Part shown: piece by piece, positions 1 to 64,000 of the stretch
How the letters are laid out: the number at the start of each line of letters is the position of its first letter
How positions within the stretch are numbered: the first letter of the stretch is position 1
Source of the DNA: an uncultured Victivallis sp.
GTDB lineage: Bacteria; Verrucomicrobiota; Lentisphaeria; Victivallales; Victivallaceae
Assembly: GCF_944391105.1 (NCBI RefSeq)
Contig: NZ_CALXSK010000006.1
Span: 1-64,000 of the forward strand
Direction of reading: 5' to 3'
Length of the DNA stretch: 64,000 bases
The notes under the pieces: generated by a model
Databases searched by the model: none
Seen by the model: only the letters and a program-made list of their open reading frames with translations
Told to the model about the DNA's origin: nothing
Made by a program: the position numbers and the translations under genes

Positions 1-79
1 CTTCGGTGGTACTGTTTCTTACTATTATTATACGCTATTTCTCGTCAAAAATCAACCATTTGTTGTGACAGAGCCTTTT

Positions 80-1273
80 TTATAATCCAGTTTCGTATTT
101 GAGAAGTTTATTGCCAGATAGTGCAATCGTTACTCTTTTGTATACATCCATATCTACTTGAGCAATTTTATTCAGGCAGCTAATGATCTTGTTTTGAGCG
201 CGTTTGATCATGATTTTTGCGGAATTCTTTCTCTCTTGCCAGTTGTTTCCTTCAAGATACCCGTTGCCTTCAACAAGCATTCTGGCATCCTTATTCTTCT
301 CATAGAAGTCACTGATAGCTTTTGCTATTGCAACGAACTCTTTTTTACCAGCTTCACCGATTTTAAAAGGCGTTGGATTATAATTAGCTGTATGCTCATT
401 CCAATATTGCTGCCATTTCTCAATCGTCAACTGCGTGTCATCGTAGATGTCAACTTCCGTAAGATAAGACTCATCTATATTGTTTGAATGTGAAGAACTG
501 CCGCTTAAATCAAGATCATCTTCAAGATCGGTTTGAATGATTTGTTTTACCTCTTCTGTAAGGTGTTTTGTTTCCTCTGCAAGCTGCTTGATATTCGGAT
601 CATTCACAATGATGACATCATCATAATTATTCTTTCTAGTTGCTGGTATTGGCAGTTGAAGTTCATTGCCGAAGTTGAATCTTTTTAATTTCTTTGAATA
701 CGTCGCTGAGATATTAAGTATTTTGAAGAACTCCGTAATTGCATTCATATTTCTGGTAACATTTGCATCACCGGACATGAAGTCGAGAACATCGATATGA
801 TTCAATGCTGAAGTCTTATGTTTGTAAGACGCGACACCAATTACATACAATCTCGCAATAAATGACTTATAAGAGCGGTTCTTCACTTTGCCAAGCAAAT
901 CCCATGCCCCCTCCGTAAGCTGATTTCTGTAAATCTCATGGTTGCCGTCCTCCTTGAGCGTGTCAACATTTGTTTTGATGTAGTGGACTAAACCGCTATG
1001 ATTGAAAATGAATTCATCATAATCAGCAGTGAACTGATCATACCACTTGCATTTGGTCGTGTCAGTCAAATGCCTGAATCCACCATTGAAATTGAAGATA
1101 AGATTGAAAACAGAATACTTTTCTGCTGAACATTCAGCCTGCTCTTTGTTCAAACAGTAAGTCAACCATCCAGAAGCAAATACTCTCTCCCTTATAGACA
1201 GAGTATTAAACCCATGTTCAATTCTGAAATCCGTGATAAATTGAAAACGATCTACATTTGCATAAATCTTCAT
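80..1273 (-). CDS. candidate replication initiator protein of the element (unrecognised family)
   Basis: I do not recognise this 397-residue protein by family. The start at 1273 is preferred over an upstream in-frame ATG at 1300 because it has a GGAG site seven bases upstream. The N-terminal half has an alpha/beta pattern rich in aromatic and basic residues, compatible with winged-helix initiators. Around residues 230 to 275 there is an acidic, Ser-rich linker, followed by a basic C-terminal part. It lies directly downstream of six iteron-like repeats at 1401 to 1512, the usual layout of iteron plasmids. The initiator role is therefore inferred from context, not homology. It could instead be a phage or element protein of other function. 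Confidence 0.5.
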   Translation of the reverse strand: MKIYANVDRFQFITDFRIEHGFNTLSIRERVFASGWLTYCLNKEQAECSAEKYSVFNLIFNFNGGFRHLTDTTKCKWYDQFTADYDEFIFNHSGLVHYIKTNVDTLKEDGNHEIYRNQLTEGAWDLLGKVKNRSYKSFIARLYVIGVASYKHKTSALNHIDVLDFMSGDANVTRNMNAITEFFKILNISATYSKKLKRFNFGNELQLPIPATRKNNYDDVIIVNDPNIKQLAEETKHLTEEVKQIIQTDLEDDLDLSGSSSHSNNIDESYLTEVDIYDDTQLTIEKWQQYWNEHTANYNPTPFKIGEAGKKEFVAIAKAISDFYEKNKDARMLVEGNGYLEGNNWQERKNSAKIMIKRAQNKIISCLNKIAQVDMDVYKRVTIALSGNKLLKYETGL

Positions 1274-1391
1274 GCTATTTTCTCCATTTTTAATTTTCAA
1301 AAGTATTTATACAGGAAACCTTAATCTAGTTTTAGAATAGCAAAAATCTGAAAAAAGTTAACTGTTTTTGAAACAAAATAATATGATTCTG

Positions 1392-1515
1392 TAATGCCAT
1401 GTTCTGGAGGTTTTTCGCATGTTCTGAGGGTTAATTTTCTGTTCTGGGGGTTAATGCCATGTTCTGGAGGTTTTTCGCATGTTCTGAGGGTTAATTTTCT
1501 GTTCTGGGGGTTAAT
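1392..1515. repeat. iteron-like direct repeats (six copies, 20-bp spacing)
   Basis: A 60-bp unit is repeated perfectly in tandem at 1392 and 1452. Each unit holds three versions of a 12-base motif, GTTCTGGAGGTT, GTTCTGAGGGTT and GTTCTGGGGGTT. The six motifs start at 1401, 1421, 1441, 1461, 1481 and 1501, every 20 bp, about two helical turns, so they lie on one face of the DNA. Position upstream of the reverse-strand gene at 80 to 1273, with AT-rich DNA on both sides, fits a plasmid origin of the iteron type or an autoregulatory operator for that gene. Confidence 0.7.
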
Positions 1516-1741
1516 TTTGCAGTTGTAAGTATTTGGATTCCAATGAAAAATATGAGCCGTATAAAGTATATAAAATAGGGTACTTCGTATAAAGTGGTGG
1601 GTAGAAAAATTATAAAATTATAGGTGTTTTTTTAAACCACCATTTTGTTGAGGATGAATAGAGAGTGGAGCTTTAGCTCCACATTCTTGAATAACTCATT
1701 TCTTTGGTAGTTGGTAAACTTTGATTTACCTTTAGGTAATT

Positions 1742-2056
1742 GAAATATTCTACTTAGTTCTTGATTGATTAAAATATCCACTTGAAATACTCTACTTAGT
1801 TCTTGATTGATTAAAAAACACCTACCTTTAGGTAATTGAAATATTCTACTTAGTTCTTGATTGTTTAAAATATCCACTTAAAATATTCTACTTAGTTCTT
1901 GGTTGATTAAAAACACCTACCTTTAGGTAATTGAAATATTCTACTTAGTTCTTGATTGTTTAAAATATCTACTTGAAATACTCTACTTAATTCTTGATTG
2001 ATTAAAATATCCACTTGAAATACTCTACTTAGTTCTTGGTTGTTTAAAATATCCAC
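1742..2056. repeat. AT-rich interspersed repeat array, seven copies
   Basis: Seven near-identical copies of a roughly 32-base unit with core ATACTCTACTTAGTTCTTG start near 1742, 1783, 1838, 1880, 1933, 1975 and 2017. They are separated by one of two short spacers that are themselves repeated: TATCCACTT, or a longer one containing the near-palindrome TACCTTTAGGTA. On the reverse strand part of it reads as an open frame with the repeated peptide NQELSRIFQ. One copy has lost an A and others carry in-frame stops, so this is more likely non-coding. Function is unknown; origin, partition site or a degenerate repeat gene are possible. Confidence 0.7.
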
Positions 2057-2242
2057 CAAACATATTGAGCAGAATATCCGCTCGTTTTCTCCCTCGTTTT
2101 CTCCCGCGTTTATTTCTTAAGATTGTCTATTAGAATATGTCTGGTATTCATCCGGGTGATTGTGGATCACGTTATGTTGATGGATATAGTTTTATTCATC
2201 CAGCTATTTCGATTCAAATAGGCATAACGATGATAAAAAAAT

Positions 2243-2282
2243 AGCCAACTGATGAAGGACTCACCAATTGGCCGTTACGGAG
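2243..2282 (-). terminator. rho-independent terminator, reverse strand
   Basis: Read on the reverse strand, GCCAA and TTGGC arms enclose a second pairing of TGGTGA with TCATCA around a small loop, followed by TATTTTTTT. It lies downstream of the reverse-strand genes at 2411 and 2896 and would stop read-through toward the repeat array. Confidence 0.6.
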
Positions 2283-2361
2283 AAAATATGAGAATTAGTA
2301 GATCGTTACCACCACTTATTTCGCGGTGGCAAAGTTATTTATATCAGAATTCGTCATGTAC

Positions 2362-2397
2362 AAAAAAAAATGGGATAGCCCATTATGAACTATCCCA
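2362..2397 (-). terminator. rho-independent terminator of the 2411-2821 gene
   Basis: GGGATAG and CTATCCC arms enclose an 11-base loop. On the reverse strand the stem is followed by A and a run of nine T, just after the stop codon of the gene ending at 2411. The same arms recur at 2855 to 2879. Confidence 0.75.
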
Positions 2398-2410
2398 TGC
2401 ATATTGATGG

Positions 2411-2821
2411 TTAGAGATTCTGCACTGTCACGTGAATGACTCTCTTGCTTCTGATGATGAGCATTCCGATAGAGAATCTCACGCTATTGGAAGTGAAGTT
2501 GAAATGTGCAACTGTATTACGGATATTTTCAGCGATTTTATCAATCAGAGGATCATCACCTCCATGACTGGACACGCTGATAATCCACCAACGGGAGCCG
2601 TCAAACATTTCATCATGGTAAAGCCTGTCACATTTCCAGCAAATCGTAATATTTCCGATATTCGTTTTGCCGTCAATCAGGTTGAACGTGATGGAAACAT
2701 CTTTGTCGTCCATGTCGATAACATTACCTGTACAAACGATACGCACCTTTTGTTTCAGTGCTTCAAGTTCATACATGGCATTCAGTACTTCAGTTTCAGT
2801 TGCATTCTCAATCATGCTCAT
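2411..2821 (-). CDS. hypothetical protein of the element
   Basis: Unrecognised 136-residue protein. The start is supported by a reverse-strand AAGAAAGG site nine bases upstream. The N-terminal 25 residues look helical and acidic, followed by a beta-rich middle with a C-x-x-C-like pair near residues 61 to 64 (CWKC) and a RWWIISVSSHGG segment. No signal peptide or membrane segment is visible. It follows the gene at 2896 on the same strand, each gene having its own hairpin terminator. No function is proposed. Confidence 0.6.
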   Translation of the reverse strand: MSMIENATETEVLNAMYELEALKQKVRIVCTGNVIDMDDKDVSITFNLIDGKTNIGNITICWKCDRLYHDEMFDGSRWWIISVSSHGGDDPLIDKIAENIRNTVAHFNFTSNSVRFSIGMLIIRSKRVIHVTVQNL

Positions 2822-2854
2822 AATTTATAACCTTTCTTGTTTTAAGTTAAACGG

Positions 2855-2879
2855 GATAGCCCACCATGAGCTATCCCTC
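2855..2879 (-). terminator. hairpin downstream of the 2896-3288 gene
   Basis: GGGATAG and CTATCCC arms around an 11-base loop, nearly the same sequence as the hairpin at 2371 to 2397. The T-run on the reverse strand is short (GTTTAA), so termination may be weak or the hairpin may act in mRNA stability. Confidence 0.5.
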
Positions 2880-2895
2880 GTGTGACAGTTTTTAA

Positions 2896-3288
2896 TTAGT
2901 CGAGCGGAAGCTCGCGTTTGAGCATCTCTTCGTGGTAGTGATGATACATGCGCTTGATGTCCTCGTTCGACATCTTTTTAATGCGGTAATCAGTCATCCA
3001 ATCAGATTTCTTTGCCTTGTTCTCAGCTTCTTTATTGCTCTTTTTGCGTTCGAGAATTGCCAAATACCCCTTTACAATGAGAATCTCATCTTCACTTGCT
3101 GTTGCAAGATCAGCTCTTGCAATCTCAATCTGCCTGTCAATTTTGGACATACGATGTTTCTTTTCGGTATTCATCTTGACCTCAGTGTTAATGTTAATGT
3201 TTTCGTTCGTGAATTCGTTCATGATTACCTCGTTGTTGATGCTTTCGTTTACGATTTCAGCGGTGTTTTCAATTTCAGAATTCAGCAT
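2896..3288 (-). CDS. hypothetical highly charged protein of the element
   Basis: Unrecognised 130-residue protein. The start has a good AAAGGG site nine bases upstream. The first 40 residues are rich in Asn and Glu with low complexity. Residues 45 to 95 are Lys/Glu/Ala-rich and probably helical or coiled coil. The C-terminus holds a His/Tyr/Met-rich stretch (MYHHYHEEM). No membrane segment. Probably transcribed with or just before the gene at 2411. A DNA- or protein-binding accessory role is possible, but nothing in the sequence decides it. Confidence 0.55.
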   Translation of the reverse strand: MLNSEIENTAEIVNESINNEVIMNEFTNENININTEVKMNTEKKHRMSKIDRQIEIARADLATASEDEILIVKGYLAILERKKSNKEAENKAKKSDWMTDYRIKKMSNEDIKRMYHHYHEEMLKRELPLD

Positions 3289-3651
3289 AATAAATGCCCT
3301 TTCATGTTTATTTTGAATTTTGCTTTACGATAGATTTGCTGTTCAAGCCCCTATTATAAGACCTCCTTTCTAGTGGAGCTTGACTGTTAATATGAGATAC
3401 GGGAATACACTTCACCTATCACAATCATATTCTATTAAATTTTCAACCAACCCATAAAAATAATTTCTTATCTTCACTACTCCCAGAATATCAATATCGC
3501 TGAAAAAGTTAGCTGACATTCTGAAAAAAATGGAAAAATCTTTACCCGAGTGACAAGGCATCAAATTATCAGTACCTTCTTGATAGAGGAGCGTGTCTGC
3601 GCACGCGATAGCAGATTCTGAATAAAAGTTAACCACCAAAAGAGAAAATAT
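3289..3651. other. intergenic region without convincing gene
   Basis: AT-rich divergent intergenic region between the reverse-strand gene starting at 3288 and the forward promoter at 3652. A 93-codon reverse open frame (3412 to 3693) is not supported: no clear ribosome site, and it overlaps the forward promoter. The reverse-strand promoter of the 2896 gene must lie here but cannot be assigned with confidence. Confidence 0.4.
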
Positions 3652-3680
3652 TTGATTTTTTCTTATGGTAGTGGTATTAT
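3652..3680 (+). promoter_or_regulatory. sigma70-type promoter for the small gene at 3715
   Basis: TTGATT at 3652, a 17-base spacer, and TATTAT at 3675. The start codon follows 35 bases downstream with AAAGGAGG between. Confidence 0.7.
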
Positions 3681-3714
3681 ATTTGACACCCAACCCAACA
3701 AAGGAGGACGTCTC

Positions 3715-3993
3715 ATGGCAGGGAAAGCACCGGAATCAGCCGAATTGAAAGCAGTTGTAGAAGCGTATGATCGTCTATCTGTTGGAGACCAAGCGCTCTT
3801 CCGCAGTAAGGCGTTTGCCAAGCTTTGTAATGGCCTGTCAAAAGAGCAACGAATCGCTTTCAAAGAGGAGCGTGCAAAATTTTTGGCTCGGTTGGAACAG
3901 GAAAAGAAAAAAGCAGCCCAACTTGAATCGGTAGCTGCTCTTTCAACTGAGGAACTGGAAGCCATTCTTGCTGCACGCAAGAAGAAAAAATAA
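3715..3993 (+). CDS. small helical basic protein of the element
   Basis: A 92-residue unrecognised protein starting at the ATG after a near-perfect AAAGGAGG site; an upstream frame extension lacks such a site and overlaps the promoter. It is Ala/Lys/Glu-rich and predicted all-helical, with a strongly basic tail of Lys and Arg. This is the only forward-strand gene in the element and its codon use is closer to the host than that of its neighbours. It is followed at once by a terminator. A nucleoid- or DNA-associated role is possible but speculative. Confidence 0.65.
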   Translation: MAGKAPESAELKAVVEAYDRLSVGDQALFRSKAFAKLCNGLSKEQRIAFKEERAKFLARLEQEKKKAAQLESVAALSTEELEAILAARKKKK

Positions 3994-4014
3994 TCCAGCT
4001 AATCTGTTTCTATG

Positions 4015-4047
4015 GGGATAACCATCAAGGTTATCCCTTAATTTTTT
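4015..4047 (+). terminator. rho-independent terminator of the 3715-3993 gene
   Basis: GGGATAACC and GGTTATCCC arms (9 bp, 5-base loop) followed by TTAATTTTTT. It sits between convergent genes and overlaps the end of the recombinase gene on the other strand. Confidence 0.8.
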
Positions 4048-5744
4048 CCAACTGCGATAATTTTCAACCTGTCAAATGAAACTATTTCTCTTATCGTGGT
4101 GTCCCCTTGATAAGCCGATGGATAGAGATACTTGATTGTGATCTTCGTATCCCTGAAGTCGAACTTGCTGAATTGTGGTGATTCCACTTCATCAATGTCA
4201 ATGTCATATTTAGGGAAGTGTTTTTTATTTCCTCTGATATACCGCTCAAGTGGGATTTCTCCATAGACGGTATGAATAATCACTCTGTCCTCGAAGACAA
4301 CGATTTTTTTGATTACTTCCTTTAGGTACTTTTCATACACCTCATTTGGAAGTTCTCTATTGATCAACGTGCAGAAGCTTGTCCATTGGTCATACATCAT
4401 TTTATCTCTGTTGATCGGTTTGAACGAGGACCCTTCTGCAATGAGTTTTTGCAGCTCAGTTTTGCGTTTCTTATGGTTGACGAGCATTCTTTCCAACTGG
4501 TCTTCTGTGATGATTCCTCTAGAGAACATATCGAATAGCGGCTGTTCTTTTGCCGCCATGTTCTCGATCTCGATCTTGTACTGTTCGATTTGTTTCGCAT
4601 TCTGCTCTTGTTTGAAGTATTCTTCCACTTTGTGTCTGAAGACCAGTAGCAAAATGGGATTTATCGCTTCGTAAATCCCCGAATAATCTTTCTTGTCAGC
4701 TTGAAATAAGACCACTCCACCTGTTTTGACGTTGGCCTTGAGGTTGGTGATATTCGGGAAATAGATGATTTGTGTACGATTCTTCGATACCACCAGCTTA
4801 GAATCTGTATAACCATCATACAGAAGCCCGCTGAACGGCAACCAACGATATTTTGCTTTAGGAGGATTCCGTTTTTTCTTCGTCATGATGTCTTGGACTT
4901 TCTTCCACTCATCGAAAGAAATGATCTCCTTACCGTTCATCTGCACATTTTTGATCAGTTCTTTTTGTGAGTTATACATATAACCCGCATAAATCGGATT
5001 TGCTGCAATGTGATATAGATTTGACTCATAACAACACTTCTTAAAACAATGTGGCCAACGCTCGTTGACATATCTGATGATTTCGTTATATGGCCTGTAA
5101 TTTGCAATTTCCCGATAGATGAAACGAATGACTTTTGCTTTTTCTGGATCGACCTCAAGCTCGAATTTTCCCTTGTAAATCAAGCCGAAAGCCTTTCCTC
5201 CATTGCAGTTGTAACCACTGTCCCGAAGTTTCCTGAATGCGGCCATCGATTTTCGTCTACAAGTAGCAATATGTTCATGGTTGATTCTGTTTTGCAATGC
5301 TGTGATCAATGAGTCATTGAAAGTCCCTACATCAAGAACTCCATTATTGACAGTCATGATCTTGACATTGTTGACTATGAGCAACTGATTGACATAGCTT
5401 TCAAGGAATGATCCTGATATTGGCCTGTATAACCTTGTTATGTCATAGCATATTATATAATCAACCTTATTGAGTGCTTGTATCGCCTCTCCAAAACCAC
5501 TCCTGAACATTTTGTGTCCAGTTTGCTCTTTGAACCAGCTTTGGAAAGCAATGTCCATACTTGCAATATTTTCTGCTCCTTCAGGATATGTTTTTCCAGA
5601 AGTGTTGAGGTCTTCAAATTCATCAATCACAGTGAGCTTTTCTTTTTTAGCAAGCTCTCTACATTTTTCTTTCTGAAGCTCAACAGACTCTGAAAACGTT
5701 TCTGAATCAGAACTGGATTGTCTTGCATATATAATGGCTTTCAT
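4038..5744 (-). CDS. large serine recombinase (element integrase)
   Basis: A 568-residue site-specific recombinase of the large serine family, which cuts attP and attB with a 2-base stagger through a covalent serine link. The N-terminal catalytic domain (about 1 to 160) begins IIYARQSSSD, where the nucleophile serine sits near residue 10, and includes a CYDITRLYR helix. The recombinase domain follows (about 185 to 290: GGKAFGLIYKG, ANPIYAGYM). A zinc-ribbon-like part usually carries cysteines, and these are not evident here. A helical coiled-coil segment (about 375 to 440) is present. The start follows an AGAGG site. It lies next to the right chromosomal junction, as integrases usually do. 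Recombination directionality factor not identified. Confidence 0.9.
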   Translation of the reverse strand: MKAIIYARQSSSDSETFSESVELQKEKCRELAKKEKLTVIDEFEDLNTSGKTYPEGAENIASMDIAFQSWFKEQTGHKMFRSGFGEAIQALNKVDYIICYDITRLYRPISGSFLESYVNQLLIVNNVKIMTVNNGVLDVGTFNDSLITALQNRINHEHIATCRRKSMAAFRKLRDSGYNCNGGKAFGLIYKGKFELEVDPEKAKVIRFIYREIANYRPYNEIIRYVNERWPHCFKKCCYESNLYHIAANPIYAGYMYNSQKELIKNVQMNGKEIISFDEWKKVQDIMTKKKRNPPKAKYRWLPFSGLLYDGYTDSKLVVSKNRTQIIYFPNITNLKANVKTGGVVLFQADKKDYSGIYEAINPILLLVFRHKVEEYFKQEQNAKQIEQYKIEIENMAAKEQPLFDMFSRGIITEDQLERMLVNHKKRKTELQKLIAEGSSFKPINRDKMMYDQWTSFCTLINRELPNEVYEKYLKEVIKKIVVFEDRVIIHTVYGEIPLERYIRGNKKHFPKYDIDIDEVESPQFSKFDFRDTKITIKYLYPSAYQGDTTIREIVSFDRLKIIAVGKN

Positions 5745-5765
5745 CTTGTAAACCTCTTTTCTCCT

Positions 5766-5793
5766 AATATACAGTAATGGTCTTTAAATTCAA
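5766..5793 (-). promoter_or_regulatory. promoter of the recombinase gene
   Basis: On the reverse strand, TTGAAT (complement of 5788 to 5793), a 16-base spacer, then TATATT (5766 to 5771). It lies 22 bases upstream of the recombinase start codon and is overlapped by an inverted repeat. Confidence 0.65.
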
Positions 5794-5804
5794 GGATCAT
5801 TACT
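5773..5804. promoter_or_regulatory. inverted repeat over the recombinase promoter (candidate operator)
   Basis: Arms AGTAATGGTC and GATCATTACT (9 of 10 bases paired) separated by 12 bases. The repeat covers the spacer and -35 box of the recombinase promoter, a classic repressor position. No repressor gene is visible in the part of the element seen here. Confidence 0.55.
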
Positions 5805-5816
5805 ATTGGTGTATTT

Positions 5817-5836
5817 CATAAAAACGTACCCAAGAT
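5817..5836. repeat. 20-bp repeat, inner copy (att-arm like)
   Basis: CATAAAAACGTACCCAAGAT, matching 6578 to 6597 at 18 of 20 positions. The two copies bracket the homing endonuclease gene. The outer copy touches the chromosomal junction. Confidence 0.6.
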
Positions 5837-6522
5837 TATTTGAGTTTTCTTTTTCCGTATGGCTTTCTGCCTCGATAAAAACCATCAGGTACGATTTCAT
5901 CATCTCTCAAGGCAATGTTTACTTCTCCATTCGTGTAAAAATGCTTCCCTGTATTCCAAGTAGGCTTTTCTCTTAATGATTCAGATATATGCTTTTTATG
6001 TTCTTCTGTTAGTTTTATTCCTTTTCTATTAGACGTTTTTCCCTTCAATGCACGAGAAATTGCTTCTCTGTGTTTTTGACGTTCTTTATCGCTTTTATAA
6101 AGCCAAGCAAGTCGTAATTTTCCTTTTGTCTCATCAGAAACAATACGCCCTTTCAGTGATTCTGATTGTTTCTTTCGTGTTTCGTCAGATACAATTTTCC
6201 CTTTATTAGAGTTTGAGATTTTTTCTTTAGTATCAACTGATTGGATAAATCCATTATCTCCGCCAGTCTGATTGTTGTAACAACGAGGGTCATTCATGAC
6301 ATCTTCAGTCAGCCATCTTTTTTCTGCTTCATTTAGCTCATCGTATGAGTTGCAGAATTCGAGTATGTTTCGATAAAAATGCTGTTTCCCAAATTGTTTG
6401 ATCTTCTTCAAGATAGTCATTCCTGTTCCAATATAGCCATCATTAAGGTTTTCTGTGCAATGCTTACCGATGTAAAATTCACCTGTCAAGACATTGGTTG
6501 TTTTATATATGATGTAATACAT
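5836..6522 (-). CDS. GIY-YIG homing endonuclease
   Basis: A 228-residue GIY-YIG family nuclease. The motif pair appears as YIIYK at residues 3 to 7 and FYIGKH at about 16 to 21, with the supporting TGGDNGF segment near 86. Residues about 100 to 175 carry several NUMOD3-like DNA-binding repeats of the form SDETRKK-SES-KG. The C-terminus (about 195 to 228) has a FYTNGE...PDGFYRGR module also common in such enzymes. Such genes are usually selfish elements making one site-specific cut. No intron is evident. Start chosen at ATG after AGAGGAC. It lies between recombinase and junction, bracketed by short repeats. Confidence 0.88.
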   Translation of the reverse strand: MYYIIYKTTNVLTGEFYIGKHCTENLNDGYIGTGMTILKKIKQFGKQHFYRNILEFCNSYDELNEAEKRWLTEDVMNDPRCYNNQTGGDNGFIQSVDTKEKISNSNKGKIVSDETRKKQSESLKGRIVSDETKGKLRLAWLYKSDKERQKHREAISRALKGKTSNRKGIKLTEEHKKHISESLREKPTWNTGKHFYTNGEVNIALRDDEIVPDGFYRGRKPYGKRKLK

Positions 6523-6577
6523 TTTTTAGTCCTCTTAGTATATTGAGATTATTTATAGCAAATACACCTATGAGTTA

Positions 6578-6597
6578 CATAAAAACGCACCCATGAT
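6578..6597. repeat. 20-bp repeat, outer copy, at the chromosomal junction (candidate attachment-site arm)
   Basis: CATAAAAACGCACCCATGAT, the second copy of the repeat at 5817. About ten bases downstream, the sequence becomes that of a pseudopilin gene. A recombinase-binding half-site is the simplest reading. Confidence 0.55.
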
Positions 6598-6607
6598 CGA
6601 ACATTAT

Positions 6608-7320
6608 TCGTCGTGATTGCGATCATTGCGATTCTGGCCTCGATGCTGCTGCCCGCCTTGAACAAGGCACGGGAGCGGGCGCAAGCCGCTTCGTGTTTGA
6701 ACAACTTGAAACAGATCTCTTCCGCGATCAGCATGTATGTGACCGATTTCGGGTTCACTCCCGCCGCGGTTCCCCCGTGGGCGGATACCGGCCGTGAACA
6801 GTGGCACGGCAAGCTCGACAAACTTTACCTGGGCGGCGCCTCCTGGGAGAGAAACTCCTTCCAGTCGGAAACCGTTCGTCCGGTCAAGATCTGGGATTGC
6901 CCGGGAAGGCGCATGCTGCTCGGCAGCAACAGCGATCTGAGCAAGAACAAAAATCAAATTTACGGAACCGGCGGTTACACCGCCAATGTCGGGATTCTGC
7001 CGCATTTTCTCGATGGAAACACTTCCTGGCGGGTGTGGATCCGGGCGGAAAAAGTGAAGGAGCCCTCGCGCTGTCCGACAGTTTTCGAGTCGGTTCACTA
7101 TGCCGCAGGCACTTACTGGTTCCGGGAAAGCGGTACCTTCCAGATGTTGCGCTTTGAACATGGAAACGCGATGAACATGGCGTTTCTGGACGGACATGCC
7201 GCCGCGGTGCAGTGCCGTCCCGCGCTCTGGAGCGATCCCTGGCTGAACGGTCAGTTCCCCTCCCGGCAATATCCCTGGTGGCTGATTACCACGTGGACCG
7301 ATGTAACCAACAGATGGTGA
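6608..7320 (+). pseudogene. pseudopilin gene, 5' end removed by the element (H-X9-DG type)
   Basis: The frame enters as [19 protein letters not shown], which is the hydrophobic helix of type II pseudopilins, but the basic leader and the cleavage site (G, FTLIE) are missing because element DNA precedes it. The rest, about 235 codons, is intact, including the C-terminal H-X9-DG motif at about 7156 to 7191. This protein class is hugely expanded in Lentisphaerae and related phyla. A GTG at 6613 could start translation, but without the leader the product could not be processed by prepilin peptidase. The 5' end should lie at the element's other boundary. Confidence 0.85.
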
Positions 7321-7327
7321 GAAACGT

Positions 7328-10300
7328 ATGAAGAAAATTGGTCTGTTTTTCGCTCTTTCCGGATGCTTTGCGGCTTTTGCCGCTCCCGAACTTGTTACCG
7401 TCGGAGACGCAGGCAACGCGGGGAAAAAGGTATACTTCCACGAAGTGCCGAATCCTTATCCGCGCGGCGGGGTCAGTTATCCTTACCGGATCGGAAAATC
7501 CGAGGTGACGAATGCGCAGTACGCCGAATTCCTGAACGCCTGTGCGGCAAAATCCGATCCGCACGCTCTTTTCGACCCCCGCATGAAGATTGTACGCAGC
7601 GGAACGGAAGGAGCATGGCACTACGCCGCGGCGGCAGATGCGGCGGAGGAGGGGGTGAATTTCGTCAGCCGGGTCAATGCGGCACGTTACTGCAACTTTC
7701 TTACGACCGGTGATCCGGAAAAGGGCGCCTACACCATTGCCGAGAGGCCGCGGGAGAACGGCAGAGTGTTTGAGGCGATTATCGGATACCGCGACCTGAC
7801 GTTTCCGGACGCCCCGCGCGTTTATGCGCTCCCTGACATGCACGAATTTTTCAAGGCGGGCTGGTATGACGGGCGTGGCGGATATCGAGAACTGACTGCC
7901 GAAACCCGGAATGAACCGTCGCATTACGGCGTTGTGAAACACGCTTCCGGATTGCGCGAACATATGGAGAACAAATTTTATGCGGGCGCGCCGTTTGTGC
8001 TCGGCGCGGATGACGGAAGTACCGACTTCGCCGCGCTGAATACCGCCCGGCTCTGGCAGCAGCCGGAGTACGAGGGACGCGCGACAGCGGGATTTCGAGT
8101 CGTGGCTACAGCTCCGCTGCAGATCGGAGACCGGCTGAACCGGCGCAATAACTTCTTTTTTGAAAAGAGCGAACCGGCCCTGCTCCGGATCCGTTCCGAT
8201 GCGCCCGCCCGCAAGGCGGCCTTCCGGCTTGAATTGCGCGATTTCTCCGACAAGCCGGTCTGGTCAAAGCGGATTGAACCGGAACTGAAGCCCGGCGTGA
8301 CCGCGATTCCGGTCGCGCTGCCCGGAGCGGATGGTTATTATGAACTGCGCGTTACGCCGGAAGACGCTTCCTTCAATGGAAACAGTGTCGTGATTCCGCT
8401 GGCGGTGATGCGCGATCCGGTCGACAACGGTGCGGAGGGAAATTTCGGTTTCACCTGCCATATCACCAGACGGGAACGGCGGTACAGTTTCGAGGAGTTC
8501 GATTTCGATCTGCTGCGCCGTCTCGGCGTGAGCAATGTGCGGGTGGATGTCGGCTATGACGACATCGGCGGAGCTCAGAGCGTTTTGCGCCGGGTCAGGG
8601 CCGCCGGACTGAACCCGCTGGGGATCATCACAAGTTCCGGGGTGAACGGTTATCCCGCCATCGCGAAGAACCGGGCGGAGAATCCGGCAATGGTGGAGAA
8701 ATGGGCAAAATACGGCATCCCTGCCGATTACGCATGGTACGCCGAACAGGTCTACAAACTGATTTCAGCCCATAAAGGAGTGGTGCGGGACTGGGAGTTC
8801 GGCAACGAGCCGACCTACTGGGAGATTCTGCCCGAAGATTACGCCCAGATGTTGAAGGCCGGATACAAGGCGGCGAAGCTCGCGAATCCGGAATGCAACG
8901 TGATGGCCGGCGATCTGAATGCGATCCATGCGCCGGTGTTCCGGACAGGCGGGGCGCGTTTCTGTGATTCGATTGCGAGCCACATTTACGGCTTTTACGT
9001 TCCGATGTTCTGGGGCATTGCCGGGAAGATGCGCGAACTCAACGGCTGGAAAGCCGCGGCCGGGATTCCGGAAACTCCGGTCTGGCTCACGGAGATCGGC
9101 GGTTGCACGTACAGCTCCATGCATATGATTCCGGTGCGGACGCTCGATGAGGTGCGCCGTTATCAGGCGGTTCACCAGCCTAAAGTCATGCTGGGCGGAC
9201 TCGCGTTCGGTGCGTCCAAGGTGCTTCCGTACAATTTTCGTGATGTTCCGGTCGACTTCCTCGAGGAGGAGTTCGGCATGCTCGACCGTTACGGGCGGCC
9301 GAAACCGGGTGCCGCAAGTTACCGGGCCGTTGCGAAACTCTTCGGCAAGGCGAAATTCGAAGGATTTGTGAAGGGGCATTCGCTGAAGGCGGGGGAGATT
9401 GCCGGGCTCTCGTTCCGGGATGACCTCGGACAGCGGGTAATCTCGTTCTGGCGCAACGATCCTTACGGATACGATCAGTTTCAAATTCCGTTTTTCGACA
9501 CGATCCGTCCGGCGCAGACCGTTCGGCTGAAAGCCGCCGGGAACGAAATCGAATTCTTCAACCTCTCGGGCGGTGCGTCGACGTTGCCGGTGAAGGATGG
9601 TTATGTGGAAATCCCCGTCTGCGAATACCCGGTATTTGTACGCGGCGGTATCGAACCGGAGTTTGACAAGGTCTCGACGGCACATGAGATTCCGAAGCTG
9701 AATCTTCCTGATGCCCGGGTGAAGATTCTGCCTTCTGCCCCTTCGCGCGCCTGTGATCTGATGTCTGGTGCCGTTCTCGAACTCATTGCCGGGAGCCGTG
9801 ATACGGTGAAAATCCATGTATACAACCTGAAGGCGCACCCGCTGTCCGGAACTGTGCGGCTCATCCCGAAGAACAACTGGCGGGAGTGGGCGTGGAATGT
9901 AGTTCCCGCCGCAGTGAAGCTCGACATCCCCGGCGACGGAATGGGCGAGGCTGCATTTACAATTCCCGTCCCGCGCAATGCGAAGCCGGATCAGCTCTTC
10001 TACCTCGATGCCGTTTTCGAGACCGAACCGGGTGTGGAATTCCGCGATACGGTCGTGTTTCGGGCGGTGGAGCGGAAACTTCCGCTCAATGAGTGGATCA
10101 CTTATGCAAAAGGCTTTCAGCTCGCCTCGGCGGAAAATGGCAGACGGATCCGGATCTCGTGGGAAAAGGAACGCGCTTCGTTCGTGAGCTTTTTCCTGCG
10201 CACTCCGCAACTGTTTGCGGAGGAGGCCGCGAAACTTGCGGTCGACGTAGGGGTTCCGGTGTGTTCCGACCGGGCGAAGATTCATGCGGTCAACCTGCTT

Positions 10301-11062
10301 TTTATGGACAGGAACGGTGAGATTTTTCAGCTCAAACAGTCGCGGACGCTGCCGGATGGCGAGTGGAACGTTATCCGTTTTGATGCTTCCGGCATCCTGA
10401 AGCCGGGGGTCATCGTTCACAAAGGAGGCGATGGGAAGGTCGATTTCCCGGTTCGGCTGCTCGGATTCAATTTCGAGCTCCGTCCCGATGCGGCAGCGGA
10501 CGGTTCGATTCTGGTCGGTTGCTGGGAGCGCCTCAAACCGCAGAAACGTTGGGAGCGCGGCGGCTGGACCGTGTACGGCGAGGGGTACAAGCTCGCGCGG
10601 AGTGCGGACGATTCGGAGCTGATTGTGACGCGCACACCGGGAGGCCGCTCCTATGCTTCTCTTTTCACAACGAAACCGCCCGTGCTCGCGAAAGATGCGT
10701 CGTCGTGGCCGAAATCGGTCGAGATTTCGTTCCGGCCGGAGAAGGTCGCGGTTCACTCGGTCAGTTTCCTTGTGCAGGACGCATCGGGCGAGACGTTCCA
10801 GGTGAAGGAGGACATCACTCCGGTTGTCGGTCAGTCGCGATCGCTGCGGTTCGACCTTGCCCGGATTCCGCAGGGGCGGAGTTTGATCGTTTACGGCGGC
10901 GATGGAAATCGGAAACTCGACTATCCGGTCCGGCTGCTCGGATTCAACTTCGAATTTGTCAGGAGCGATGAATCCGGAACGTTGACGGTCAGACCTCCGG
11001 AATTCGATAAAACCACCGAAGTTGAAACCGGCGGAGGCGGCGGCGCGGTCGCAATGGAATGA
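7328..11062 (+). CDS. secreted FGE-like / clan GH-A glycosidase fusion protein
   Basis: 1244 residues. A signal peptide is clear (MKK, hydrophobic core, AFA-A near residue 18). Residues about 25 to 265 resemble the FGE-sulfatase (SUMF1) fold, with SEVTNAQYAEFL, AARYCNFL and the closing GFRVV; catalytic cysteines are not evident. Residues about 270 to 365 form a beta-rich linker. Residues about 370 to 680 form a TIM-barrel glycosidase, with acid/base Glu about 494 in FGNEPT and nucleophile Glu about 589 in WLTEIGG, as in GH39/GH5-like enzymes. The C-terminal 330 residues hold two related beta modules, each ending PVRLLGFNFE, probably carbohydrate-binding. Follows the broken pseudopilin by 7 bases. 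Substrate unknown. Confidence 0.8.
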   Translation: MKKIGLFFALSGCFAAFAAPELVTVGDAGNAGKKVYFHEVPNPYPRGGVSYPYRIGKSEVTNAQYAEFLNACAAKSDPHALFDPRMKIVRSGTEGAWHYAAAADAAEEGVNFVSRVNAARYCNFLTTGDPEKGAYTIAERPRENGRVFEAIIGYRDLTFPDAPRVYALPDMHEFFKAGWYDGRGGYRELTAETRNEPSHYGVVKHASGLREHMENKFYAGAPFVLGADDGSTDFAALNTARLWQQPEYEGRATAGFRVVATAPLQIGDRLNRRNNFFFEKSEPALLRIRSDAPARKAAFRLELRDFSDKPVWSKRIEPELKPGVTAIPVALPGADGYYELRVTPEDASFNGNSVVIPLAVMRDPVDNGAEGNFGFTCHITRRERRYSFEEFDFDLLRRLGVSNVRVDVGYDDIGGAQSVLRRVRAAGLNPLGIITSSGVNGYPAIAKNRAENPAMVEKWAKYGIPADYAWYAEQVYKLISAHKGVVRDWEFGNEPTYWEILPEDYAQMLKAGYKAAKLANPECNVMAGDLNAIHAPVFRTGGARFCDSIASHIYGFYVPMFWGIAGKMRELNGWKAAAGIPETPVWLTEIGGCTYSSMHMIPVRTLDEVRRYQAVHQPKVMLGGLAFGASKVLPYNFRDVPVDFLEEEFGMLDRYGRPKPGAASYRAVAKLFGKAKFEGFVKGHSLKAGEIAGLSFRDDLGQRVISFWRNDPYGYDQFQIPFFDTIRPAQTVRLKAAGNEIEFFNLSGGASTLPVKDGYVEIPVCEYPVFVRGGIEPEFDKVSTAHEIPKLNLPDARVKILPSAPSRACDLMSGAVLELIAGSRDTVKIHVYNLKAHPLSGTVRLIPKNNWREWAWNVVPAAVKLDIPGDGMGEAAFTIPVPRNAKPDQLFYLDAVFETEPGVEFRDTVVFRAVERKLPLNEWITYAKGFQLASAENGRRIRISWEKERASFVSFFLRTPQLFAEEAAKLAVDVGVPVCSDRAKIHAVNLLFMDRNGEIFQLKQSRTLPDGEWNVIRFDASGILKPGVIVHKGGDGKVDFPVRLLGFNFELRPDAAADGSILVGCWERLKPQKRWERGGWTVYGEGYKLARSADDSELIVTRTPGGRSYASLFTTKPPVLAKDASSWPKSVEISFRPEKVAVHSVSFLVQDASGETFQVKEDITPVVGQSRSLRFDLARIPQGRSLIVYGGDGNRKLDYPVRLLGFNFEFVRSDESGTLTVRPPEFDKTTEVETGGGGGAVAME

Positions 11063-11118
11063 GCCGGTGAAAACGGGAGGGGGCGGGGCGTCTCCTCCTG
11101 CTTTTTTGCCGGAACAAT

Positions 11119-11472
11119 TTAGGACTGACAGACGAGGAAGGGGTTGCCTTCGGGGTCGAGTCCGCGCCGGTATTCGACGATGCCGATTCGAATCGGATCA
11201 GGCTCAAGCGGGCAGCCGCTGTCGTCAAGTTTCCGGGCGAACGCTTCAAGATCCGGCACCGCAAAGGCGAAGTTCGCCGCGGCCGAGGCGTGCTCCAGAT
11301 ACTCCGCCGCACTCTTCTCCAACGTGAGCGTCAATTTGTCGCCCAGAACGAAAACCACCGCGAACGTGCTGTCGAACACCGGTTCCCCGAGCCTGAGCAG
11401 GTCGCGGTAGAAAATCCGGCAGCCGTCCAGATCGTTCACCTTCAGAACCAGGCCGAAATACGCAGCATTCAT
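11119..11472 (-). CDS. VOC-superfamily (glyoxalase/bleomycin-resistance fold) protein
   Basis: 117 residues, one vicinal-oxygen-chelate unit. It begins AYFGLVLKVNDL, then the typical FYRDLLRLGEPVF, and ends with DPEGNPFLVCQS. The start at 11472 has an ACGGGGAA site; a longer upstream frame runs into a hairpin and is not credible. Members bind a metal and act as lyases, dioxygenases or drug-binding proteins, and this sequence does not say which. Its reading direction is opposite to purB. The gene has a leader with an intrinsic terminator-like hairpin upstream. Confidence 0.75.
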   Translation of the reverse strand: MNAAYFGLVLKVNDLDGCRIFYRDLLRLGEPVFDSTFAVVFVLGDKLTLTLEKSAAEYLEHASAAANFAFAVPDLEAFARKLDDSGCPLEPDPIRIGIVEYRRGLDPEGNPFLVCQS

Positions 11473-11551
11473 CGATCGTTCCCCGTAACTTTTTTCTGCG
11501 GAACACCGGTCTCCCGATCTCTCCGCCTTATCGAAACTCTTCCCCGGAGGC

Positions 11552-11578
11552 CATAAAAAAACGGTTTTAAAACCGTTT
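11552..11578 (-). terminator. terminator-like hairpin in the leader of the VOC gene
   Basis: Perfect 20-base palindrome AAACGGTTTTAAAACCGTTT at 11559 to 11578. Read on the reverse strand it ends in seven T. It lies between the reverse promoter near 11613 to 11640 and the VOC start at 11472, so it could attenuate that gene. Confidence 0.55.
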
Positions 11579-11582
11579 CGCC

Positions 11583-11611
11583 TTGCCAAACCGGTTTTTG
11601 TGACTTAAATT
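11583..11611 (+). promoter_or_regulatory. purB promoter
   Basis: TTGCCA at 11583, 17-base spacer, TAAATT at 11606, giving a leader of about 80 bases before the GTG start at 11699. Confidence 0.5.
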
Positions 11612-11612
11612 A

Positions 11613-11640
11613 TATATAGCTTTGTTTTCCGCGAAGTCAA
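11613..11640 (-). promoter_or_regulatory. reverse promoter upstream of the VOC gene
   Basis: On the reverse strand TTGACT (complement of 11635 to 11640), 16-base spacer, TATATA (11613 to 11618). It overlaps the purB promoter, so the two may compete. Confidence 0.5.
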
Positions 11641-11698
11641 CTCCGGTTTTGCAAATAAGTTTAAAATAACCAATGGAATCCGAACAAGGGGGTTTTCC

Positions 11699-13138
11699 GT
11701 GAATCACAACACCTATGCCAGCCCGCTGACCGACCGCTATGCCGGGGCGGAAATGAGTTATATCTGGTCGCCGCAGTTCAAGCACTCCACCTGGCGGCGG
11801 CTCTGGCTCGAACTCGCGAAGTGCGAACAGAAACTCGGGCTGGAGATCACCGACTCCCAGATCCGCCAGATGTCCGAACACCTCGACGACATCGATTTCG
11901 ACCGCGTCGCCGAAAAGGAGAAGGAGCTGCGGCATGACGTCATGAGCCACATCCACGTCTTCGGCGAATGCTGCCCGGAGGCGATGCCGATCATCCACCT
12001 CGGCGCCACGAGCTGCTTCGTCACCGACAACACCGAGCTCATCCAGATGCGCGAAGGCATGAAAATTCTGCGCGGAAAACTTCTGAAACTCATGGCCCAG
12101 ATGGCCGATTTCTGCGAGAAGAACCGCGAGCTGCCGACGCTCGGATTCACACATTATCAGCCCGCGCAGCTCACCACGGTCGGAAAACGCTTCTGCCTTT
12201 ATCTGCAGGATTTCATGCTCGACTTCGAACGGCTTGAGCGGGAGATCGAGACTCTGCCGTTCCGCAGCGTGAAGGGCACCACCGGTACCCAGGCGAGCTT
12301 TCTCGAGCTTTTCGACGGCGACCATGCAAAGTGCCGGCAGCTTGAAAAGGATGTCGCAGCCGCGATGGGATTCGACCATGTGATCGCGGTTTCCGGGCAG
12401 ACCTACACGCGCAAGATCGACTACTTCGTCATGTCGATCCTCTCCGGCATCGCTCAGTCGGCCGCGAAGATGGCGACCGACATCCGGCTGCTCGCAAATC
12501 TGAAGGAGGTCGAGGAACCGTTCGGCAAAAAGCAGATCGGCTCCTCCGCGATGGCCTACAAACGCAATCCGATGCGCTGCGAGCGGGTCTGTTCGCTCGC
12601 GCGGTACGTCATGAATCTGCCAGGCAACGCCGCGATGACCGAGGCGACCCAGTGGTTCGAACGGACGCTCGACGACTCCGCGAACCGCCGGATTCTGCTC
12701 GGAGAAGGATTCCTCACGGTCGACATCATTCTGTCGCTGCTCATCAACATCACGGACGGCATCCAGCTCTGGCCGAACGTGATCCGGCGCCACATCCAGG
12801 CGGAGTTGCCGTTCATGGCCACCGAGAATCTGCTGATGGCCGCCGTGAAGAAGGGCGGAAACCGCCAGGAGCTGCACGAAGTGATCCGCACCCATTCGAT
12901 GGCCGCCGCGCGCCGCGTGAAGGAGGAGGGGGCCGACAACGACCTGCTCGAACGGCTCAAGGCCGATCCGGCATTCGACTGCATCCGCGACGAGTTCGAC
13001 TCGCTGCTCGATCCGGCGACCTTTGTCGGCCGCGCGCCGCGGCAGGTGGAGGAGTTCCTCTCTGAGCAGATTCGCCCGATTCTCGAAAAATATCGCGCGG
13101 AGCTTTCGGAAGCCTCCGCTGATTCCATTAATGTATAA
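11699..13138 (+). CDS. purB: adenylosuccinate lyase
   Basis: 479-residue enzyme of the fumarase/aspartase superfamily. It splits SAICAR to AICAR plus fumarate and adenylosuccinate to AMP plus fumarate in purine synthesis. The superfamily signature GSSAMAYKRNPM is at about 281 to 292, with the catalytic Ser in the preceding mobile loop. The N-terminal TSCFVTDN and the length are closer to the longer PurB type shared with animals than to the 430-residue Bacillus type. The start is GTG, after AAGGGGG. uxaC follows nine bases downstream, so both are probably on one transcript. Confidence 0.93.
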   Translation: MNHNTYASPLTDRYAGAEMSYIWSPQFKHSTWRRLWLELAKCEQKLGLEITDSQIRQMSEHLDDIDFDRVAEKEKELRHDVMSHIHVFGECCPEAMPIIHLGATSCFVTDNTELIQMREGMKILRGKLLKLMAQMADFCEKNRELPTLGFTHYQPAQLTTVGKRFCLYLQDFMLDFERLEREIETLPFRSVKGTTGTQASFLELFDGDHAKCRQLEKDVAAAMGFDHVIAVSGQTYTRKIDYFVMSILSGIAQSAAKMATDIRLLANLKEVEEPFGKKQIGSSAMAYKRNPMRCERVCSLARYVMNLPGNAAMTEATQWFERTLDDSANRRILLGEGFLTVDIILSLLINITDGIQLWPNVIRRHIQAELPFMATENLLMAAVKKGGNRQELHEVIRTHSMAAARRVKEEGADNDLLERLKADPAFDCIRDEFDSLLDPATFVGRAPRQVEEFLSEQIRPILEKYRAELSEASADSINV

Positions 13139-13146
13139 GGAGTTGC

Positions 13147-14520
13147 ATGATGGCTTTTCTGGATTCGAATTATCTCATCACGAATGAAACCGGTCTGCGC
13201 ATTTTTGCGGAGATCCGGAACCTCCCCGTGGTCGACCCGCACAACCACGCGAATGTGAAGGAGATCGCCGAAAACACAAATTACGCCGACGCGTGGCAGC
13301 TCTTTGCCGCGACCGACCATTACGTGTGGGAGATGCTGCGCAAGCGGAACGTTCCGGAGAATCTCATCACCGGAGATGCCGCGCCGAAGGAGAAGTTCCT
13401 TGCGATGGCGAAGATTTTTCCGGAGCTGGCTGGCAATCCGGTTTACGAGTGGATCCACCTCGATCTCAAGAACTATTTCGGCATCACCGAACAGCTTTGC
13501 GGAGAGAGCGGTGAACGGATCTGGAACGAAGTGAATGCGAAACTCGCGACCGATGCTTATCGTCCGCAGCAGTTGCTGACCGGTCCGCTGAATGTCGAAG
13601 TCATGAGTTCGACCGACGACCTCATCGACACGCTCGAGTACCACAAGCAGGTCAACGAGGCGGTCGGTCGTGTGCTTGTCCGACCGACCTGGCGGCCGGA
13701 CAAGGCGATGAAGATCTTCGCTCCGGGCTGGCGCGACTATATCCATCAGGTTGAAGAGCGGTTCGGCATGAAGATCGAGAGTTTCGACGACATGCTCGAA
13801 GCGATGACGCGTTCCCATGCGTTTTTCGCCGAGAACGGCTGCCGGGCGAGCGATCATGGCCTCGAATATCCGGTCTACGCCGACTGCGCGTTCGGGAATG
13901 TGAATGAAACCTTCCGCAAGGCGCTCGCCGGAAAGGATTTGACGCAGTCGGAAATCGACTGTTACATGGGCACATTCCTCGCGGAGGCCGCGGCTCTGAA
14001 CGCCGAGACCGGCTGGGTGACGCAGCTGCATATCGGAGCGGTGCGCGATGTCCGGTATTCGCTCTACGAATCGCTCGGGCCCGATGTCGGTGGCGACGTT
14101 TCGAACCATCTGCTTGATTTTACTCCGAATCTGGTTCGTTTTCTGAACCGTTTCGATGGACGGCTGAAGGTCGTGCTCTACTGCATGGACGCGATCCATC
14201 AGATGACGCTTGCGACGCTGACGCGCGCATTCGGGGCGACCGTTTCGCTCGGTTCGGCCTGGTGGCTGAACGACACGCCGATCGGCATGCGCCGCCAGCT
14301 TGAGTATATCGGTTCGATCGATGTGCTTTCGAATTTTGCCGGAATGGTTTCGGATTCGCGCAAACTGCTGAGTTACGGATCGCGTTTCGAGATGTTCCGG
14401 CGCGTGCTTTCGGATGTGCTCGGCGGGATGGTCGAACGCGGTCAGATGCCGGAGCAGATCGCCATGGAGCTTGCGGCCCGGATGGCTTATTCCGGCGTCA
14501 AGAGCTTCTGGAACTTGTAA
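13147..14520 (+). CDS. uxaC: glucuronate (uronate) isomerase
   Basis: 457 residues, full family length. It converts glucuronate to fructuronate and galacturonate to tagaturonate in hexuronate breakdown, in the cytoplasm. The amidohydrolase-like metal site VVDPHNHANV is near residue 29, and the C-terminal GMVSDSRKLLSYGSR segment is characteristic. Start at the first of two adjacent ATG codons, after AAGGAG. It sits between purB and purM without other uronate genes nearby, so the pathway must be completed elsewhere in the genome. Uronate use fits a mucin- or plant-polysaccharide-degrading host. Confidence 0.93.
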   Translation: MMAFLDSNYLITNETGLRIFAEIRNLPVVDPHNHANVKEIAENTNYADAWQLFAATDHYVWEMLRKRNVPENLITGDAAPKEKFLAMAKIFPELAGNPVYEWIHLDLKNYFGITEQLCGESGERIWNEVNAKLATDAYRPQQLLTGPLNVEVMSSTDDLIDTLEYHKQVNEAVGRVLVRPTWRPDKAMKIFAPGWRDYIHQVEERFGMKIESFDDMLEAMTRSHAFFAENGCRASDHGLEYPVYADCAFGNVNETFRKALAGKDLTQSEIDCYMGTFLAEAAALNAETGWVTQLHIGAVRDVRYSLYESLGPDVGGDVSNHLLDFTPNLVRFLNRFDGRLKVVLYCMDAIHQMTLATLTRAFGATVSLGSAWWLNDTPIGMRRQLEYIGSIDVLSNFAGMVSDSRKLLSYGSRFEMFRRVLSDVLGGMVERGQMPEQIAMELAARMAYSGVKSFWNL

Positions 14521-14543
14521 TCGGTCCGGGGAACGTGTATATT
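14515..14543 (+). promoter_or_regulatory. purM promoter
   Basis: TTGTAA at 14515 (overlapping the uxaC stop), 17-base spacer, TATATT at 14538. Confidence 0.65.
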
Positions 14544-14608
14544 CTGTTCGTGAATATGTCCCCGGGTTCCGGGCTTGATTTCATTTCATATTTGAAGGAT
14601 TTGCGTGT

Positions 14609-15652
14609 ATGAGCGAAAAGGTGAAGAGCGATTTGTACAAGGCGGCCGGCGTGGACATCGATCTGGCGACGACGCTGCTGGATCAGGTGAAAAAGAAGTT
14701 TGCCGAGACGCGGCGTCCCGAAATGCTCGCTCCGGTGGGTGGATTCGGCGGGCTGTTTCAGCTCGATCTTGCCAGATACCGGGAGCCGGTTCTGGTCGCG
14801 AGCATCGACGGCGTCGGCACGAAGCTGATGATCGCGATGATGATGGAGAAGTACGACACGGTCGGGCACGACATCGTGAATCACTGCATCAATGATATTT
14901 CCGTGCAGGGTGCGGAGCCGTTGTATTTTCTCGATTACATCGGAATCGGCAAACTGCGCAGTCCGCTCTACGAGCATGTTTTAACCGGGATTGCCGATGC
15001 CTGCAAAGCGGCGAACTGCGCGATTCTCGGCGGCGAAACCGCGGAGATGCCCGGCATGTACGGCAACGATTTCGACCTTGTCGGCGTGATTACCGGAGTG
15101 GTCGAGAAGTCGAAAATGATTACCGGCGAAAAGATCCGTCCGGGGCACGTGGCGATCGGGTTCGGATCAAACGGTCTGCACACCAACGGGTTCAGTCTTG
15201 CCCGCAATATTTTCTTCTCTCAGTGCGGTTACACGGTCAAGACCTATCTGGAGGAGCTCGGCGAGACGGTCGGCGAAGCGCTGCTCAAGCCGCACATCTG
15301 CTACTATCCGGCGATCCGGGCCGCGCAGGATGCGGATCTGCCGCTGCACGGAATCGCCCACATCACGGGAGGCGGACTTTACGACAACGTGCCGCGCATT
15401 CTGCCGGAAGATGTTTCGGTTGTGTTCCACACGGACGTGCTGCCGATTCCGCCGGTATTCAAGGTTCTGGTGGAGAAGGGACACGTCGATCCGGTCGAAG
15501 CGTACCGGGTGTTCAATATGGGCATCGGCATGGTCTGGTTCGTCCCGGAAAAGGCGGTCGATCAGGCGCTTGAAATTGCCCGGGGGAAAGGTTTCACCGT
15601 CGGTGTGGTCGGCGAGGTCGTTCCCGGTCATCGCGATGTGCGGGTTCACTGA
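14609..15652 (+). CDS. purM: phosphoribosylformylglycinamidine cyclo-ligase (AIR synthetase)
   Basis: 347-residue PurM, which closes the imidazole ring of AIR from FGAM with ATP in purine synthesis. Family landmarks are YKAAGVDID at the start, SIDGVGTK (about 69), NHCINDISVQGAEPLYFLDY (about 91), GGETAEMPGMY (about 140) and HITGGGLYDNVPRILP (about 251). It has its own promoter in the uxaC-purM gap. The permease gene starts 94 bases downstream. Confidence 0.95.
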   Translation: MSEKVKSDLYKAAGVDIDLATTLLDQVKKKFAETRRPEMLAPVGGFGGLFQLDLARYREPVLVASIDGVGTKLMIAMMMEKYDTVGHDIVNHCINDISVQGAEPLYFLDYIGIGKLRSPLYEHVLTGIADACKAANCAILGGETAEMPGMYGNDFDLVGVITGVVEKSKMITGEKIRPGHVAIGFGSNGLHTNGFSLARNIFFSQCGYTVKTYLEELGETVGEALLKPHICYYPAIRAAQDADLPLHGIAHITGGGLYDNVPRILPEDVSVVFHTDVLPIPPVFKVLVEKGHVDPVEAYRVFNMGIGMVWFVPEKAVDQALEIARGKGFTVGVVGEVVPGHRDVRVH

Positions 15653-15746
15653 TTGAGTCCGGCGCCGCCTGGAAGCGGAGAGCGGTGCCGGGTCTATTTC
15701 GGACAGGGGCGGCTGATTGCCGCATGCAACCGGCAGGAGAGGCGCA

Positions 15747-17681
15747 ATGGTCGATTTTTCCAGAATTTCCGGAACGGTCAGAATTCGGGGGCGGGTGGAG
15801 CGGTCGCTTCGCCGGACGTTTGCCCGGGCCGTCGCCCTTTTCGGCGGGGACGGCGAAGAGCGGATGGATGAGGAGGAACGGATTCGCCGAAAGGCGTTCC
15901 TTTCGCTTGTCCGGACGGTCATGGAGAGCCGGGGAGCCATGGGCGAGGAGGAGATCGATTCGTTTCGCCGGTTGCTTTCGGAAGATCTCTCGTCGTTCGA
16001 GATTGAGCGGATGATTTCCGGGCTTCGGCACGCGTCGACGATCACCGCGGAGGAGGCCGCCCCGCTTTTTGCCGATCAGAGTGCGGAGGAGCGGGAGCAT
16101 CTGCTTCGTTTGCTGCTGATTCTTGCCGCGAGCAACGACTGTCTGGAGGAGAGTGCGGAGCTGATTGATGATCTGGCGAAGCGGTTCGGCTTTTCCAAAT
16201 CGGTGATCGACCGGATTCGCGAGGAAGTTGTGGATGCGCAGCGTCGCCGGATGCGCATTCTGCGTTCGGGCGCCGGCGTGTTGGTTGCGCTGATTGTCAT
16301 TGCGGTGTTTATTCTGACTGCGACGCTGCTTCGTTCCGTGATTTTCGGATTGATCGCGGCTTACGTGATGCTGCCGCTGGAGAAATATTTCGAGCGGCGT
16401 CTGCGCCGGAAAAAGGGTCTGGGTTATCTGTTTTTCCGGGTGGTCGATTTTCTGATCGCGCCGCTGCGCAATCTTGCCGCGAAGATTCAGCGCCGGAGCG
16501 AGCCGCTTGACGATGCGGAACTTCAGAAGCGTGCCGGGAGAAAAATCATCACGCAGGCCGTGACGCAGACGTGCGGCGTCATGTTGATCGTTGTGATTCT
16601 GCTGGTGAGTGGAATCTCCATGCTGACGAACCACTATTTCCAGAATCTGAAGGGATGGACCCGGACGCAGATGGAGGTCGCCACATCGCTTCCGCGGGAG
16701 CCGGTTCCGGGTTCTCCGGCGGGGGGGGCGTCGATCGGAGAAGCGCCCGACGGGACGGAGCCGCTTCCTGACGAAAACGGAATCTGGGCGAACGGCGTGG
16801 GGAAGCTGATTGAGCAGGTGGAGATTTATCTGGAACGACTGCGGGAGCGGTTTCAGAGTCTGCCGCTGGTGAAATGGGGGCTCGACCAGGTCAGCAGAGT
16901 GCTGCATGATGAAACGGCGCGGCGCGAGCTTGTCGGGTATCTGCTGCAGCGGACCGGAGGGTTGTTCTCGTTCACTGCGAGTTTGATCGGCACGATCGGA
17001 GTGGTGATTACCGATCTTCTTCTGGCGGTTTTCTTCTTCCTGCTGTTCCTGATGAAACTTGCGGAGTTCTGCGGTCCGGGGGATGATCCGAATCGGAAGC
17101 GGCAGAGTGAATACCTTGTGCGGACCGTGTTCAACGGCAACTGGTTGCCGGGGGCGAGCACCGAGACTGTTTCCGAGGCGCAGCGGATCATCGGAGAGGT
17201 CATCAACAAGCTGCGGATCTGGGTTCGCGGCTATCTGACGCTGATGATTGTGGATGCGACGGTGTACACGACGGTGTTTTTCTTTCTGGGGGTTCCGTAT
17301 TTTGCGTTGCTTGGTCCGCTGGCCGGTTGCGGGATTCTGCTGCCGTACATAGGGCCGATTCTGTCGGCGATGGTGACGATTCTGGTGACGCTGGCGGTCG
17401 GCGGATCATCGGTGAGCGGGTTGCAGCTCGCGGGAATCATCGTGACCTATCTGATCTACAACGGGGTGATCGAACAGTTCATTCTTTATCCTGCCGTGAT
17501 TGGGGAATCTCTGGGGTTGACGACGCTCGAGACGATCATCGTGGTGCTGCTCGGTGCGATTTTCGCGGGGATTCCGGGGATGATCCTGGCTTTGCCGGCG
17601 GCCTCGATCATCAAATATCTGGTTCCGCAGATCTACCATACGTGGGGAGCTGGCCTGCCGCAGAAGGGGGCGGGGGAATGA
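15747..17681 (+). CDS. AI-2E-type (PerM) permease with TerB-like N-terminal domain
   Basis: 644 residues; the ATG at 15747 follows GGAGAGGCG and is preferred over an upstream in-frame start. Residues about 15 to 165 are cytoplasmic and helical; about 105 to 165 (EEREHLLRLLLILAASN...) resembles a TerB/DjlA-type helical domain. Hydrophobic segments follow at about 170 to 213, 266 to 292, 406 to 440 and a block at 488 to 635 containing LPYIGPILSA and GIPGMILALP, the hallmark region of AI-2E transporters. A soluble segment with Pro/Gly-rich low complexity lies around 310 to 350. Substrate unknown. The stop overlaps the next start (ATGA). Confidence 0.78.
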   Translation: MVDFSRISGTVRIRGRVERSLRRTFARAVALFGGDGEERMDEEERIRRKAFLSLVRTVMESRGAMGEEEIDSFRRLLSEDLSSFEIERMISGLRHASTITAEEAAPLFADQSAEEREHLLRLLLILAASNDCLEESAELIDDLAKRFGFSKSVIDRIREEVVDAQRRRMRILRSGAGVLVALIVIAVFILTATLLRSVIFGLIAAYVMLPLEKYFERRLRRKKGLGYLFFRVVDFLIAPLRNLAAKIQRRSEPLDDAELQKRAGRKIITQAVTQTCGVMLIVVILLVSGISMLTNHYFQNLKGWTRTQMEVATSLPREPVPGSPAGGASIGEAPDGTEPLPDENGIWANGVGKLIEQVEIYLERLRERFQSLPLVKWGLDQVSRVLHDETARRELVGYLLQRTGGLFSFTASLIGTIGVVITDLLLAVFFFLLFLMKLAEFCGPGDDPNRKRQSEYLVRTVFNGNWLPGASTETVSEAQRIIGEVINKLRIWVRGYLTLMIVDATVYTTVFFFLGVPYFALLGPLAGCGILLPYIGPILSAMVTILVTLAVGGSSVSGLQLAGIIVTYLIYNGVIEQFILYPAVIGESLGLTTLETIIVVLLGAIFAGIPGMILALPAASIIKYLVPQIYHTWGAGLPQKGAGE

Positions 17682-19594
17682 ATTGGAAAAAATGGCTGCC
17701 TGGGCTTTCCTCCGCGCTGGGGCTTCTGCTGATATCCGGCTGTTCCAGTGAGATTTCCGTGGTAAGGGTCGGCGTTGACGGACGGCTCGGCTACGGGGAA
17801 TCGATCACGTCTGCGGGAATTTCCCAGGAGACGAACAATCTTCTCGGCAATTTTCTTCTGGAGGAGGCGTTTGAGGAACGCCCTGGGGAGCTTGTCACGG
17901 AGTTGGAGAGACTCTTCCGGGCGGAGCCCCGGCCGGCTTATCTGGCTGCGCTGGCGGATTGTTCGCTGAATATCGGATTGCGTTACCGGAAGGATCCGGA
18001 TACGGCGATCCGCTATCATCTTTCGGCTGCGCTGTACAGTTACGGATATCTGGCAGCGCTCGACCGGCCGGATTTGAAACCGTATAACGCCGAACGGCTG
18101 CAGATGATGCGGATCTACAATCTGGCGACGACGGAGCTTTTTGACTATCTGCATCGTCGGGGATTGCATCTGAAGTCCTCCTTTTCGCTGAGTGCCGCCG
18201 GGGGACAGAGGGTGAACTTCCTGGCTCCGCAGTTTGAGTTGCCGCTTGCGCCGGAGGAGTTTGAGGATTATTTGCTCTGTGCGGATTATCGAACGAAAAA
18301 CCTCACTCACATCAGCCGCAGTTTCGGCGTGGGAGCGCCGTTGATCTGCGAGTTGACGGAACATGCGGTCAAGGGAGGTGGCGAGACACGTTTTGCCGAA
18401 CAGCAGACTCTGCCGGCGACGTTGCTGATCCGGTTTGACATGCCGGAGCGCGGGGAGCTGACGGCGCAGCTGCTCTATCTGGATTCGCGGAATTGCGAGA
18501 CTGTGCGGCTCGGCAAATACAATCTTCCGGTTGAGCAGGACTTTTCCACGCCGCTGGCTTATATGGTGAGGAATCCGTTGCCGTTCGATTATCTGACCTA
18601 CATGCTCCGGCCGGAGGCGACGCGGCAGATGCAGGGACTTTACATGTTCGAGCCTTTCCGCGAGGATCGGATTCCGGTGATCCTGGTGCACGGGCTGATG
18701 TCCAATATCCGCACCTGGATGCAGCTGATCAACACGTTGCAGAGCGATCCCGTGCTGCGGAAACACTATCAGTTCTGGGGGTTCACCTATTCCAGCGGGA
18801 ATCCGGTGCTGCTTTCGGCGAAGATGCTGCGGGACGATTTGCTGCTGGAGGAGGAACGGTTGCAGGAATCCGGGTGTTCGACCGAGATGTTTTCTCGGAT
18901 GGTGATCGTCGGTCACTCGATGGGGGGGCTGGTCGCCAAGACTCTGGCGATGAATTCTGGTGACCGCCTGCTGGAATCAGTCCTCGGTGCGGATTATCAG
19001 GAAAAACTGGAGAATCTGGAGCCGGATCAGCGGCTCTTTGTGCAGGACATGATGAATTTCGAGGCGTTGCCGTTTGCGAAGCGGCTTGTCTTTTTTGCGG
19101 TTCCGCATCATGGTTCGGAGATGGCGCAGAGCTGGATTGCGCACTTCGGGTCGTCTCTGATCCGGCTGCCGGTTTCGCTCGTCATGCGGGGGGAGGGAAT
19201 CATCAAGGCATTGATGGATCAGGGCGTGTTCATGCCGAATGATACGAAATTCGCAACCGGAATCGACAATCTCGATCCTGACAACCGGATGCTGAATCTG
19301 CTTCGTGAGCTGCCGTTTGCGCCTGGTGTCGTCTATCATTCGGTGATCGGCAACCGGGAAGAGGACGGGGTGCCCGGGGGCAGCGACGGCGTGGTGCCGT
19401 ATCTGTCGAGCCACCTGGACGGCGCCGCGAGCGAACTGGTGGTGAAATCGGACCACAGTGTGCAGGTCAATCCATTGGCGATTCAGGAGCTGCGGCGGAT
19501 TTTGATCGAACATCTCAGGCAGTATCCTGAACTGAAAGTGGAACTTCCGAAGTTCCCGGACCGGGTGGGCAATGAAGATCAGATTCCGCATTAA
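17678..19594 (+). CDS. alpha/beta-hydrolase (lipase-like) lipoprotein
   Basis: 638 residues beginning with a lipoprotein signal whose lipobox is LLISGC (Cys about 22), so it is anchored to a membrane outside the cytoplasm. The N-terminal 320 residues are of unknown fold. The hydrolase starts at IPVILVHGLMSN (about 333), with the nucleophile elbow GHSMGG (Ser about 414) and a late His in SDHSVQVNP (about 592); the acid is probably in the GSDGVVPY region. It overlaps the permease by four bases and the Lnb-like gene by 23, indicating one operon. Esterase, phospholipase or acyl-transfer activity are all possible. Confidence 0.8.
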   Translation: MNWKKWLPGLSSALGLLLISGCSSEISVVRVGVDGRLGYGESITSAGISQETNNLLGNFLLEEAFEERPGELVTELERLFRAEPRPAYLAALADCSLNIGLRYRKDPDTAIRYHLSAALYSYGYLAALDRPDLKPYNAERLQMMRIYNLATTELFDYLHRRGLHLKSSFSLSAAGGQRVNFLAPQFELPLAPEEFEDYLLCADYRTKNLTHISRSFGVGAPLICELTEHAVKGGGETRFAEQQTLPATLLIRFDMPERGELTAQLLYLDSRNCETVRLGKYNLPVEQDFSTPLAYMVRNPLPFDYLTYMLRPEATRQMQGLYMFEPFREDRIPVILVHGLMSNIRTWMQLINTLQSDPVLRKHYQFWGFTYSSGNPVLLSAKMLRDDLLLEEERLQESGCSTEMFSRMVIVGHSMGGLVAKTLAMNSGDRLLESVLGADYQEKLENLEPDQRLFVQDMMNFEALPFAKRLVFFAVPHHGSEMAQSWIAHFGSSLIRLPVSLVMRGEGIIKALMDQGVFMPNDTKFATGIDNLDPDNRMLNLLRELPFAPGVVYHSVIGNREEDGVPGGSDGVVPYLSSHLDGAASELVVKSDHSVQVNPLAIQELRRILIEHLRQYPELKVELPKFPDRVGNEDQIPH

Positions 19595-20582
19595 CCGGGC
19601 ATCGCTGCTGCGTTTCTGTCTTCTGGGGCTGATTTTCGCCGGTGTTTTTCTGGTCGGCGTCTGGAGCGCGGGAGCCGTTTTTTACGCGTTCGGCTGGTCT
19701 CCGGTCGGGGCGGTGGTCTATTCCGGGGTGTTGCTGGGTTGCTGGCTGGTCGGGTTTCAGCGTCGAAAACTGCTGTTGATTCCTGCATCGATGGAGTTCG
19801 TTGTAATTGTGGCTTTTGCTGCGATGACGCCGGAAAGGGTGTTCGCGGAAACGGTGTGGCAGGCTCCGTGGGGGCGGGTCCCTTCTGTGGAGGTTGATGC
19901 GAACCGGATTACGGTACGGAATGTGCGGGATTTCCGTTACCGGAGTGTGGACGATTACGAGATTCGTTACATCGATTTTGCGTTCGATCCTTCGACGGTT
20001 CGGACCGTTGATGTTGCGGTTTCGCACTGGGACGGTATGCAGGCGATTGCCCATACGATGTTCTCGTTTGGATTTGAGGACGGCCGCTATCTGGCGGTTT
20101 CGATGGAGACGCGGCTGCCGGTCGGTGTGGAACAGGGATTTCTTCCTGGTTTCTATCGCCAGTATGAACTGTTGATGGTGCTGGCCACGGAGGAGGATTT
20201 GTTCCGGCTGCGGACCAATTTCCGCAAGGAGGAGCTCTATCTTTATCGAACCAACGCGACGCCGGAACAGGCGCGGGCTTTGCTGGATTCCATCATGCGG
20301 CGCGCGGACACTCTGTCGAAGCAGCCGGAATTCTACAACAGCATCGCCCGCAACTGCACGACGAGTCTGGCTCCGCTTCTGCGGGTGATCGACCCTACCT
20401 TCGAGGGTGACCTCCGGCTGCTTTTGAATGGTTATTCCGACGAACTGCTGTTTGAACTCGGGTACTTGAAGTGCCGGGAAGGGGAGAGTTTTCCGGATTT
20501 GAAAAGGAGGCGGTTGGCCAATCGTTATGTGTCCCAGCCGTCGGATCTGCCCTACTCCCGATTGATCCGAACCGATCTGTGA
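19572..20582 (+). CDS. Lnb-like membrane protein (DUF4105 domain)
   Basis: 336 residues. Two to four hydrophobic segments lie in residues 12 to 85, then a periplasmic domain of about 230 residues. It shows the DUF4105 pattern: HTMFSFGFEDGRYLAVSMETR-type block near 160, and the RNCTTSLAP block near 260 with the conserved Cys. This domain is the catalytic part of Lnb, the lipoprotein N-acyl transferase of Bacteroides. Substrate here is inferred only. The start lies inside the preceding lipoprotein gene (23-base overlap), suggesting translational coupling. Lipoprotein maturation or lipid transfer is the likely theme. Confidence 0.72.
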   Translation: MKIRFRINRASLLRFCLLGLIFAGVFLVGVWSAGAVFYAFGWSPVGAVVYSGVLLGCWLVGFQRRKLLLIPASMEFVVIVAFAAMTPERVFAETVWQAPWGRVPSVEVDANRITVRNVRDFRYRSVDDYEIRYIDFAFDPSTVRTVDVAVSHWDGMQAIAHTMFSFGFEDGRYLAVSMETRLPVGVEQGFLPGFYRQYELLMVLATEEDLFRLRTNFRKEELYLYRTNATPEQARALLDSIMRRADTLSKQPEFYNSIARNCTTSLAPLLRVIDPTFEGDLRLLLNGYSDELLFELGYLKCREGESFPDLKRRRLANRYVSQPSDLPYSRLIRTDL

Positions 20583-20620
20583 CATGACGGGTAAACTGTT
20601 TTACCTGGTGGATCGGAGCG

Positions 20621-20698
20621 GAAAAAAAACGTTTTTTTTCAAAAAAAATGAGATTTTTGGAAAAAAATCGAAAAAAATCGAAAAAAAAAAGAAAAAAC
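20621..20698. promoter_or_regulatory. palindrome and phased A-tracts upstream of the pseudopilin promoter
   Basis: A perfect 20-base palindrome GAAAAAAAACGTTTTTTTTC (20621 to 20640) is followed by A-tracts starting at 20641, 20661, 20671, 20681 and 20692, with a T-tract at 20654. The roughly 10-bp phasing predicts curved DNA and a UP-element directly before the -35 box. The palindrome may also terminate the upstream operon. Confidence 0.6.
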
Positions 20699-20700
20699 TC

Positions 20701-20729
20701 TTGCATATTTGAAGATTCTTTGCTAAAAT
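20701..20729 (+). promoter_or_regulatory. pseudopilin gene promoter
   Basis: TTGCAT at 20701, 17-base spacer, TAAAAT at 20724, directly after the A-tract block. The leader is about 80 bases. Confidence 0.75.
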
Positions 20730-20816
20730 ATAGGTAACGAGCACGGGTTCGTCTTTTTAAGTATTGGCATTATAAAGACGGAACCGGGATCTGAAATAAT
20801 CAATAGGGAGATAAAA

Positions 20817-21404
20817 ATGAAGAAAAGTCGTGGGTTTACCCTCATCGAGCTCCTCGTCGTGATCGCGATTATCGCGATTCTGGCGGGAATGTTGCTGCCG
20901 GCCCTGAACCAGGCGCGTGAACGTGCCCGTCGTATTTCCTGCGTCAGCAATCTGCGGCAGATCGGTCAGTCGCTTGCTCAGTACGCGATCGATTTTGAAA
21001 GCCGTCTGCCTCCGGGCGAATACAACGAGGGGCTGGAAGTTCTGCGTTCGTCCGGCGTTCTGACCGACTATGCGGTTTACCTCTGCCCGTCCACGACCTC
21101 TTCCGCTCAGACCGGAAGTGCCGCGCTGACCACCACCAACTGCGACTATGCGTACTGCCCGAGCATGATGATGGGCGACTCGACCAAGTTCGGTCGTTCC
21201 GATTCCGGCGTCGCGGCTGACATGGCTGACGGCAACAAGAGCACCTCTGCCCGTAACGGTGGTGCTCCGAACCACACCGACTACGGCAACATCCTGTTCC
21301 TCGGCGGCAACGTCAATGGATTCAGCACCAGCCGTTGGTACAGCAAGGCGAATCGTGGTTATACGCCGACGATCGCGCCGAACACCGATATCGATCCGAA
21401 ATAG
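20817..21404 (+). CDS. pseudopilin with prepilin leader (H-X9-GG variant)
   Basis: 195 residues. The leader MKKSRG is followed by FTLIE, the prepilin peptidase site (cleavage after Gly6), then a classic N-terminal hydrophobic helix, [13 protein letters not shown] and the [15 protein letters not shown] helix. The globular part is Ser/Thr/Gly-rich. The C-terminal motif is [13 protein letters not shown], nine residues, then GG rather than the usual DG. It probably forms part of a type II secretion-like or pilus-like surface structure. Its strong promoter, A-tracts, AGGGAG site and own terminator suggest high, separate expression. Confidence 0.9.
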
Positions 21405-21430
21405 TCGATATTGCGGTTGATTCAGCAATG

Positions 21431-21460
21431 AAAAGGGAGGCAGCGATGCCTCCCTTTTTT
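21431..21460 (+). terminator. rho-independent terminator of the pseudopilin gene
   Basis: AAAGGGAGGC and GCCTCCCTTT arms with a six-base loop, followed by more T. It immediately follows the 20817 to 21404 gene. Confidence 0.9.
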
Positions 21461-21504
21461 CTATCTGCAATTGATTGACTTCGCAAACAGACCATGAATT
21501 GAGT

Positions 21505-23301
21505 ATGAAACGCTTGTTTTTCCCGGCCGCAGCAATCCTGATTTTTGCTCTTTTGCTTGTTTTTCCGTTGGCTTTCGGGAAAATCCTGCTTGGGCGCGTA
21601 CCGCTGTTCGGAGATGTTCCCGGGGTGGATTTTTCGGTTCTGGCTCTGCTTGCCGCCGGTGTTGTGGCTGCCGCACTTCCCGAACTGGCTGCGCTGTTGA
21701 AACGGGAGCGAGTGATTCGATTCTTTGCCGTCGGGAGCGGGTTGGGTGGTGCGGTGGTTCTTCTTCAGCAGTTCATATTTGGGGTGAATCTCGCTGCTCT
21801 GCTGTCCGGATTTGCCTGTTTTCTGGTTCCACTTGCCGGTTTGCTGCTCGTTCGCGAATTGCGCCGGCTGCTTCCGTTTTTTCTGATGACTTTGTTCGTG
21901 GTCAGTGCGGCAATCACATTTCGGGAGACGATTACGGAAAAATTTGCTGTCGGGTTGGCGGGGAACTGGAACTGGAATTGGACGTTGCTGACGGTTTCCG
22001 CTCCCGCTTTTGCATTTTTTCTACGGAATCGGCGTCTTCGGCTTCCGATCGGGGGAGGGCTCGCAGGATTGGTTGCGTTTGGTCAATTCCTTTTCTGCGG
22101 CGCATATGCTTCGCGCGGGACGTTGATTGCGAGTCTGGCTGCGGGAGGCTGGCTGATTCTTGCCGGTTTTCTGCATCGGCGTCCCGGCATCCGCAAACAT
22201 TTCGTCGTGTCGATGGCGGTGATCGTGTTGGTGGCCGGGAGCGTGGTTTATTGCGGAATCCGGTCCGGCTTTTTTGCGGAACGGCTGCCGGAAGAAAACC
22301 GTCTGATGCTCTGGCAGGGGAGTCTAGCGCTCGGCGAGGAGCATTGGCTCTTCGGGGTTGGACAGGACCGTTTTGAGGGAGAGGTTGCTCCGTTTCTTCC
22401 CGAGAGTTATTTTGATTTCGATTTCGCATCCGACCGCCACCCGCATCCCCACAACGAACTGCTGTTCTACTGGTGCGGATTTGGTGTGGCCGGGATCCTG
22501 TGGTGGTTGCTGGTGTTGTGCGTCGGCGTGCGTGGTGCGATTCTTCAACGTCATGGAGACGAACGAACACTGCTTGTCCTCTGGGGATGGTGGGTTTTGT
22601 TTTTCCATGGTGAAATCGATGTATTGTTGCAGACCCCATTGGCGGGAGGACTCTTTCTGATTTTGACCGGGATGTTGGCGGGGACGGATGTCGCCCGGAT
22701 CGGAAAACGGGCGGTGGCGCGGTGGCAGATCTCGGTTGTGTGCGGTTTTGCGTTGCTGGCGGTCGCGGCGTTCTGTCTGAATGTTTGCGGGGGATGGTAT
22801 TGCCGGAGCGGGAAACTTGCGCTGCTGTCCGGAGAGCCGGAACCCGCTCGACGGGAACTCCGGCGCAGTATTGCAGTATGTCCGACGGCCGAGAATTTGT
22901 ATACGCTTGCGAATGTGGAGTTATTTGACTTTCGGAATCCGGCCGCAGCGGAAGAGATGCTTCGACGGATCGGGGATGAATTGCGCCTCGCCTCCTACTC
23001 CCACAGTGCGGGGCGAATGGCGCGCGCTCTGGCAGCCGGGGGAAAACCGGAAGAAGCATTGCCGTTTTTCGCGGCGGAGCAGAAAAATTTCCCTCGCAGT
23101 GCGGTGAATCTGATTCTCTGGCAGACCGTGGTGCGTCAACTGGGCAGAACGGCGGAGGCCGATGAAATGTTTGGAGCCTGGCAGGAATTGCTGCGGCATA
23201 AGGGGATCACGCCTCAGGAATTTCCTTATCTGATGCGGAATCAGCAGCTGGACGACAGCCCGCTTGAGTTGCGTCTGTTCTTGAACAAGGTGCGGAAATG
23301 A
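21505..23301 (+). CDS. O-antigen ligase/polymerase-like membrane protein with TPR-like tail
   Basis: 598 residues. The ATG at 21505 is chosen; a TTG 30 bases upstream abuts the terminator. About ten to twelve hydrophobic segments occupy residues 5 to 430. The Wzy_C/O-antigen ligase pattern is visible: a long loop with LMLWQGSLAL and HWLFGVGQDRF, then RHPHPHNELLFYW. The C-terminal 150 residues are soluble and helical with repeated Ala/Glu pairs, TPR-like. Members join sugar chains to lipid carriers or to proteins at the periplasmic face. It overlaps the GT-C gene by four bases, so the two form a surface-glycan unit. Confidence 0.75.
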   Translation: MKRLFFPAAAILIFALLLVFPLAFGKILLGRVPLFGDVPGVDFSVLALLAAGVVAAALPELAALLKRERVIRFFAVGSGLGGAVVLLQQFIFGVNLAALLSGFACFLVPLAGLLLVRELRRLLPFFLMTLFVVSAAITFRETITEKFAVGLAGNWNWNWTLLTVSAPAFAFFLRNRRLRLPIGGGLAGLVAFGQFLFCGAYASRGTLIASLAAGGWLILAGFLHRRPGIRKHFVVSMAVIVLVAGSVVYCGIRSGFFAERLPEENRLMLWQGSLALGEEHWLFGVGQDRFEGEVAPFLPESYFDFDFASDRHPHPHNELLFYWCGFGVAGILWWLLVLCVGVRGAILQRHGDERTLLVLWGWWVLFFHGEIDVLLQTPLAGGLFLILTGMLAGTDVARIGKRAVARWQISVVCGFALLAVAAFCLNVCGGWYCRSGKLALLSGEPEPARRELRRSIAVCPTAENLYTLANVELFDFRNPAAAEEMLRRIGDELRLASYSHSAGRMARALAAGGKPEEALPFFAAEQKNFPRSAVNLILWQTVVRQLGRTAEADEMFGAWQELLRHKGITPQEFPYLMRNQQLDDSPLELRLFLNKVRK

Positions 23302-25199
23302 ACACACTGCAGGAGTTGATGATGTCGATGCAGGGAAGCTGGTATGAGCCGCTTTCCGCGTTTTTGATCTTGTTGCTCGCCGGCTGCGGCATTGGATTTC
23401 TGCTCGTCAGGCGATTCGGGGCGGAGCTTGAGCGGAGGGGAAGCGGCTTTCTCGCGCTCATTCTGGGGCTGGATCTGCTTGCGATTCTTTTCCGGCTGGG
23501 GGACTGGGCCGTGATCCGGCTCTCGCCCGCTTGGCTCTGGGGCGTTGCCGCCTGTCCGGCCGCGGTTGGTGTCTGGTTTCTGGCGCGGCAGGCGCGGAAT
23601 TTCCGTCGGATTGACTGGATCCTCTGGGGATGTGTTCTGCTGCTTGCCGGAATCACCGCGGCACCGGCTTTTGTCCCGCCGTACTCGTGGGATGAGCAGT
23701 CCTACCAGGTGGCGCTGATGTACCGTTATCTTGCGCAGGGATCAACTGCCGTGCTTCCGGACAATCCCTACTCCGCGCTTTCGTCTATGCCCCATTTTCT
23801 GATGCTCTGGGGGGTGAAACTCGGTGGATTGAATTTCCCGCGATTGCTGATCCTCGGGTGCTATCTCATTGCGATTCCCTGGATTTATCTGCTTCTGGAG
23901 CGGTTCGGACGGAAGACGGCATTGGTCTTGACGGCGGCGTTTCTGCTCTCTCCGCTGACTGGCGGAATGTGGCGCGAAGTATATCTTGAGCCGTTTATTC
24001 TGCTGAATCTTCTGGCAGGAGCGGAAGCGATCCGGCAATTCCGGACCCGGATGACGCCGCTGGCGTTGCTGACCGGTTTCGCAGCGGGGATGGCTGTTGC
24101 CGTCAAGATCACCGGGGCATCGGCTTCGCTGGTGCTGGCCTGTCTTTTCTTCTGTGTGTCGGCGTTCGACCGGCTGCCGCGCCGTCGGTTCGGAGTCGCC
24201 TTCGGATGGTTCGTTCTGGGCGCTGCGGCTGCTTCTGTTCCGTTTTATCTGCGGCCGTTGCTGGCGACGGGAAATCCGTTCTATCCATTCGGGTCGGCGC
24301 TTCTGGATCCGGCTTTTCCGGCGGCGGCGGTGGAGGTTTACCACTCGCTGCTCGGGACCAGCCGGTTCGGTCTGAGCGGCATCGAGGCGTTTTTCTCCTC
24401 CTGGATCATTGTCGCCTACCGGATGGAGATTTACGACGGCTATGTCCTCGGCTGGCAGTTCCCGCTGATGATTGCAATCGGCGCAGGTGGATGGTATTGG
24501 ACTGTTGTGCGAAGGAGGCGGAGGGCTGCTCTGCCGTTCCTGTGGGTTGCCGCTGGAGGTTTTCTCTGTTATTTGTACTGGTGTCTGAGTTCGCAGCAGA
24601 CGCGTTTTCTGCTGCCGGTCGGATTCCTTGTGCTTTTCTGGTGCGGGTCGGGATTGAGACTTCTGCCGGTTCGGGTGCGGAACTGGCTGCTCGGTGCGCT
24701 TGCCGCGGCGACGCTGGTTTCGTTTCAACCGGATGTCTGGAAAAATTTCTACTATGCGTGGCGTTCTCTTGAGGTCGGCAGAAAGGCGCCCGTCGACTTT
24801 GTCCGGTTCGGTTCGCGGGAGCGGGAGTACATGAACATGCTTTCGTTCCTTGCGGATACCCTGCCTGAGGATGCGAGGGTCATGCTGCTTTTCGATCGGC
24901 GCGGGCTTTACGTGCCCCGGGATTATGTGCTTGGTACGCCGTTCTTTCAGGAAGCGTATTTCACGCCGGTCCCGGAAAATCCCGGGGAAGTTTCGGCAAC
25001 GCTCACCCGGGGGGGGATCAGTCACATTGTCATTCTGACCGGCGGCGAATCCCGGCGGAATCCGGATCCGGTTCCCGATTTTGACGAGCAGAACGAACAG
25101 TTGACACTGCTGCTCCACGAACTTTTGAAGAAGGGTGAACTGGAAAACATTCCGGTTCCCGGCAGCGGGCGGTACCTGCTGTTGAAAGTCGTGCGTTGA
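23298..25199 (+). CDS. GT-C type membrane glycosyltransferase
   Basis: 633 residues with about ten to twelve hydrophobic segments. After the first loops comes PPYSWDEQSYQ (about 130 to 140), the acidic loop typical of polyprenyl-phosphate-dependent GT-C enzymes such as PMT/ArnT-like mannosyl transferases. The last 150 residues form a soluble periplasmic domain. ATGA overlap with the ligase-like gene implies coupled translation. Donor and acceptor cannot be told from sequence; lipid-linked sugar transfer to glycan or protein is likely. Confidence 0.72.
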   Translation: MNTLQELMMSMQGSWYEPLSAFLILLLAGCGIGFLLVRRFGAELERRGSGFLALILGLDLLAILFRLGDWAVIRLSPAWLWGVAACPAAVGVWFLARQARNFRRIDWILWGCVLLLAGITAAPAFVPPYSWDEQSYQVALMYRYLAQGSTAVLPDNPYSALSSMPHFLMLWGVKLGGLNFPRLLILGCYLIAIPWIYLLLERFGRKTALVLTAAFLLSPLTGGMWREVYLEPFILLNLLAGAEAIRQFRTRMTPLALLTGFAAGMAVAVKITGASASLVLACLFFCVSAFDRLPRRRFGVAFGWFVLGAAAASVPFYLRPLLATGNPFYPFGSALLDPAFPAAAVEVYHSLLGTSRFGLSGIEAFFSSWIIVAYRMEIYDGYVLGWQFPLMIAIGAGGWYWTVVRRRRRAALPFLWVAAGGFLCYLYWCLSSQQTRFLLPVGFLVLFWCGSGLRLLPVRVRNWLLGALAAATLVSFQPDVWKNFYYAWRSLEVGRKAPVDFVRFGSREREYMNMLSFLADTLPEDARVMLLFDRRGLYVPRDYVLGTPFFQEAYFTPVPENPGEVSATLTRGGISHIVILTGGESRRNPDPVPDFDEQNEQLTLLLHELLKKGELENIPVPGSGRYLLLKVVR

Positions 25200-25210
25200 A
25201 GGTGTATATT
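25182..25210 (+). promoter_or_regulatory. proB promoter
   Basis: TTGAAA at 25182, 17-base spacer, TATATT at 25205. The -35 box lies inside the end of the glycosyltransferase gene. Confidence 0.7.
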
Positions 25211-25247
25211 AACAGGGTTTTATCAACGATTTCATTCTGGGACGATC

Positions 25248-26378
25248 ATGGACGAGAATAATCTTGCGATACGGCGCGAATTGATGAAGAGCGCCCGTCA
25301 GGTGGTGGTCAAGGCCGGGACCCGGCTTCTGACCAGTCAGGAGGCGATTTCCGAACTCGTGTCCGGCATCGATCTGCTGCGGCGGGACGGTCGCCGGGTT
25401 CTGCTGGTGACTTCCGGTGCGGTCGGCATGGGGATGAGGGCGCTGAATCTGACGAAGCGTCCGAAGGAGCTTGCGCAGGTGCAGGCGCTTGCCGCGATCG
25501 GCCAGAGCCGGTTGATGGCGATCTACGAGGAGGAGTGCCGGAAACGCGGTTTCGGCACTGCCCAGTTGTTGCTGACCGCCTCCGATCTGCGGAACCGCGA
25601 ACGCTATTTGAACGTGATGAACTGCATCGGAGCGTTGTGGGACGCGGGGGTTCTGCCGGTGGTGAATGAGAACGATTCGGTTTCGGTGAGCGAGCTGAAG
25701 TTCGGTGACAACGACACGCTTGCGGGAATGCTCGCTTCGCTGACCGATTCCCGGCTGACGGTGATCCTCACAACCGAGCAGGGGTTGCGCAAACGCAATG
25801 AGGATGGCACTCTCGGGGAGCGGATCTCCGTGGTGAAGGAGGTTTCCGAATCGGTTCGAGCCATGGCCGGAGGGACCGACAACTCCGAGTTTTCCATCGG
25901 CGGAATGAGCTCGAAAATCCATGCGGCCGAACTCGTTACCGCGTCCGGAGAATATCTCTGGATCGCAGACGGACGCGAGAAGGGGGCGCTCGGGCGGATT
26001 CTGGCGGGGGAGGATATCGGGACGGTTTTTCTGCCGCGGGCCCGCCGGATTCCGGGACGCAAGCGCTGGATCAGCTTTTTCAGCCGGGTTTCGGGTTCGC
26101 TTCTGGTGGATGCGGGGGCGGCCCGGGCGGTTCGCGAGCAGGGGCGCAGTCTGCTGCCGTCCGGTGTGAAATTTGTCTCGGGCGAGTTCAAGCGCGGAGA
26201 CACGGTTGAAATCGCCGGACCCGACGGCGTGCCGTTTGCGCGTGGTCTTGTGAATTTCGATGCGGCCGACTGTCTGCGGATTTGCGGGCAGAGTTCCGTG
26301 CGCGTCCACTCGATTCTCGGACCGAATGTTGACGAGGAACTCATTCATCGCGATAACCTTACGTTGAATTTGCCATGA
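25248..26378 (+). CDS. proB: glutamate 5-kinase with PUA domain
   Basis: 376 residues. It phosphorylates glutamate to glutamyl 5-phosphate, the first step of proline synthesis. The amino-acid kinase domain shows VVKAGTRLL, VTSGAVGMGM, NENDSVSV and the FGDNDTLAG segment. The C-terminal about 95 residues form the PUA domain found in E. coli-type enzymes. Feedback control by proline is usual for the family. proA is not adjacent. The last bases overlap the miaB start by four, so the two share a transcript. Confidence 0.93.
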   Translation: MDENNLAIRRELMKSARQVVVKAGTRLLTSQEAISELVSGIDLLRRDGRRVLLVTSGAVGMGMRALNLTKRPKELAQVQALAAIGQSRLMAIYEEECRKRGFGTAQLLLTASDLRNRERYLNVMNCIGALWDAGVLPVVNENDSVSVSELKFGDNDTLAGMLASLTDSRLTVILTTEQGLRKRNEDGTLGERISVVKEVSESVRAMAGGTDNSEFSIGGMSSKIHAAELVTASGEYLWIADGREKGALGRILAGEDIGTVFLPRARRIPGRKRWISFFSRVSGSLLVDAGAARAVREQGRSLLPSGVKFVSGEFKRGDTVEIAGPDGVPFARGLVNFDAADCLRICGQSSVRVHSILGPNVDEELIHRDNLTLNLP

Positions 26379-27715
26379 AGATCCATATCAAGACCTACGG
26401 TTGCCAGATGAACGAGCGCGACTCCGAAGCGCTGGCCGGAATGTTGATCGAAGCCGGTCATACGATGGTCGATGTCGAGGAGGAAGCCGACGTCCTGTTG
26501 TTCAATACCTGCAGTGTTCGCGAGCAGGCGGAACGCAAGGCGAAGGGCAAGATCGGCTATATGAAAAAACTCAAGGCGAAGAATCCCGATCTCGTTATCG
26601 GAGCGCTCGGCTGCATGGCGCAACGTCTTGGAAATGAATTGCTGAACGAGCTTCCGCATCTTGATTTCGTGCTTGGTACCGGGCAACTGCACACGCTTGT
26701 GCCGCTGATCGAATCGATTCGGGAGGAGCGCCGCCAGGTCGCCTCGATTGCGGAGTCGGCCGATGTTCTGACCGGAATGGGGAACCATTACCGGCCGTCG
26801 GGCGATCCGTCCGGCTTCAAGGCGCAGATTGCGATCACCCGGGGCTGCAACCGTTTCTGCAGTTACTGCATCGTGCCCTATGTGCGTGGCCGGGAGATCA
26901 GCCGTGAGCAGGCGGATGTGGTCGCCGAGGCGCGCATGCTGGTCGAGGACGGGGCGAAGGAGATCATGCTGCTCGGTCAGAATGTCGCGGCTTACGGTTG
27001 GGGGGGGAACATCAATCCACCGCCGGCGGGCGTTTCCCCTTTCGCGGAACTGCTTGAAGAGCTCGACCGGATTCCGGAGTTGCTGCGCATCCGGTTCACC
27101 TCGCCGTATCCTACCTATTTCAATGACCGGCTGATCGGGGCGATCGCGTCGAGCCGGACGGTTTGCCGCAACATCCATCTGCCGCTGCAATCGGGTTCGG
27201 ACCGGATTTTGAAGGCGATGAACCGGCAGTATACGGCAGATGGCTACCGGCAGGTGGTTCACGCGATTCGGCAGGCGATTCCGGATGTGACGTTTTCGAC
27301 TGATGTGATCGTCGGGTTTCCCGGCGAGACAGAGGATGATTTCAGGATGACACGTGATTTGATGAATGAGGTTGGATATGATAACAGCTTCATTTTCAAG
27401 TATTCGCCCCGTCCTGGCGCGAAATCCGCCGAGATCGCCGACTCCGTCCCGCAGGAGGTGAAGGAGGAGCGCAATGCGGTTCTGCTGGAAGACCTGAAAA
27501 AGCGGGTTGCCGCTTCGTTGCGCACGCAGGTCGGGAGTGTGCAGGAGGTGCTCGTGGAAGGGACGAGCCCGCGCAATCCGGAGCGCTGGAGCGGTCGAAC
27601 CGGAACGAACCGGGTGATTCATTTTCTGCCGGATTCCGGCATCCGGGCCGGAACATTGCGCCGGGTGCGGATCACGCGCGCGGGGAGCGTTTCGCTTTTC
27701 GGGGAACTGCTCTGA
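26375..27715 (+). CDS. miaB: tRNA-2-methylthio-N6-dimethylallyladenosine synthase
   Basis: 446-residue radical-SAM methylthiotransferase that modifies A37 of tRNAs reading UNN codons. The N-terminal UPF0004 domain begins HIKTYGCQMN with a Cys for the second cluster (others in NTCSVRE and GALGCMAQ). The SAM cluster motif GCNRFCSYCIVPYVRG is at about 155 to 170. A TRAM domain closes the protein. Start by ATGA overlap with proB. A glycosyltransferase gene follows 26 bases downstream. Confidence 0.95.
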   Translation: MKIHIKTYGCQMNERDSEALAGMLIEAGHTMVDVEEEADVLLFNTCSVREQAERKAKGKIGYMKKLKAKNPDLVIGALGCMAQRLGNELLNELPHLDFVLGTGQLHTLVPLIESIREERRQVASIAESADVLTGMGNHYRPSGDPSGFKAQIAITRGCNRFCSYCIVPYVRGREISREQADVVAEARMLVEDGAKEIMLLGQNVAAYGWGGNINPPPAGVSPFAELLEELDRIPELLRIRFTSPYPTYFNDRLIGAIASSRTVCRNIHLPLQSGSDRILKAMNRQYTADGYRQVVHAIRQAIPDVTFSTDVIVGFPGETEDDFRMTRDLMNEVGYDNSFIFKYSPRPGAKSAEIADSVPQEVKEERNAVLLEDLKKRVAASLRTQVGSVQEVLVEGTSPRNPERWSGRTGTNRVIHFLPDSGIRAGTLRRVRITRAGSVSLFGELL

Positions 27716-27741
27716 TTTCGTCTGGGTCGCGGAGGAGCATC

Positions 27742-28857
27742 TTGAGAGAGCGGGAATACGGTAAGTATTTGCAGAAGTGCAATTTGCTCCCTGTTGAGCC
27801 TGCACCGGTTCCATCGGGTGTACGGTGTGTCGCGGTGATTCCCGCCTGTGACGAACTTGAGACGATCGGGCGGACGCTGGAGTCGCTCAGGGTTCCGGAC
27901 GATTGCGCCGTGCTGGTGGTGGTGAATCATCCTGCTGAAGCGGCTCCCCGCGTGAAAGAGGCGTCCGCCGGGCTGGTGTGTCAGCTGCGCCGCGGCGCGT
28001 TGGTCTGCCGGAATCTGCACTGGATTTATGCCCCTGATCTTCATGGCGGGGTCGGCGAAGCACGAAAACTCGGTATGGATGCGGCAGTCGCTTCGCAGAA
28101 GGCGGAACTGCTTGAGCATTTGATTCTTGCCTCACTGGATGCGGATACGGTCGTCGAGGCCGATTACTTTCCTGCGATTTTGAATGCATTCGGACATGAG
28201 CCACGGCCGGAGGCACTGTCGATCCCGTTCCGGCACCTGCCGGGGGAGACTCCTGACGAGGAGCGTGCGATCCGGCAGTATGAGGGGTATCTGGAACGCT
28301 ATGTTGCGAAATTGCGCGAAGCGGGTTCTCCCTATGCGTTTCAGACGGTCGGCTCGGCTTTTGCTGTTCGTTTCGACGCCTACATCCGGGCGGGGGGGAT
28401 GCGAATCCGCAAGGGAGGCGAGGATTTCTATTTTCTGCAGGCGGTGGCGAAGAACGGTGTGGTTGCTGTCGGCGACAAAGTTCTTGTGCACCCGTCGGCG
28501 CGGCCGTCGGCGCGGGTTCCGTTCGGCACCGGCCCGGCGGTGAGAAAACTGATGGCCGGAGAGAAACTTTCCGAAATCTCCGACGAGGCGTTTGGCGCGC
28601 TTGGACAACTGCTGTCTCTGGCGCAGGACCCGGAGCTGTTGAATGATACGGAACTGTTTCTGGCGCAGATGGATTCATGCTGTTCCGATTTTCTGCGTTC
28701 CGAAGGATTTTCCGATGTGTGGCCGAAGGTTCTCGCAAATACGCCGAAGCGAACCGACGCCCGGATTGCGGCCTTTCACCGCTGGTTCGATGGATTGCGG
28801 ACATTGCGTTGTCTGCACACATTTGACCGCAAAGCCGCTTCCGGATCGGAGAATTGA
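27742..28857 (+). CDS. family 2-type glycosyltransferase
   Basis: 371 residues starting with TTG, seven bases after a GGAGG site. The GT-A fold is seen in CVAVIPACDELETIGRTLESL at about 28 to 48, the DxD-type LASLDADTVVE at about 131 and a later GGEDFYF acidic motif. No membrane segment, so cytoplasmic or peripheral. About 100 helical residues extend the C-terminus. Donor and acceptor unknown; glycan or glycolipid assembly likely. Confidence 0.72.
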   Translation: MREREYGKYLQKCNLLPVEPAPVPSGVRCVAVIPACDELETIGRTLESLRVPDDCAVLVVVNHPAEAAPRVKEASAGLVCQLRRGALVCRNLHWIYAPDLHGGVGEARKLGMDAAVASQKAELLEHLILASLDADTVVEADYFPAILNAFGHEPRPEALSIPFRHLPGETPDEERAIRQYEGYLERYVAKLREAGSPYAFQTVGSAFAVRFDAYIRAGGMRIRKGGEDFYFLQAVAKNGVVAVGDKVLVHPSARPSARVPFGTGPAVRKLMAGEKLSEISDEAFGALGQLLSLAQDPELLNDTELFLAQMDSCCSDFLRSEGFSDVWPKVLANTPKRTDARIAAFHRWFDGLRTLRCLHTFDRKAASGSEN

Positions 28858-28879
28858 TCGGGAAAATCACGGGAGGGAC

Positions 28880-28908
28880 TGGACATTTCCGGGATTCTCC
28901 TGTATATT
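28880..28908 (+). promoter_or_regulatory. ftsA promoter
   Basis: TGGACA at 28880, 17-base spacer, TATATT at 28903, 41 bases before the ftsA start. Confidence 0.6.
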
Positions 28909-28948
28909 CCAGAAAATGAGTCTGTCGCATTAATTCAACGGGGGGATC

Positions 28949-30226
28949 ATGTTTCATACCAGGAATATCGTGACCGCGATCGAAATCGGCACGTCGAAAA
29001 TGAATGTGCTGGTCGGCGAGGCGGGGACGGATGGTCGCGTGAGCGTGATCGGCCGCGGATCCGCCCCTTCCGCCGGATCGGTCGTCAAGGGTGAAATCGA
29101 GGACATGGAGCTTGCTTTCGAGCAGCTTGGCGCGGCGATCGCAGATGCGGAAAGTTCCTCGGAGGGGATGTTGAACAGCACGAGGATCGTGGTTGTGGCC
29201 GTGACCGGATGCCGCATAGAAGCGTTTCAGGGAATCGGTTCCGTCGTGGTGAAAAACGAAGAACACAAGGTCACGAGCAAGGAGCGTCTTGAGGCGCACG
29301 AAAATGCGCGGGTGCTGCAGCTTGCGACCGGGCGCGAGATCATCAACAGCTCCGAGTCGTACTTCACCATCGATGAGCGGCGGATCCGGAATCCGTTGAA
29401 TCACACCGCGAGCAAACTTGATGCCTATGTGCATGTTGTACATGCCGATGCGGCCCGTCTGGAGAATTTCCGATCGATCGTGCGCGATTCCGGATTTGAA
29501 GAGGCCACGATCGAAGTTGCGTTTTCTCCGCTGGCCGATGACTTCGGCATTCTTTCCGAAGAGGAGCGCGAACACGGGGTGCTGCTGGTGGATTTCGGCG
29601 CCGGAACGACGGAGTTCGTCGTGGAATACAACTCCGGTGTCCAGGCTTCCGGCGTGCTTCAGGTGGGGTTCGATCACGTCTGCAACGATTTGTCGCTGGG
29701 GCTGGATCTTCACATCGACGTCTGTCGCAAGATGATCGAGGACAAGTCGTTGCAGAAGGCGATGCGCGAGCGCCGTGAATACATGGAGTTCCCGAGTTCA
29801 ACCGGTCGTGTCCGCCGGATTCCGCTCTCTTCCTTCGAGGCGATTGTCGATGCCCGCATCCGTGAGACGTTTGAGATCATCCGCGCCATGGCTTCGGCGC
29901 AGGGGGCGCCTGCCGTTCTGGATGCGGGAGGAGTTCTGACAGGAGGAGGTGCGTTGTTCGAGCGAACTGCTCCACTGTTCGGTGAGGTGTTCGACATGTC
30001 CTGCCGGATCGGGCAGCCGTTCGAGGCGGGAGGTGCTCTGACGGGGCTTGACACTCCCCGTTGCAGCACGATCTGGGGAGCATTGAAGATTGCCGGATAT
30101 TATAACGAGTTGAACGGCGGTCAGAGTGCTCGCGGCATGGTCGGGAGTCTGATCGACGCGGTTGATGGAGTTTTGAACCGGACGCGTCTCGGGTGGCTGA
30201 ATTTCCGGGATGCGTGGAAGGGGTGA
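28949..30226 (+). CDS. ftsA: cell division protein FtsA
   Basis: 425-residue actin-fold protein that ties the FtsZ ring to the membrane. Nucleotide-binding landmarks are AIEIGTSKMNVLVGE (about 10; usual form DIGTTK), LLVDFGAGTTEFVVE (about 210) and LTGGGALFE (about 331). The C-terminus ends LGWLNFRDAWKG, an amphipathic helix like the usual membrane-targeting tail. It is the first gene of a three-gene unit with a divergent ftsZ and an unknown membrane protein, three bases apart or overlapping. Confidence 0.88.
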   Translation: MFHTRNIVTAIEIGTSKMNVLVGEAGTDGRVSVIGRGSAPSAGSVVKGEIEDMELAFEQLGAAIADAESSSEGMLNSTRIVVVAVTGCRIEAFQGIGSVVVKNEEHKVTSKERLEAHENARVLQLATGREIINSSESYFTIDERRIRNPLNHTASKLDAYVHVVHADAARLENFRSIVRDSGFEEATIEVAFSPLADDFGILSEEEREHGVLLVDFGAGTTEFVVEYNSGVQASGVLQVGFDHVCNDLSLGLDLHIDVCRKMIEDKSLQKAMRERREYMEFPSSTGRVRRIPLSSFEAIVDARIRETFEIIRAMASAQGAPAVLDAGGVLTGGGALFERTAPLFGEVFDMSCRIGQPFEAGGALTGLDTPRCSTIWGALKIAGYYNELNGGQSARGMVGSLIDAVDGVLNRTRLGWLNFRDAWKG

Positions 30227-30229
30227 CCG

Positions 30230-31432
30230 ATGATGGACGAGAGGAAGATCACCGTTCTGGGAATCGGCGGAAGCGGGTGCCGGATCGTCGGAATTCTGAA
30301 GAATAATCCGCTCGCGTCACCGCTCCACCTGGTGGCGATTGACAGCGATGCAGCGGGGCTTGAATCCTCGGGGCTCGATGAGAATTTCCGGCTGCTGGCC
30401 GGAGAGCGCTGGCGGAACGGGCGTGGCTGCGGCGGCAGCGTCATCGACGGGCAGCGGGTGGTTGCACACGAACGCAGCCGCATTGAAAAGTTGCTTGACG
30501 GGGCTTCGTTTCTGCTCGTGGTCGGCGGTCTCGGACGGGGAACCGCCTCCGGTGGCATGTCGGTTGTGCTTTCCGTGGCACGGAAGCTGGAGATTCCGAC
30601 GCTGTTTGTCGTGACGCTGCCGTTTACACTTGAGGGGCACAGTCGCCGCAAGATTGCCGAAGATACGGTGAAAAATGAGCTGCTTGGGCTCGCGGATGCT
30701 GTGATTTGTCTTCCGAATGATCTGTTGTTTTCGGTTCTTGAGCCGACTACGCCGTTGTCGAATGCGTTCAAGCTGGCGGATCAGGAGCTGTCCCGCACGG
30801 TGCTGGCGTTGACGATGGTGCTGCTGCATGGGAACCTGCTCGCCGCTGATTTCGGGAGTTTCATCACGCTTTTGAAGAAGAAGAAAAGTTTCTGCAGCAT
30901 CGGCGTCGGAGTCGCCTCGGATGAGATGGAGCCTGAGAAACGCGGCGAGGCCGCCATGGAGCGGTTGCTGCAATCTCCTTTGCTCGGAGGGGCGGACAAG
31001 CTCGGGGATGCGGATGCGGTGATCTTCACTCTGCTCGGCGGGCCGGAGTTGTCGCTCGGGGAGAGCCGGCATATTTTGGAACTCGCTGCGCGCCAGGTGA
31101 AACCGGATACGCAACTGATTGTAGGTGCAGCCACTGGCGAGGAGTGGGCGAATCAGATTCAGCTCTCGGCCGTCACGGTCAAATTCGATGCCGAGAGTGA
31201 AGCCGCAGAGCTTTTACGCAGCAGTTCCGCGCCGCATCCGCGTCGAACCCGTGCCGGTTTTGCCGGGGCGCATGGCGTGGACGGAGATCAGCTGACGTTG
31301 CCGTTGGAACCGGTTTCCAAGGGCATCATGGAACGTGGTCCGCAGGTGAAGTGGGGGAATGAGGAGCTTGATGTGCCGACTTTCAAGCGGCGCAACATCA
31401 CGGTGGACAACGGCAAAACGGGAGTGGAGTAA
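30230..31432 (+). CDS. ftsZ: divergent FtsZ
   Basis: 400 residues. It is recognisable as FtsZ by position after ftsA, by GIGGSGCRIV at about 12, by LLVVGGLGRGTASGG at about 99, by VVTLPFTLEG and LPNDLL, and by the C-terminal peptide DVPTFKRRN. That tail resembles the usual DIPAFLRK, which binds FtsA/ZipA. Differences are marked: the tubulin signature GGGTGTG is GRGTASG, and the T7 synergy loop, normally NxDFAD, reads AADFGS, losing the Asn and the second Asp used for GTP hydrolysis. It probably still forms the division ring, perhaps with slow GTPase. Whether another FtsZ exists is not visible. Confidence 0.82.
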   Translation: MMDERKITVLGIGGSGCRIVGILKNNPLASPLHLVAIDSDAAGLESSGLDENFRLLAGERWRNGRGCGGSVIDGQRVVAHERSRIEKLLDGASFLLVVGGLGRGTASGGMSVVLSVARKLEIPTLFVVTLPFTLEGHSRRKIAEDTVKNELLGLADAVICLPNDLLFSVLEPTTPLSNAFKLADQELSRTVLALTMVLLHGNLLAADFGSFITLLKKKKSFCSIGVGVASDEMEPEKRGEAAMERLLQSPLLGGADKLGDADAVIFTLLGGPELSLGESRHILELAARQVKPDTQLIVGAATGEEWANQIQLSAVTVKFDAESEAAELLRSSSAPHPRRTRAGFAGAHGVDGDQLTLPLEPVSKGIMERGPQVKWGNEELDVPTFKRRNITVDNGKTGVE

Positions 31433-33201
31433 TGGAGGAGCTTAAGGCTGTGCTGGCCCGGGCCAATCTGGGGCAGGTCGCTTTGTTGACGATTCCCTGG
31501 ACTTTGCTTCAAGTCGGTGGATTCTGGGCGCTTGCCGATGCACGGGCCGGGATTGCCGGAGTGATCGGGATCGGCATTGCCGCCGTTGCCTCGTTTCTGA
31601 TTCTCGCTTTTGTTTATCACCGAAACCAAATCAAACTTGCGAATCTCATTCTGCTTCGGAGCGGCGGAATCGAGTCTGAGTTTTATGGCTTCTTTTCTCT
31701 GTTCCGGTTCTGGAGCGCCCGGCTGGAATTGGTTCGCAGTCGGATTCCCGGGTATGTCAACGCGTTGAGAGTGAACTATATCGCTTTGCCGCTGGCTTTT
31801 CTCGCCGCGATACTGGAGTTCTGGGGCGGCGCGTTGTTTCTGACGCTGGTCTGGTGTGTTACCGGGATTCTGGTCCGTTCAGCCGTCGTTCGCGCGGTGA
31901 CGGGGGAGAGTACAGCTGTATCCGGCAGGGTCAGGTGGGGGATCGTTCTGCTGTTTGTCGTCTCCGCAGTCGGCTGGGCTTATGTCCGGTACGAGGCGGC
32001 TTCTGCGGAAGAGATTTACCGGGAAAAGGTTGCGCAGCTTCAGAAAGAGTCCTTTTTATTGACCGGGGCGGAGTTGGCCGCGCATTATGAGCTGAAGGGG
32101 GAGAATGGTGCGGATGCCGTGAGGGCGTTGACGCATTTCCCGGAAATCCCGGATTCTCTGAGGCGCCTGGCTGCGCCGGTGTGGGTGACGGACGTTTCGC
32201 CCGATGCCTATGGCGAGCTTGAAAAATTCGTGTTTGAAAACCGTGCGTTTCTGGATCAGCTTGCGAAGATCGCCCGGAATCGGTCCGCCCGTCTCGGTTT
32301 TGAGTTTGAGAAGGGGATCGATGGAAGGGGAGGGGAGGAGTTGTCGGCACGTTACCGGATGCTGGAAGAGATGGAACGGCTCGGTTTCTATTCTTACGCG
32401 GCGGTCGGCAACAGCCGGAGAGTGGAGGAAAGCTGGAATGTACTGGGGGCTCTCCGCCGTCAGTTGAGCGGAGAGCCGCTGCTGGCGGGAAGTGCCGTCG
32501 TCATGGAGATGGAATCCAGGCGTCTCGACGCGCTTGAGCGGTTGCTGAATGAATTCGGAATCCATTCGAAGAAAGAGGCGGATTTTTTTGCCGGCGATCT
32601 TGCCGTATCGGAGAAGGAACTTGCGGAGAATCTCCGGTTTGCCTTGAAAGGGGAAGTTGCACTGCATCGGATTTCGGGACAGAACCCGTTCCCAGGGTGG
32701 AAATTGCAAGGGCGCGGCAGCCGTTCTCTTGCCCGGGTTTTTCCCGCGCTCGACTGGATTCGGAGCGGCAGCAGTGCGGTTTATCTGGAGGGGATGAGCC
32801 GATTCGAATCCGCGGTAGGAGAGCCGGAGAAGTATGCCGGGATCCGGTCGAGCCTCGCCGGTCTGCCGGTCGGACTGACTCCCGGCGTCTCTGCACTGCA
32901 TGCCGCGGATGCGGTTGTCGCGCGTTATCGGGGATTGGTTCGGAGGATGCGTGCGGGAGGCGTCGCTCTCTGGCTGGATCGTTATCGTCAGGCGCACGGA
33001 GCATTCCCTGATACGCTGGCCGAGCTGAAGAAGGAGTTTCCTGATGCCGTCTGCACGGATCCTCTGTCGGGTGAAACGCTGAAATACGAAAAAAAGAAGT
33101 TTTCCGTCGAAGCAACGGAGCCTGCTTCGGGGGTGACGCGGCAGCGTTGGACGGATGGTGCCGTGATCGGAGGAGACGCGGGTTTCCGGATCATTCGGTG
33201 A
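31432..33201 (+). CDS. unknown membrane protein downstream of ftsZ
   Basis: 589 residues, no family recognised. About five hydrophobic segments lie in residues 13 to 190; the rest is a large soluble, mostly helical domain, presumably extracytoplasmic. The last 60 residues (AHGAFPDTLAEL, CTDPLSGETLKYEKK) resemble the C-terminal part of GspG-like pseudopilins and of periplasmic proteins sharing that module. The start shares one base with the ftsZ stop (TAATG), so translation is coupled. This suggests a division-linked membrane protein, but the link is by position only. A weaker alternative is envelope transport. Confidence 0.6.
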   Translation: MEELKAVLARANLGQVALLTIPWTLLQVGGFWALADARAGIAGVIGIGIAAVASFLILAFVYHRNQIKLANLILLRSGGIESEFYGFFSLFRFWSARLELVRSRIPGYVNALRVNYIALPLAFLAAILEFWGGALFLTLVWCVTGILVRSAVVRAVTGESTAVSGRVRWGIVLLFVVSAVGWAYVRYEAASAEEIYREKVAQLQKESFLLTGAELAAHYELKGENGADAVRALTHFPEIPDSLRRLAAPVWVTDVSPDAYGELEKFVFENRAFLDQLAKIARNRSARLGFEFEKGIDGRGGEELSARYRMLEEMERLGFYSYAAVGNSRRVEESWNVLGALRRQLSGEPLLAGSAVVMEMESRRLDALERLLNEFGIHSKKEADFFAGDLAVSEKELAENLRFALKGEVALHRISGQNPFPGWKLQGRGSRSLARVFPALDWIRSGSSAVYLEGMSRFESAVGEPEKYAGIRSSLAGLPVGLTPGVSALHAADAVVARYRGLVRRMRAGGVALWLDRYRQAHGAFPDTLAELKKEFPDAVCTDPLSGETLKYEKKKFSVEATEPASGVTRQRWTDGAVIGGDAGFRIIR

Positions 33202-33244
33202 AGCAATTGCGCCGGAAAAGGGGGATGACGGGTGTTGATCGGCC

Positions 33245-33344
33245 TTGTTTTGAGGGGGAAATCGGTGGTATGATGAGAGAAAGACGGTTTTTTTTGAAAA
33301 AAAGCTGTTTTTTGATTTGCAAATGAAATCAAATGGAATATATT
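33245..33344 (+). promoter_or_regulatory. promoter region of the tRNA-Leu gene
   Basis: TTGCAA at 33317, 16-base spacer, TATATT at 33339, 54 bases before the tRNA. T- and A-tracts at 33287 to 33313 lie just upstream. A second possible promoter, TTGTTT at 33245 and TATGAT at 33269, has an 18-base spacer. Confidence 0.6.
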
Positions 33345-33398
33345 AGGAAATGTGATTCGCGGAATCGGAACGGTTGAAGCGGTCACGACAACAGACGT

Positions 33399-33483
33399 GC
33401 TCGGGTGGCGGAATTGGCAGACGCGTATGGTTGAGGTCCATATGGAGCAATCCTTGGGGGTTCAAGTCCCCCCTCGAGTACCA
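33399..33483 (+). tRNA. tRNA-Leu(GAG)
   Basis: 85 bases with encoded CCA. Acceptor GCTCGGG pairs with CTCGAGT, anticodon loop TTGAGGT gives GAG, a class II variable arm follows, and the T-arm is GGGGGTTCAAGTCCCCC. Confidence 0.93.
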
Positions 33484-33590
33484 TTTTTTAGCAGAATAGG
33501 AACGATTCCGGATGCGGGAATATGAGCCGGCGTGTGGAAAGACATGCCGGTCTCTTTGTCGGAAGCGGTCGGTTTTTATAGTAGGGTTAT

Positions 33591-33666
33591 GCCCACATAG
33601 CTCAGTCGGTAGAGCACATCCTTGGTAAGGATGAGGTCAGCGGTTCAAGTCCGCTTGTGGGCTCCA
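33591..33666 (+). tRNA. tRNA-Thr(GGT)
   Basis: 76 bases with encoded CCA. Acceptor GCCCACA/TGTGGGC, anticodon loop TTGGTAA giving GGT, T-loop TTCAAGT. Confidence 0.93.
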
Positions 33667-33721
33667 TATTTCGAATAGAAAATTTCAGGCGAAAAAACTC
33701 TAAACCTTTCAGGAGGGAAAA

Positions 33722-34918
33722 ATGGCTAAGGAAAAATTCGAAAGAACCAAGCCTCACGTCAACATCGGTACCATCGGTCACGTCGACCATGGCAAGACGA
33801 CTCTGACTGCTGCGATCACCATGGTGCTGAACAAGAAGTTCGGCGGTGAAGTCCGCAAGTACGACGAGATTGACAATGCTCCGGAAGAGAAGGAGCGCGG
33901 AATCACGATCAACACGGCGCACGTCGAGTATCAGACCGCGAACCGTCACTATGCGCACGTCGACTGCCCGGGACACGCTGACTATGTGAAGAACATGATT
34001 ACCGGTGCGGCTCAGATGGACGGTGCGATTCTTGTGATCGCGGCGACCGACGGCCCGATGGCGCAGACCCGCGAGCACGTGCTTCTCGCCCGTCAGGTGG
34101 GCGTTCCGGCGATCGTGGTGTTCCTGAACAAGGTTGACCAGCTGGACGATCCCGAGCTTCTTGAGCTCGTCGAAATGGAGATCCGCGAGCTGCTTTCGAG
34201 CTATGACTTCCCGGGCGATGAGACCCCGATTATCCGTGGTTCCGCGCTGAAGGCTGTCGAGGCCGAAGGCGACCTGGACAATCCGGCCAGCCAGTGCATT
34301 CTTGAGCTCATGGATGCAGTTGACAGCTTCATCCCCGAGCCGAAGCGTGATATCGATCAGCCGTTCCTGATGCCGATCGAGGACGTGTTCTCGATTGAAG
34401 GCCGTGGTACCGTGGTTACCGGCCGTGTCGAGCGCGGAATCATCAAGCTCAATGACGAAGTTGAGATCATCGGTCTGAAGCCGACGGTGAAGACGACCGT
34501 TACCGGCATCGAAATGTTCCGGAAACTTCTCGACCAGGGCCAGGCCGGCGACAACATCGGCTGCCTGCTCCGCGGCACGAAGAAGGAGGATGTCGAGCGC
34601 GGTCAGGTTCTGGCCAAGCCGGGCAGCGTGACCCCGCACACGAAGTTCAAGGGCGAGATCTACGTTCTGTCGAAAGAGGAAGGTGGCCGTCACACGCCGT
34701 TCTTCAACAACTATCGTCCGCAGTTCTACTTCCGTACGACCGACGTGACCGGTACGATCACCCTGAAGGAAGGCACCGAGATGGTTATGCCGGGTGACAA
34801 TACCACGATCACGGTTGAGCTGATCGCTCCGATTGCGATGGAAAAAGGTCTGCGTTTCGCGATCCGTGAAGGCGGCCGCACGGTTGCCTCCGGCCGGGTT
34901 ACCGAGATCATCGAGTAA
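33722..34918 (+). CDS. tuf: elongation factor Tu
   Basis: 398-residue GTPase that brings aminoacyl-tRNA to the ribosome. G1 is GHVDHGKT, with DCPGHADYV and NKVDQLDD as G3 and G4; the effector loop is in [15 protein letters not shown]. Domains 2 and 3 are intact to [12 protein letters not shown]. Strong AGGAGGG site. It stands between tRNA-Thr and rpmG, the common tufB-type context, with fusA elsewhere in the window. Confidence 0.98.
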
Positions 34919-34940
34919 TAATTCGGCCCCGTAGAAATCC

Positions 34941-34970
34941 CCCGGGCCGTCGGTTATGCGGCGGCTCGGG
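34941..34970 (+). terminator. GC-rich hairpin between tuf and rpmG
   Basis: Twelve-base arms CCCGGGCCGTCG and CGGCGGCTCGGG pair with two G-U, loop of six. The T-run after it is weak, so partial termination or mRNA processing is as likely as full termination. Confidence 0.5.
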
Positions 34971-34999
34971 AGTTTCGTGTAACACTAGGGTAAGAAATT

Positions 35000-35149
35000 A
35001 TGCGTGAACTGGTTATATTGGAATGCACAGAGTGCAAGCGGCGTAATTACACGACGATGAAAGAGAAGCGTAATACGCCTGAGCGCCTGGAAAAGAAGAA
35101 GTACTGTAAATTTGAGCGCAAGCACACGGTCCACAAAGAGACCCGCTGA
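35000..35149 (+). CDS. rpmG: 50S ribosomal protein L33
   Basis: 49 residues, too short for routine prediction but clear: [19 protein letters not shown] then [15 protein letters not shown] and KHTVHKETR. The first zinc pair CTEC is present, but the second pair, usually CxxC, is reduced to a single Cys (YCKFERKH). So zinc binding may be altered. It lies in the usual tuf-rpmG-tRNA-Trp-secE-nusG order. Confidence 0.92.
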
Positions 35150-35170
35150 AGCGAAGCAACGTATACAGTC

Positions 35171-35247
35171 AGGAGAGTAGCTCAGTTGGCTAGAGCGGCG
35201 GTCTCCAAAACCGCAGGTCGTGAGTTCGAGCCTCACCTCTCCTGCCA
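35171..35247 (+). tRNA. tRNA-Trp(CCA)
   Basis: 77 bases with encoded CCA. Acceptor AGGAGAG/CTCTCCT, anticodon loop CTCCAAA giving CCA, T-loop TTCGAGC. Confidence 0.94.
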
Positions 35248-35285
35248 TTTTTTGTGAAACAGTTGAGAACCAGGTAGGAAATCAG

Positions 35286-35528
35286 ATGGACAACGGAAAG
35301 AAGCGCGTCGGTGCAGTCGCCGGTTATGATTTGGTTACAGGGAAGATACGGCGCTTTATCTCTGAGACGGTTGCTGAGCTGCGCCGTTGTACCTGGCCGA
35401 ACCGTCAGCAGCTTTTTGAGTCGACTGTTCTGGTTGTGATCTGTATCGCGATTCTGGCGTGTTTCGTCGCCGGGGTAGATTGGGTAGCGGCCTGGGTGAT
35501 CCGCCTGATTACGGTCGGCAAGTATTAA
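35286..35528 (+). CDS. secE: preprotein translocase subunit SecE
   Basis: 80-residue single-span subunit of the SecYEG channel. The conserved amphipathic helix ISETVAELRRCTWPNRQQL comes before one hydrophobic segment (about 47 to 70). The ATG at 35286 follows GGTAGGAA; upstream frame extension into the tRNA is not real. nusG begins 12 bases downstream. Confidence 0.94.
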   Translation: MDNGKKRVGAVAGYDLVTGKIRRFISETVAELRRCTWPNRQQLFESTVLVVICIAILACFVAGVDWVAAWVIRLITVGKY

Positions 35529-35540
35529 AGAGAGAGTAAG

Positions 35541-36125
35541 ATGAACGATTCAGTCAACACCGAGCGTGACAATCGTGGACAGTGGTTTGTGATTCACACG
35601 CTTTCCGGTCACGAGAACAAGGTTCGCGACACGATCTTGCGTCAGCTTCAGAACGGCGATCAGGTTCCGGTCTATGAAGCGTTCATACCGACGGAAAAAG
35701 TGACGGAGGTTCGTCAGGGAACCAAGCGGACGACGACGCGGAAACTTTTTCCCGGATACATCTGGGTTCGGATGGATCTCTACGATGATCTCGGGATGAT
35801 CGATGAACGGGCCTGGTATTTTGTGCGCAGCGTGCAGGGTGTGCTGGGCTTTCTCGGCGGTACGAACAAGCCGACGCCGCTTTCGGATGCCGAGGTTGAG
35901 GATCTTCTCCGTCCCGTGCAGGCCGGGGAAACGGCTGCTGCGCGTCCGAAGGTTGAGTTTGAAATCGGTGAAACCGTGCGCATCAAAGATGGTGCGTTTG
36001 AGAATTTCGAGGGTTCGATTCAGGAGATCGACAATGAGCGTGGCAAGCTGAAGCTGATGGTGTCGATATTCGGTCGTTCCACTCCGGTAGAGTTGGAGTT
36101 CTGGCAGGTCGAGCGCACCGTTTGA
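35541..36125 (+). CDS. nusG: transcription antitermination protein NusG
   Basis: 194 residues. The N-terminal NGN domain has WFVIHTLSGHENKV and the KLFPGYIWVRMDL strand, and the C-terminal KOW domain begins IGETVRIKDGAFENFEGSI. It couples RNA polymerase to the ribosome and Rho. Located between secE and rplK as in most bacteria. Confidence 0.95.
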   Translation: MNDSVNTERDNRGQWFVIHTLSGHENKVRDTILRQLQNGDQVPVYEAFIPTEKVTEVRQGTKRTTTRKLFPGYIWVRMDLYDDLGMIDERAWYFVRSVQGVLGFLGGTNKPTPLSDAEVEDLLRPVQAGETAAARPKVEFEIGETVRIKDGAFENFEGSIQEIDNERGKLKLMVSIFGRSTPVELEFWQVERTV

Positions 36126-36221
36126 CGGTGACTCGAGCTTTTGTAACATGTCGTTAGATTCACTGGTGGCGGGATACCTGCCGGTCCGGACCACCTTTGA
36201 ATCGGAAAAAGGAAATTAATC
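36126..36221 (+). other. nusG-rplK intergenic leader
   Basis: Ninety-six bases holding a GC-rich potential stem (GGTGG with CCACC around a GCGGG/CCTGC pairing) and a AAAAAGGAAA site before rplK. In other bacteria L1 represses the L11 operon here, but I could not recognise the L1-binding fold. Confidence 0.3.
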
Positions 36222-36650
36222 ATGGCAAAGAAGGTTACAGGTCTGATCCGGTTGCAGATTCCTGCCGGCGCTGCTACGCCTGCGCCGCCGATCGGTCCCG
36301 CCCTCGGGCAGGCCGGCTGCAACATCATGGACTTCTGTAAGCAGTTCAATGCCGCCACTCAGTCACAGAGCGGGATGGTTATTCCTGTCGTGATCACGGT
36401 CTATCAGGACCGGTCGTTCACGTTCATCTGCAAGTCGCCCCCGGCTGCTGTTCTCGTGAAGAAGGCGGCGGGAGTGGCTTCCGCGGCGAAGAAGCCGGGC
36501 TACGAGAAGGCCGGCAAGATTACCCGTGCGCAGATCCGTGAAATCGTTCAGATCAAGAAGGCTGACATCAACGCCCGCAGCGAGGAAGCGGCAATGCGCA
36601 TCATCGAAGGAACCGCGCGCAGCATGGGAATTGAGGTGGTCGATGCGTAG
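36222..36650 (+). CDS. rplK: 50S ribosomal protein L11
   Basis: 142 residues. [24 protein letters not shown] at the start and the thiostrepton-region RNA-binding C-terminal domain are intact. It forms the GTPase-associated centre with L10/L12. Its end overlaps the rplA start by eight bases. Confidence 0.96.
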
Positions 36651-37350
36651 AAGTAAGCTTTACAGGAAACAGATTGAGATCGAGGGATATGATCCGCAGC
36701 AGCGTTACGGCGTGGCGGAGGCGATCGCTCTTCTCAAGAAATTTCCGGGTGTGAAATTTGATCAGACTGCCGAAGTTGCGTTCAAGCTCGGCGTGGATCC
36801 CCGGAAATCCGACCAGACGGTTCGTGGTGCGGTTGCGCTTCCGGCCGGTACCGGTAAGAGCATTCGCGTTGCGGTTGTCGCAGACGGCGCTGCCGCTGCC
36901 GAGGCCAGAGAGGCCGGTGCGGATTGCGTTGGATTCGAAGATGTGGTTGAGAAGATCAAAGGCGGCTGGCAGGAGTTTGATATCCTGATTGTTACGCCGG
37001 ATGCGATGCGTCTTGTGCGTCCTCTGGGTCGTCAGCTTGGGCCGCGCGGACTTATGCCGAACCCGAAGACCGGTACGGTTACCGATCAGATCGGCAACGC
37101 AGTTCGCGAGGCCAAGGCCGGTCGTGCGGAATTCCGTGCGGATCGCGGTGCTTGCGTTCATGTTCCGTTCGGCAAGCTCTCCTTTGACGATGCGGCGCTC
37201 AAGAGCAACTTCGACGTGATTGTCGATGCGATTCAGAAGGCGAAGCCGCAGACTGCGAAAGGAGCTTACATCCTCTCCTGCACGATCACCGCGACGATGA
37301 CGCCGGGGATCAAGATCAATCCGAAAGAGTTGGCGAGAGGTAAGGAATGA
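36643..37350 (+). CDS. rplA: 50S ribosomal protein L1
   Basis: 235 residues, L1-stalk protein. The start at 36643 follows GAGGTGG and gives the normal length. The frame is open further upstream within rplK, but that extension is spurious. Conserved parts are [13 protein letters not shown] and the [13 protein letters not shown] end. Overlaps rplJ by four bases. Confidence 0.95.
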
Positions 37351-37868
37351 GAAGCGAAAAGCAGTTTCTGGTCAAAGAGATCAGTGAAAAGATCGGTTCT
37401 TCCGATTATGTCTACTTCGTCTCGTTCTCCGGCCTCAAGGTCAAGGAGCTGGAGGATCTGCGCAAGCAGCTGGCGAATGCCAATGCTTCCTGTCACGTGT
37501 TGAAGAACACGCTGATTAAGAAGGCTTGCGAACTTTTGAACATCAGCGGCGCGGATGCCGTCGACTTCACTCTCGGGACCGCGATGGTGTTCGGCCGGGG
37601 AGATTGCAGCGCGGTTGCAAAACTGTTGCTCGATTTCGGCAAAAAGAATGACAAACTTGCCGCCAAGGGCGGTTACATGGAGGGAGAAATTCTCACTCCC
37701 GCCCAGGTTGGAAGTCTTGCCGAGCTGCCCTCGAAGCCTGTGCTTCAGGCGATGCTGCTCGGTGTGCTGCAGGCTCCGTCGCGGAACCTCGTCAGCGTTC
37801 TCAATGCCAAGGCTGCGAGCATCCTGAATGTGCTCAACGCTTATAAAGAAAAAGTTGAAAATCAGTAA
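37347..37868 (+). CDS. rplJ: 50S ribosomal protein L10
   Basis: 173 residues. The rRNA-binding N-domain has [17 protein letters not shown] and KNTLIKKA. The C-terminal helix that carries L7/L12 dimers is present ([22 protein letters not shown]). ATGA overlap with rplA. In other bacteria the L10-L12 complex represses this operon. Confidence 0.95.
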
Positions 37869-37897
37869 GCCAACGAAAAATAATGGAGGCATGTAAC

Positions 37898-38290
37898 ATG
37901 TCGGAAGAAAACAAGATGGAAGAGTTCGTCTCGTATGTCGAGAATATGACCGTTCTGGAGCTTTCCAAGCTGGTCAAGACTCTGGAAGAGCGTCTCGGTG
38001 TGAGCGCTGCGGCTCCGGTTGCGGTTGCCGCCGCGGCTCCGGCTGCCGGTGCGGCCGCTGCTGCCGAGGAAGAGAAAACCGAGTTTGACGTGATCCTCGC
38101 CGGTTTTGATGCCGCGAAGAAGATCGGTGTCATCAAGGTTGTCCGCGAACTCACCGGGCTCGGCCTGAAGGAGGCCAAGGATATGGTCGAAGGTGCTCCG
38201 AAGACGCTCAAGGAAGCGGTTGCCAAGGACGAGGCCGAGAAGATCAAGAAGCAGCTTGAAGAGGCTGGCGCGAAGGTCGAAATCAAGTAA
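37898..38290 (+). CDS. rplL: 50S ribosomal protein L7/L12
   Basis: 130 residues. The ATG at 37898 is chosen because a TGGAGGC site lies about nine bases before it; an upstream ATG gives an atypical five-residue extension. The N-terminal dimer domain, Ala-rich hinge (about 42 to 60) and C-terminal domain ([30 protein letters not shown]) are complete. Multi-copy stalk protein that recruits translation GTPases. Confidence 0.96.
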
Positions 38291-38308
38291 TTTCCCTTCG
38301 ATTTCCTG

Positions 38309-38345
38309 CGGCGGAGACGATTTTTTCGTCTCCCGCCGTTTTTCC
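38309..38345 (+). terminator. strong hairpin between rplL and rpoB
   Basis: CGGCGG-GAGACGA pairs with TCGTCTC-CCGCCG around a T-rich loop, followed by TTTTT. It probably sets the rpoBC to ribosomal-protein ratio by partial termination, as the attenuator at this place does in E. coli. Confidence 0.75.
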
Positions 38346-38657
38346 GTATTCGGGTCATGGACCCACTTTCCGCGGCGCATTTTGATGTGGTATTTTGTTG
38401 AACATGCGTTGCAACCGGTTTGAATTGGTGGTTTTTTCGATTCAGGCCGCTTAGAATTTTCAGAAAAAATCGAATATTTCCGAACTGCTGGTGTGGTGTT
38501 TTGCCGGCAGGTCGGTTTCTTTGTGTTTTGGCTATGGTGTTTTTCGGATGACTTGAGGTCAAGTTGCTTGAGTTCCGGTTTTCGGTCTCTTCGGGTCTTC
38601 CGAATTTGGATAAGAATTTTTTTGTTTTTTTTCATCACATAAAACAACAGGCAGGGT
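38346..38657 (+). other. rplL-rpoB intergenic region
   Basis: About 310 bases without a gene. No promoter stands out; TTGAAC/TGAATT near 38398 to 38426 is a weak candidate. The rpoB start has a GGCAGGG site. Confidence 0.3.
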
Positions 38658-41600
38658 ATGGCAAAACGAATTAATTATGGGAAACTCCGGGATGTTCTGG
38701 ATGTGCCGGATCTGATCGGTCTCCAGGTGGATTCCTACCGTGATTTTCTGCAGCGTGACGTTCCGCCCGCAGAGCGGAAGAATCAGGGGCTTCAGGAGGT
38801 TTTCAATGAAATCTTCCCGATTGAGAGTTTCGACAAGCAGATGTCGCTTGAATTCGTCTCCTATGAGATCGGCAACGCGAGCGAGCACAAAGGTGATGTT
38901 GTCGACTGCATCAAGGACGGAAAGATCTACGACGCCCCGCTCTATGTCGATTTCCTGCTGAAGGTCAACGGAACGGAGATTCCGGAACGCGTCTACATGG
39001 GTGACATTCCGATCATGACGGAACAGGGGACGTTCATCATCAATGGAGCGGAGCGAGTCATCATCAGTCAGCTGCACCGTTCACCCGGCATCTGCTTTGA
39101 GAAGACGCGTCACACTTCCGGACGGACGCTCTATTCGTACCGGATCATTCCGGATCGTGGTTCCTGGATGGATGTCCAGTTTGACATCAACGACTTCATT
39201 TTCATTTATCTTGACCGTCGCCGCCGTCGCCGGAAATTCTATATTACGACTTTCCTGCGCGCGATCGGGTATCCGACCAACCGCGACATCCTTTCAGAGT
39301 GCTACGAAGTCAAAAAGTACACGGTTCAGCAGCTGCTCAAGCAGAAGGATCTTTCCGGATTCTACACGATTGATGATATCACCAGCGACGATGACATTGT
39401 TGTGATCGATGAACTTGTGCAGCTGACCGAGAATCACCTCAAGCAGCTCGTCGATGCCGGGATCAAGGAGGTCGAGCTTGCTTACGTCGCCGACGGAGAC
39501 AACTACCTCATCGGCTGCATGCGCAAGGATCAGGTGCGCAACGAGGAAGATGCGTTGAAGGAGATCTATCGCCGCATGCGTCCGGGCGATCCGACGAACA
39601 TCAACAATGCGCGTCTGCTCATCAAGCGGCTTTTCTTCGACAATCGCCGTTACGATCTCGGCGCAGTCGGACGTTACAAGCTCAATGAACGGCTCAAGCA
39701 GGATATTCCGCTGACGCAGCGCGTCCTCGATCCGAAGGATCTGATGGCGGCGACGAAGATGTTGATCAAACTTCGTCATTCGGGCGGTCAGGTCGACGAC
39801 ATCGATCATCTCGGTGCGCGTCGTGTGCGTACGGTCGGCGAGCTGCTGCAGAATCAGTGTCGTGCGGGACTTCTGCGGACGGAGCGCCTGGTTCGCGAAC
39901 GCATGACGTTCGACGAGCAGAATGTGACGCCGTCGAAACTGGTGAATCCGAAGGCGTTTGCGGGTGTGATCCGCGATTTCTTCGCGCGCAGTCAGCTTTC
40001 GCAGTTCATGGACCAGACGAACCCGTTGAGTGAACTTACGAACAAGCGTCGTCTCTCCGCTCTCGGTCCCGGCGGTCTTTCGCGCGACCGCGCCGGCTTT
40101 GAGGTGCGTGACGTGCATCCGAGCCACTACGGACGTATCTGCCCGATCGAGACTCCGGAAGGTCCGAATATCGGTCTGATCTCTTCGATGTCGCTCTACG
40201 CGATTATCGATGAGTACGGATTCCTGGAGACGCCGTACCGCAAGGTGGTCGACGGACAGGTTACCGACCAGATCGACTATCTGACCGCCGACAAGGAGGA
40301 GCAGTACGTCATTGCGCAGGCGAATGCGCCGCTTGATGAGAATGGTCGTTTCATCCGTCCGACGGTCATGAGCCGCTATAAGAGTGAAAATGAGGAGCAT
40401 CCGCGCGAGGAAGTCCAGTACATGGACGTTTCTCCGAAACAGCTCGTAAGCGCGGCGGCTGGTATCATTCCGTTCCTCGAGCATGACGACGCGAACCGTG
40501 CTCTGATGGGTTCGAACATGCAGCGTCAGGCGGTTCCGCTTCTGATGCCGGATTCGCCGCTGGTCGGAACCGGTCTGGAAGCGCGCATTGCCCGCGACTC
40601 CCGGGCGGTGGTGGCGGCCAAGGCCGACGGTATCGTCGCCGAGGTTGTCAGCGATCACATTGTGGTGACCCCGGACGGGAATCTGCCCGCTGCAGATGCT
40701 CCGAAGGATTCTTATCAGTATTACCGGCTCTACAAGTATCTGCGCAGCAATGCCGGAACCTGTGTGAACCAGCGGCCGATCTGCCATCGCGGGCAGGTGG
40801 TGAAGAAAGGCGATATCCTCGCCGATGGAGCGGCCACGCAGGATGGAGAGCTCGCGCTCGGCCGGAACGTGCTTGTGGCATACATGCCGTGGTGCGGCTA
40901 CAACTTCGAGGACGCGATCATCGTTTCGGAGCGTCTGGTGAAGGAGGATGTCTACACGAGCGTTCACGTTGACGAGTTTGAGATCACGAGCCGCGAGACG
41001 AAGCTCGGACCTGAGGAGATCACGCGGGATATTCCGAACGTCAGCGAGGATGCGTTGCGCAACCTCGACAGCCGCGGAGTGGTTTATGAGGGCGCGGAAG
41101 TGGTGCCGGGCGATATTCTCGTCGGCAAGATCACGCCGAAGAGCGAGACCGAGCTTGCGCCGGAAGAGCGGCTGCTGCGGGCGATTTTCGGTGAGAAGGC
41201 TGCGGACGTGAAGGATTCGAGTCTGACCGTTTCGAGCGGCAAGGGCGGCATTGTCATGGACATCCGCATCGAGTACGCGAAGGATCCCGCCCGCGGGGCG
41301 ATGACCCGGACCGAGGCGAAGCGGCAGGAAAAGATGATGAAGAACGATTACCGGGACATCTACAACGGCCTGATCGACGATCTGACCGCCCGGCTTTCGG
41401 ATGTGATGCTCGGTGTGAAACTGCCGTATCCGATTTTCGACATGTCGCCGGCCCGGGAGAATGCCGTTCTGATCAGTTCGAACCGGAAGGTGACAAAGAG
41501 TTCGATTCAGAAGCTTGCCGCGCATTATGACTGCTGGGGCATGGAAGATTGCGAACTCAAGAAGACGTTGACCGGCATCATCGACACGTTCATTCCGCAG

Positions 41601-42479
41601 TTCGAGGAGAATGAGGAGAAGCGCCGTCGTCTTGGTGACAACGCCGAGTTCACAGAGGCCGACAATGGAGTCATCAAGCGGGTGAAGGTCTATGTCGGCT
41701 GCAAGCGGAAGCTGCAGGTCGGGGACAAGATGGCCGGTCGTCACGGAAACAAGGGTATTGTTTCGCGGATCGTGCCGGTTGAGGATATGCCGTTCCTTGA
41801 GGACGGCACCCCGGTGGACATCATTCTGAACCCGCTCGGCGTGCCGAGCCGCATGAACATCGGCCAGGTGCTTGAGACGCATCTCGGCTGGGCGGCGAAG
41901 ATGCTCGGGATCAAGGTTGCGACTCCGGTGTTCGACGGTATTCCGGAAGAGAAGATCGTCGAGCTCATGAAGGAGGGCAACGATGCGTTCACGGCGAAGG
42001 AAGGCCACGACTATCACTGGGGCTTCCGTCAGGATGAGGCCGGAAACTGGGTTTATGACGGCAAGGCCGACGTCTATGACGGGCGCACGGGTGACAAGTT
42101 CGATCAGCGCGTGATGGTGGGCCATGTGTACATGCTGAAACTCGACCACCTGGTTGCGAACAAGATCCATGCGCGTGCGGTCGGTCCGTACTCGCTGGTG
42201 ACGCAGCAGCCGCTCGGCGGCAAAGCTCAGCACGGCGGTCAGCGGTTCGGAGAAATGGAGGTGTGGGCGCTCGAGGCTTACGGAGCGGCGCACAACCTTC
42301 AGGAGATGTTGACGGTGAAGTCCGACGACGTCGCCGGCCGGGCGCGCATCTACGAGTCGATTGTGAAAGGTCAGAATATTCTGGAAGCCGGTCGACCGGA
42401 ATCCTTCAACGTGCTGCTGAAGGAAATGCAGAGCCTCGGGCTCGACATCCGTACCGTGAAGAAGACGGGCGAACATTAA
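38658..42479 (+). CDS. rpoB: DNA-directed RNA polymerase subunit beta
   Basis: 1273 residues. The rifampicin region is standard (FFARSQLSQFMDQTNPLSEL with HKRRLSALGPGGL-type NKRRLSALGPGGL). Late motifs include GRHGNKGIVSRI and the C-terminal clamp KAQHGGQRFGEMEVWALEAYGAA. No unusual insertion was noticed. rpoC follows 18 bases downstream. Confidence 0.98.
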   Translation: MAKRINYGKLRDVLDVPDLIGLQVDSYRDFLQRDVPPAERKNQGLQEVFNEIFPIESFDKQMSLEFVSYEIGNASEHKGDVVDCIKDGKIYDAPLYVDFLLKVNGTEIPERVYMGDIPIMTEQGTFIINGAERVIISQLHRSPGICFEKTRHTSGRTLYSYRIIPDRGSWMDVQFDINDFIFIYLDRRRRRRKFYITTFLRAIGYPTNRDILSECYEVKKYTVQQLLKQKDLSGFYTIDDITSDDDIVVIDELVQLTENHLKQLVDAGIKEVELAYVADGDNYLIGCMRKDQVRNEEDALKEIYRRMRPGDPTNINNARLLIKRLFFDNRRYDLGAVGRYKLNERLKQDIPLTQRVLDPKDLMAATKMLIKLRHSGGQVDDIDHLGARRVRTVGELLQNQCRAGLLRTERLVRERMTFDEQNVTPSKLVNPKAFAGVIRDFFARSQLSQFMDQTNPLSELTNKRRLSALGPGGLSRDRAGFEVRDVHPSHYGRICPIETPEGPNIGLISSMSLYAIIDEYGFLETPYRKVVDGQVTDQIDYLTADKEEQYVIAQANAPLDENGRFIRPTVMSRYKSENEEHPREEVQYMDVSPKQLVSAAAGIIPFLEHDDANRALMGSNMQRQAVPLLMPDSPLVGTGLEARIARDSRAVVAAKADGIVAEVVSDHIVVTPDGNLPAADAPKDSYQYYRLYKYLRSNAGTCVNQRPICHRGQVVKKGDILADGAATQDGELALGRNVLVAYMPWCGYNFEDAIIVSERLVKEDVYTSVHVDEFEITSRETKLGPEEITRDIPNVSEDALRNLDSRGVVYEGAEVVPGDILVGKITPKSETELAPEERLLRAIFGEKAADVKDSSLTVSSGKGGIVMDIRIEYAKDPARGAMTRTEAKRQEKMMKNDYRDIYNGLIDDLTARLSDVMLGVKLPYPIFDMSPARENAVLISSNRKVTKSSIQKLAAHYDCWGMEDCELKKTLTGIIDTFIPQFEENEEKRRRLGDNAEFTEADNGVIKRVKVYVGCKRKLQVGDKMAGRHGNKGIVSRIVPVEDMPFLEDGTPVDIILNPLGVPSRMNIGQVLETHLGWAAKMLGIKVATPVFDGIPEEKIVELMKEGNDAFTAKEGHDYHWGFRQDEAGNWVYDGKADVYDGRTGDKFDQRVMVGHVYMLKLDHLVANKIHARAVGPYSLVTQQPLGGKAQHGGQRFGEMEVWALEAYGAAHNLQEMLTVKSDDVAGRARIYESIVKGQNILEAGRPESFNVLLKEMQSLGLDIRTVKKTGEH

Positions 42480-42497
42480 TTCGAGGAGGAATTTACC

Positions 42498-46919
<4,422 letters not shown>

Positions 46920-46938
46920 GCGTAAATCGATGAACGGT

Positions 46939-46971
46939 GCGCCCCCGTGTGAAGAAGTTCGCGGGGGGCGC
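46939..46971 (+). terminator. hairpin after rpoC
   Basis: GCGCCCCC and GGGGGCGC arms with a 17-base loop, 20 bases after the rpoC stop. No immediate T-run; T-rich DNA follows about ten bases later. A promoter for rpsL lies just beyond. Confidence 0.5.
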
Positions 46972-47018
46972 CGGAACGGGTTTCTGCAAGATTTTTGGCA
47001 AAAAAAACGGTAAGTTAT

Positions 47019-47047
47019 TTGCAAAAACCACTTTGCGGTATTATTTT
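47019..47047 (+). promoter_or_regulatory. promoter of the str/S10 operon
   Basis: TTGCAA at 47019, 17-base spacer, TATTTT at 47042; an A8 tract lies upstream at 47000. The leader to rpsL is about 60 bases. Confidence 0.6.
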
Positions 47048-47113
47048 ATTAGTCTTTGATGCATGTTAAGTCATTTAAATTTCGAATGAAAATATAAGAA
47101 ACAGGAATTTGTT

Positions 47114-47524
47114 ATGCCGACAATCAACCAGTTGGTGCGTTTCGGACGCGAAGAGAAGGCGAAGAAAAGTAAGTCGAAGGCGTTGAGCGCCTGCCCGCAG
47201 CGCCGTGGAGTCTGCCTGCAGGTGACGACTCGTACCCCGAAGAAACCGAACTCGGCGTTGCGCAAGATTGCGCGTGTTCGTCTGACCAACGGGCAGGAAG
47301 TGACGGCGTACGTCGGCGGCGAAGGGCACAATCTGCAGGAGCACTCTGTGGTGCTTGTGAAGGGTGGTCGTGTGCGTGACCTGCCGGGTGTGCGTTATCA
47401 CATTGTCCGTGGCGCGCTGGACAGCCTCGGTGTGGATAAGCGTCGCCAGGGGCGTTCCAAATACGGCGCGAAGCGTCCGAAGCCGGGTCAGGAAGCGGCT
47501 GCCGCCAAGGGTAAGAAGAAGTAA
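47114..47524 (+). CDS. rpsL: 30S ribosomal protein S12
   Basis: 136 residues, decoding-centre protein. [11 protein letters not shown] start, [20 protein letters not shown] and the [12 protein letters not shown] segment are intact; Lys residues at the streptomycin-resistance positions are present (KKPN, and GRVRDLPGV). The C-terminal tail is Lys-rich and slightly longer than usual. Confidence 0.96.
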
Positions 47525-47562
47525 TTGGTCACAATTTGAATTTCAGATAAGGTGCGAAACAG

Positions 47563-48033
47563 ATGAGAAGACGCAGTGCTGTGAAGCGGGAACTGATTCC
47601 CGACGTGAAGTACAACAGCGAGCTGGTGGCCCGGCTGATCAATACGATCATGACCCGCGGCAAAAAATCCACCGCGCAGCAGATTGTTTACGGTGCGTTT
47701 GATGTGATCCAGGCGAAGAAGCCGGAGATGCAACCGCTCGACGTGTTCCTCCAGGCGCTGGAGAACGTGAAGCCGAAACTCGAAGTGAAGAGCCGTCGTG
47801 TCGGCGGTGCGACCTATCAGGTTCCGATCGAAGTCGATCCGGAGCGTCAGGTGGCGTTGGCGATGCGGTGGATCACGACCTATTCCCGCGGCCGCAAGGG
47901 CAAGTCGATGACGGAGTCTCTGGCGGGCGAGTTGCTGGATGCGTTCGAGAACACCGGTTCCTCGATCAAGAAGAAAGAAGACACCTTTAAAATGGCGCAG
48001 GCGAACAAGGCGTTCGCTCATTACCGCTGGTAA
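47563..48033 (+). CDS. rpsG: 30S ribosomal protein S7
   Basis: 156 residues, organiser of the 3' domain of 16S rRNA. Conserved [21 protein letters not shown] start, [22 protein letters not shown] centre and [10 protein letters not shown] end. In E. coli it represses the str operon; no site was recognised here. Confidence 0.96.
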
Positions 48034-48042
48034 GCGCCGGGA

Positions 48043-50166
48043 ATGATGAATATGAGTACCGAGCAGGACAAAACCCAATATCATGAGTCGCCGCACCGCA
48101 AGCATGCGCTGAAGGATTACCGCAACATCGGCATCATGGCCCACATTGACGCGGGCAAAACCACTCTGACCGAGCGGATTCTTTTCTACTGCGGCGTGAA
48201 TTACAAGATCGGTGATACCCATGAGGGCACGGCCACCATGGACTGGATGGAGCAGGAGCGTGAACGCGGCATTACGATTACCAGCGCCGCCACCACCTGT
48301 TATTGGAAGAATCACCGGATCAACATCATCGACACTCCCGGACACGTGGACTTCACTGCCGAAGTGGAGCGTTCGCTGCGCGTTCTCGACGGAGCGGTTG
48401 CTGTGTTCTGCTCGGTCGGGAAGGTTCAGCCCCAGAGCGAGACCGTCTGGCGCCAGGCGCAGAAGTATCATGTTCCGATCGTGGCGCTGGTCAACAAGAT
48501 GGACCGCACCGGAGCGGATTTCGACGGGGTTGTGACGGAAATCCATACGAAGCTCGGTGCGACGCCGGTTCCGCTCATGCTGCCGATCGGTCGCGAGTCG
48601 GAATTCAAGGGCGTGATTGACGTGCTGGAAAACAAATGCGTCTATTTCAGCGACAAGGATAACGGCGTGACGATGACCGAGGAGGAGCCGACCGGCGATC
48701 TCAAGACGCGTCAGGAAGCCGCCTACAAGCACATGGTCGAGTGTCTGGCCGAGGTTGATGACGAAATTATGGAGATCTACCTCGCCGATGAGATGCCGGA
48801 TCACGATCAGATCAAGGCCGCTCTGCGCCGTGCGACCCTTGCCGCTAAAATCGTGCCTGTCGCCTGCTGCACGGCGTTTAAGAACAAGGGTGTGCAGAAG
48901 CTGCTCGACGTCGTGGTTGACTATCTCCCGAGCCCGGTTGACATCTGGGACATCAAGGGAACCGATCCGACCACGGGCGAAGCGATTACGCGCCATGTCG
49001 GTGATTTGCAGCCGTTCGCGGCGCTGGTGTTCAAAATCATGACCGACCCGTTTGTTGGTAAGCTCTACTATTTCCGTGTTTACTCCGGCGTTGCCTCGCA
49101 GGGGATGAGCGTCTACAATCCGCGTACCAACAAGCGTGAGCGTCTCGGCCGTCTGCTTCAGATGCACGCGAATCAGCGGGTTGAGCAGGAGGAGATCTTC
49201 TCCGGCGACATTGCGGCTGCGGTGGGTCTGAAGAACGTCACGACGGGTGATACGATCTGTCTTGAGGACAAGCCGATTGTTCTGGAGTCGATGGCGTTCC
49301 CCGAGCCGGTGATCTCGATTGCGGTCGAGCCGAAGTCGTCGGGTGACCGCGACAAGCTCTCGAAGGGGCTGATTGCCCTTGCGGAAGAGGATCCGACCTT
49401 CCAGGTTCGTTCCGACGAGGAGACCGGGCAGACGATCATCTCCGGTATGGGAGAGCTGCACCTTGAGATCATCCTGGACCGTCTGGTTCGTGAGTTCAAG
49501 GTTGAGGCGAACACCGGTGCTCCGCAGGTTGCGTACCGCGAGGCGCTTTGCGGTTCGGCCGATTCGAACATGAAGTTCGTGCGTCAGTCCGGCGGCCGCG
49601 GTCAGTACGGTCACTGTATCATCAATCTGATTCCGGGCGAACGTGGCTCCGGTATTGTGATCGAGAACAAGGTTGTCGGCGGAAACATTCCGAAGGAGTA
49701 CATCAAGCCGATCGAGCAGGGTATTCGCGAGGCGGCCGCCTCCGGGGTGCTGGCCGGCTATCCGCTGATCGACTTCAAGGTTGAAATCATCGATGGTTCG
49801 TATCACCCGGTCGACTCCTCGGAAATGGCGTTCAAGGTTGCCGGTTCGATGGCGCTCAAAGATGCTGCGAAGAAGGCGGGAATCATGTTGCTTGAGCCGA
49901 TCATGAAGGTTGAGCTGACCACGCCGGATGAGAATATGGGCGACCTGATCGGTGACATCACGAGCCGTCGCGGCACGATTGTTGAGATCAATGCCGGTGA
50001 GAACAGTTTCACGCGGGTTCATGCGAACGTTCCGCTGTCGGAGCTGTTTGGATACGCCACCGCGATTCGTTCGCTTTCGCGCGGCCGCGCTTCCTACTCG
50101 ATGGAGCCGGCGCACTTCGAGAGAGTTCCGAAACAAGTCCAAGATAAAATTGTGGAGAAGAAATAA
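48043..50166 (+). CDS. fusA: elongation factor G
   Basis: 707-residue translocase GTPase. G1 is [10 protein letters not shown]3 DTPGHVDF, G4 NKMDRTGAD; domains II to V are complete through [18 protein letters not shown]-type ending ([14 protein letters not shown]). Ten bases after rpsG and four before rpsJ, so it is part of one long operon. Confidence 0.97.
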
Positions 50167-50169
50167 GTT

Positions 50170-50493
50170 ATGGCTACGGGCAAAACCCAGCGTATCCGCA
50201 TCCGGCTGCAGGCGTACGAGCACCGGATTCTGGATCAGTCGGTCAACGAAATTCTTGAAACTGCCAAGCGTACGGGTTCTCTGGTTGCCGGTCCTGTGCC
50301 GCTTCCGACCCGGATCGAGCGTTGGACGGTCAACCGTTCCCCGCACATCAACAAGAAGTCGATGGAGCAGTTTGAGATTCGTACGCACAAGCGTATGATG
50401 GATATTGTCAACCCGACGGCGAAAACGGTTGATGAGCTTAAGAAGCTCAATCTGCCCGCCGGCGTGGACATCGCGATCAAGATTGGAGTCTAG
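50170..50493 (+). CDS. rpsJ: 30S ribosomal protein S10
   Basis: 107 residues, also NusE in antitermination. [20 protein letters not shown], the loop [19 protein letters not shown] and a complete C-terminus. First gene of the S10 block, joined directly to the str genes. Confidence 0.96.
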
Positions 50494-50520
50494 AACGGTT
50501 CTGGCTCCATAGATACCAAT

Positions 50521-50540
50521 GCCCCCGACCGATTGGGGGC
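50521..50540 (+). promoter_or_regulatory. hairpin between rpsJ and rplC
   Basis: GCCCCC and GGGGGC arms with an eight-base loop and no T-run, in the only sizeable gap of the ribosomal operon (80 bases). It could be an RNA processing site or a ribosomal-protein target; it is unlikely to be a terminator. Confidence 0.45.
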
Positions 50541-50573
50541 ACGTATCGAATGTTTCTCACGAAAGGAGAAAGT

Positions 50574-51230
50574 ATGAAAGGATTAATCGGTAAAAAGGTC
50601 GGAATGACTCAGGTCTACGACGAGAACGGCGTGCTGATCCCGGTGACGGTGGTTCAGGCCGGTCCGTGCGTGGTGACCGATGTCAAGACCCCGGAGCGCG
50701 ACGGATACTCGGCGATCCAGCTGGGTTTCGGAGAGCGCAAGGCGAAGAATGTGACGAAGGCTCGCGCCGGGCATCTCGCGAAGGCGGGTTTGACGGGCAG
50801 CAAGCTGCCGTCGGTGTTGCGTGAAGTCCGCATCAGCGCGAATGACGAAGTCCCGGCTTTGGGGACGGAGCTGAAGGCTGACATCTTCGAGGCGAATGAG
50901 TACCTCGATGTGATCGGTACGACGAAGGGTCGCGGCTTCCAGGGTGTCGTCAAGCGTCATCGTTTTGGCGGCGGTCGTGCGAGCCACGGTGGAGCCTGGA
51001 CTCGTCGTACGGGTTCGATCGGCTGCTGCGAGTGGCCGGGCAACGTGATCAAGGGCAAGCGCATGCCGGGTCACATGGGCAATGTTCCGCGCACGGTTCA
51101 GAATCTGAAGATCGTGCGTGTGATGGCGGAAGACAATGTGTTGCTGCTCAAGGGCGCCGTTCCGGGCGCGAACGGCGGCATTTTGTTGATCCGGAGTGCA
51201 ATCAAGAAGCAGCCGGCCGCGCAGAAGTAA
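50574..51230 (+). CDS. rplC: 50S ribosomal protein L3
   Basis: 218 residues. ATG at 50574 follows AAAGGAGAAA; an upstream ATG in frame is not needed. MKGLIGKKVGMTQVYDENG start, and the loop RHRFGGGRASHGGAWTRRTGSIG that reaches the peptidyl-transferase centre. Normal length. Confidence 0.96.
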   Translation: MKGLIGKKVGMTQVYDENGVLIPVTVVQAGPCVVTDVKTPERDGYSAIQLGFGERKAKNVTKARAGHLAKAGLTGSKLPSVLREVRISANDEVPALGTELKADIFEANEYLDVIGTTKGRGFQGVVKRHRFGGGRASHGGAWTRRTGSIGCCEWPGNVIKGKRMPGHMGNVPRTVQNLKIVRVMAEDNVLLLKGAVPGANGGILLIRSAIKKQPAAQK

Positions 51231-51242
51231 GAGGTGTGTATC

Positions 51243-51893
51243 ATGTCGAATACTTTAGATATCCTTGATTGCAAAGGAACCCGGGTTGGCGAGTACGTCA
51301 TTCCCGAGGGCGTGATGATCGAGTTGAACAATGAGCCGGAAAAGGGACTGCAGGCTGTTCACGACACTGTGGTTGCTTATCTTGCCGGATTGCGTGCCGG
51401 CACGGCCTGCACGAAGACGCGCGGAGAGGTTTCCGGAGGCGGCGCCAAGCCGTTCCGCCAGAAGGGAACCGGTCGTGCGCGTTCCGGTTCGAGCCGGAGC
51501 CCTGTCTGGGTCGGCGGCGGTACGATTTTCGGACCCCGTCCGCGTTCGTTCGCGAAGAAGGTCAACAAGAAGGTTCTGCGTCTGGCTCTGCGGCGTGCGT
51601 TCACGGAGCGGATTGCTGATGGTGACGTTGTAGTTGTCGATCAGGTGCAGCTGCCGGATCACAAGACGAAGAACGTCGTTTCGATTCTGAAGAATCTGAA
51701 TCTTGCCGACAGCACGGTGATGATGTCGCTCCCGGCTCTTGAGGATCAGGCCGCGGTGGTGTGCGCTACGGGCAATCTGCCGAATCTGGTGCTTCGCAAG
51801 TCTGATAATGTCAACGTGTATGAACTGCTTCGCTTCGGCAAGCTCCTTTTCACGAAGGACGGCCTTGATGCGTTCATCCAGCGTCTGGCGTAA
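51243..51893 (+). CDS. rplD: 50S ribosomal protein L4
   Basis: 216 residues. The extended tunnel loop is present ([25 protein letters not shown] in part). ATG at 51243 chosen over one nine bases upstream. In E. coli L4 represses the S10 operon. Confidence 0.95.
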
Positions 51894-51904
51894 GGAGATG
51901 GATC

Positions 51905-52186
51905 ATGAGAAGTGCTTTTGATATCATCATCGCACCGGTGGTCACCGAGAAGAGCAATGCTCAGGCGCAGGCCTCGAAGTACGTGTTCAAGGTGAAGACG
52001 GATGCCGAGAAGATCGAGATCGGCCGGGCAATCGAAGAGTTGTTCAAGGTCAAGGTCAAGTCGGTGAATGTCATGAACTGCATGGGCAAGACCCGCCGCG
52101 CGGGCCGCACCAACAAGATGGGGCGGCGTGCGGACTGGAAGAAGGCGGTCGTCACGTTGTCCGAAGGCAGCATCGAGATCATTTAA
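51905..52186 (+). CDS. rplW: 50S ribosomal protein L23
   Basis: 93 residues. IIAPVVTEKSNAQAQASKYVFKV start and TRRAGRTNKMGRRADWKKAVVTL end. Lies at the tunnel exit and binds trigger factor and SRP. Confidence 0.96.
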   Translation: MRSAFDIIIAPVVTEKSNAQAQASKYVFKVKTDAEKIEIGRAIEELFKVKVKSVNVMNCMGKTRRAGRTNKMGRRADWKKAVVTLSEGSIEII

Positions 52187-52204
52187 CAGAGGGAGAAGAC
52201 AAGA

Positions 52205-53035
52205 ATGGCGGTTAAGAGTTTTAATCCCGTGACTCCCTCCCGGCGTCATATGGCGACGATGGACTATGCGTCCATGATCACCAAGAGCGCGCCGGAGAAG
52301 AGTCTCGTCAAGGGGAAGAAGTCCTCGGGCGGTCGCAACAACATGGGTCGGATCACGACCCGTTTCCGCGGAGGCGGCAACAAGCGCCGTTACCGTATGG
52401 TTGATTTTGTTCGTACCAAGGAGAATGTTCCGGCGAAGGTGGTTTCGATCGAATACGATCCGAACCGTTCCGCGAACATCGCTCTCATCTGCTATGCGGA
52501 TGGTGAGAAGTCCTACATCCTTGCGCCGGTCGGTCTGAAAGTCGGCGACAAGGTGATGAACGGTCCGAAGTCTGAGCTCAAGCCGGGCAACTGGCTTGCG
52601 CTGAAGGATATTCCGGTCGGTGTCAACATCTGCTGCATCGAGATGCAGCCCGGTCGTGGTGCGAAGATCGCGCGTTCGGCGGGTCAGGTTGCGACGCTGC
52701 GCGGCAAGGAAGAGACCTATGCGCAGATCAAGCTGCCGTCGGGTGAAGTTCGCATGATTCATGTGAACTGCCATGCGATGATCGGCCAGGTCGGCAATCT
52801 CGACCGTATGAACGTGAAGATGGGCAAGGCCGGCAAGAAGCGTTATCTCGGCTTCCGGCCGCATGTCCGCGGCGTTGCGATGAACCCGGTCGATCACCCG
52901 ATGGGTGGTGGTGAAGGTCGTACCTCCGGCGGCGGTCATCCGGTTTCGCCGTGGGGTCAGCTGGCCAAGGGCAAGCGCACCCGCAACCCGAAGAAAACTT
53001 CGAAGAACTTCATTGTTGAGCGGAGGAAGAAGTAA
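52205..53035 (+). CDS. rplB: 50S ribosomal protein L2
   Basis: 276 residues. [43 protein letters not shown] and the conserved [14 protein letters not shown] with the catalytic-centre His are present. Its last base is the first base of rpsS. Confidence 0.97.
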
Positions 53036-53298
53036 TGGCCAGATCGATTAAGAAGGGCCCGTTCGTCGACCAGTACCTGATCGACAAGGTGGAGAAGATG
53101 GGCAATCAGAAAGTTGCGATCAAGACCTGGTCGCGCCGCTCGATGATTATCCCGGATTTTGTTGGACACACGTTCAACGTGCACAACGGCAAAAGCTTTG
53201 TTCCGGTGTTTGTGACGGAAAACATGGTTGGTCACAAGCTCGGCGAGTTTGCGCTGACCCGTACCTTCAAGGATCACGGTGTGGTTTCCGGTAAATAA
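53035..53298 (+). CDS. rpsS: 30S ribosomal protein S19
   Basis: 87 residues. [18 protein letters not shown] start, [23 protein letters not shown] and the [14 protein letters not shown] end. Usually rplV, rpsC and rplP follow; here transcription stops right after this gene. Confidence 0.96.
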
Positions 53299-53321
53299 TT
53301 TCCGGAGATGGTTCGAAGATT

Positions 53322-53361
53322 CCCCGCAGTTGGTTGAGCCGATTGCGGGGTTTCTTTTTTT
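53322..53361 (+). terminator. strong terminator closing the ribosomal operon
   Basis: CCCCGCA and TGCGGGG arms around a 15-base loop, then TTTCTTTTTTT, 24 bases after the rpsS stop. Confidence 0.9.
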
Positions 53362-53377
53362 ATCTGCGTCATTTCGC

Positions 53378-53405
53378 TTGAACGCGGGAAATTTTGTGCT
53401 ATTTT
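53378..53405 (+). promoter_or_regulatory. lpdA promoter
   Basis: TTGAAC at 53378, 16-base spacer, TATTTT at 53400. The expected start near 53412 leaves little room before an ATG at 53422 and supports the GTG at 53449. Confidence 0.6.
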
Positions 53406-53448
53406 GTCAGTATGCTTCTGAATGACCATCAGCAAGGAGAGACACACC

Positions 53449-54846
53449 GTGGAAAAATTCGATGTTTGTGTGATCGGCGCCGGTCCCGGCGGGTACGTTG
53501 CGGCGATTCGTGCCGGGCAGAGCGGATTCAAGACTGCGATTGTCGAGAAGGCGTTTCCCGGGGGAACGTGTTTGAATGTCGGCTGCATTCCGACCAAGAC
53601 GTTGATTGCCGGGGCGGAAGTGTATGTCTCCGCGCGACACGCGGCTGATTTCGGCGTTGAGATTTCCGGCGAGATCCGGGCGGACTGGAAGAAGATGCTC
53701 GCCCGAAAGGACGAGGTGATCGGAAAATTGCGCAACGGCATCTCATCTCTGCTGAAGTCTGCGGGGGTGACGGTATTCGGCGGGCGTGGAGAATTTCTCT
53801 CGCGCCGGCAGCTGCTGGTGGCTTCCGGTGAGGCGGCAGGGCGCGTGATTGAAGCGGATCGCTTCATCATTGCGACAGGTTCGGAACCGCTGGTACCGGG
53901 ATTCATTCCGCAGGGGGATCGGATTCTGACTTCTACGGAGCTGTTGAGTCTTCCGAAACTTCCGAAGAGTCTGCTCATACTTGGCGGCGGGGTGATCGGC
54001 TGTGAATTCGCCTGTCTTTTTGCGGAACTCGGGGTGGAGGTTACGGTGGTCGAGATGTTGCCGCAGATCCTGCCGCAGACCGACGGCGAATGTGCCAAGT
54101 TGCTCGCGAAGCAGATGAACGGCATGGGAATCCGGATTCTGAACGGAACGCCGCTTTCGGAGATCAAATGTACGGCGCGCGGAGTCTCCGGCAAAGTCGG
54201 GCCGGAGACGGTCAGGGCGGAGTATCTGCTCGTCTCGATCGGTCGCAAGCCGGTGACGGCGGATCTGAACCTGGCCGCTGCGGGAGTGAAGGTCAATCCC
54301 CGCGGTTTCATTGAGGTCGATGAGGCGTTCCGGACGAGTGCTCCGAACATTTTTGCAATCGGTGACGCGGTCGGGCAGATCATGCTTGCGCACTGGGCAA
54401 GCGCCGCCGCGGAGAATGTGGTCAACACCCTGCGTGGCAAATCCACGGAGTTTCCGGGCGCCATTACGCCGGGTTGCATTTTCACTTCTCCTGAAATCGG
54501 CACGGTCGGCAAAAGCGAGGAGCAGCTCAAGAGTGAAGGCGTGGAGTATGTTGTCGGCAAGTTCCCGTTCTCGGCGCTCGGAAAGGCGATGGCGATGAAT
54601 CAGACCGAAGGGTTCGTTAAAATTCTTGCGGATGCGAAGAGCGATCAGGTGCTCGGGGTGCACATCATCGGACCGCATGCGACCGATCTCATCGCCGAGG
54701 CGGTACCGGCCATGCTGATGGAGATCACCGCGAAGGAGCTCGGCCGAGCGATCCACGCGCATCCGACGCTCGGGGAGGCGATGATGGAGGCCGCGCACGC
54801 GGTTCACGGTGAATGCGCCCATCTGCCGACCCGCCGGAAACGGTGA
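53449..54846 (+). CDS. lpdA: dihydrolipoyl dehydrogenase
   Basis: 465-residue flavoprotein disulfide reductase. It re-oxidises dihydrolipoyl groups of 2-oxo acid dehydrogenases or the glycine cleavage system. FAD motif VIGAGPGGYVAA, redox disulfide GGTCLNVGCIPTK (Cys about 41 and 46), NAD motif ILGGGVIGCEFA, FAIGDAVG, and catalytic HAHPTLGEAM near the end. GTG start chosen for its AAGGAG site nine bases upstream; an ATG 27 bases earlier lacks a good site. Partner E1/E2 genes are not nearby. Confidence 0.92.
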   Translation: MEKFDVCVIGAGPGGYVAAIRAGQSGFKTAIVEKAFPGGTCLNVGCIPTKTLIAGAEVYVSARHAADFGVEISGEIRADWKKMLARKDEVIGKLRNGISSLLKSAGVTVFGGRGEFLSRRQLLVASGEAAGRVIEADRFIIATGSEPLVPGFIPQGDRILTSTELLSLPKLPKSLLILGGGVIGCEFACLFAELGVEVTVVEMLPQILPQTDGECAKLLAKQMNGMGIRILNGTPLSEIKCTARGVSGKVGPETVRAEYLLVSIGRKPVTADLNLAAAGVKVNPRGFIEVDEAFRTSAPNIFAIGDAVGQIMLAHWASAAAENVVNTLRGKSTEFPGAITPGCIFTSPEIGTVGKSEEQLKSEGVEYVVGKFPFSALGKAMAMNQTEGFVKILADAKSDQVLGVHIIGPHATDLIAEAVPAMLMEITAKELGRAIHAHPTLGEAMMEAAHAVHGECAHLPTRRKR

Positions 54847-55547
54847 AGGTTGCGGTTGGCAAGATGATTCCTGATCTGGCTGTCATCATCGTAGCGGGCG
54901 GCTCGGCGCTGCGGTTTGGAGGCGACAAGTTGATGGTTGAGCTGGGGGGGCTTCCGGTTTTTCTGCACAGTGTGCGGGAGTTTCTGCCGGTGGCGGCTCC
55001 CGGCTCTCTGGTTGTTGTGCATCCTGCCGGGCGCGGCGGAGAGTTTCGTGCGGTGGCGGAGCGTTATCTTCCGGGTGCCGGAATTGTCTGGGCAGAAGGT
55101 GGCGCATGTCGTTCCGCCTCGGTTCGTTCGGGGCTCGCGCGGATTCCGCTTGCGGCGGGGATCGTCGCTGTGCACGATGCGGCTCGTCCGCTCGCCTCGG
55201 CCGGACTGCTGGTTCGTCTGGTTGCGGAGGCGCGGCGCAGCGGCGGAGCAATTCCCGGGAAGCCGGTGACTGATACGCTCAAACGTTGCGGCGAAACCGG
55301 CTTGATAGAGGAGACGATCCCGCGCTCGGGACTCTGGCGGGTTGAGACGCCCCAGGTGTTTGACCTCGAAAAGTTGCGTGCGGCCTATGAAAGGGCTCCT
55401 GAGGCTGATCTTACGGATGACGCCTGCGTTTATTCCATGGCCGGCTTTGGCTGCGCCGTGGTGTTGAATGAGCAAGAGAATCTGAAGATCACCTATCCTG
55501 CTGATATCGCTCTGCTCAAACGGCGGGAGTGCGAGGCGAAGGGATGA
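54843..55547 (+). CDS. ispD: 2-C-methyl-D-erythritol 4-phosphate cytidylyltransferase
   Basis: About 234 residues. It joins CTP to MEP in the non-mevalonate isoprenoid pathway. [15 protein letters not shown] is a slightly altered form of the usual nucleotide loop; [30 protein letters not shown] and [13 protein letters not shown] are all present. The GTG at 54843 overlaps the lpdA stop by four bases; an ATG at 54864 is an equally possible start. yraN follows with a four-base overlap. Confidence 0.9.
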
Positions 55548-55948
55548 AACGCCTGCGTGCGGCTCACCTTGCGCTGGGGCGTCGCGGGGAGGAGGCTGCG
55601 GTGCGGCTGCTGCTCGCCAAGGGATATACGCTTCTTGCGCGCAACTGGCGCGTAAAGTCCGGGGAGCTCGACATTGTCGCCCGCGATGGGGCGACGCTGG
55701 TTTTCGTCGAGGTCAAGACGTTGCGGCGCGAAGGGATTTTCCGTCCTGGAGACAACTTGTCCCCGCGTCAGATGCGCCGGAATTTCCGTGCGGCGTGTTG
55801 CTATTACCGGACGATCGGACGACCGGCTCTGCCGGGCAGATTCGATCTGATAGAGGTGGTTGCCGGACGTCGGTGGATACGGAGCATTCGGCATCGTTTG
55901 AATTACCTGCCGCCGCTGGCGCCGGGGGGGAGGCGGGGGGATGTTTAG
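55544..55948 (+). CDS. yraN: UPF0102 / YraN-family nuclease-like protein
   Basis: 134 residues. The restriction-endonuclease-like core is clear: [39 protein letters not shown] with the Asp/Glu-x-Lys residues of a metal-dependent nuclease, and FDLIEV. Cellular role is not settled for the family; DNA processing or repair is suspected. Overlaps ispD by four bases and comF by eight. Confidence 0.88.
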
Positions 55949-56654
55949 GTTTTTCCGGGGATTCGCAGCCGCGTTGAATCTGTTTCCCTGTCCGGTCTGC
56001 CGTTCCGGCGACGGAGGCGGGGCGAACCGGTTCTGCCCGGAGTGCGAGGCGCGGATGCACCGGATCACCGGAGTGCGTTGCCGGGGATGTGGGGGCGAGC
56101 TTGATACGGCGCTGGCGCTCTGCTCGGCCTGTCTCGCTGCGGAGAAGAGGCCGTGGATCGGGGCGGCGGCCGTTTATGAGTATCGTGATCTGACGCGCCG
56201 GGTGATCCATCGTTTCAAGTTCTACAATCATCCGGAACTTGCGCGTTCGTTCGGAGTCGCCGGAGCGGAACGTATGCGGGAAGAGAAGAACTTTCGTGCG
56301 GAGGTGGTCGTTCCGGTTCCGCTGCATTTTACGAGATATTACTGGCGTTCGTTCAATCAGGCGGAACTGTTCGGGGAGGTGGTCGCGGAGGAGCTGGGAA
56401 TTCCGCTCTGCAATGCGCTTTGCCGCATTCGGCGGACGCGCCATCAGGCCCGGCTTTCCCGCGAGGCTCGGCGGAAGAATCCGCGCGGTGTGTTCGCCGT
56501 GCGGGATGCGGAATCGATTCGCGGGCGCTGTGTGCTGCTGGTTGACGACGTGTTTACGACCGGCGCGACGCTGGCGTCGGCGGCGAATGTGCTGCTCAAG
56601 TCCGGTTCCGGGCCGGTTTTTGTGCTGACTGCCGCGCGGACTCCTCGCAACTGA
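55941..56654 (+). CDS. comF: ComF-family phosphoribosyltransferase-like protein
   Basis: 237 residues. Two zinc-finger-like Cys pairs at the start (CPVCRSG, CPEC, then CRGCGGE and CSAC), then a PRTase domain with the PRPP loop [18 protein letters not shown] near 199. ComF proteins act in DNA uptake in competent bacteria, but homologues are widespread in non-competent species. End of the lpdA-ispD-yraN-comF operon. Confidence 0.88.
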
Positions 56655-56678
56655 ATCGGAATATTTTCCATTCCCCGC

Positions 56679-56707
56679 TTGCGAACGGGCGGGAAAGGTG
56701 ATATATT
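56679..56707 (+). promoter_or_regulatory. tRNA-Val promoter
   Basis: TTGCGA at 56679, 17-base spacer, TATATT at 56702, nine bases before the tRNA. Confidence 0.65.
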
Positions 56708-56715
56708 TACGTGAC

Positions 56716-56792
<77 letters not shown>

Positions 56793-56851
56793 TCCCGTCT
56801 TCTTCCCTCGCAGGGAGGTGAACTGCAATCGGCGCATAGGAGTTTCGCTGC

Positions 56852-57420
56852 ATGAAAAAAGCCTGGATCGTCGTCGGTATTCTGGCCGTGGTGCTCATGA
56901 TTTGTGTGATTTCCGCGATTTCCGTCCGCAATGGACTGATCGCGCAGGACGAAGCCGTGAGTGAGAACTGGAGCCAGATTGAAACGCAATTGCAGCGCCG
57001 TGCGGATCTGATTCCGAATCTGGTTGCGACCGTCAAAGGATATGCGCAGCACGAGGAGAAAATTTTCACGGAAGTCGCCGATGCACGTTCGCGTCTGCTC
57101 GGCGCTGTGGGAGCGCAGGCAAAAGCCGAGGCGAGTGCGGGACTCAACAGCGCGCTCGGGCGGCTGCTCTGGCGGAACGATATCCGGAGTTGAAGGCGAA
57201 TGTGAATTTTATCCGGCTTCAGGATGAACTCGCCGGAACCGAGAACCGGATCGCCGTTGCCCGGACCCGCTTCAACCAGGCGGTTCGTTCCTATAACGCG
57301 GCGATCCGTCAGTTTCCCGGTTCTCTGTTTGCCGGCGGGCTCGGGCTTGAGAAGCGGGAGTATTTTGAGGCGCCGGAAGGACGCGCCGCAGTCGAAAAGG
57401 CGCCGGAAATCCAATTCTGA
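56852..57420 (+). pseudogene. lemA: LemA-family protein gene with a frameshift
   Basis: The first frame (56852 to 57193) encodes an N-terminal membrane segment (about 4 to 26) and NWSQIETQLQRRADLIPNLVATVKGYA, the LemA core. After SALGRLL near 57170 it goes off frame and stops. The next frame carries LAERYPELKANVNFIRLQDEL and continues to 57420, the expected LemA remainder. One base appears to be missing, so the gene is either broken, misread in the assembly or, less likely, recoded. LemA is often paired with TPM-domain proteins, and one follows here. Confidence 0.85.
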
Positions 57421-57434
57421 CCGGAGGAGAACGA

Positions 57435-58139
57435 ATGAAACGCTTGCCTGCCTGGCTGCTGGTCTGCATCTGTTTCCCGCTGCTGCTTGCGGCTGCTGAT
57501 TTCAAGGTTCCGGCGTTGACCGGCAGGGTCGTCGATCAGAGCGGTATGCTTGACGGTTCGGGAAAACTGCAGATTGAAGCCGCGATCCGGAAGCTGGAAG
57601 AGGCATCCGGTGGACAGATGGTGGTCGCATTCTTGAATTCCATCGGCGATACGCCGATCGAAGAGGTCGGAATCGCGCTTGGAGACGCCTGGAAGGTGGG
57701 AAGTAAGGGAAAGGACAACGGGGCGATTCTGATCATTGTGCCTGCGGATCGTCAGATACGGCTCGAGGTCGGATACGGCTGGGAGGGCGCAGTCAACGAT
57801 GCGCGTGCCGGGGATGTGATTCGTGGGCTTCAGGAGTTTTTCCGCAGGAACGATTATGTCGGAGGTGCGGTCTACGCCGTCAGCAAGGTTCAGGAATTTG
57901 TGACGGGCAAAGCGCCGGACGGGGGGAGCACTCCGCCGGAGAAGGGACGCTCTCTTCCCCTTCGAGGCCCGAAATTGTTTTTCATCGCGTTGTTTGTGGT
58001 CGTTTTTCTGCTTTTGAGCCGCTTCTCGGGGGGCGGATTCGGGGGCTTTCACTTCGGCGGAGGCCGTTTCGGCGGTGGTGGTGGATTCCGGGGCGGCGGC
58101 GGCCGTTTTGGCGGCGGCGGTGCTTCCGGCCGCTGGTGA
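57435..58139 (+). CDS. TPM-domain (YgcG-type) secreted membrane protein
   Basis: 234 residues. Signal peptide to about residue 20, TPM domain about 25 to 155 (GRVVDQSGML, GNGAILIIV-type DNGAILIIVPADRQIRLEVGYG), one membrane segment about 178 to 195, and a Gly-rich tail of FGGGG repeats. TPM proteins include a plant photosystem repair phosphatase and bacterial partners of LemA. It is 14 bases after lemA. Function in bacteria unclear; envelope maintenance suspected. Confidence 0.88.
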   Translation: MKRLPAWLLVCICFPLLLAAADFKVPALTGRVVDQSGMLDGSGKLQIEAAIRKLEEASGGQMVVAFLNSIGDTPIEEVGIALGDAWKVGSKGKDNGAILIIVPADRQIRLEVGYGWEGAVNDARAGDVIRGLQEFFRRNDYVGGAVYAVSKVQEFVTGKAPDGGSTPPEKGRSLPLRGPKLFFIALFVVVFLLLSRFSGGGFGGFHFGGGRFGGGGGFRGGGGRFGGGGASGRW

Positions 58140-58145
58140 GGCCGG

Positions 58146-59066
58146 TCAATACTCGAGATATTCGAGCGGCGCGATCTCCGTGAAGCCGGGGGCCGGGGCA
58201 CCGGGGGTGTGCAGCAGATCGAAGAGGATCGATGCGGCGCTCCTGGCGATCTCCGGGAAGTTCTGGCGGCAGACGATGACATGGCGGTAAACACGCAGAG
58301 CGGCTGCGTCGCAGGAGTCGAAGAATCCCCCGTACAACTCGCTCCGGCTTTCCGGGAGCATACGGCTCGAATTGCCGATGACGGCGGCGGGTTTCTGCGA
58401 CTCGATCCGGTTGGTGGCGGGGTAGGGGTGAAACGGTATGCCGCGGGCGGAGAGTTCATGCTTCGCGGTCTCTTCCCGCAAATGCGAGACGGGGTTGTCT
58501 CCGCCGTATTCAAGGTAGAACTCCCGGGCGCCCCATTCGAGACAGCGTTCCACAAGCCGGCGTGTTCCCGCCCGGTTGTCGGTGGTCACGACCGGGCAGG
58601 CGGCCTCCTCCCAGTAACGGTCGATCAGCACGTGCGGAATCGGCAGGGCGTTGAGCAGCCTGTTCAGCTCCGTGGTTTCTTTCAGGTCGCCCGGGGGGAT
58701 GATGAGTGCGCCGTCCGCGACCTGCTGGCAGAGTTTTTCCAGCAGATGTTCGAGTCGTTCGGTTGAGTTGCCATGCAGTACAAGCAGCAGATCATGATGT
58801 TCCCGGGTTACGAATTCATCCAGTTTGATCGCTGTTTCCAGTTCGACCGCCGCTTCCGGGGAGCCGAAGCAGAACCAGATGTTGCCGGTTTTCCCGGCGG
58901 CGAGCTGGCGTGCCGGGAGATTCGGCGCATATCCGTGCTTGCGGGCGAGTTTCCGCACCAGTTCGCGGGTGGTTTTACGAACGCGCGGATCGTTCCGCAA
59001 CGCACGCGAGATCGTCGAGGCGTTCAGCCCCGACAATTTCGCGAGATCGTGGATGGTGACCGACAT
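58146..59066 (-). CDS. LacI-family transcriptional regulator of the mannosidase operon
   Basis: 306 residues. The N-terminal helix-turn-helix (VTIHDLAKLSGLNASTISRALR) and hinge (NLPARQLAAGKTG) are typical LacI/PurR; the sugar-sensing domain follows but is shorter than usual for the family. It begins immediately after the mannosidase stop codon, so the two are co-transcribed and the regulator probably represses its own operon through the palindrome at 62168 to 62189. The inducer may be a mannoside. It is convergent with the TPM gene. Confidence 0.88.
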   Translation of the reverse strand: MSVTIHDLAKLSGLNASTISRALRNDPRVRKTTRELVRKLARKHGYAPNLPARQLAAGKTGNIWFCFGSPEAAVELETAIKLDEFVTREHHDLLLVLHGNSTERLEHLLEKLCQQVADGALIIPPGDLKETTELNRLLNALPIPHVLIDRYWEEAACPVVTTDNRAGTRRLVERCLEWGAREFYLEYGGDNPVSHLREETAKHELSARGIPFHPYPATNRIESQKPAAVIGNSSRMLPESRSELYGGFFDSCDAAALRVYRHVIVCRQNFPEIARSAASILFDLLHTPGAPAPGFTEIAPLEYLEY

Positions 59067-62000
59067 TCAGCGAACCACCTTGAACGTGCGGATTTCAAAC
59101 GGCTTGAAGGTCAGGGAGACCCTGCCGTTTTCCGGCTTCACGACGCCGTCGCGGGTCCACTCGAGCAGATTCGTCTCGACGAGATGCGTCCCGCCGGGGA
59201 GCGCAAGTGCGGCTTCGGATGTGCGCCCGGCAAGTTCAACCAGCCGGATCACAAGACACTCCTCCTTTTCCGCCTTCTTGATGACCGTAAGCGCCACGTC
59301 ATTGGCTTCGATCGAGACCGGGGAGCACGCCGTCGCGGAGACGCCGGGAACGGCGAACGCGGGCCGGTTCAGTTTCGCCGCCTCGGCGCGGACGCATGAG
59401 CGGTTCAGATTCCCCGTGTGCGGCAGAAACGCGTAGGTGAAGAGATGGCTTCCCTGGTCCGCGTCCCAGTCCGGGAATTTCGGTGAACGCAGCAGGCAGA
59501 GGTCGATCGTCGTTCCGAATACCTTGTGACCGTACTTGCAGTCGTTCAGCAGCGCAACGCCGTAGTTCTCCTCGGAGAGGTCGGCAAACTTCTGACCGCA
59601 GACCTCGAAACGTGCCGCGTCCCAGCTCGTGTTGCGGTGGGTCGGACGGCGGATCGTGCCGTACTGAATGTCGAAACTTGCCTCTTCCGTGAACACTGCC
59701 GCCGGGAAGGCGACACGCAGCATTTTGCGGTCCTCATGCCACTCGGCCTTCGTCTCGAAGTCGAGCCGTTTCGTTCCTTCCGCGAGTGTGACGCGCTGCA
59801 CGAGCGAGGAGTTGCCGACCTTGAGTCTGAATTCGACGCCGGAGCGAACCGCCCCCTTCCAGGCGCGCGGCGGCTCGGTGCTCTTCGCGGTTCCGAGTTT
59901 CTGCTGTTCGTAATAGATCTCGATGTCCCACGCCTCGTGATTGTTCGGGCGGTCGACGTAGAGAGAGAAGTCGTTGGCGACGGTTCCGGTCGGAAGCACT
60001 TCGCGGTTCACCTCCTTGTCGAACGCGCTTATGAGGCGGCCGTCGGCGTCGAATTCATAACGGATCAGACTGTTTTCAAGCACCGGGGCGGCCAGCGGGG
60101 AAACGGCCTTTTTCTTCGCATCGCCGCGTTTCAGCACGGCCAGTCCATTCGCGGGTACGGTTGCGGAAACGATGCTGCGGCCGTCCTCCTCCTGGAGCGG
60201 CAGTTCATTCCCGGCGGCATCGAGAACGGCGAACCCGTTCCAGCTCTCCGGCAGTACGACCGGATCGTTCTGGGGGAGCGAGAGCGAGTTCACGAGCGTG
60301 AGCGCGCTGTCATCTGCCGTGCCGAGTTTTCGGATTGCCTGTCCTATGAGTGACGCGCAGGCGGCCAGCGCCGTGGCGTGTTCCTGCTCGGTCGTCTCGT
60401 AGACCTTCCGGATGGAAGACCCGGGGATGATGTCGTGGAACTGATTGATGAGAAGAGTCTTCCAGATTTTGTCAAGTTCTTCGGCCGGATATTCGCAGAG
60501 CGGGAGAAGCGCGTTGGCGAACTCGGTCGTCGCGAGCAGTTCCTCCAGTTTGCGGTTGTTGCGCTTTGTCCGCGCCTGAACCGAGAGCGTGCCGCGATGC
60601 AGTTCCAGATAGAGTTCCCCGCTCCAGGTCGGCAGTTGGTCGCGGTGGCGGTTGAGACGTTCGAAGAAGCGGTCGGCCCGGTCGAATTTGACCTTCGGGC
60701 ACCCCTCGAGATCTGCGAGCCGCAGCGCCCGTTCGACATACTCCTCCTTGGGGCCGCCTCCGCCGTCGCCGATGCCGTAGAGACTCATGAATTCATCGAG
60801 GAACCAGTTTTCGTTGAACCGGGTCTCCGCGGCGACGAGTTCGCGCGGAACGACCGAGGCATTGTAAGTGTCCTCAGGCGGAAAGTGGGTCAGCACTTCG
60901 CTGCCGTCGATGCCGCGCCAGAGGAAGGTGTGGTACGGAAATTTGTTCGACCAGTTCCACGAGATCTTCTGGGTCAGAAAGTAGTCGCATCCGGCCTTGC
61001 GGATGATCTGCGGCATCGCCGCTGAGTAGCCGAACACGTCCGGAATCCAGAGATTCTTGACTTCCACGCCGAATTCGTCCATGAAGAAGTTCTTGCCGTG
61101 CAGGAACTGGCGGACCATCGATTCGCCGGAGATGAGGTTGCAGTCCGCTTCGACCCACATTCCGCCCTGAAGCTCCCAGCGGCCCGATTTAACGGCGGCT
61201 TTGATCTCCTCGTAGAGGGCGGGATAGTACTGTTTGACGAAGGCGTAATGCTGGGGAGAGGAGGCACCGAAGATGTAGTCCGGATACTGTTCGAGCAGTC
61301 GCAGCTGACTGGCGAAGGTGCGCGCACTCTTGCGGATTGATTCGCGCACGGGCCAGAGCCAGCCGGTATCGATATGGGCATGTCCGACCGCGGCGGCGGT
61401 CATTGCCGAGGCGTTTGCGCGGCGGGAGAGAACTTTTTTCAACGCCTTTCGGGCGACTGGCGCGTTGGCCGGATTTTCCGCATAGGCGTTGGCCGCATCG
61501 CTGATCGCCATGATGATTTCGCTGGCGCGGCGGGATCTCGGCTGGAGCTGCTCGGCCAGATCGAGCAGGATTTCGACGTCGAGCCGCAGAAGCCAGAGGT
61601 CCTGGTTGAACAGCCCGAGGCGCATGGTCTGGGCAACGCCTTTATAGTTGCCGTAGGGGTAGATCGTATTGAGCGGCGGTTCGCCGTTCATCTCCATGCC
61701 GAAGAGCGAATTTGCCGCCGCCTCGATCCAGAACTCGACCTTTTCGCCGGCGGAGAAGGTGCGCGGCAGCTGATAGAGCTCCTTGCGGTAGTTTTCCCCG
61801 AAGACGGAGCCGGCGGAGAGGCCGTAGTGAGGAACTCCCTCCGCGTTGAAGATCAGCGCCTCGCCGCCGAGATTGATCGACAGGGCCAGCCGTTTCCCGG
61901 CCCAGGCGGCAGGGACTTCGCCGGTCAGATGAAACCAGCCGCTCTCCCAGGGGCCTCCCCATGTCTCTCCTTCGCGGATCGGACGAAACTCCCCGTCGAG

Positions 62001-62141
62001 CCGTTCGGCATAAGGAACGGGGTCGACGCAGTGGCGGAATTCCGCCGAAAGCGGCATGGTTTCGAAGAAAAACTCGTCGGCAAGCCGTTTGTAGAAGTGA
62101 CGGGCGCGCTCCAGATAAAAGTCGTATTCTCGCTGCTGCAT
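59067..62141 (-). CDS. GH38 alpha-mannosidase
   Basis: 1024 residues from the ATG at 62141, which has a GGAG site; a start 45 bases upstream has no site and would place the operator in the coding region. An N-terminal beta domain comes first, then the GH38 catalytic domain with AVGHAHIDTGWLWPVRE (about 250; metal His and Asp) and WIPDVFGYSAAMPQI (nucleophile Asp), then the central helical and C-terminal beta domains. No signal peptide, so it acts inside the cell on imported manno-oligosaccharides, as bacterial enzymes of this type do. Confidence 0.93.
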   Translation of the reverse strand: MQQREYDFYLERARHFYKRLADEFFFETMPLSAEFRHCVDPVPYAERLDGEFRPIREGETWGGPWESGWFHLTGEVPAAWAGKRLALSINLGGEALIFNAEGVPHYGLSAGSVFGENYRKELYQLPRTFSAGEKVEFWIEAAANSLFGMEMNGEPPLNTIYPYGNYKGVAQTMRLGLFNQDLWLLRLDVEILLDLAEQLQPRSRRASEIIMAISDAANAYAENPANAPVARKALKKVLSRRANASAMTAAAVGHAHIDTGWLWPVRESIRKSARTFASQLRLLEQYPDYIFGASSPQHYAFVKQYYPALYEEIKAAVKSGRWELQGGMWVEADCNLISGESMVRQFLHGKNFFMDEFGVEVKNLWIPDVFGYSAAMPQIIRKAGCDYFLTQKISWNWSNKFPYHTFLWRGIDGSEVLTHFPPEDTYNASVVPRELVAAETRFNENWFLDEFMSLYGIGDGGGGPKEEYVERALRLADLEGCPKVKFDRADRFFERLNRHRDQLPTWSGELYLELHRGTLSVQARTKRNNRKLEELLATTEFANALLPLCEYPAEELDKIWKTLLINQFHDIIPGSSIRKVYETTEQEHATALAACASLIGQAIRKLGTADDSALTLVNSLSLPQNDPVVLPESWNGFAVLDAAGNELPLQEEDGRSIVSATVPANGLAVLKRGDAKKKAVSPLAAPVLENSLIRYEFDADGRLISAFDKEVNREVLPTGTVANDFSLYVDRPNNHEAWDIEIYYEQQKLGTAKSTEPPRAWKGAVRSGVEFRLKVGNSSLVQRVTLAEGTKRLDFETKAEWHEDRKMLRVAFPAAVFTEEASFDIQYGTIRRPTHRNTSWDAARFEVCGQKFADLSEENYGVALLNDCKYGHKVFGTTIDLCLLRSPKFPDWDADQGSHLFTYAFLPHTGNLNRSCVRAEAAKLNRPAFAVPGVSATACSPVSIEANDVALTVIKKAEKEECLVIRLVELAGRTSEAALALPGGTHLVETNLLEWTRDGVVKPENGRVSLTFKPFEIRTFKVVR

Positions 62142-62167
62142 GACCGGATGTCTCCATAGGGGTTGAT

Positions 62168-62189
62168 AAAATGCAATCGGTTGCATTTT
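62168..62189. promoter_or_regulatory. LacI-type operator of the mannosidase operon
   Basis: Nine-base arms AAAATGCAA and TTGCATTTT around TCGG, with the central CG usual for LacI/PurR operators. It covers about +1 to +22 of the reverse promoter, a blocking position. Confidence 0.75.
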
Positions 62190-62195
62190 TTATTT

Positions 62196-62223
62196 AAGAT
62201 AGCCGTTTGTTTTTGAAAAGCAA
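62196..62223 (-). promoter_or_regulatory. promoter of the mannosidase-lacI operon
   Basis: On the reverse strand TTGCTT (62218 to 62223), 16-base spacer, TATCTT (62196 to 62201). Confidence 0.55.
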
Positions 62224-62330
62224 GGAGGAGAGCGTATGAAAACAGCTTTTTTGGTGAGGGAGGCGGTTTTCGAGGACGGGAAAGCGGATTTTGAGGGTTA
62301 AAAAAATCACTTTTTTGAAGAAAACACATC

Positions 62331-62359
62331 TTGCATAATCGTAATCAAGCTGTTATATT
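62331..62359 (+). promoter_or_regulatory. rpsP operon promoter
   Basis: TTGCAT at 62331, 17-base spacer, TATATT at 62354. A- and T-tracts precede it at 62299 to 62316. Confidence 0.75.
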
Positions 62360-62365
62360 AAAGAT

Positions 62366-62550
62366 TCTTGTATCATGGACATATCGGGACTTATGGTCAA
62401 TCCTCGGGCCTGTGAGTTCCGGAGAAGTGCCCGCCGCGGTTGAAAATAATAACGTGGCTGTTCCCGCGGGCGGAGATTTCTCCTGTGTTCAGCGTGGATA
62501 CATGGCGATCGAATTGAAAAGCGAGAAATCGAAAAAGAGGTAAAGGTTTT
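62366..62550 (+). promoter_or_regulatory. rpsP 5' leader
   Basis: About 185 bases of untranslated leader. It contains a 22-codon open frame (62375 to 62443) with no ribosome site and a GGGC...GCCC stem near 62406 to 62432. No known riboswitch or RNA gene was recognised. Confidence 0.4.
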
Positions 62551-62964
62551 ATGGTCAGAGTCAGATTGAAGCGCACCGGTACCCGCAACGCTTCCTGTTT
62601 CCGGGTGGTTGTGATGGATCAGCGTTCGAGCCGGGACGGCAAGGCGATCGAGGAGCTGGGATTTTACGATCCGCGCCGCAAGGATGAGAAGATCAATGTT
62701 GAGCGCGCCGAGTACTGGAAGGGCGTTGGCGCCGAATTCAGCGAGACGGTTGAGGCGATTGTGAAGCGCGCGAAAGAGGGACGGAGTCTGAAGGACATCG
62801 TCCGGAAGCCGTCGCTCTCGAAGAAGGCGAAGGCGAAACTTGAGGCCGAGGCAGCCGCGAAGGCGAAACTTGAGGCCGAGGCAGCCGCGAAGGCGGAGGC
62901 GGAAGCCGCTGCGAAGGCCGCCGCCGAGGCGCCCGCCGCGGAAGAGGCTCCCGCCGAGGCCTGA
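62551..62964 (+). CDS. rpsP: 30S ribosomal protein S16 with long C-terminal tail
   Basis: 137 residues. The S16 core MVRVRLKRTGTRNASCFRVVVMD and FYDPRRKDE ends near residue 90. A 45-residue Lys/Ala/Glu tail follows, with a perfect 30-base tandem duplication at 62830 to 62889. Start after AAGAGGTAAAGG. First gene of an rpsP-khpA-trmD operon, the usual order. Confidence 0.95.
   Translation: MVRVRLKRTGTRNASCFRVVVMDQRSSRDGKAIEELGFYDPRRKDEKINVERAEYWKGVGAEFSETVEAIVKRAKEGRSLKDIVRKPSLSKKAKAKLEAEAAAKAKLEAEAAAKAEAEAAAKAAAEAPAAEEAPAEA
62830..62889 (+). repeat. 30-bp tandem duplication in the rpsP tail
   Basis: Two identical 30-base units (62830 to 62859 and 62860 to 62889), each encoding KAKLEAEAAA, followed by degenerate copies. 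Confidence 0.9.
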
Positions 62965-63065
62965 TCGGAGGGACGCGGCCCGGTGTGGCCGCTGGACGGC
63001 GACGGCGAGAGGAGAGTCAAGTGAAATCTCCCGGGTCGCCGCTGTAAATGGAAGGATGATGAAAA

Positions 63066-63398
63066 ATGCTTAAGGCATTGTTGAACTTTCTGATCGGGAG
63101 CTCTTCCGACGAAAAGGGCGCCTCGGGTGCGAAATCCGGCGCCGTCGGCGGCGGAAGTCTGCACGATCTGGAGGGGTTTGTCAGCTACGTGGTGTGCGCG
63201 CTGGTGGACAATCCCGATGAAGTGAAGGTCCGGACCGAGGAGACGGAGGAGGGTTGCACCATCCAGATCTCCTGCCGGAAGGAGGACATCGGCAAGATCG
63301 TTGGCAAGCGGGGGAAAACCATCATGGCGATCCGTTCGCTGGTCTCCGGTGCGGCCGGCCGTCAGCGCAAGCGCGTGTCGGTGGAAGTTCTCGACTGA
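63066..63398 (+). CDS. khpA: KH-domain RNA-binding protein (KhpA/YlqC type)
   Basis: 110 residues. The KH core DIGKIVGKRGKTIMAIRSLV is near residue 76. An N-terminal 35-residue Ser/Gly-rich linker is longer than in the 75-residue Bacillus type. KhpA, with KhpB, binds small RNAs and affects cell division in Gram-positives. Position between rpsP and trmD is conserved. Confidence 0.9.
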   Translation: MLKALLNFLIGSSSDEKGASGAKSGAVGGGSLHDLEGFVSYVVCALVDNPDEVKVRTEETEEGCTIQISCRKEDIGKIVGKRGKTIMAIRSLVSGAAGRQRKRVSVEVLD

Positions 63399-63419
63399 TT
63401 GACGGTTCGGAAAGAGATC

Positions 63420-64000
63420 ATGCGGATCGACATTGTGACGCTGTTCCCGGAGATGTTTCCGGGGCCGCTCGGTGAGAGTATCATCGGGCGGGCCGCCGCC
63501 AGGGATCTGGTGCGGATCAACGCGGTCGATCTGCGGAAATATACCGACGATGCGCGCGGAACGGTTGATGACAAACCCTACGGCGGCGGACCTGGAATGC
63601 TTATGAAGGTCGAGCCGCTGGTCAGGGCGGTCGAAGACCTGAGGGGGGATCGCAGTCTGGTGATCCTGACCTCCCCGAGGGGTGAGCGGTTTACGCAGGC
63701 CGCTGCAGGCGAGCTGGCACGAATGGAGCACTTGATTGTGGTTGCCGGCCACTATGAAGGGGTGGATGAGCGTGCGATCGAACTGGTTGTGGATCGGGAG
63801 TTCTCGCTGGGGGATTTTGTCCTTACGAGCGGGAATCTCGCGGCCATGGTGATGGCCGATGCGGTCGTCAGGTTGCTGCCGGGGGTGCTCGGCAGCGATG
63901 AGTCGAGCGTCGACGAGTCGCACTCGTCGGGGTTGCTCGAATACCCGCAATATACGCGGCCTCCGGAGTTCCGGGGGAAGAAGGTGCCGGAGATTCTGCT
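63420..64000 (+). CDS. trmD: tRNA (guanine-N1-)-methyltransferase, cut by window end
   Basis: The first 193 codons are visible. [25 protein letters not shown] start, [14 protein letters not shown], and the knotted SAM site [32 protein letters not shown]. It methylates G37 of tRNAs. The remaining C-terminal part lies beyond the window. Start overlaps nothing; 21 bases after khpA with an AAAGAG site. Confidence 0.94.

Follow-up and report, generated by a model that had tools for sequence, protein, structure and literature searches.

An FtsZ with a single T7-loop aspartate in an uncultured Victivallis species, and the distribution of such loops across Verrucomicrobiota

The stretch of DNA analyzed here, referred to as the window (64,000 nucleotides, positions 1 to 64,000 of contig NZ_CALXSK010000006.1, assembly GCF_944391105.1), comes from an uncultured Victivallis sp. 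in the class Lentisphaeria of the phylum Verrucomicrobiota. Its forward strand contains ftsZ (30230..31432, 400 amino acids), the sole tubulin-superfamily gene found in this genome, which encodes the filament protein that organizes bacterial cell division. Directly upstream on the same strand lies ftsA (28949..30226, 425 amino acids; 205.8 bits against the NCBIfam ftsA equivalog, cut-off 175.85), which ends 3 bases before the ftsZ start, so the ftsA-ftsZ synteny noted when the sequence was first read is retained. Downstream, the ATG of a 589-amino acid open reading frame of unassigned function (31432..33201, forward strand) overlaps the ftsZ stop codon (TAATG), so this gene is probably part of the same operon. 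The 589-amino acid product had no match in Pfam or NCBIfam, its N-terminal region is hydrophobic, and there were 6 matching open reading frames among the loci fetched up to that point.

The 400-amino acid product is FtsZ by descent, as judged by its domains, C-terminal tail, ftsA synteny and fold. It matches the Pfam Tubulin/FtsZ GTPase domain (PF00091, 69 bits, curated cut-off 33) and the FtsZ_C domain (PF12327, 39.8 bits, cut-off 27), the solved structures closest to it, with B. subtilis 2vam (E 1.6e-35) among them, are without exception FtsZ, and its closest named relative is from an uncultured Victivallis sp. (88% identity). An AlphaFold2 model (mean pLDDT 87.4) is predicted to adopt the FtsZ fold, since every top Foldseek match was an FtsZ, with TM by target reaching 0.86; as a monomer model, it is no basis for judging hydrolysis at the subunit interface. 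The score against the NCBIfam TIGR00065 equivalog, 164.5 bits, falls below that family's annotation threshold of 295.2 bits, which reflects divergence of this FtsZ rather than a different descent. The conserved C-terminal peptide EELDVPTFKRRNI (31361..31399, forward strand), in which D381, P383 and R387 are invariant across a 61-sequence alignment of the class, is predicted to be the FtsA-binding tail, in agreement with the sequence-only reading that this tail is kept.

Catalysis by FtsZ is described as requiring both aspartates and the asparagine of the T7 (synergy) loop. In the window's protein this loop reads AADFGS (30842..30859, forward strand), and the alignment of NLLAADFGSF with GLMNVDFADV of E. 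coli FtsZ bears out the earlier claim that the asparagine and the second aspartate are missing: N207 is replaced by A and D212 by S (E. coli numbering), D209 is kept, and the canonical N-x-D-x-x-D pattern is absent. The same holds for the claim of an altered GTP-binding signature, since GLGRGTASG (30527..30553, forward strand) aligns with GMGGGTGTG of E. coli FtsZ and carries the changes G106R, G109A and T110S, which depart from the canonical pattern [SAG]GGTG[SAT]G. On the same strand, the T2 loop AIDSDA (30335..30352) has D in place of E. coli N43 and keeps D45, the Mg-site acid, and the T5/H5 stretch LEGHSRR (30629..30649) keeps E138 and R142; N165 and D166 are also retained. Sampled in the window and in six congeners, the T7 loop is AADFGS, AADFGS, AADFGN, AADFGN, AADFNN, AADFSD and APEFGS, so the reading is inherited and not a sequencing error.

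The equivalent residues have been studied in S. aureus and E. coli. In S. aureus FtsZ, D210 (the equivalent of D209) swings to bring the attacking water into position. Water, Mg2+ contacts and K+ are held by the counterparts of D212 and N207, and R143, which corresponds to R142 of the window's protein, acts in an arginine-finger-like manner; changing N208 to L, D210 to N or D213 to N each stops assembly in vitro (PMC8936486). The E. coli D212A protein has 7% GTPase activity (PMC8142252), D212G (ftsZ2) forms static rings (PMC7320174), and the G109S allele is temperature-sensitive and has low GTPase activity (PMC8953583). Like the window's protein, the E. coli D212A and D212G proteins have lost D212 and kept D209; they differ from it in having N207 and the signature intact, with GTPase at ~1-10% (PMC7320174, PMC8142252), and in being laboratory mutants, whereas the change in the window is natural and under selection. 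By analogy with these alleles, slow turnover, one of the outcomes raised by the sequence-only reading, would be the likeliest consequence.

To place this loop in context, 200 FtsZ sequences were aligned, comprising 111 class members, 88 sequences from elsewhere in the phylum, and that of E. coli. The full N207/D209/D212 triad is present in 11 of the 88 sequences outside the class and in 1 of the 111 within it, and N207 is lost in 41/88 and ~97/111, respectively. Exactly one T7 acid remains in 65 of the 88 sampled outside the class, plus four that read NxD. Which aspartate is kept varies: a large group in the phylum reads GLINLDFATL, with D209 kept and D212 lost, and in families f22 and f35 the loops are GLVRLGLDDL and GIVRMGLADL, with N207 and D209 lost and D212 kept. 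Because its genomes have several high-scoring tubulin matches, f35 is probably Verrucomicrobiaceae, the family of V. spinosum. The ftsZ gene of V. spinosum is essential (PMC12283558), and Verrucomicrobiota FtsZ proteins have been counted among the most divergent (PMC9871819). Judged from these alignments, FtsZ throughout Verrucomicrobiota tends to retain one T7 aspartate, at either position. The reduced loop is therefore no defect peculiar to this species, and an exceptional status for the window's FtsZ is not supported. The change in the signature is narrower than that in T7: most sequences outside the class keep the signature, with A109 in 4/88 (59/111 in the class) and R106 in 1/88 (13/111 in the class). 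Each of the 110 readable class sequences has D43 in the T2 loop, and position A70 is mostly C in the class-wide alignment.

Loss of the two aspartates is not independent. Of the 88 sequences outside the class, 20 lack D209, 51 lack D212 and 1 lacks both, where ~11.6 double losses are expected under independence (Fisher p 3e-8, kinship ignored); among class genomes without the second tubulin described below, both are lost in 2/76 (L153 and L167). On a tree built from the other alignment columns of FtsZ itself, with many genomes incomplete, a Pagel test preferred the dependent model (LR 21.9, 4 d.f., p 2e-4), also when the class was left out (LR 18.5, p 1e-3), over ~19 and 22 changes. The rate at which D209 is lost was ~0.45 where D212 is present but fell to 0.02 where D212 is absent. 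When independent loss was simulated for the combined set, unconditioned on the observed frequencies, 0 of 500 runs gave as few double losses. This dependence indicates that proteins such as the window's FtsZ still have need of hydrolysis, or at any rate of an acid at this place. On this comparative evidence D209 and D212 substitute for each other in evolution, and a missing D212 is not decisive alone. Within the genus, ftsZ is under strong purifying constraint like that on ftsA, with dN/dS of 0.07-0.12 for ftsZ and 0.06-0.09 for ftsA, some pairs being near saturation at silent sites. D212 is kept in 2/31 class sequences with the second tubulin and in 37/75 without, which ties its loss to that tubulin in a simple count; this is no independent evidence because the genomes without the second tubulin are mostly from one order.

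The second tubulin, which is found in other genomes of the class, is a protein of ~367 amino acids with the invariant signature GGGTGNG and the T7 loop H-I-D-x-E-D-F, in which both aspartates are invariant in 32 sequences. It occurs in 58 of 139 class genomes (a 59th match, in G016, is that genome's FtsZ), in cassettes at loci L184-L195 and L087-L122 (for example, L189:8340-10011). Two cassettes lie in genomes of the phylum outside the class (G081:C1:1429886-1430980, locus L187, and G248:C21, locus L192), possibly by transfer. The best Foldseek match of its model was B. cereus TubZ (4ei7, TM 0.66-0.70), with FtsZ structures scoring nearly equally. Directly upstream in 56 genomes is a gene of ~110 amino acids with weak, below-cut-off winged-helix matches and no TubR match found, and upstream of this gene are (ACTNN)n arrays of 5-bp period, up to 11 units long, which are putatively centromere-like. 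The motif was chosen from two loci, with the remaining loci serving as an independent test, and arrays were found at 35/39 loci at P<=0.04; exact five-unit arrays occur at 13 of 278 fetched loci, all with a TubZ-like cassette, and none is present in the window.

This organization resembles the tubC-tubR-tubZ layout of plasmid partition systems (PMC7762940): the tubulin fold matches B. cereus TubZ (4ei7) best, and the gene order corresponds, with repeats, a small gene that may be of the DNA-binding type and the TubZ-like gene. TubZRC is plasmid-borne, whereas the cassette sits on chromosome-sized contigs across a bacterial class. The possibility that the second tubulin belongs to phages, plasmids or viruses was considered and set aside, as no sequence match was found in plasmid, phage or viral collections; given that plasmid or phage carriage was not seen, the protein is called TubZ-like and is not classed as TubZ.

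Sister lineages with this TubZ-like tubulin are mainly where the one-acid rule breaks, with 9 of 31 readable FtsZ sequences from such class genomes lacking both acids. Some genomes of these lineages encode a half-FtsZ of 234-264 amino acids, often as the gene behind ftsA in family f10. Its match to the model covers positions 40-237 and 377-433 but skips the part in the middle; the GTP-binding N-terminal domain and the tail NGENLDLPTYWR are kept, and the T7 loop and C-terminal domain are gone. Of 23 genomes searched with a profile of this protein, 10 had matches at E<1e-80, and examples behind ftsA are at L199:2774-3535, L200:4040-4771, L201:2942-3643, L203:2056-2844, L204:4161-4928, L205:4190-4930, L206:212-1003 and L207:2633-3367. 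Three near-complete genomes that belong to one genus (G192, G209 and G315; loci L196, L197 and L198) keep ftsA and the TubZ-like cassette. Neither PF00091 nor the half-FtsZ profile revealed an FtsZ in them, the one profile match in G315 (E 9e-4) being unconvincing, and none was seen when the region behind ftsA was inspected. An FtsZ has been reported for Lentisphaera (PMC5147048); this is perhaps the TubZ-like protein.

Several readings of the window's FtsZ can be weighed against these data. The sequence-only reading proposed to search for a second ftsZ, whose discovery would have refuted it, and suggested that division may depend on another filament protein. The window's genome (completeness 94.9%) has one PF00091 match and one MreB match over cut-off; no second canonical FtsZ, Tubulin_2 (FtsZ-like) protein, TubZ-like tubulin or ~110-amino acid partner gene was found in it, so no tubulin-family candidate for such a filament emerged. 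The TubZ-like gene is absent from the window's whole family and cannot explain division here. A canonical FtsZ could sit in the unassembled 5%, making the window's protein a specialized paralog, but this is scarcely credible, since the window's gene occupies the normal ftsA-ftsZ place and three congeners of 99% completeness each have exactly one FtsZ, the same one. It is also very doubtful that ftsZ is decaying on a course that would end, as in other lineages of the class, with a half-FtsZ or with no FtsZ at all: its dN/dS matches that of ftsA, its full length, both domains and tail are kept throughout the family, and no other tubulin is present to replace it. Compensation for the lost T7 residues by the D43 acid across the subunit interface, a candidate raised because D43 and N207 loss coincide in uncorrected counts from outside the class (Fisher p 0.004), was rejected when the association disappeared with kinship allowed for (LR 1.9, p 0.75), and is thus improbable as well.

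A more serious rival is that this FtsZ is GTPase-dead, with static, FtsA-bound filaments that scaffold the divisome while septal wall synthesis drives constriction. The loss of N207 and D212 together with G106R and G109A, the static rings of E. coli D212G (PMC7320174) and the S. aureus single mutants in these loops that fail to assemble (PMC8936486) all point this way, and it is because each S. aureus T7 change stopped assembly that the proposal must be taken seriously. However, D209, R142 and D45 are kept in the window's protein, and selection clearly preserves one T7 acid or more in lineages without the TubZ-like tubulin, when a pure scaffold would need none; on balance we regard a dead enzyme as unlikely, if well worth bearing in mind.

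We therefore favor, with moderate confidence, the reading that the window encodes the true and only FtsZ of this organism, an FtsA-tethered filament GTPase that works slowly with D209 as its single T7 acid. It builds on the observed sequence, synteny, single copy, purifying selection and dependent loss of the aspartates, the last of which is best explained by a working, slower one-aspartate GTPase. The protein would bind GTP and polymerize head to tail, D209 alone would serve as the T7 acid, slow hydrolysis would yield longer-lived filaments, and the intact tail would bind FtsA; with D209 and the arginine kept, and D212 mutants elsewhere slow or static, such long-lived filaments on FtsA are what might be expected. 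The enzyme is thus probably slow rather than dead. Counter-points are that G109 is changed too, and that L153 and L167 lack both aspartates and have no second tubulin; one aspartate without the asparagine might not suffice, given the assembly-dead S. aureus mutants and the static E. coli D212G rings. Relative to the canonical FtsZ of E. coli, B. subtilis and S. aureus, the GTPase domain, FtsZ_C, tail, ftsA neighbor and predicted fold are the same, whereas two T7 acids and an asparagine are reduced to one acid and the signature reads GRGTASG. Relative to other Verrucomicrobiota, the reduced T7 loop is shared and so, as the Lentisphaerae alignment called for by the sequence-only reading makes clear (full triad in 1/111), it is not specific to the window.

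A broader proposal, which we consider speculative and rather improbable, is that division in Lentisphaeria is drifting away from FtsZ, from a T7 loop with one acid, to half-FtsZ, to loss, and that the TubZ-like system may replace it. Truncation and loss of FtsZ being seen only where the TubZ-like system is present would fit such a course, in which that system may have assumed the part of moving filament played by FtsZ or coupled chromosome segregation with division. The family to which the window belongs would then have lost the TubZ-like system and been left with a one-aspartate FtsZ alone. In this phylum one or the other aspartate persists in FtsZ, and it is uncommon for both or for neither to be present, which amounts to a natural experiment on the minimal needs of treadmilling. 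Planctomycetes and Chlamydiae are related groups that divide without FtsZ, so the Lentisphaeria genomes with half-FtsZ, and those that lack FtsZ and keep ftsA, bear on the origin of FtsZ-less division in these bacteria.
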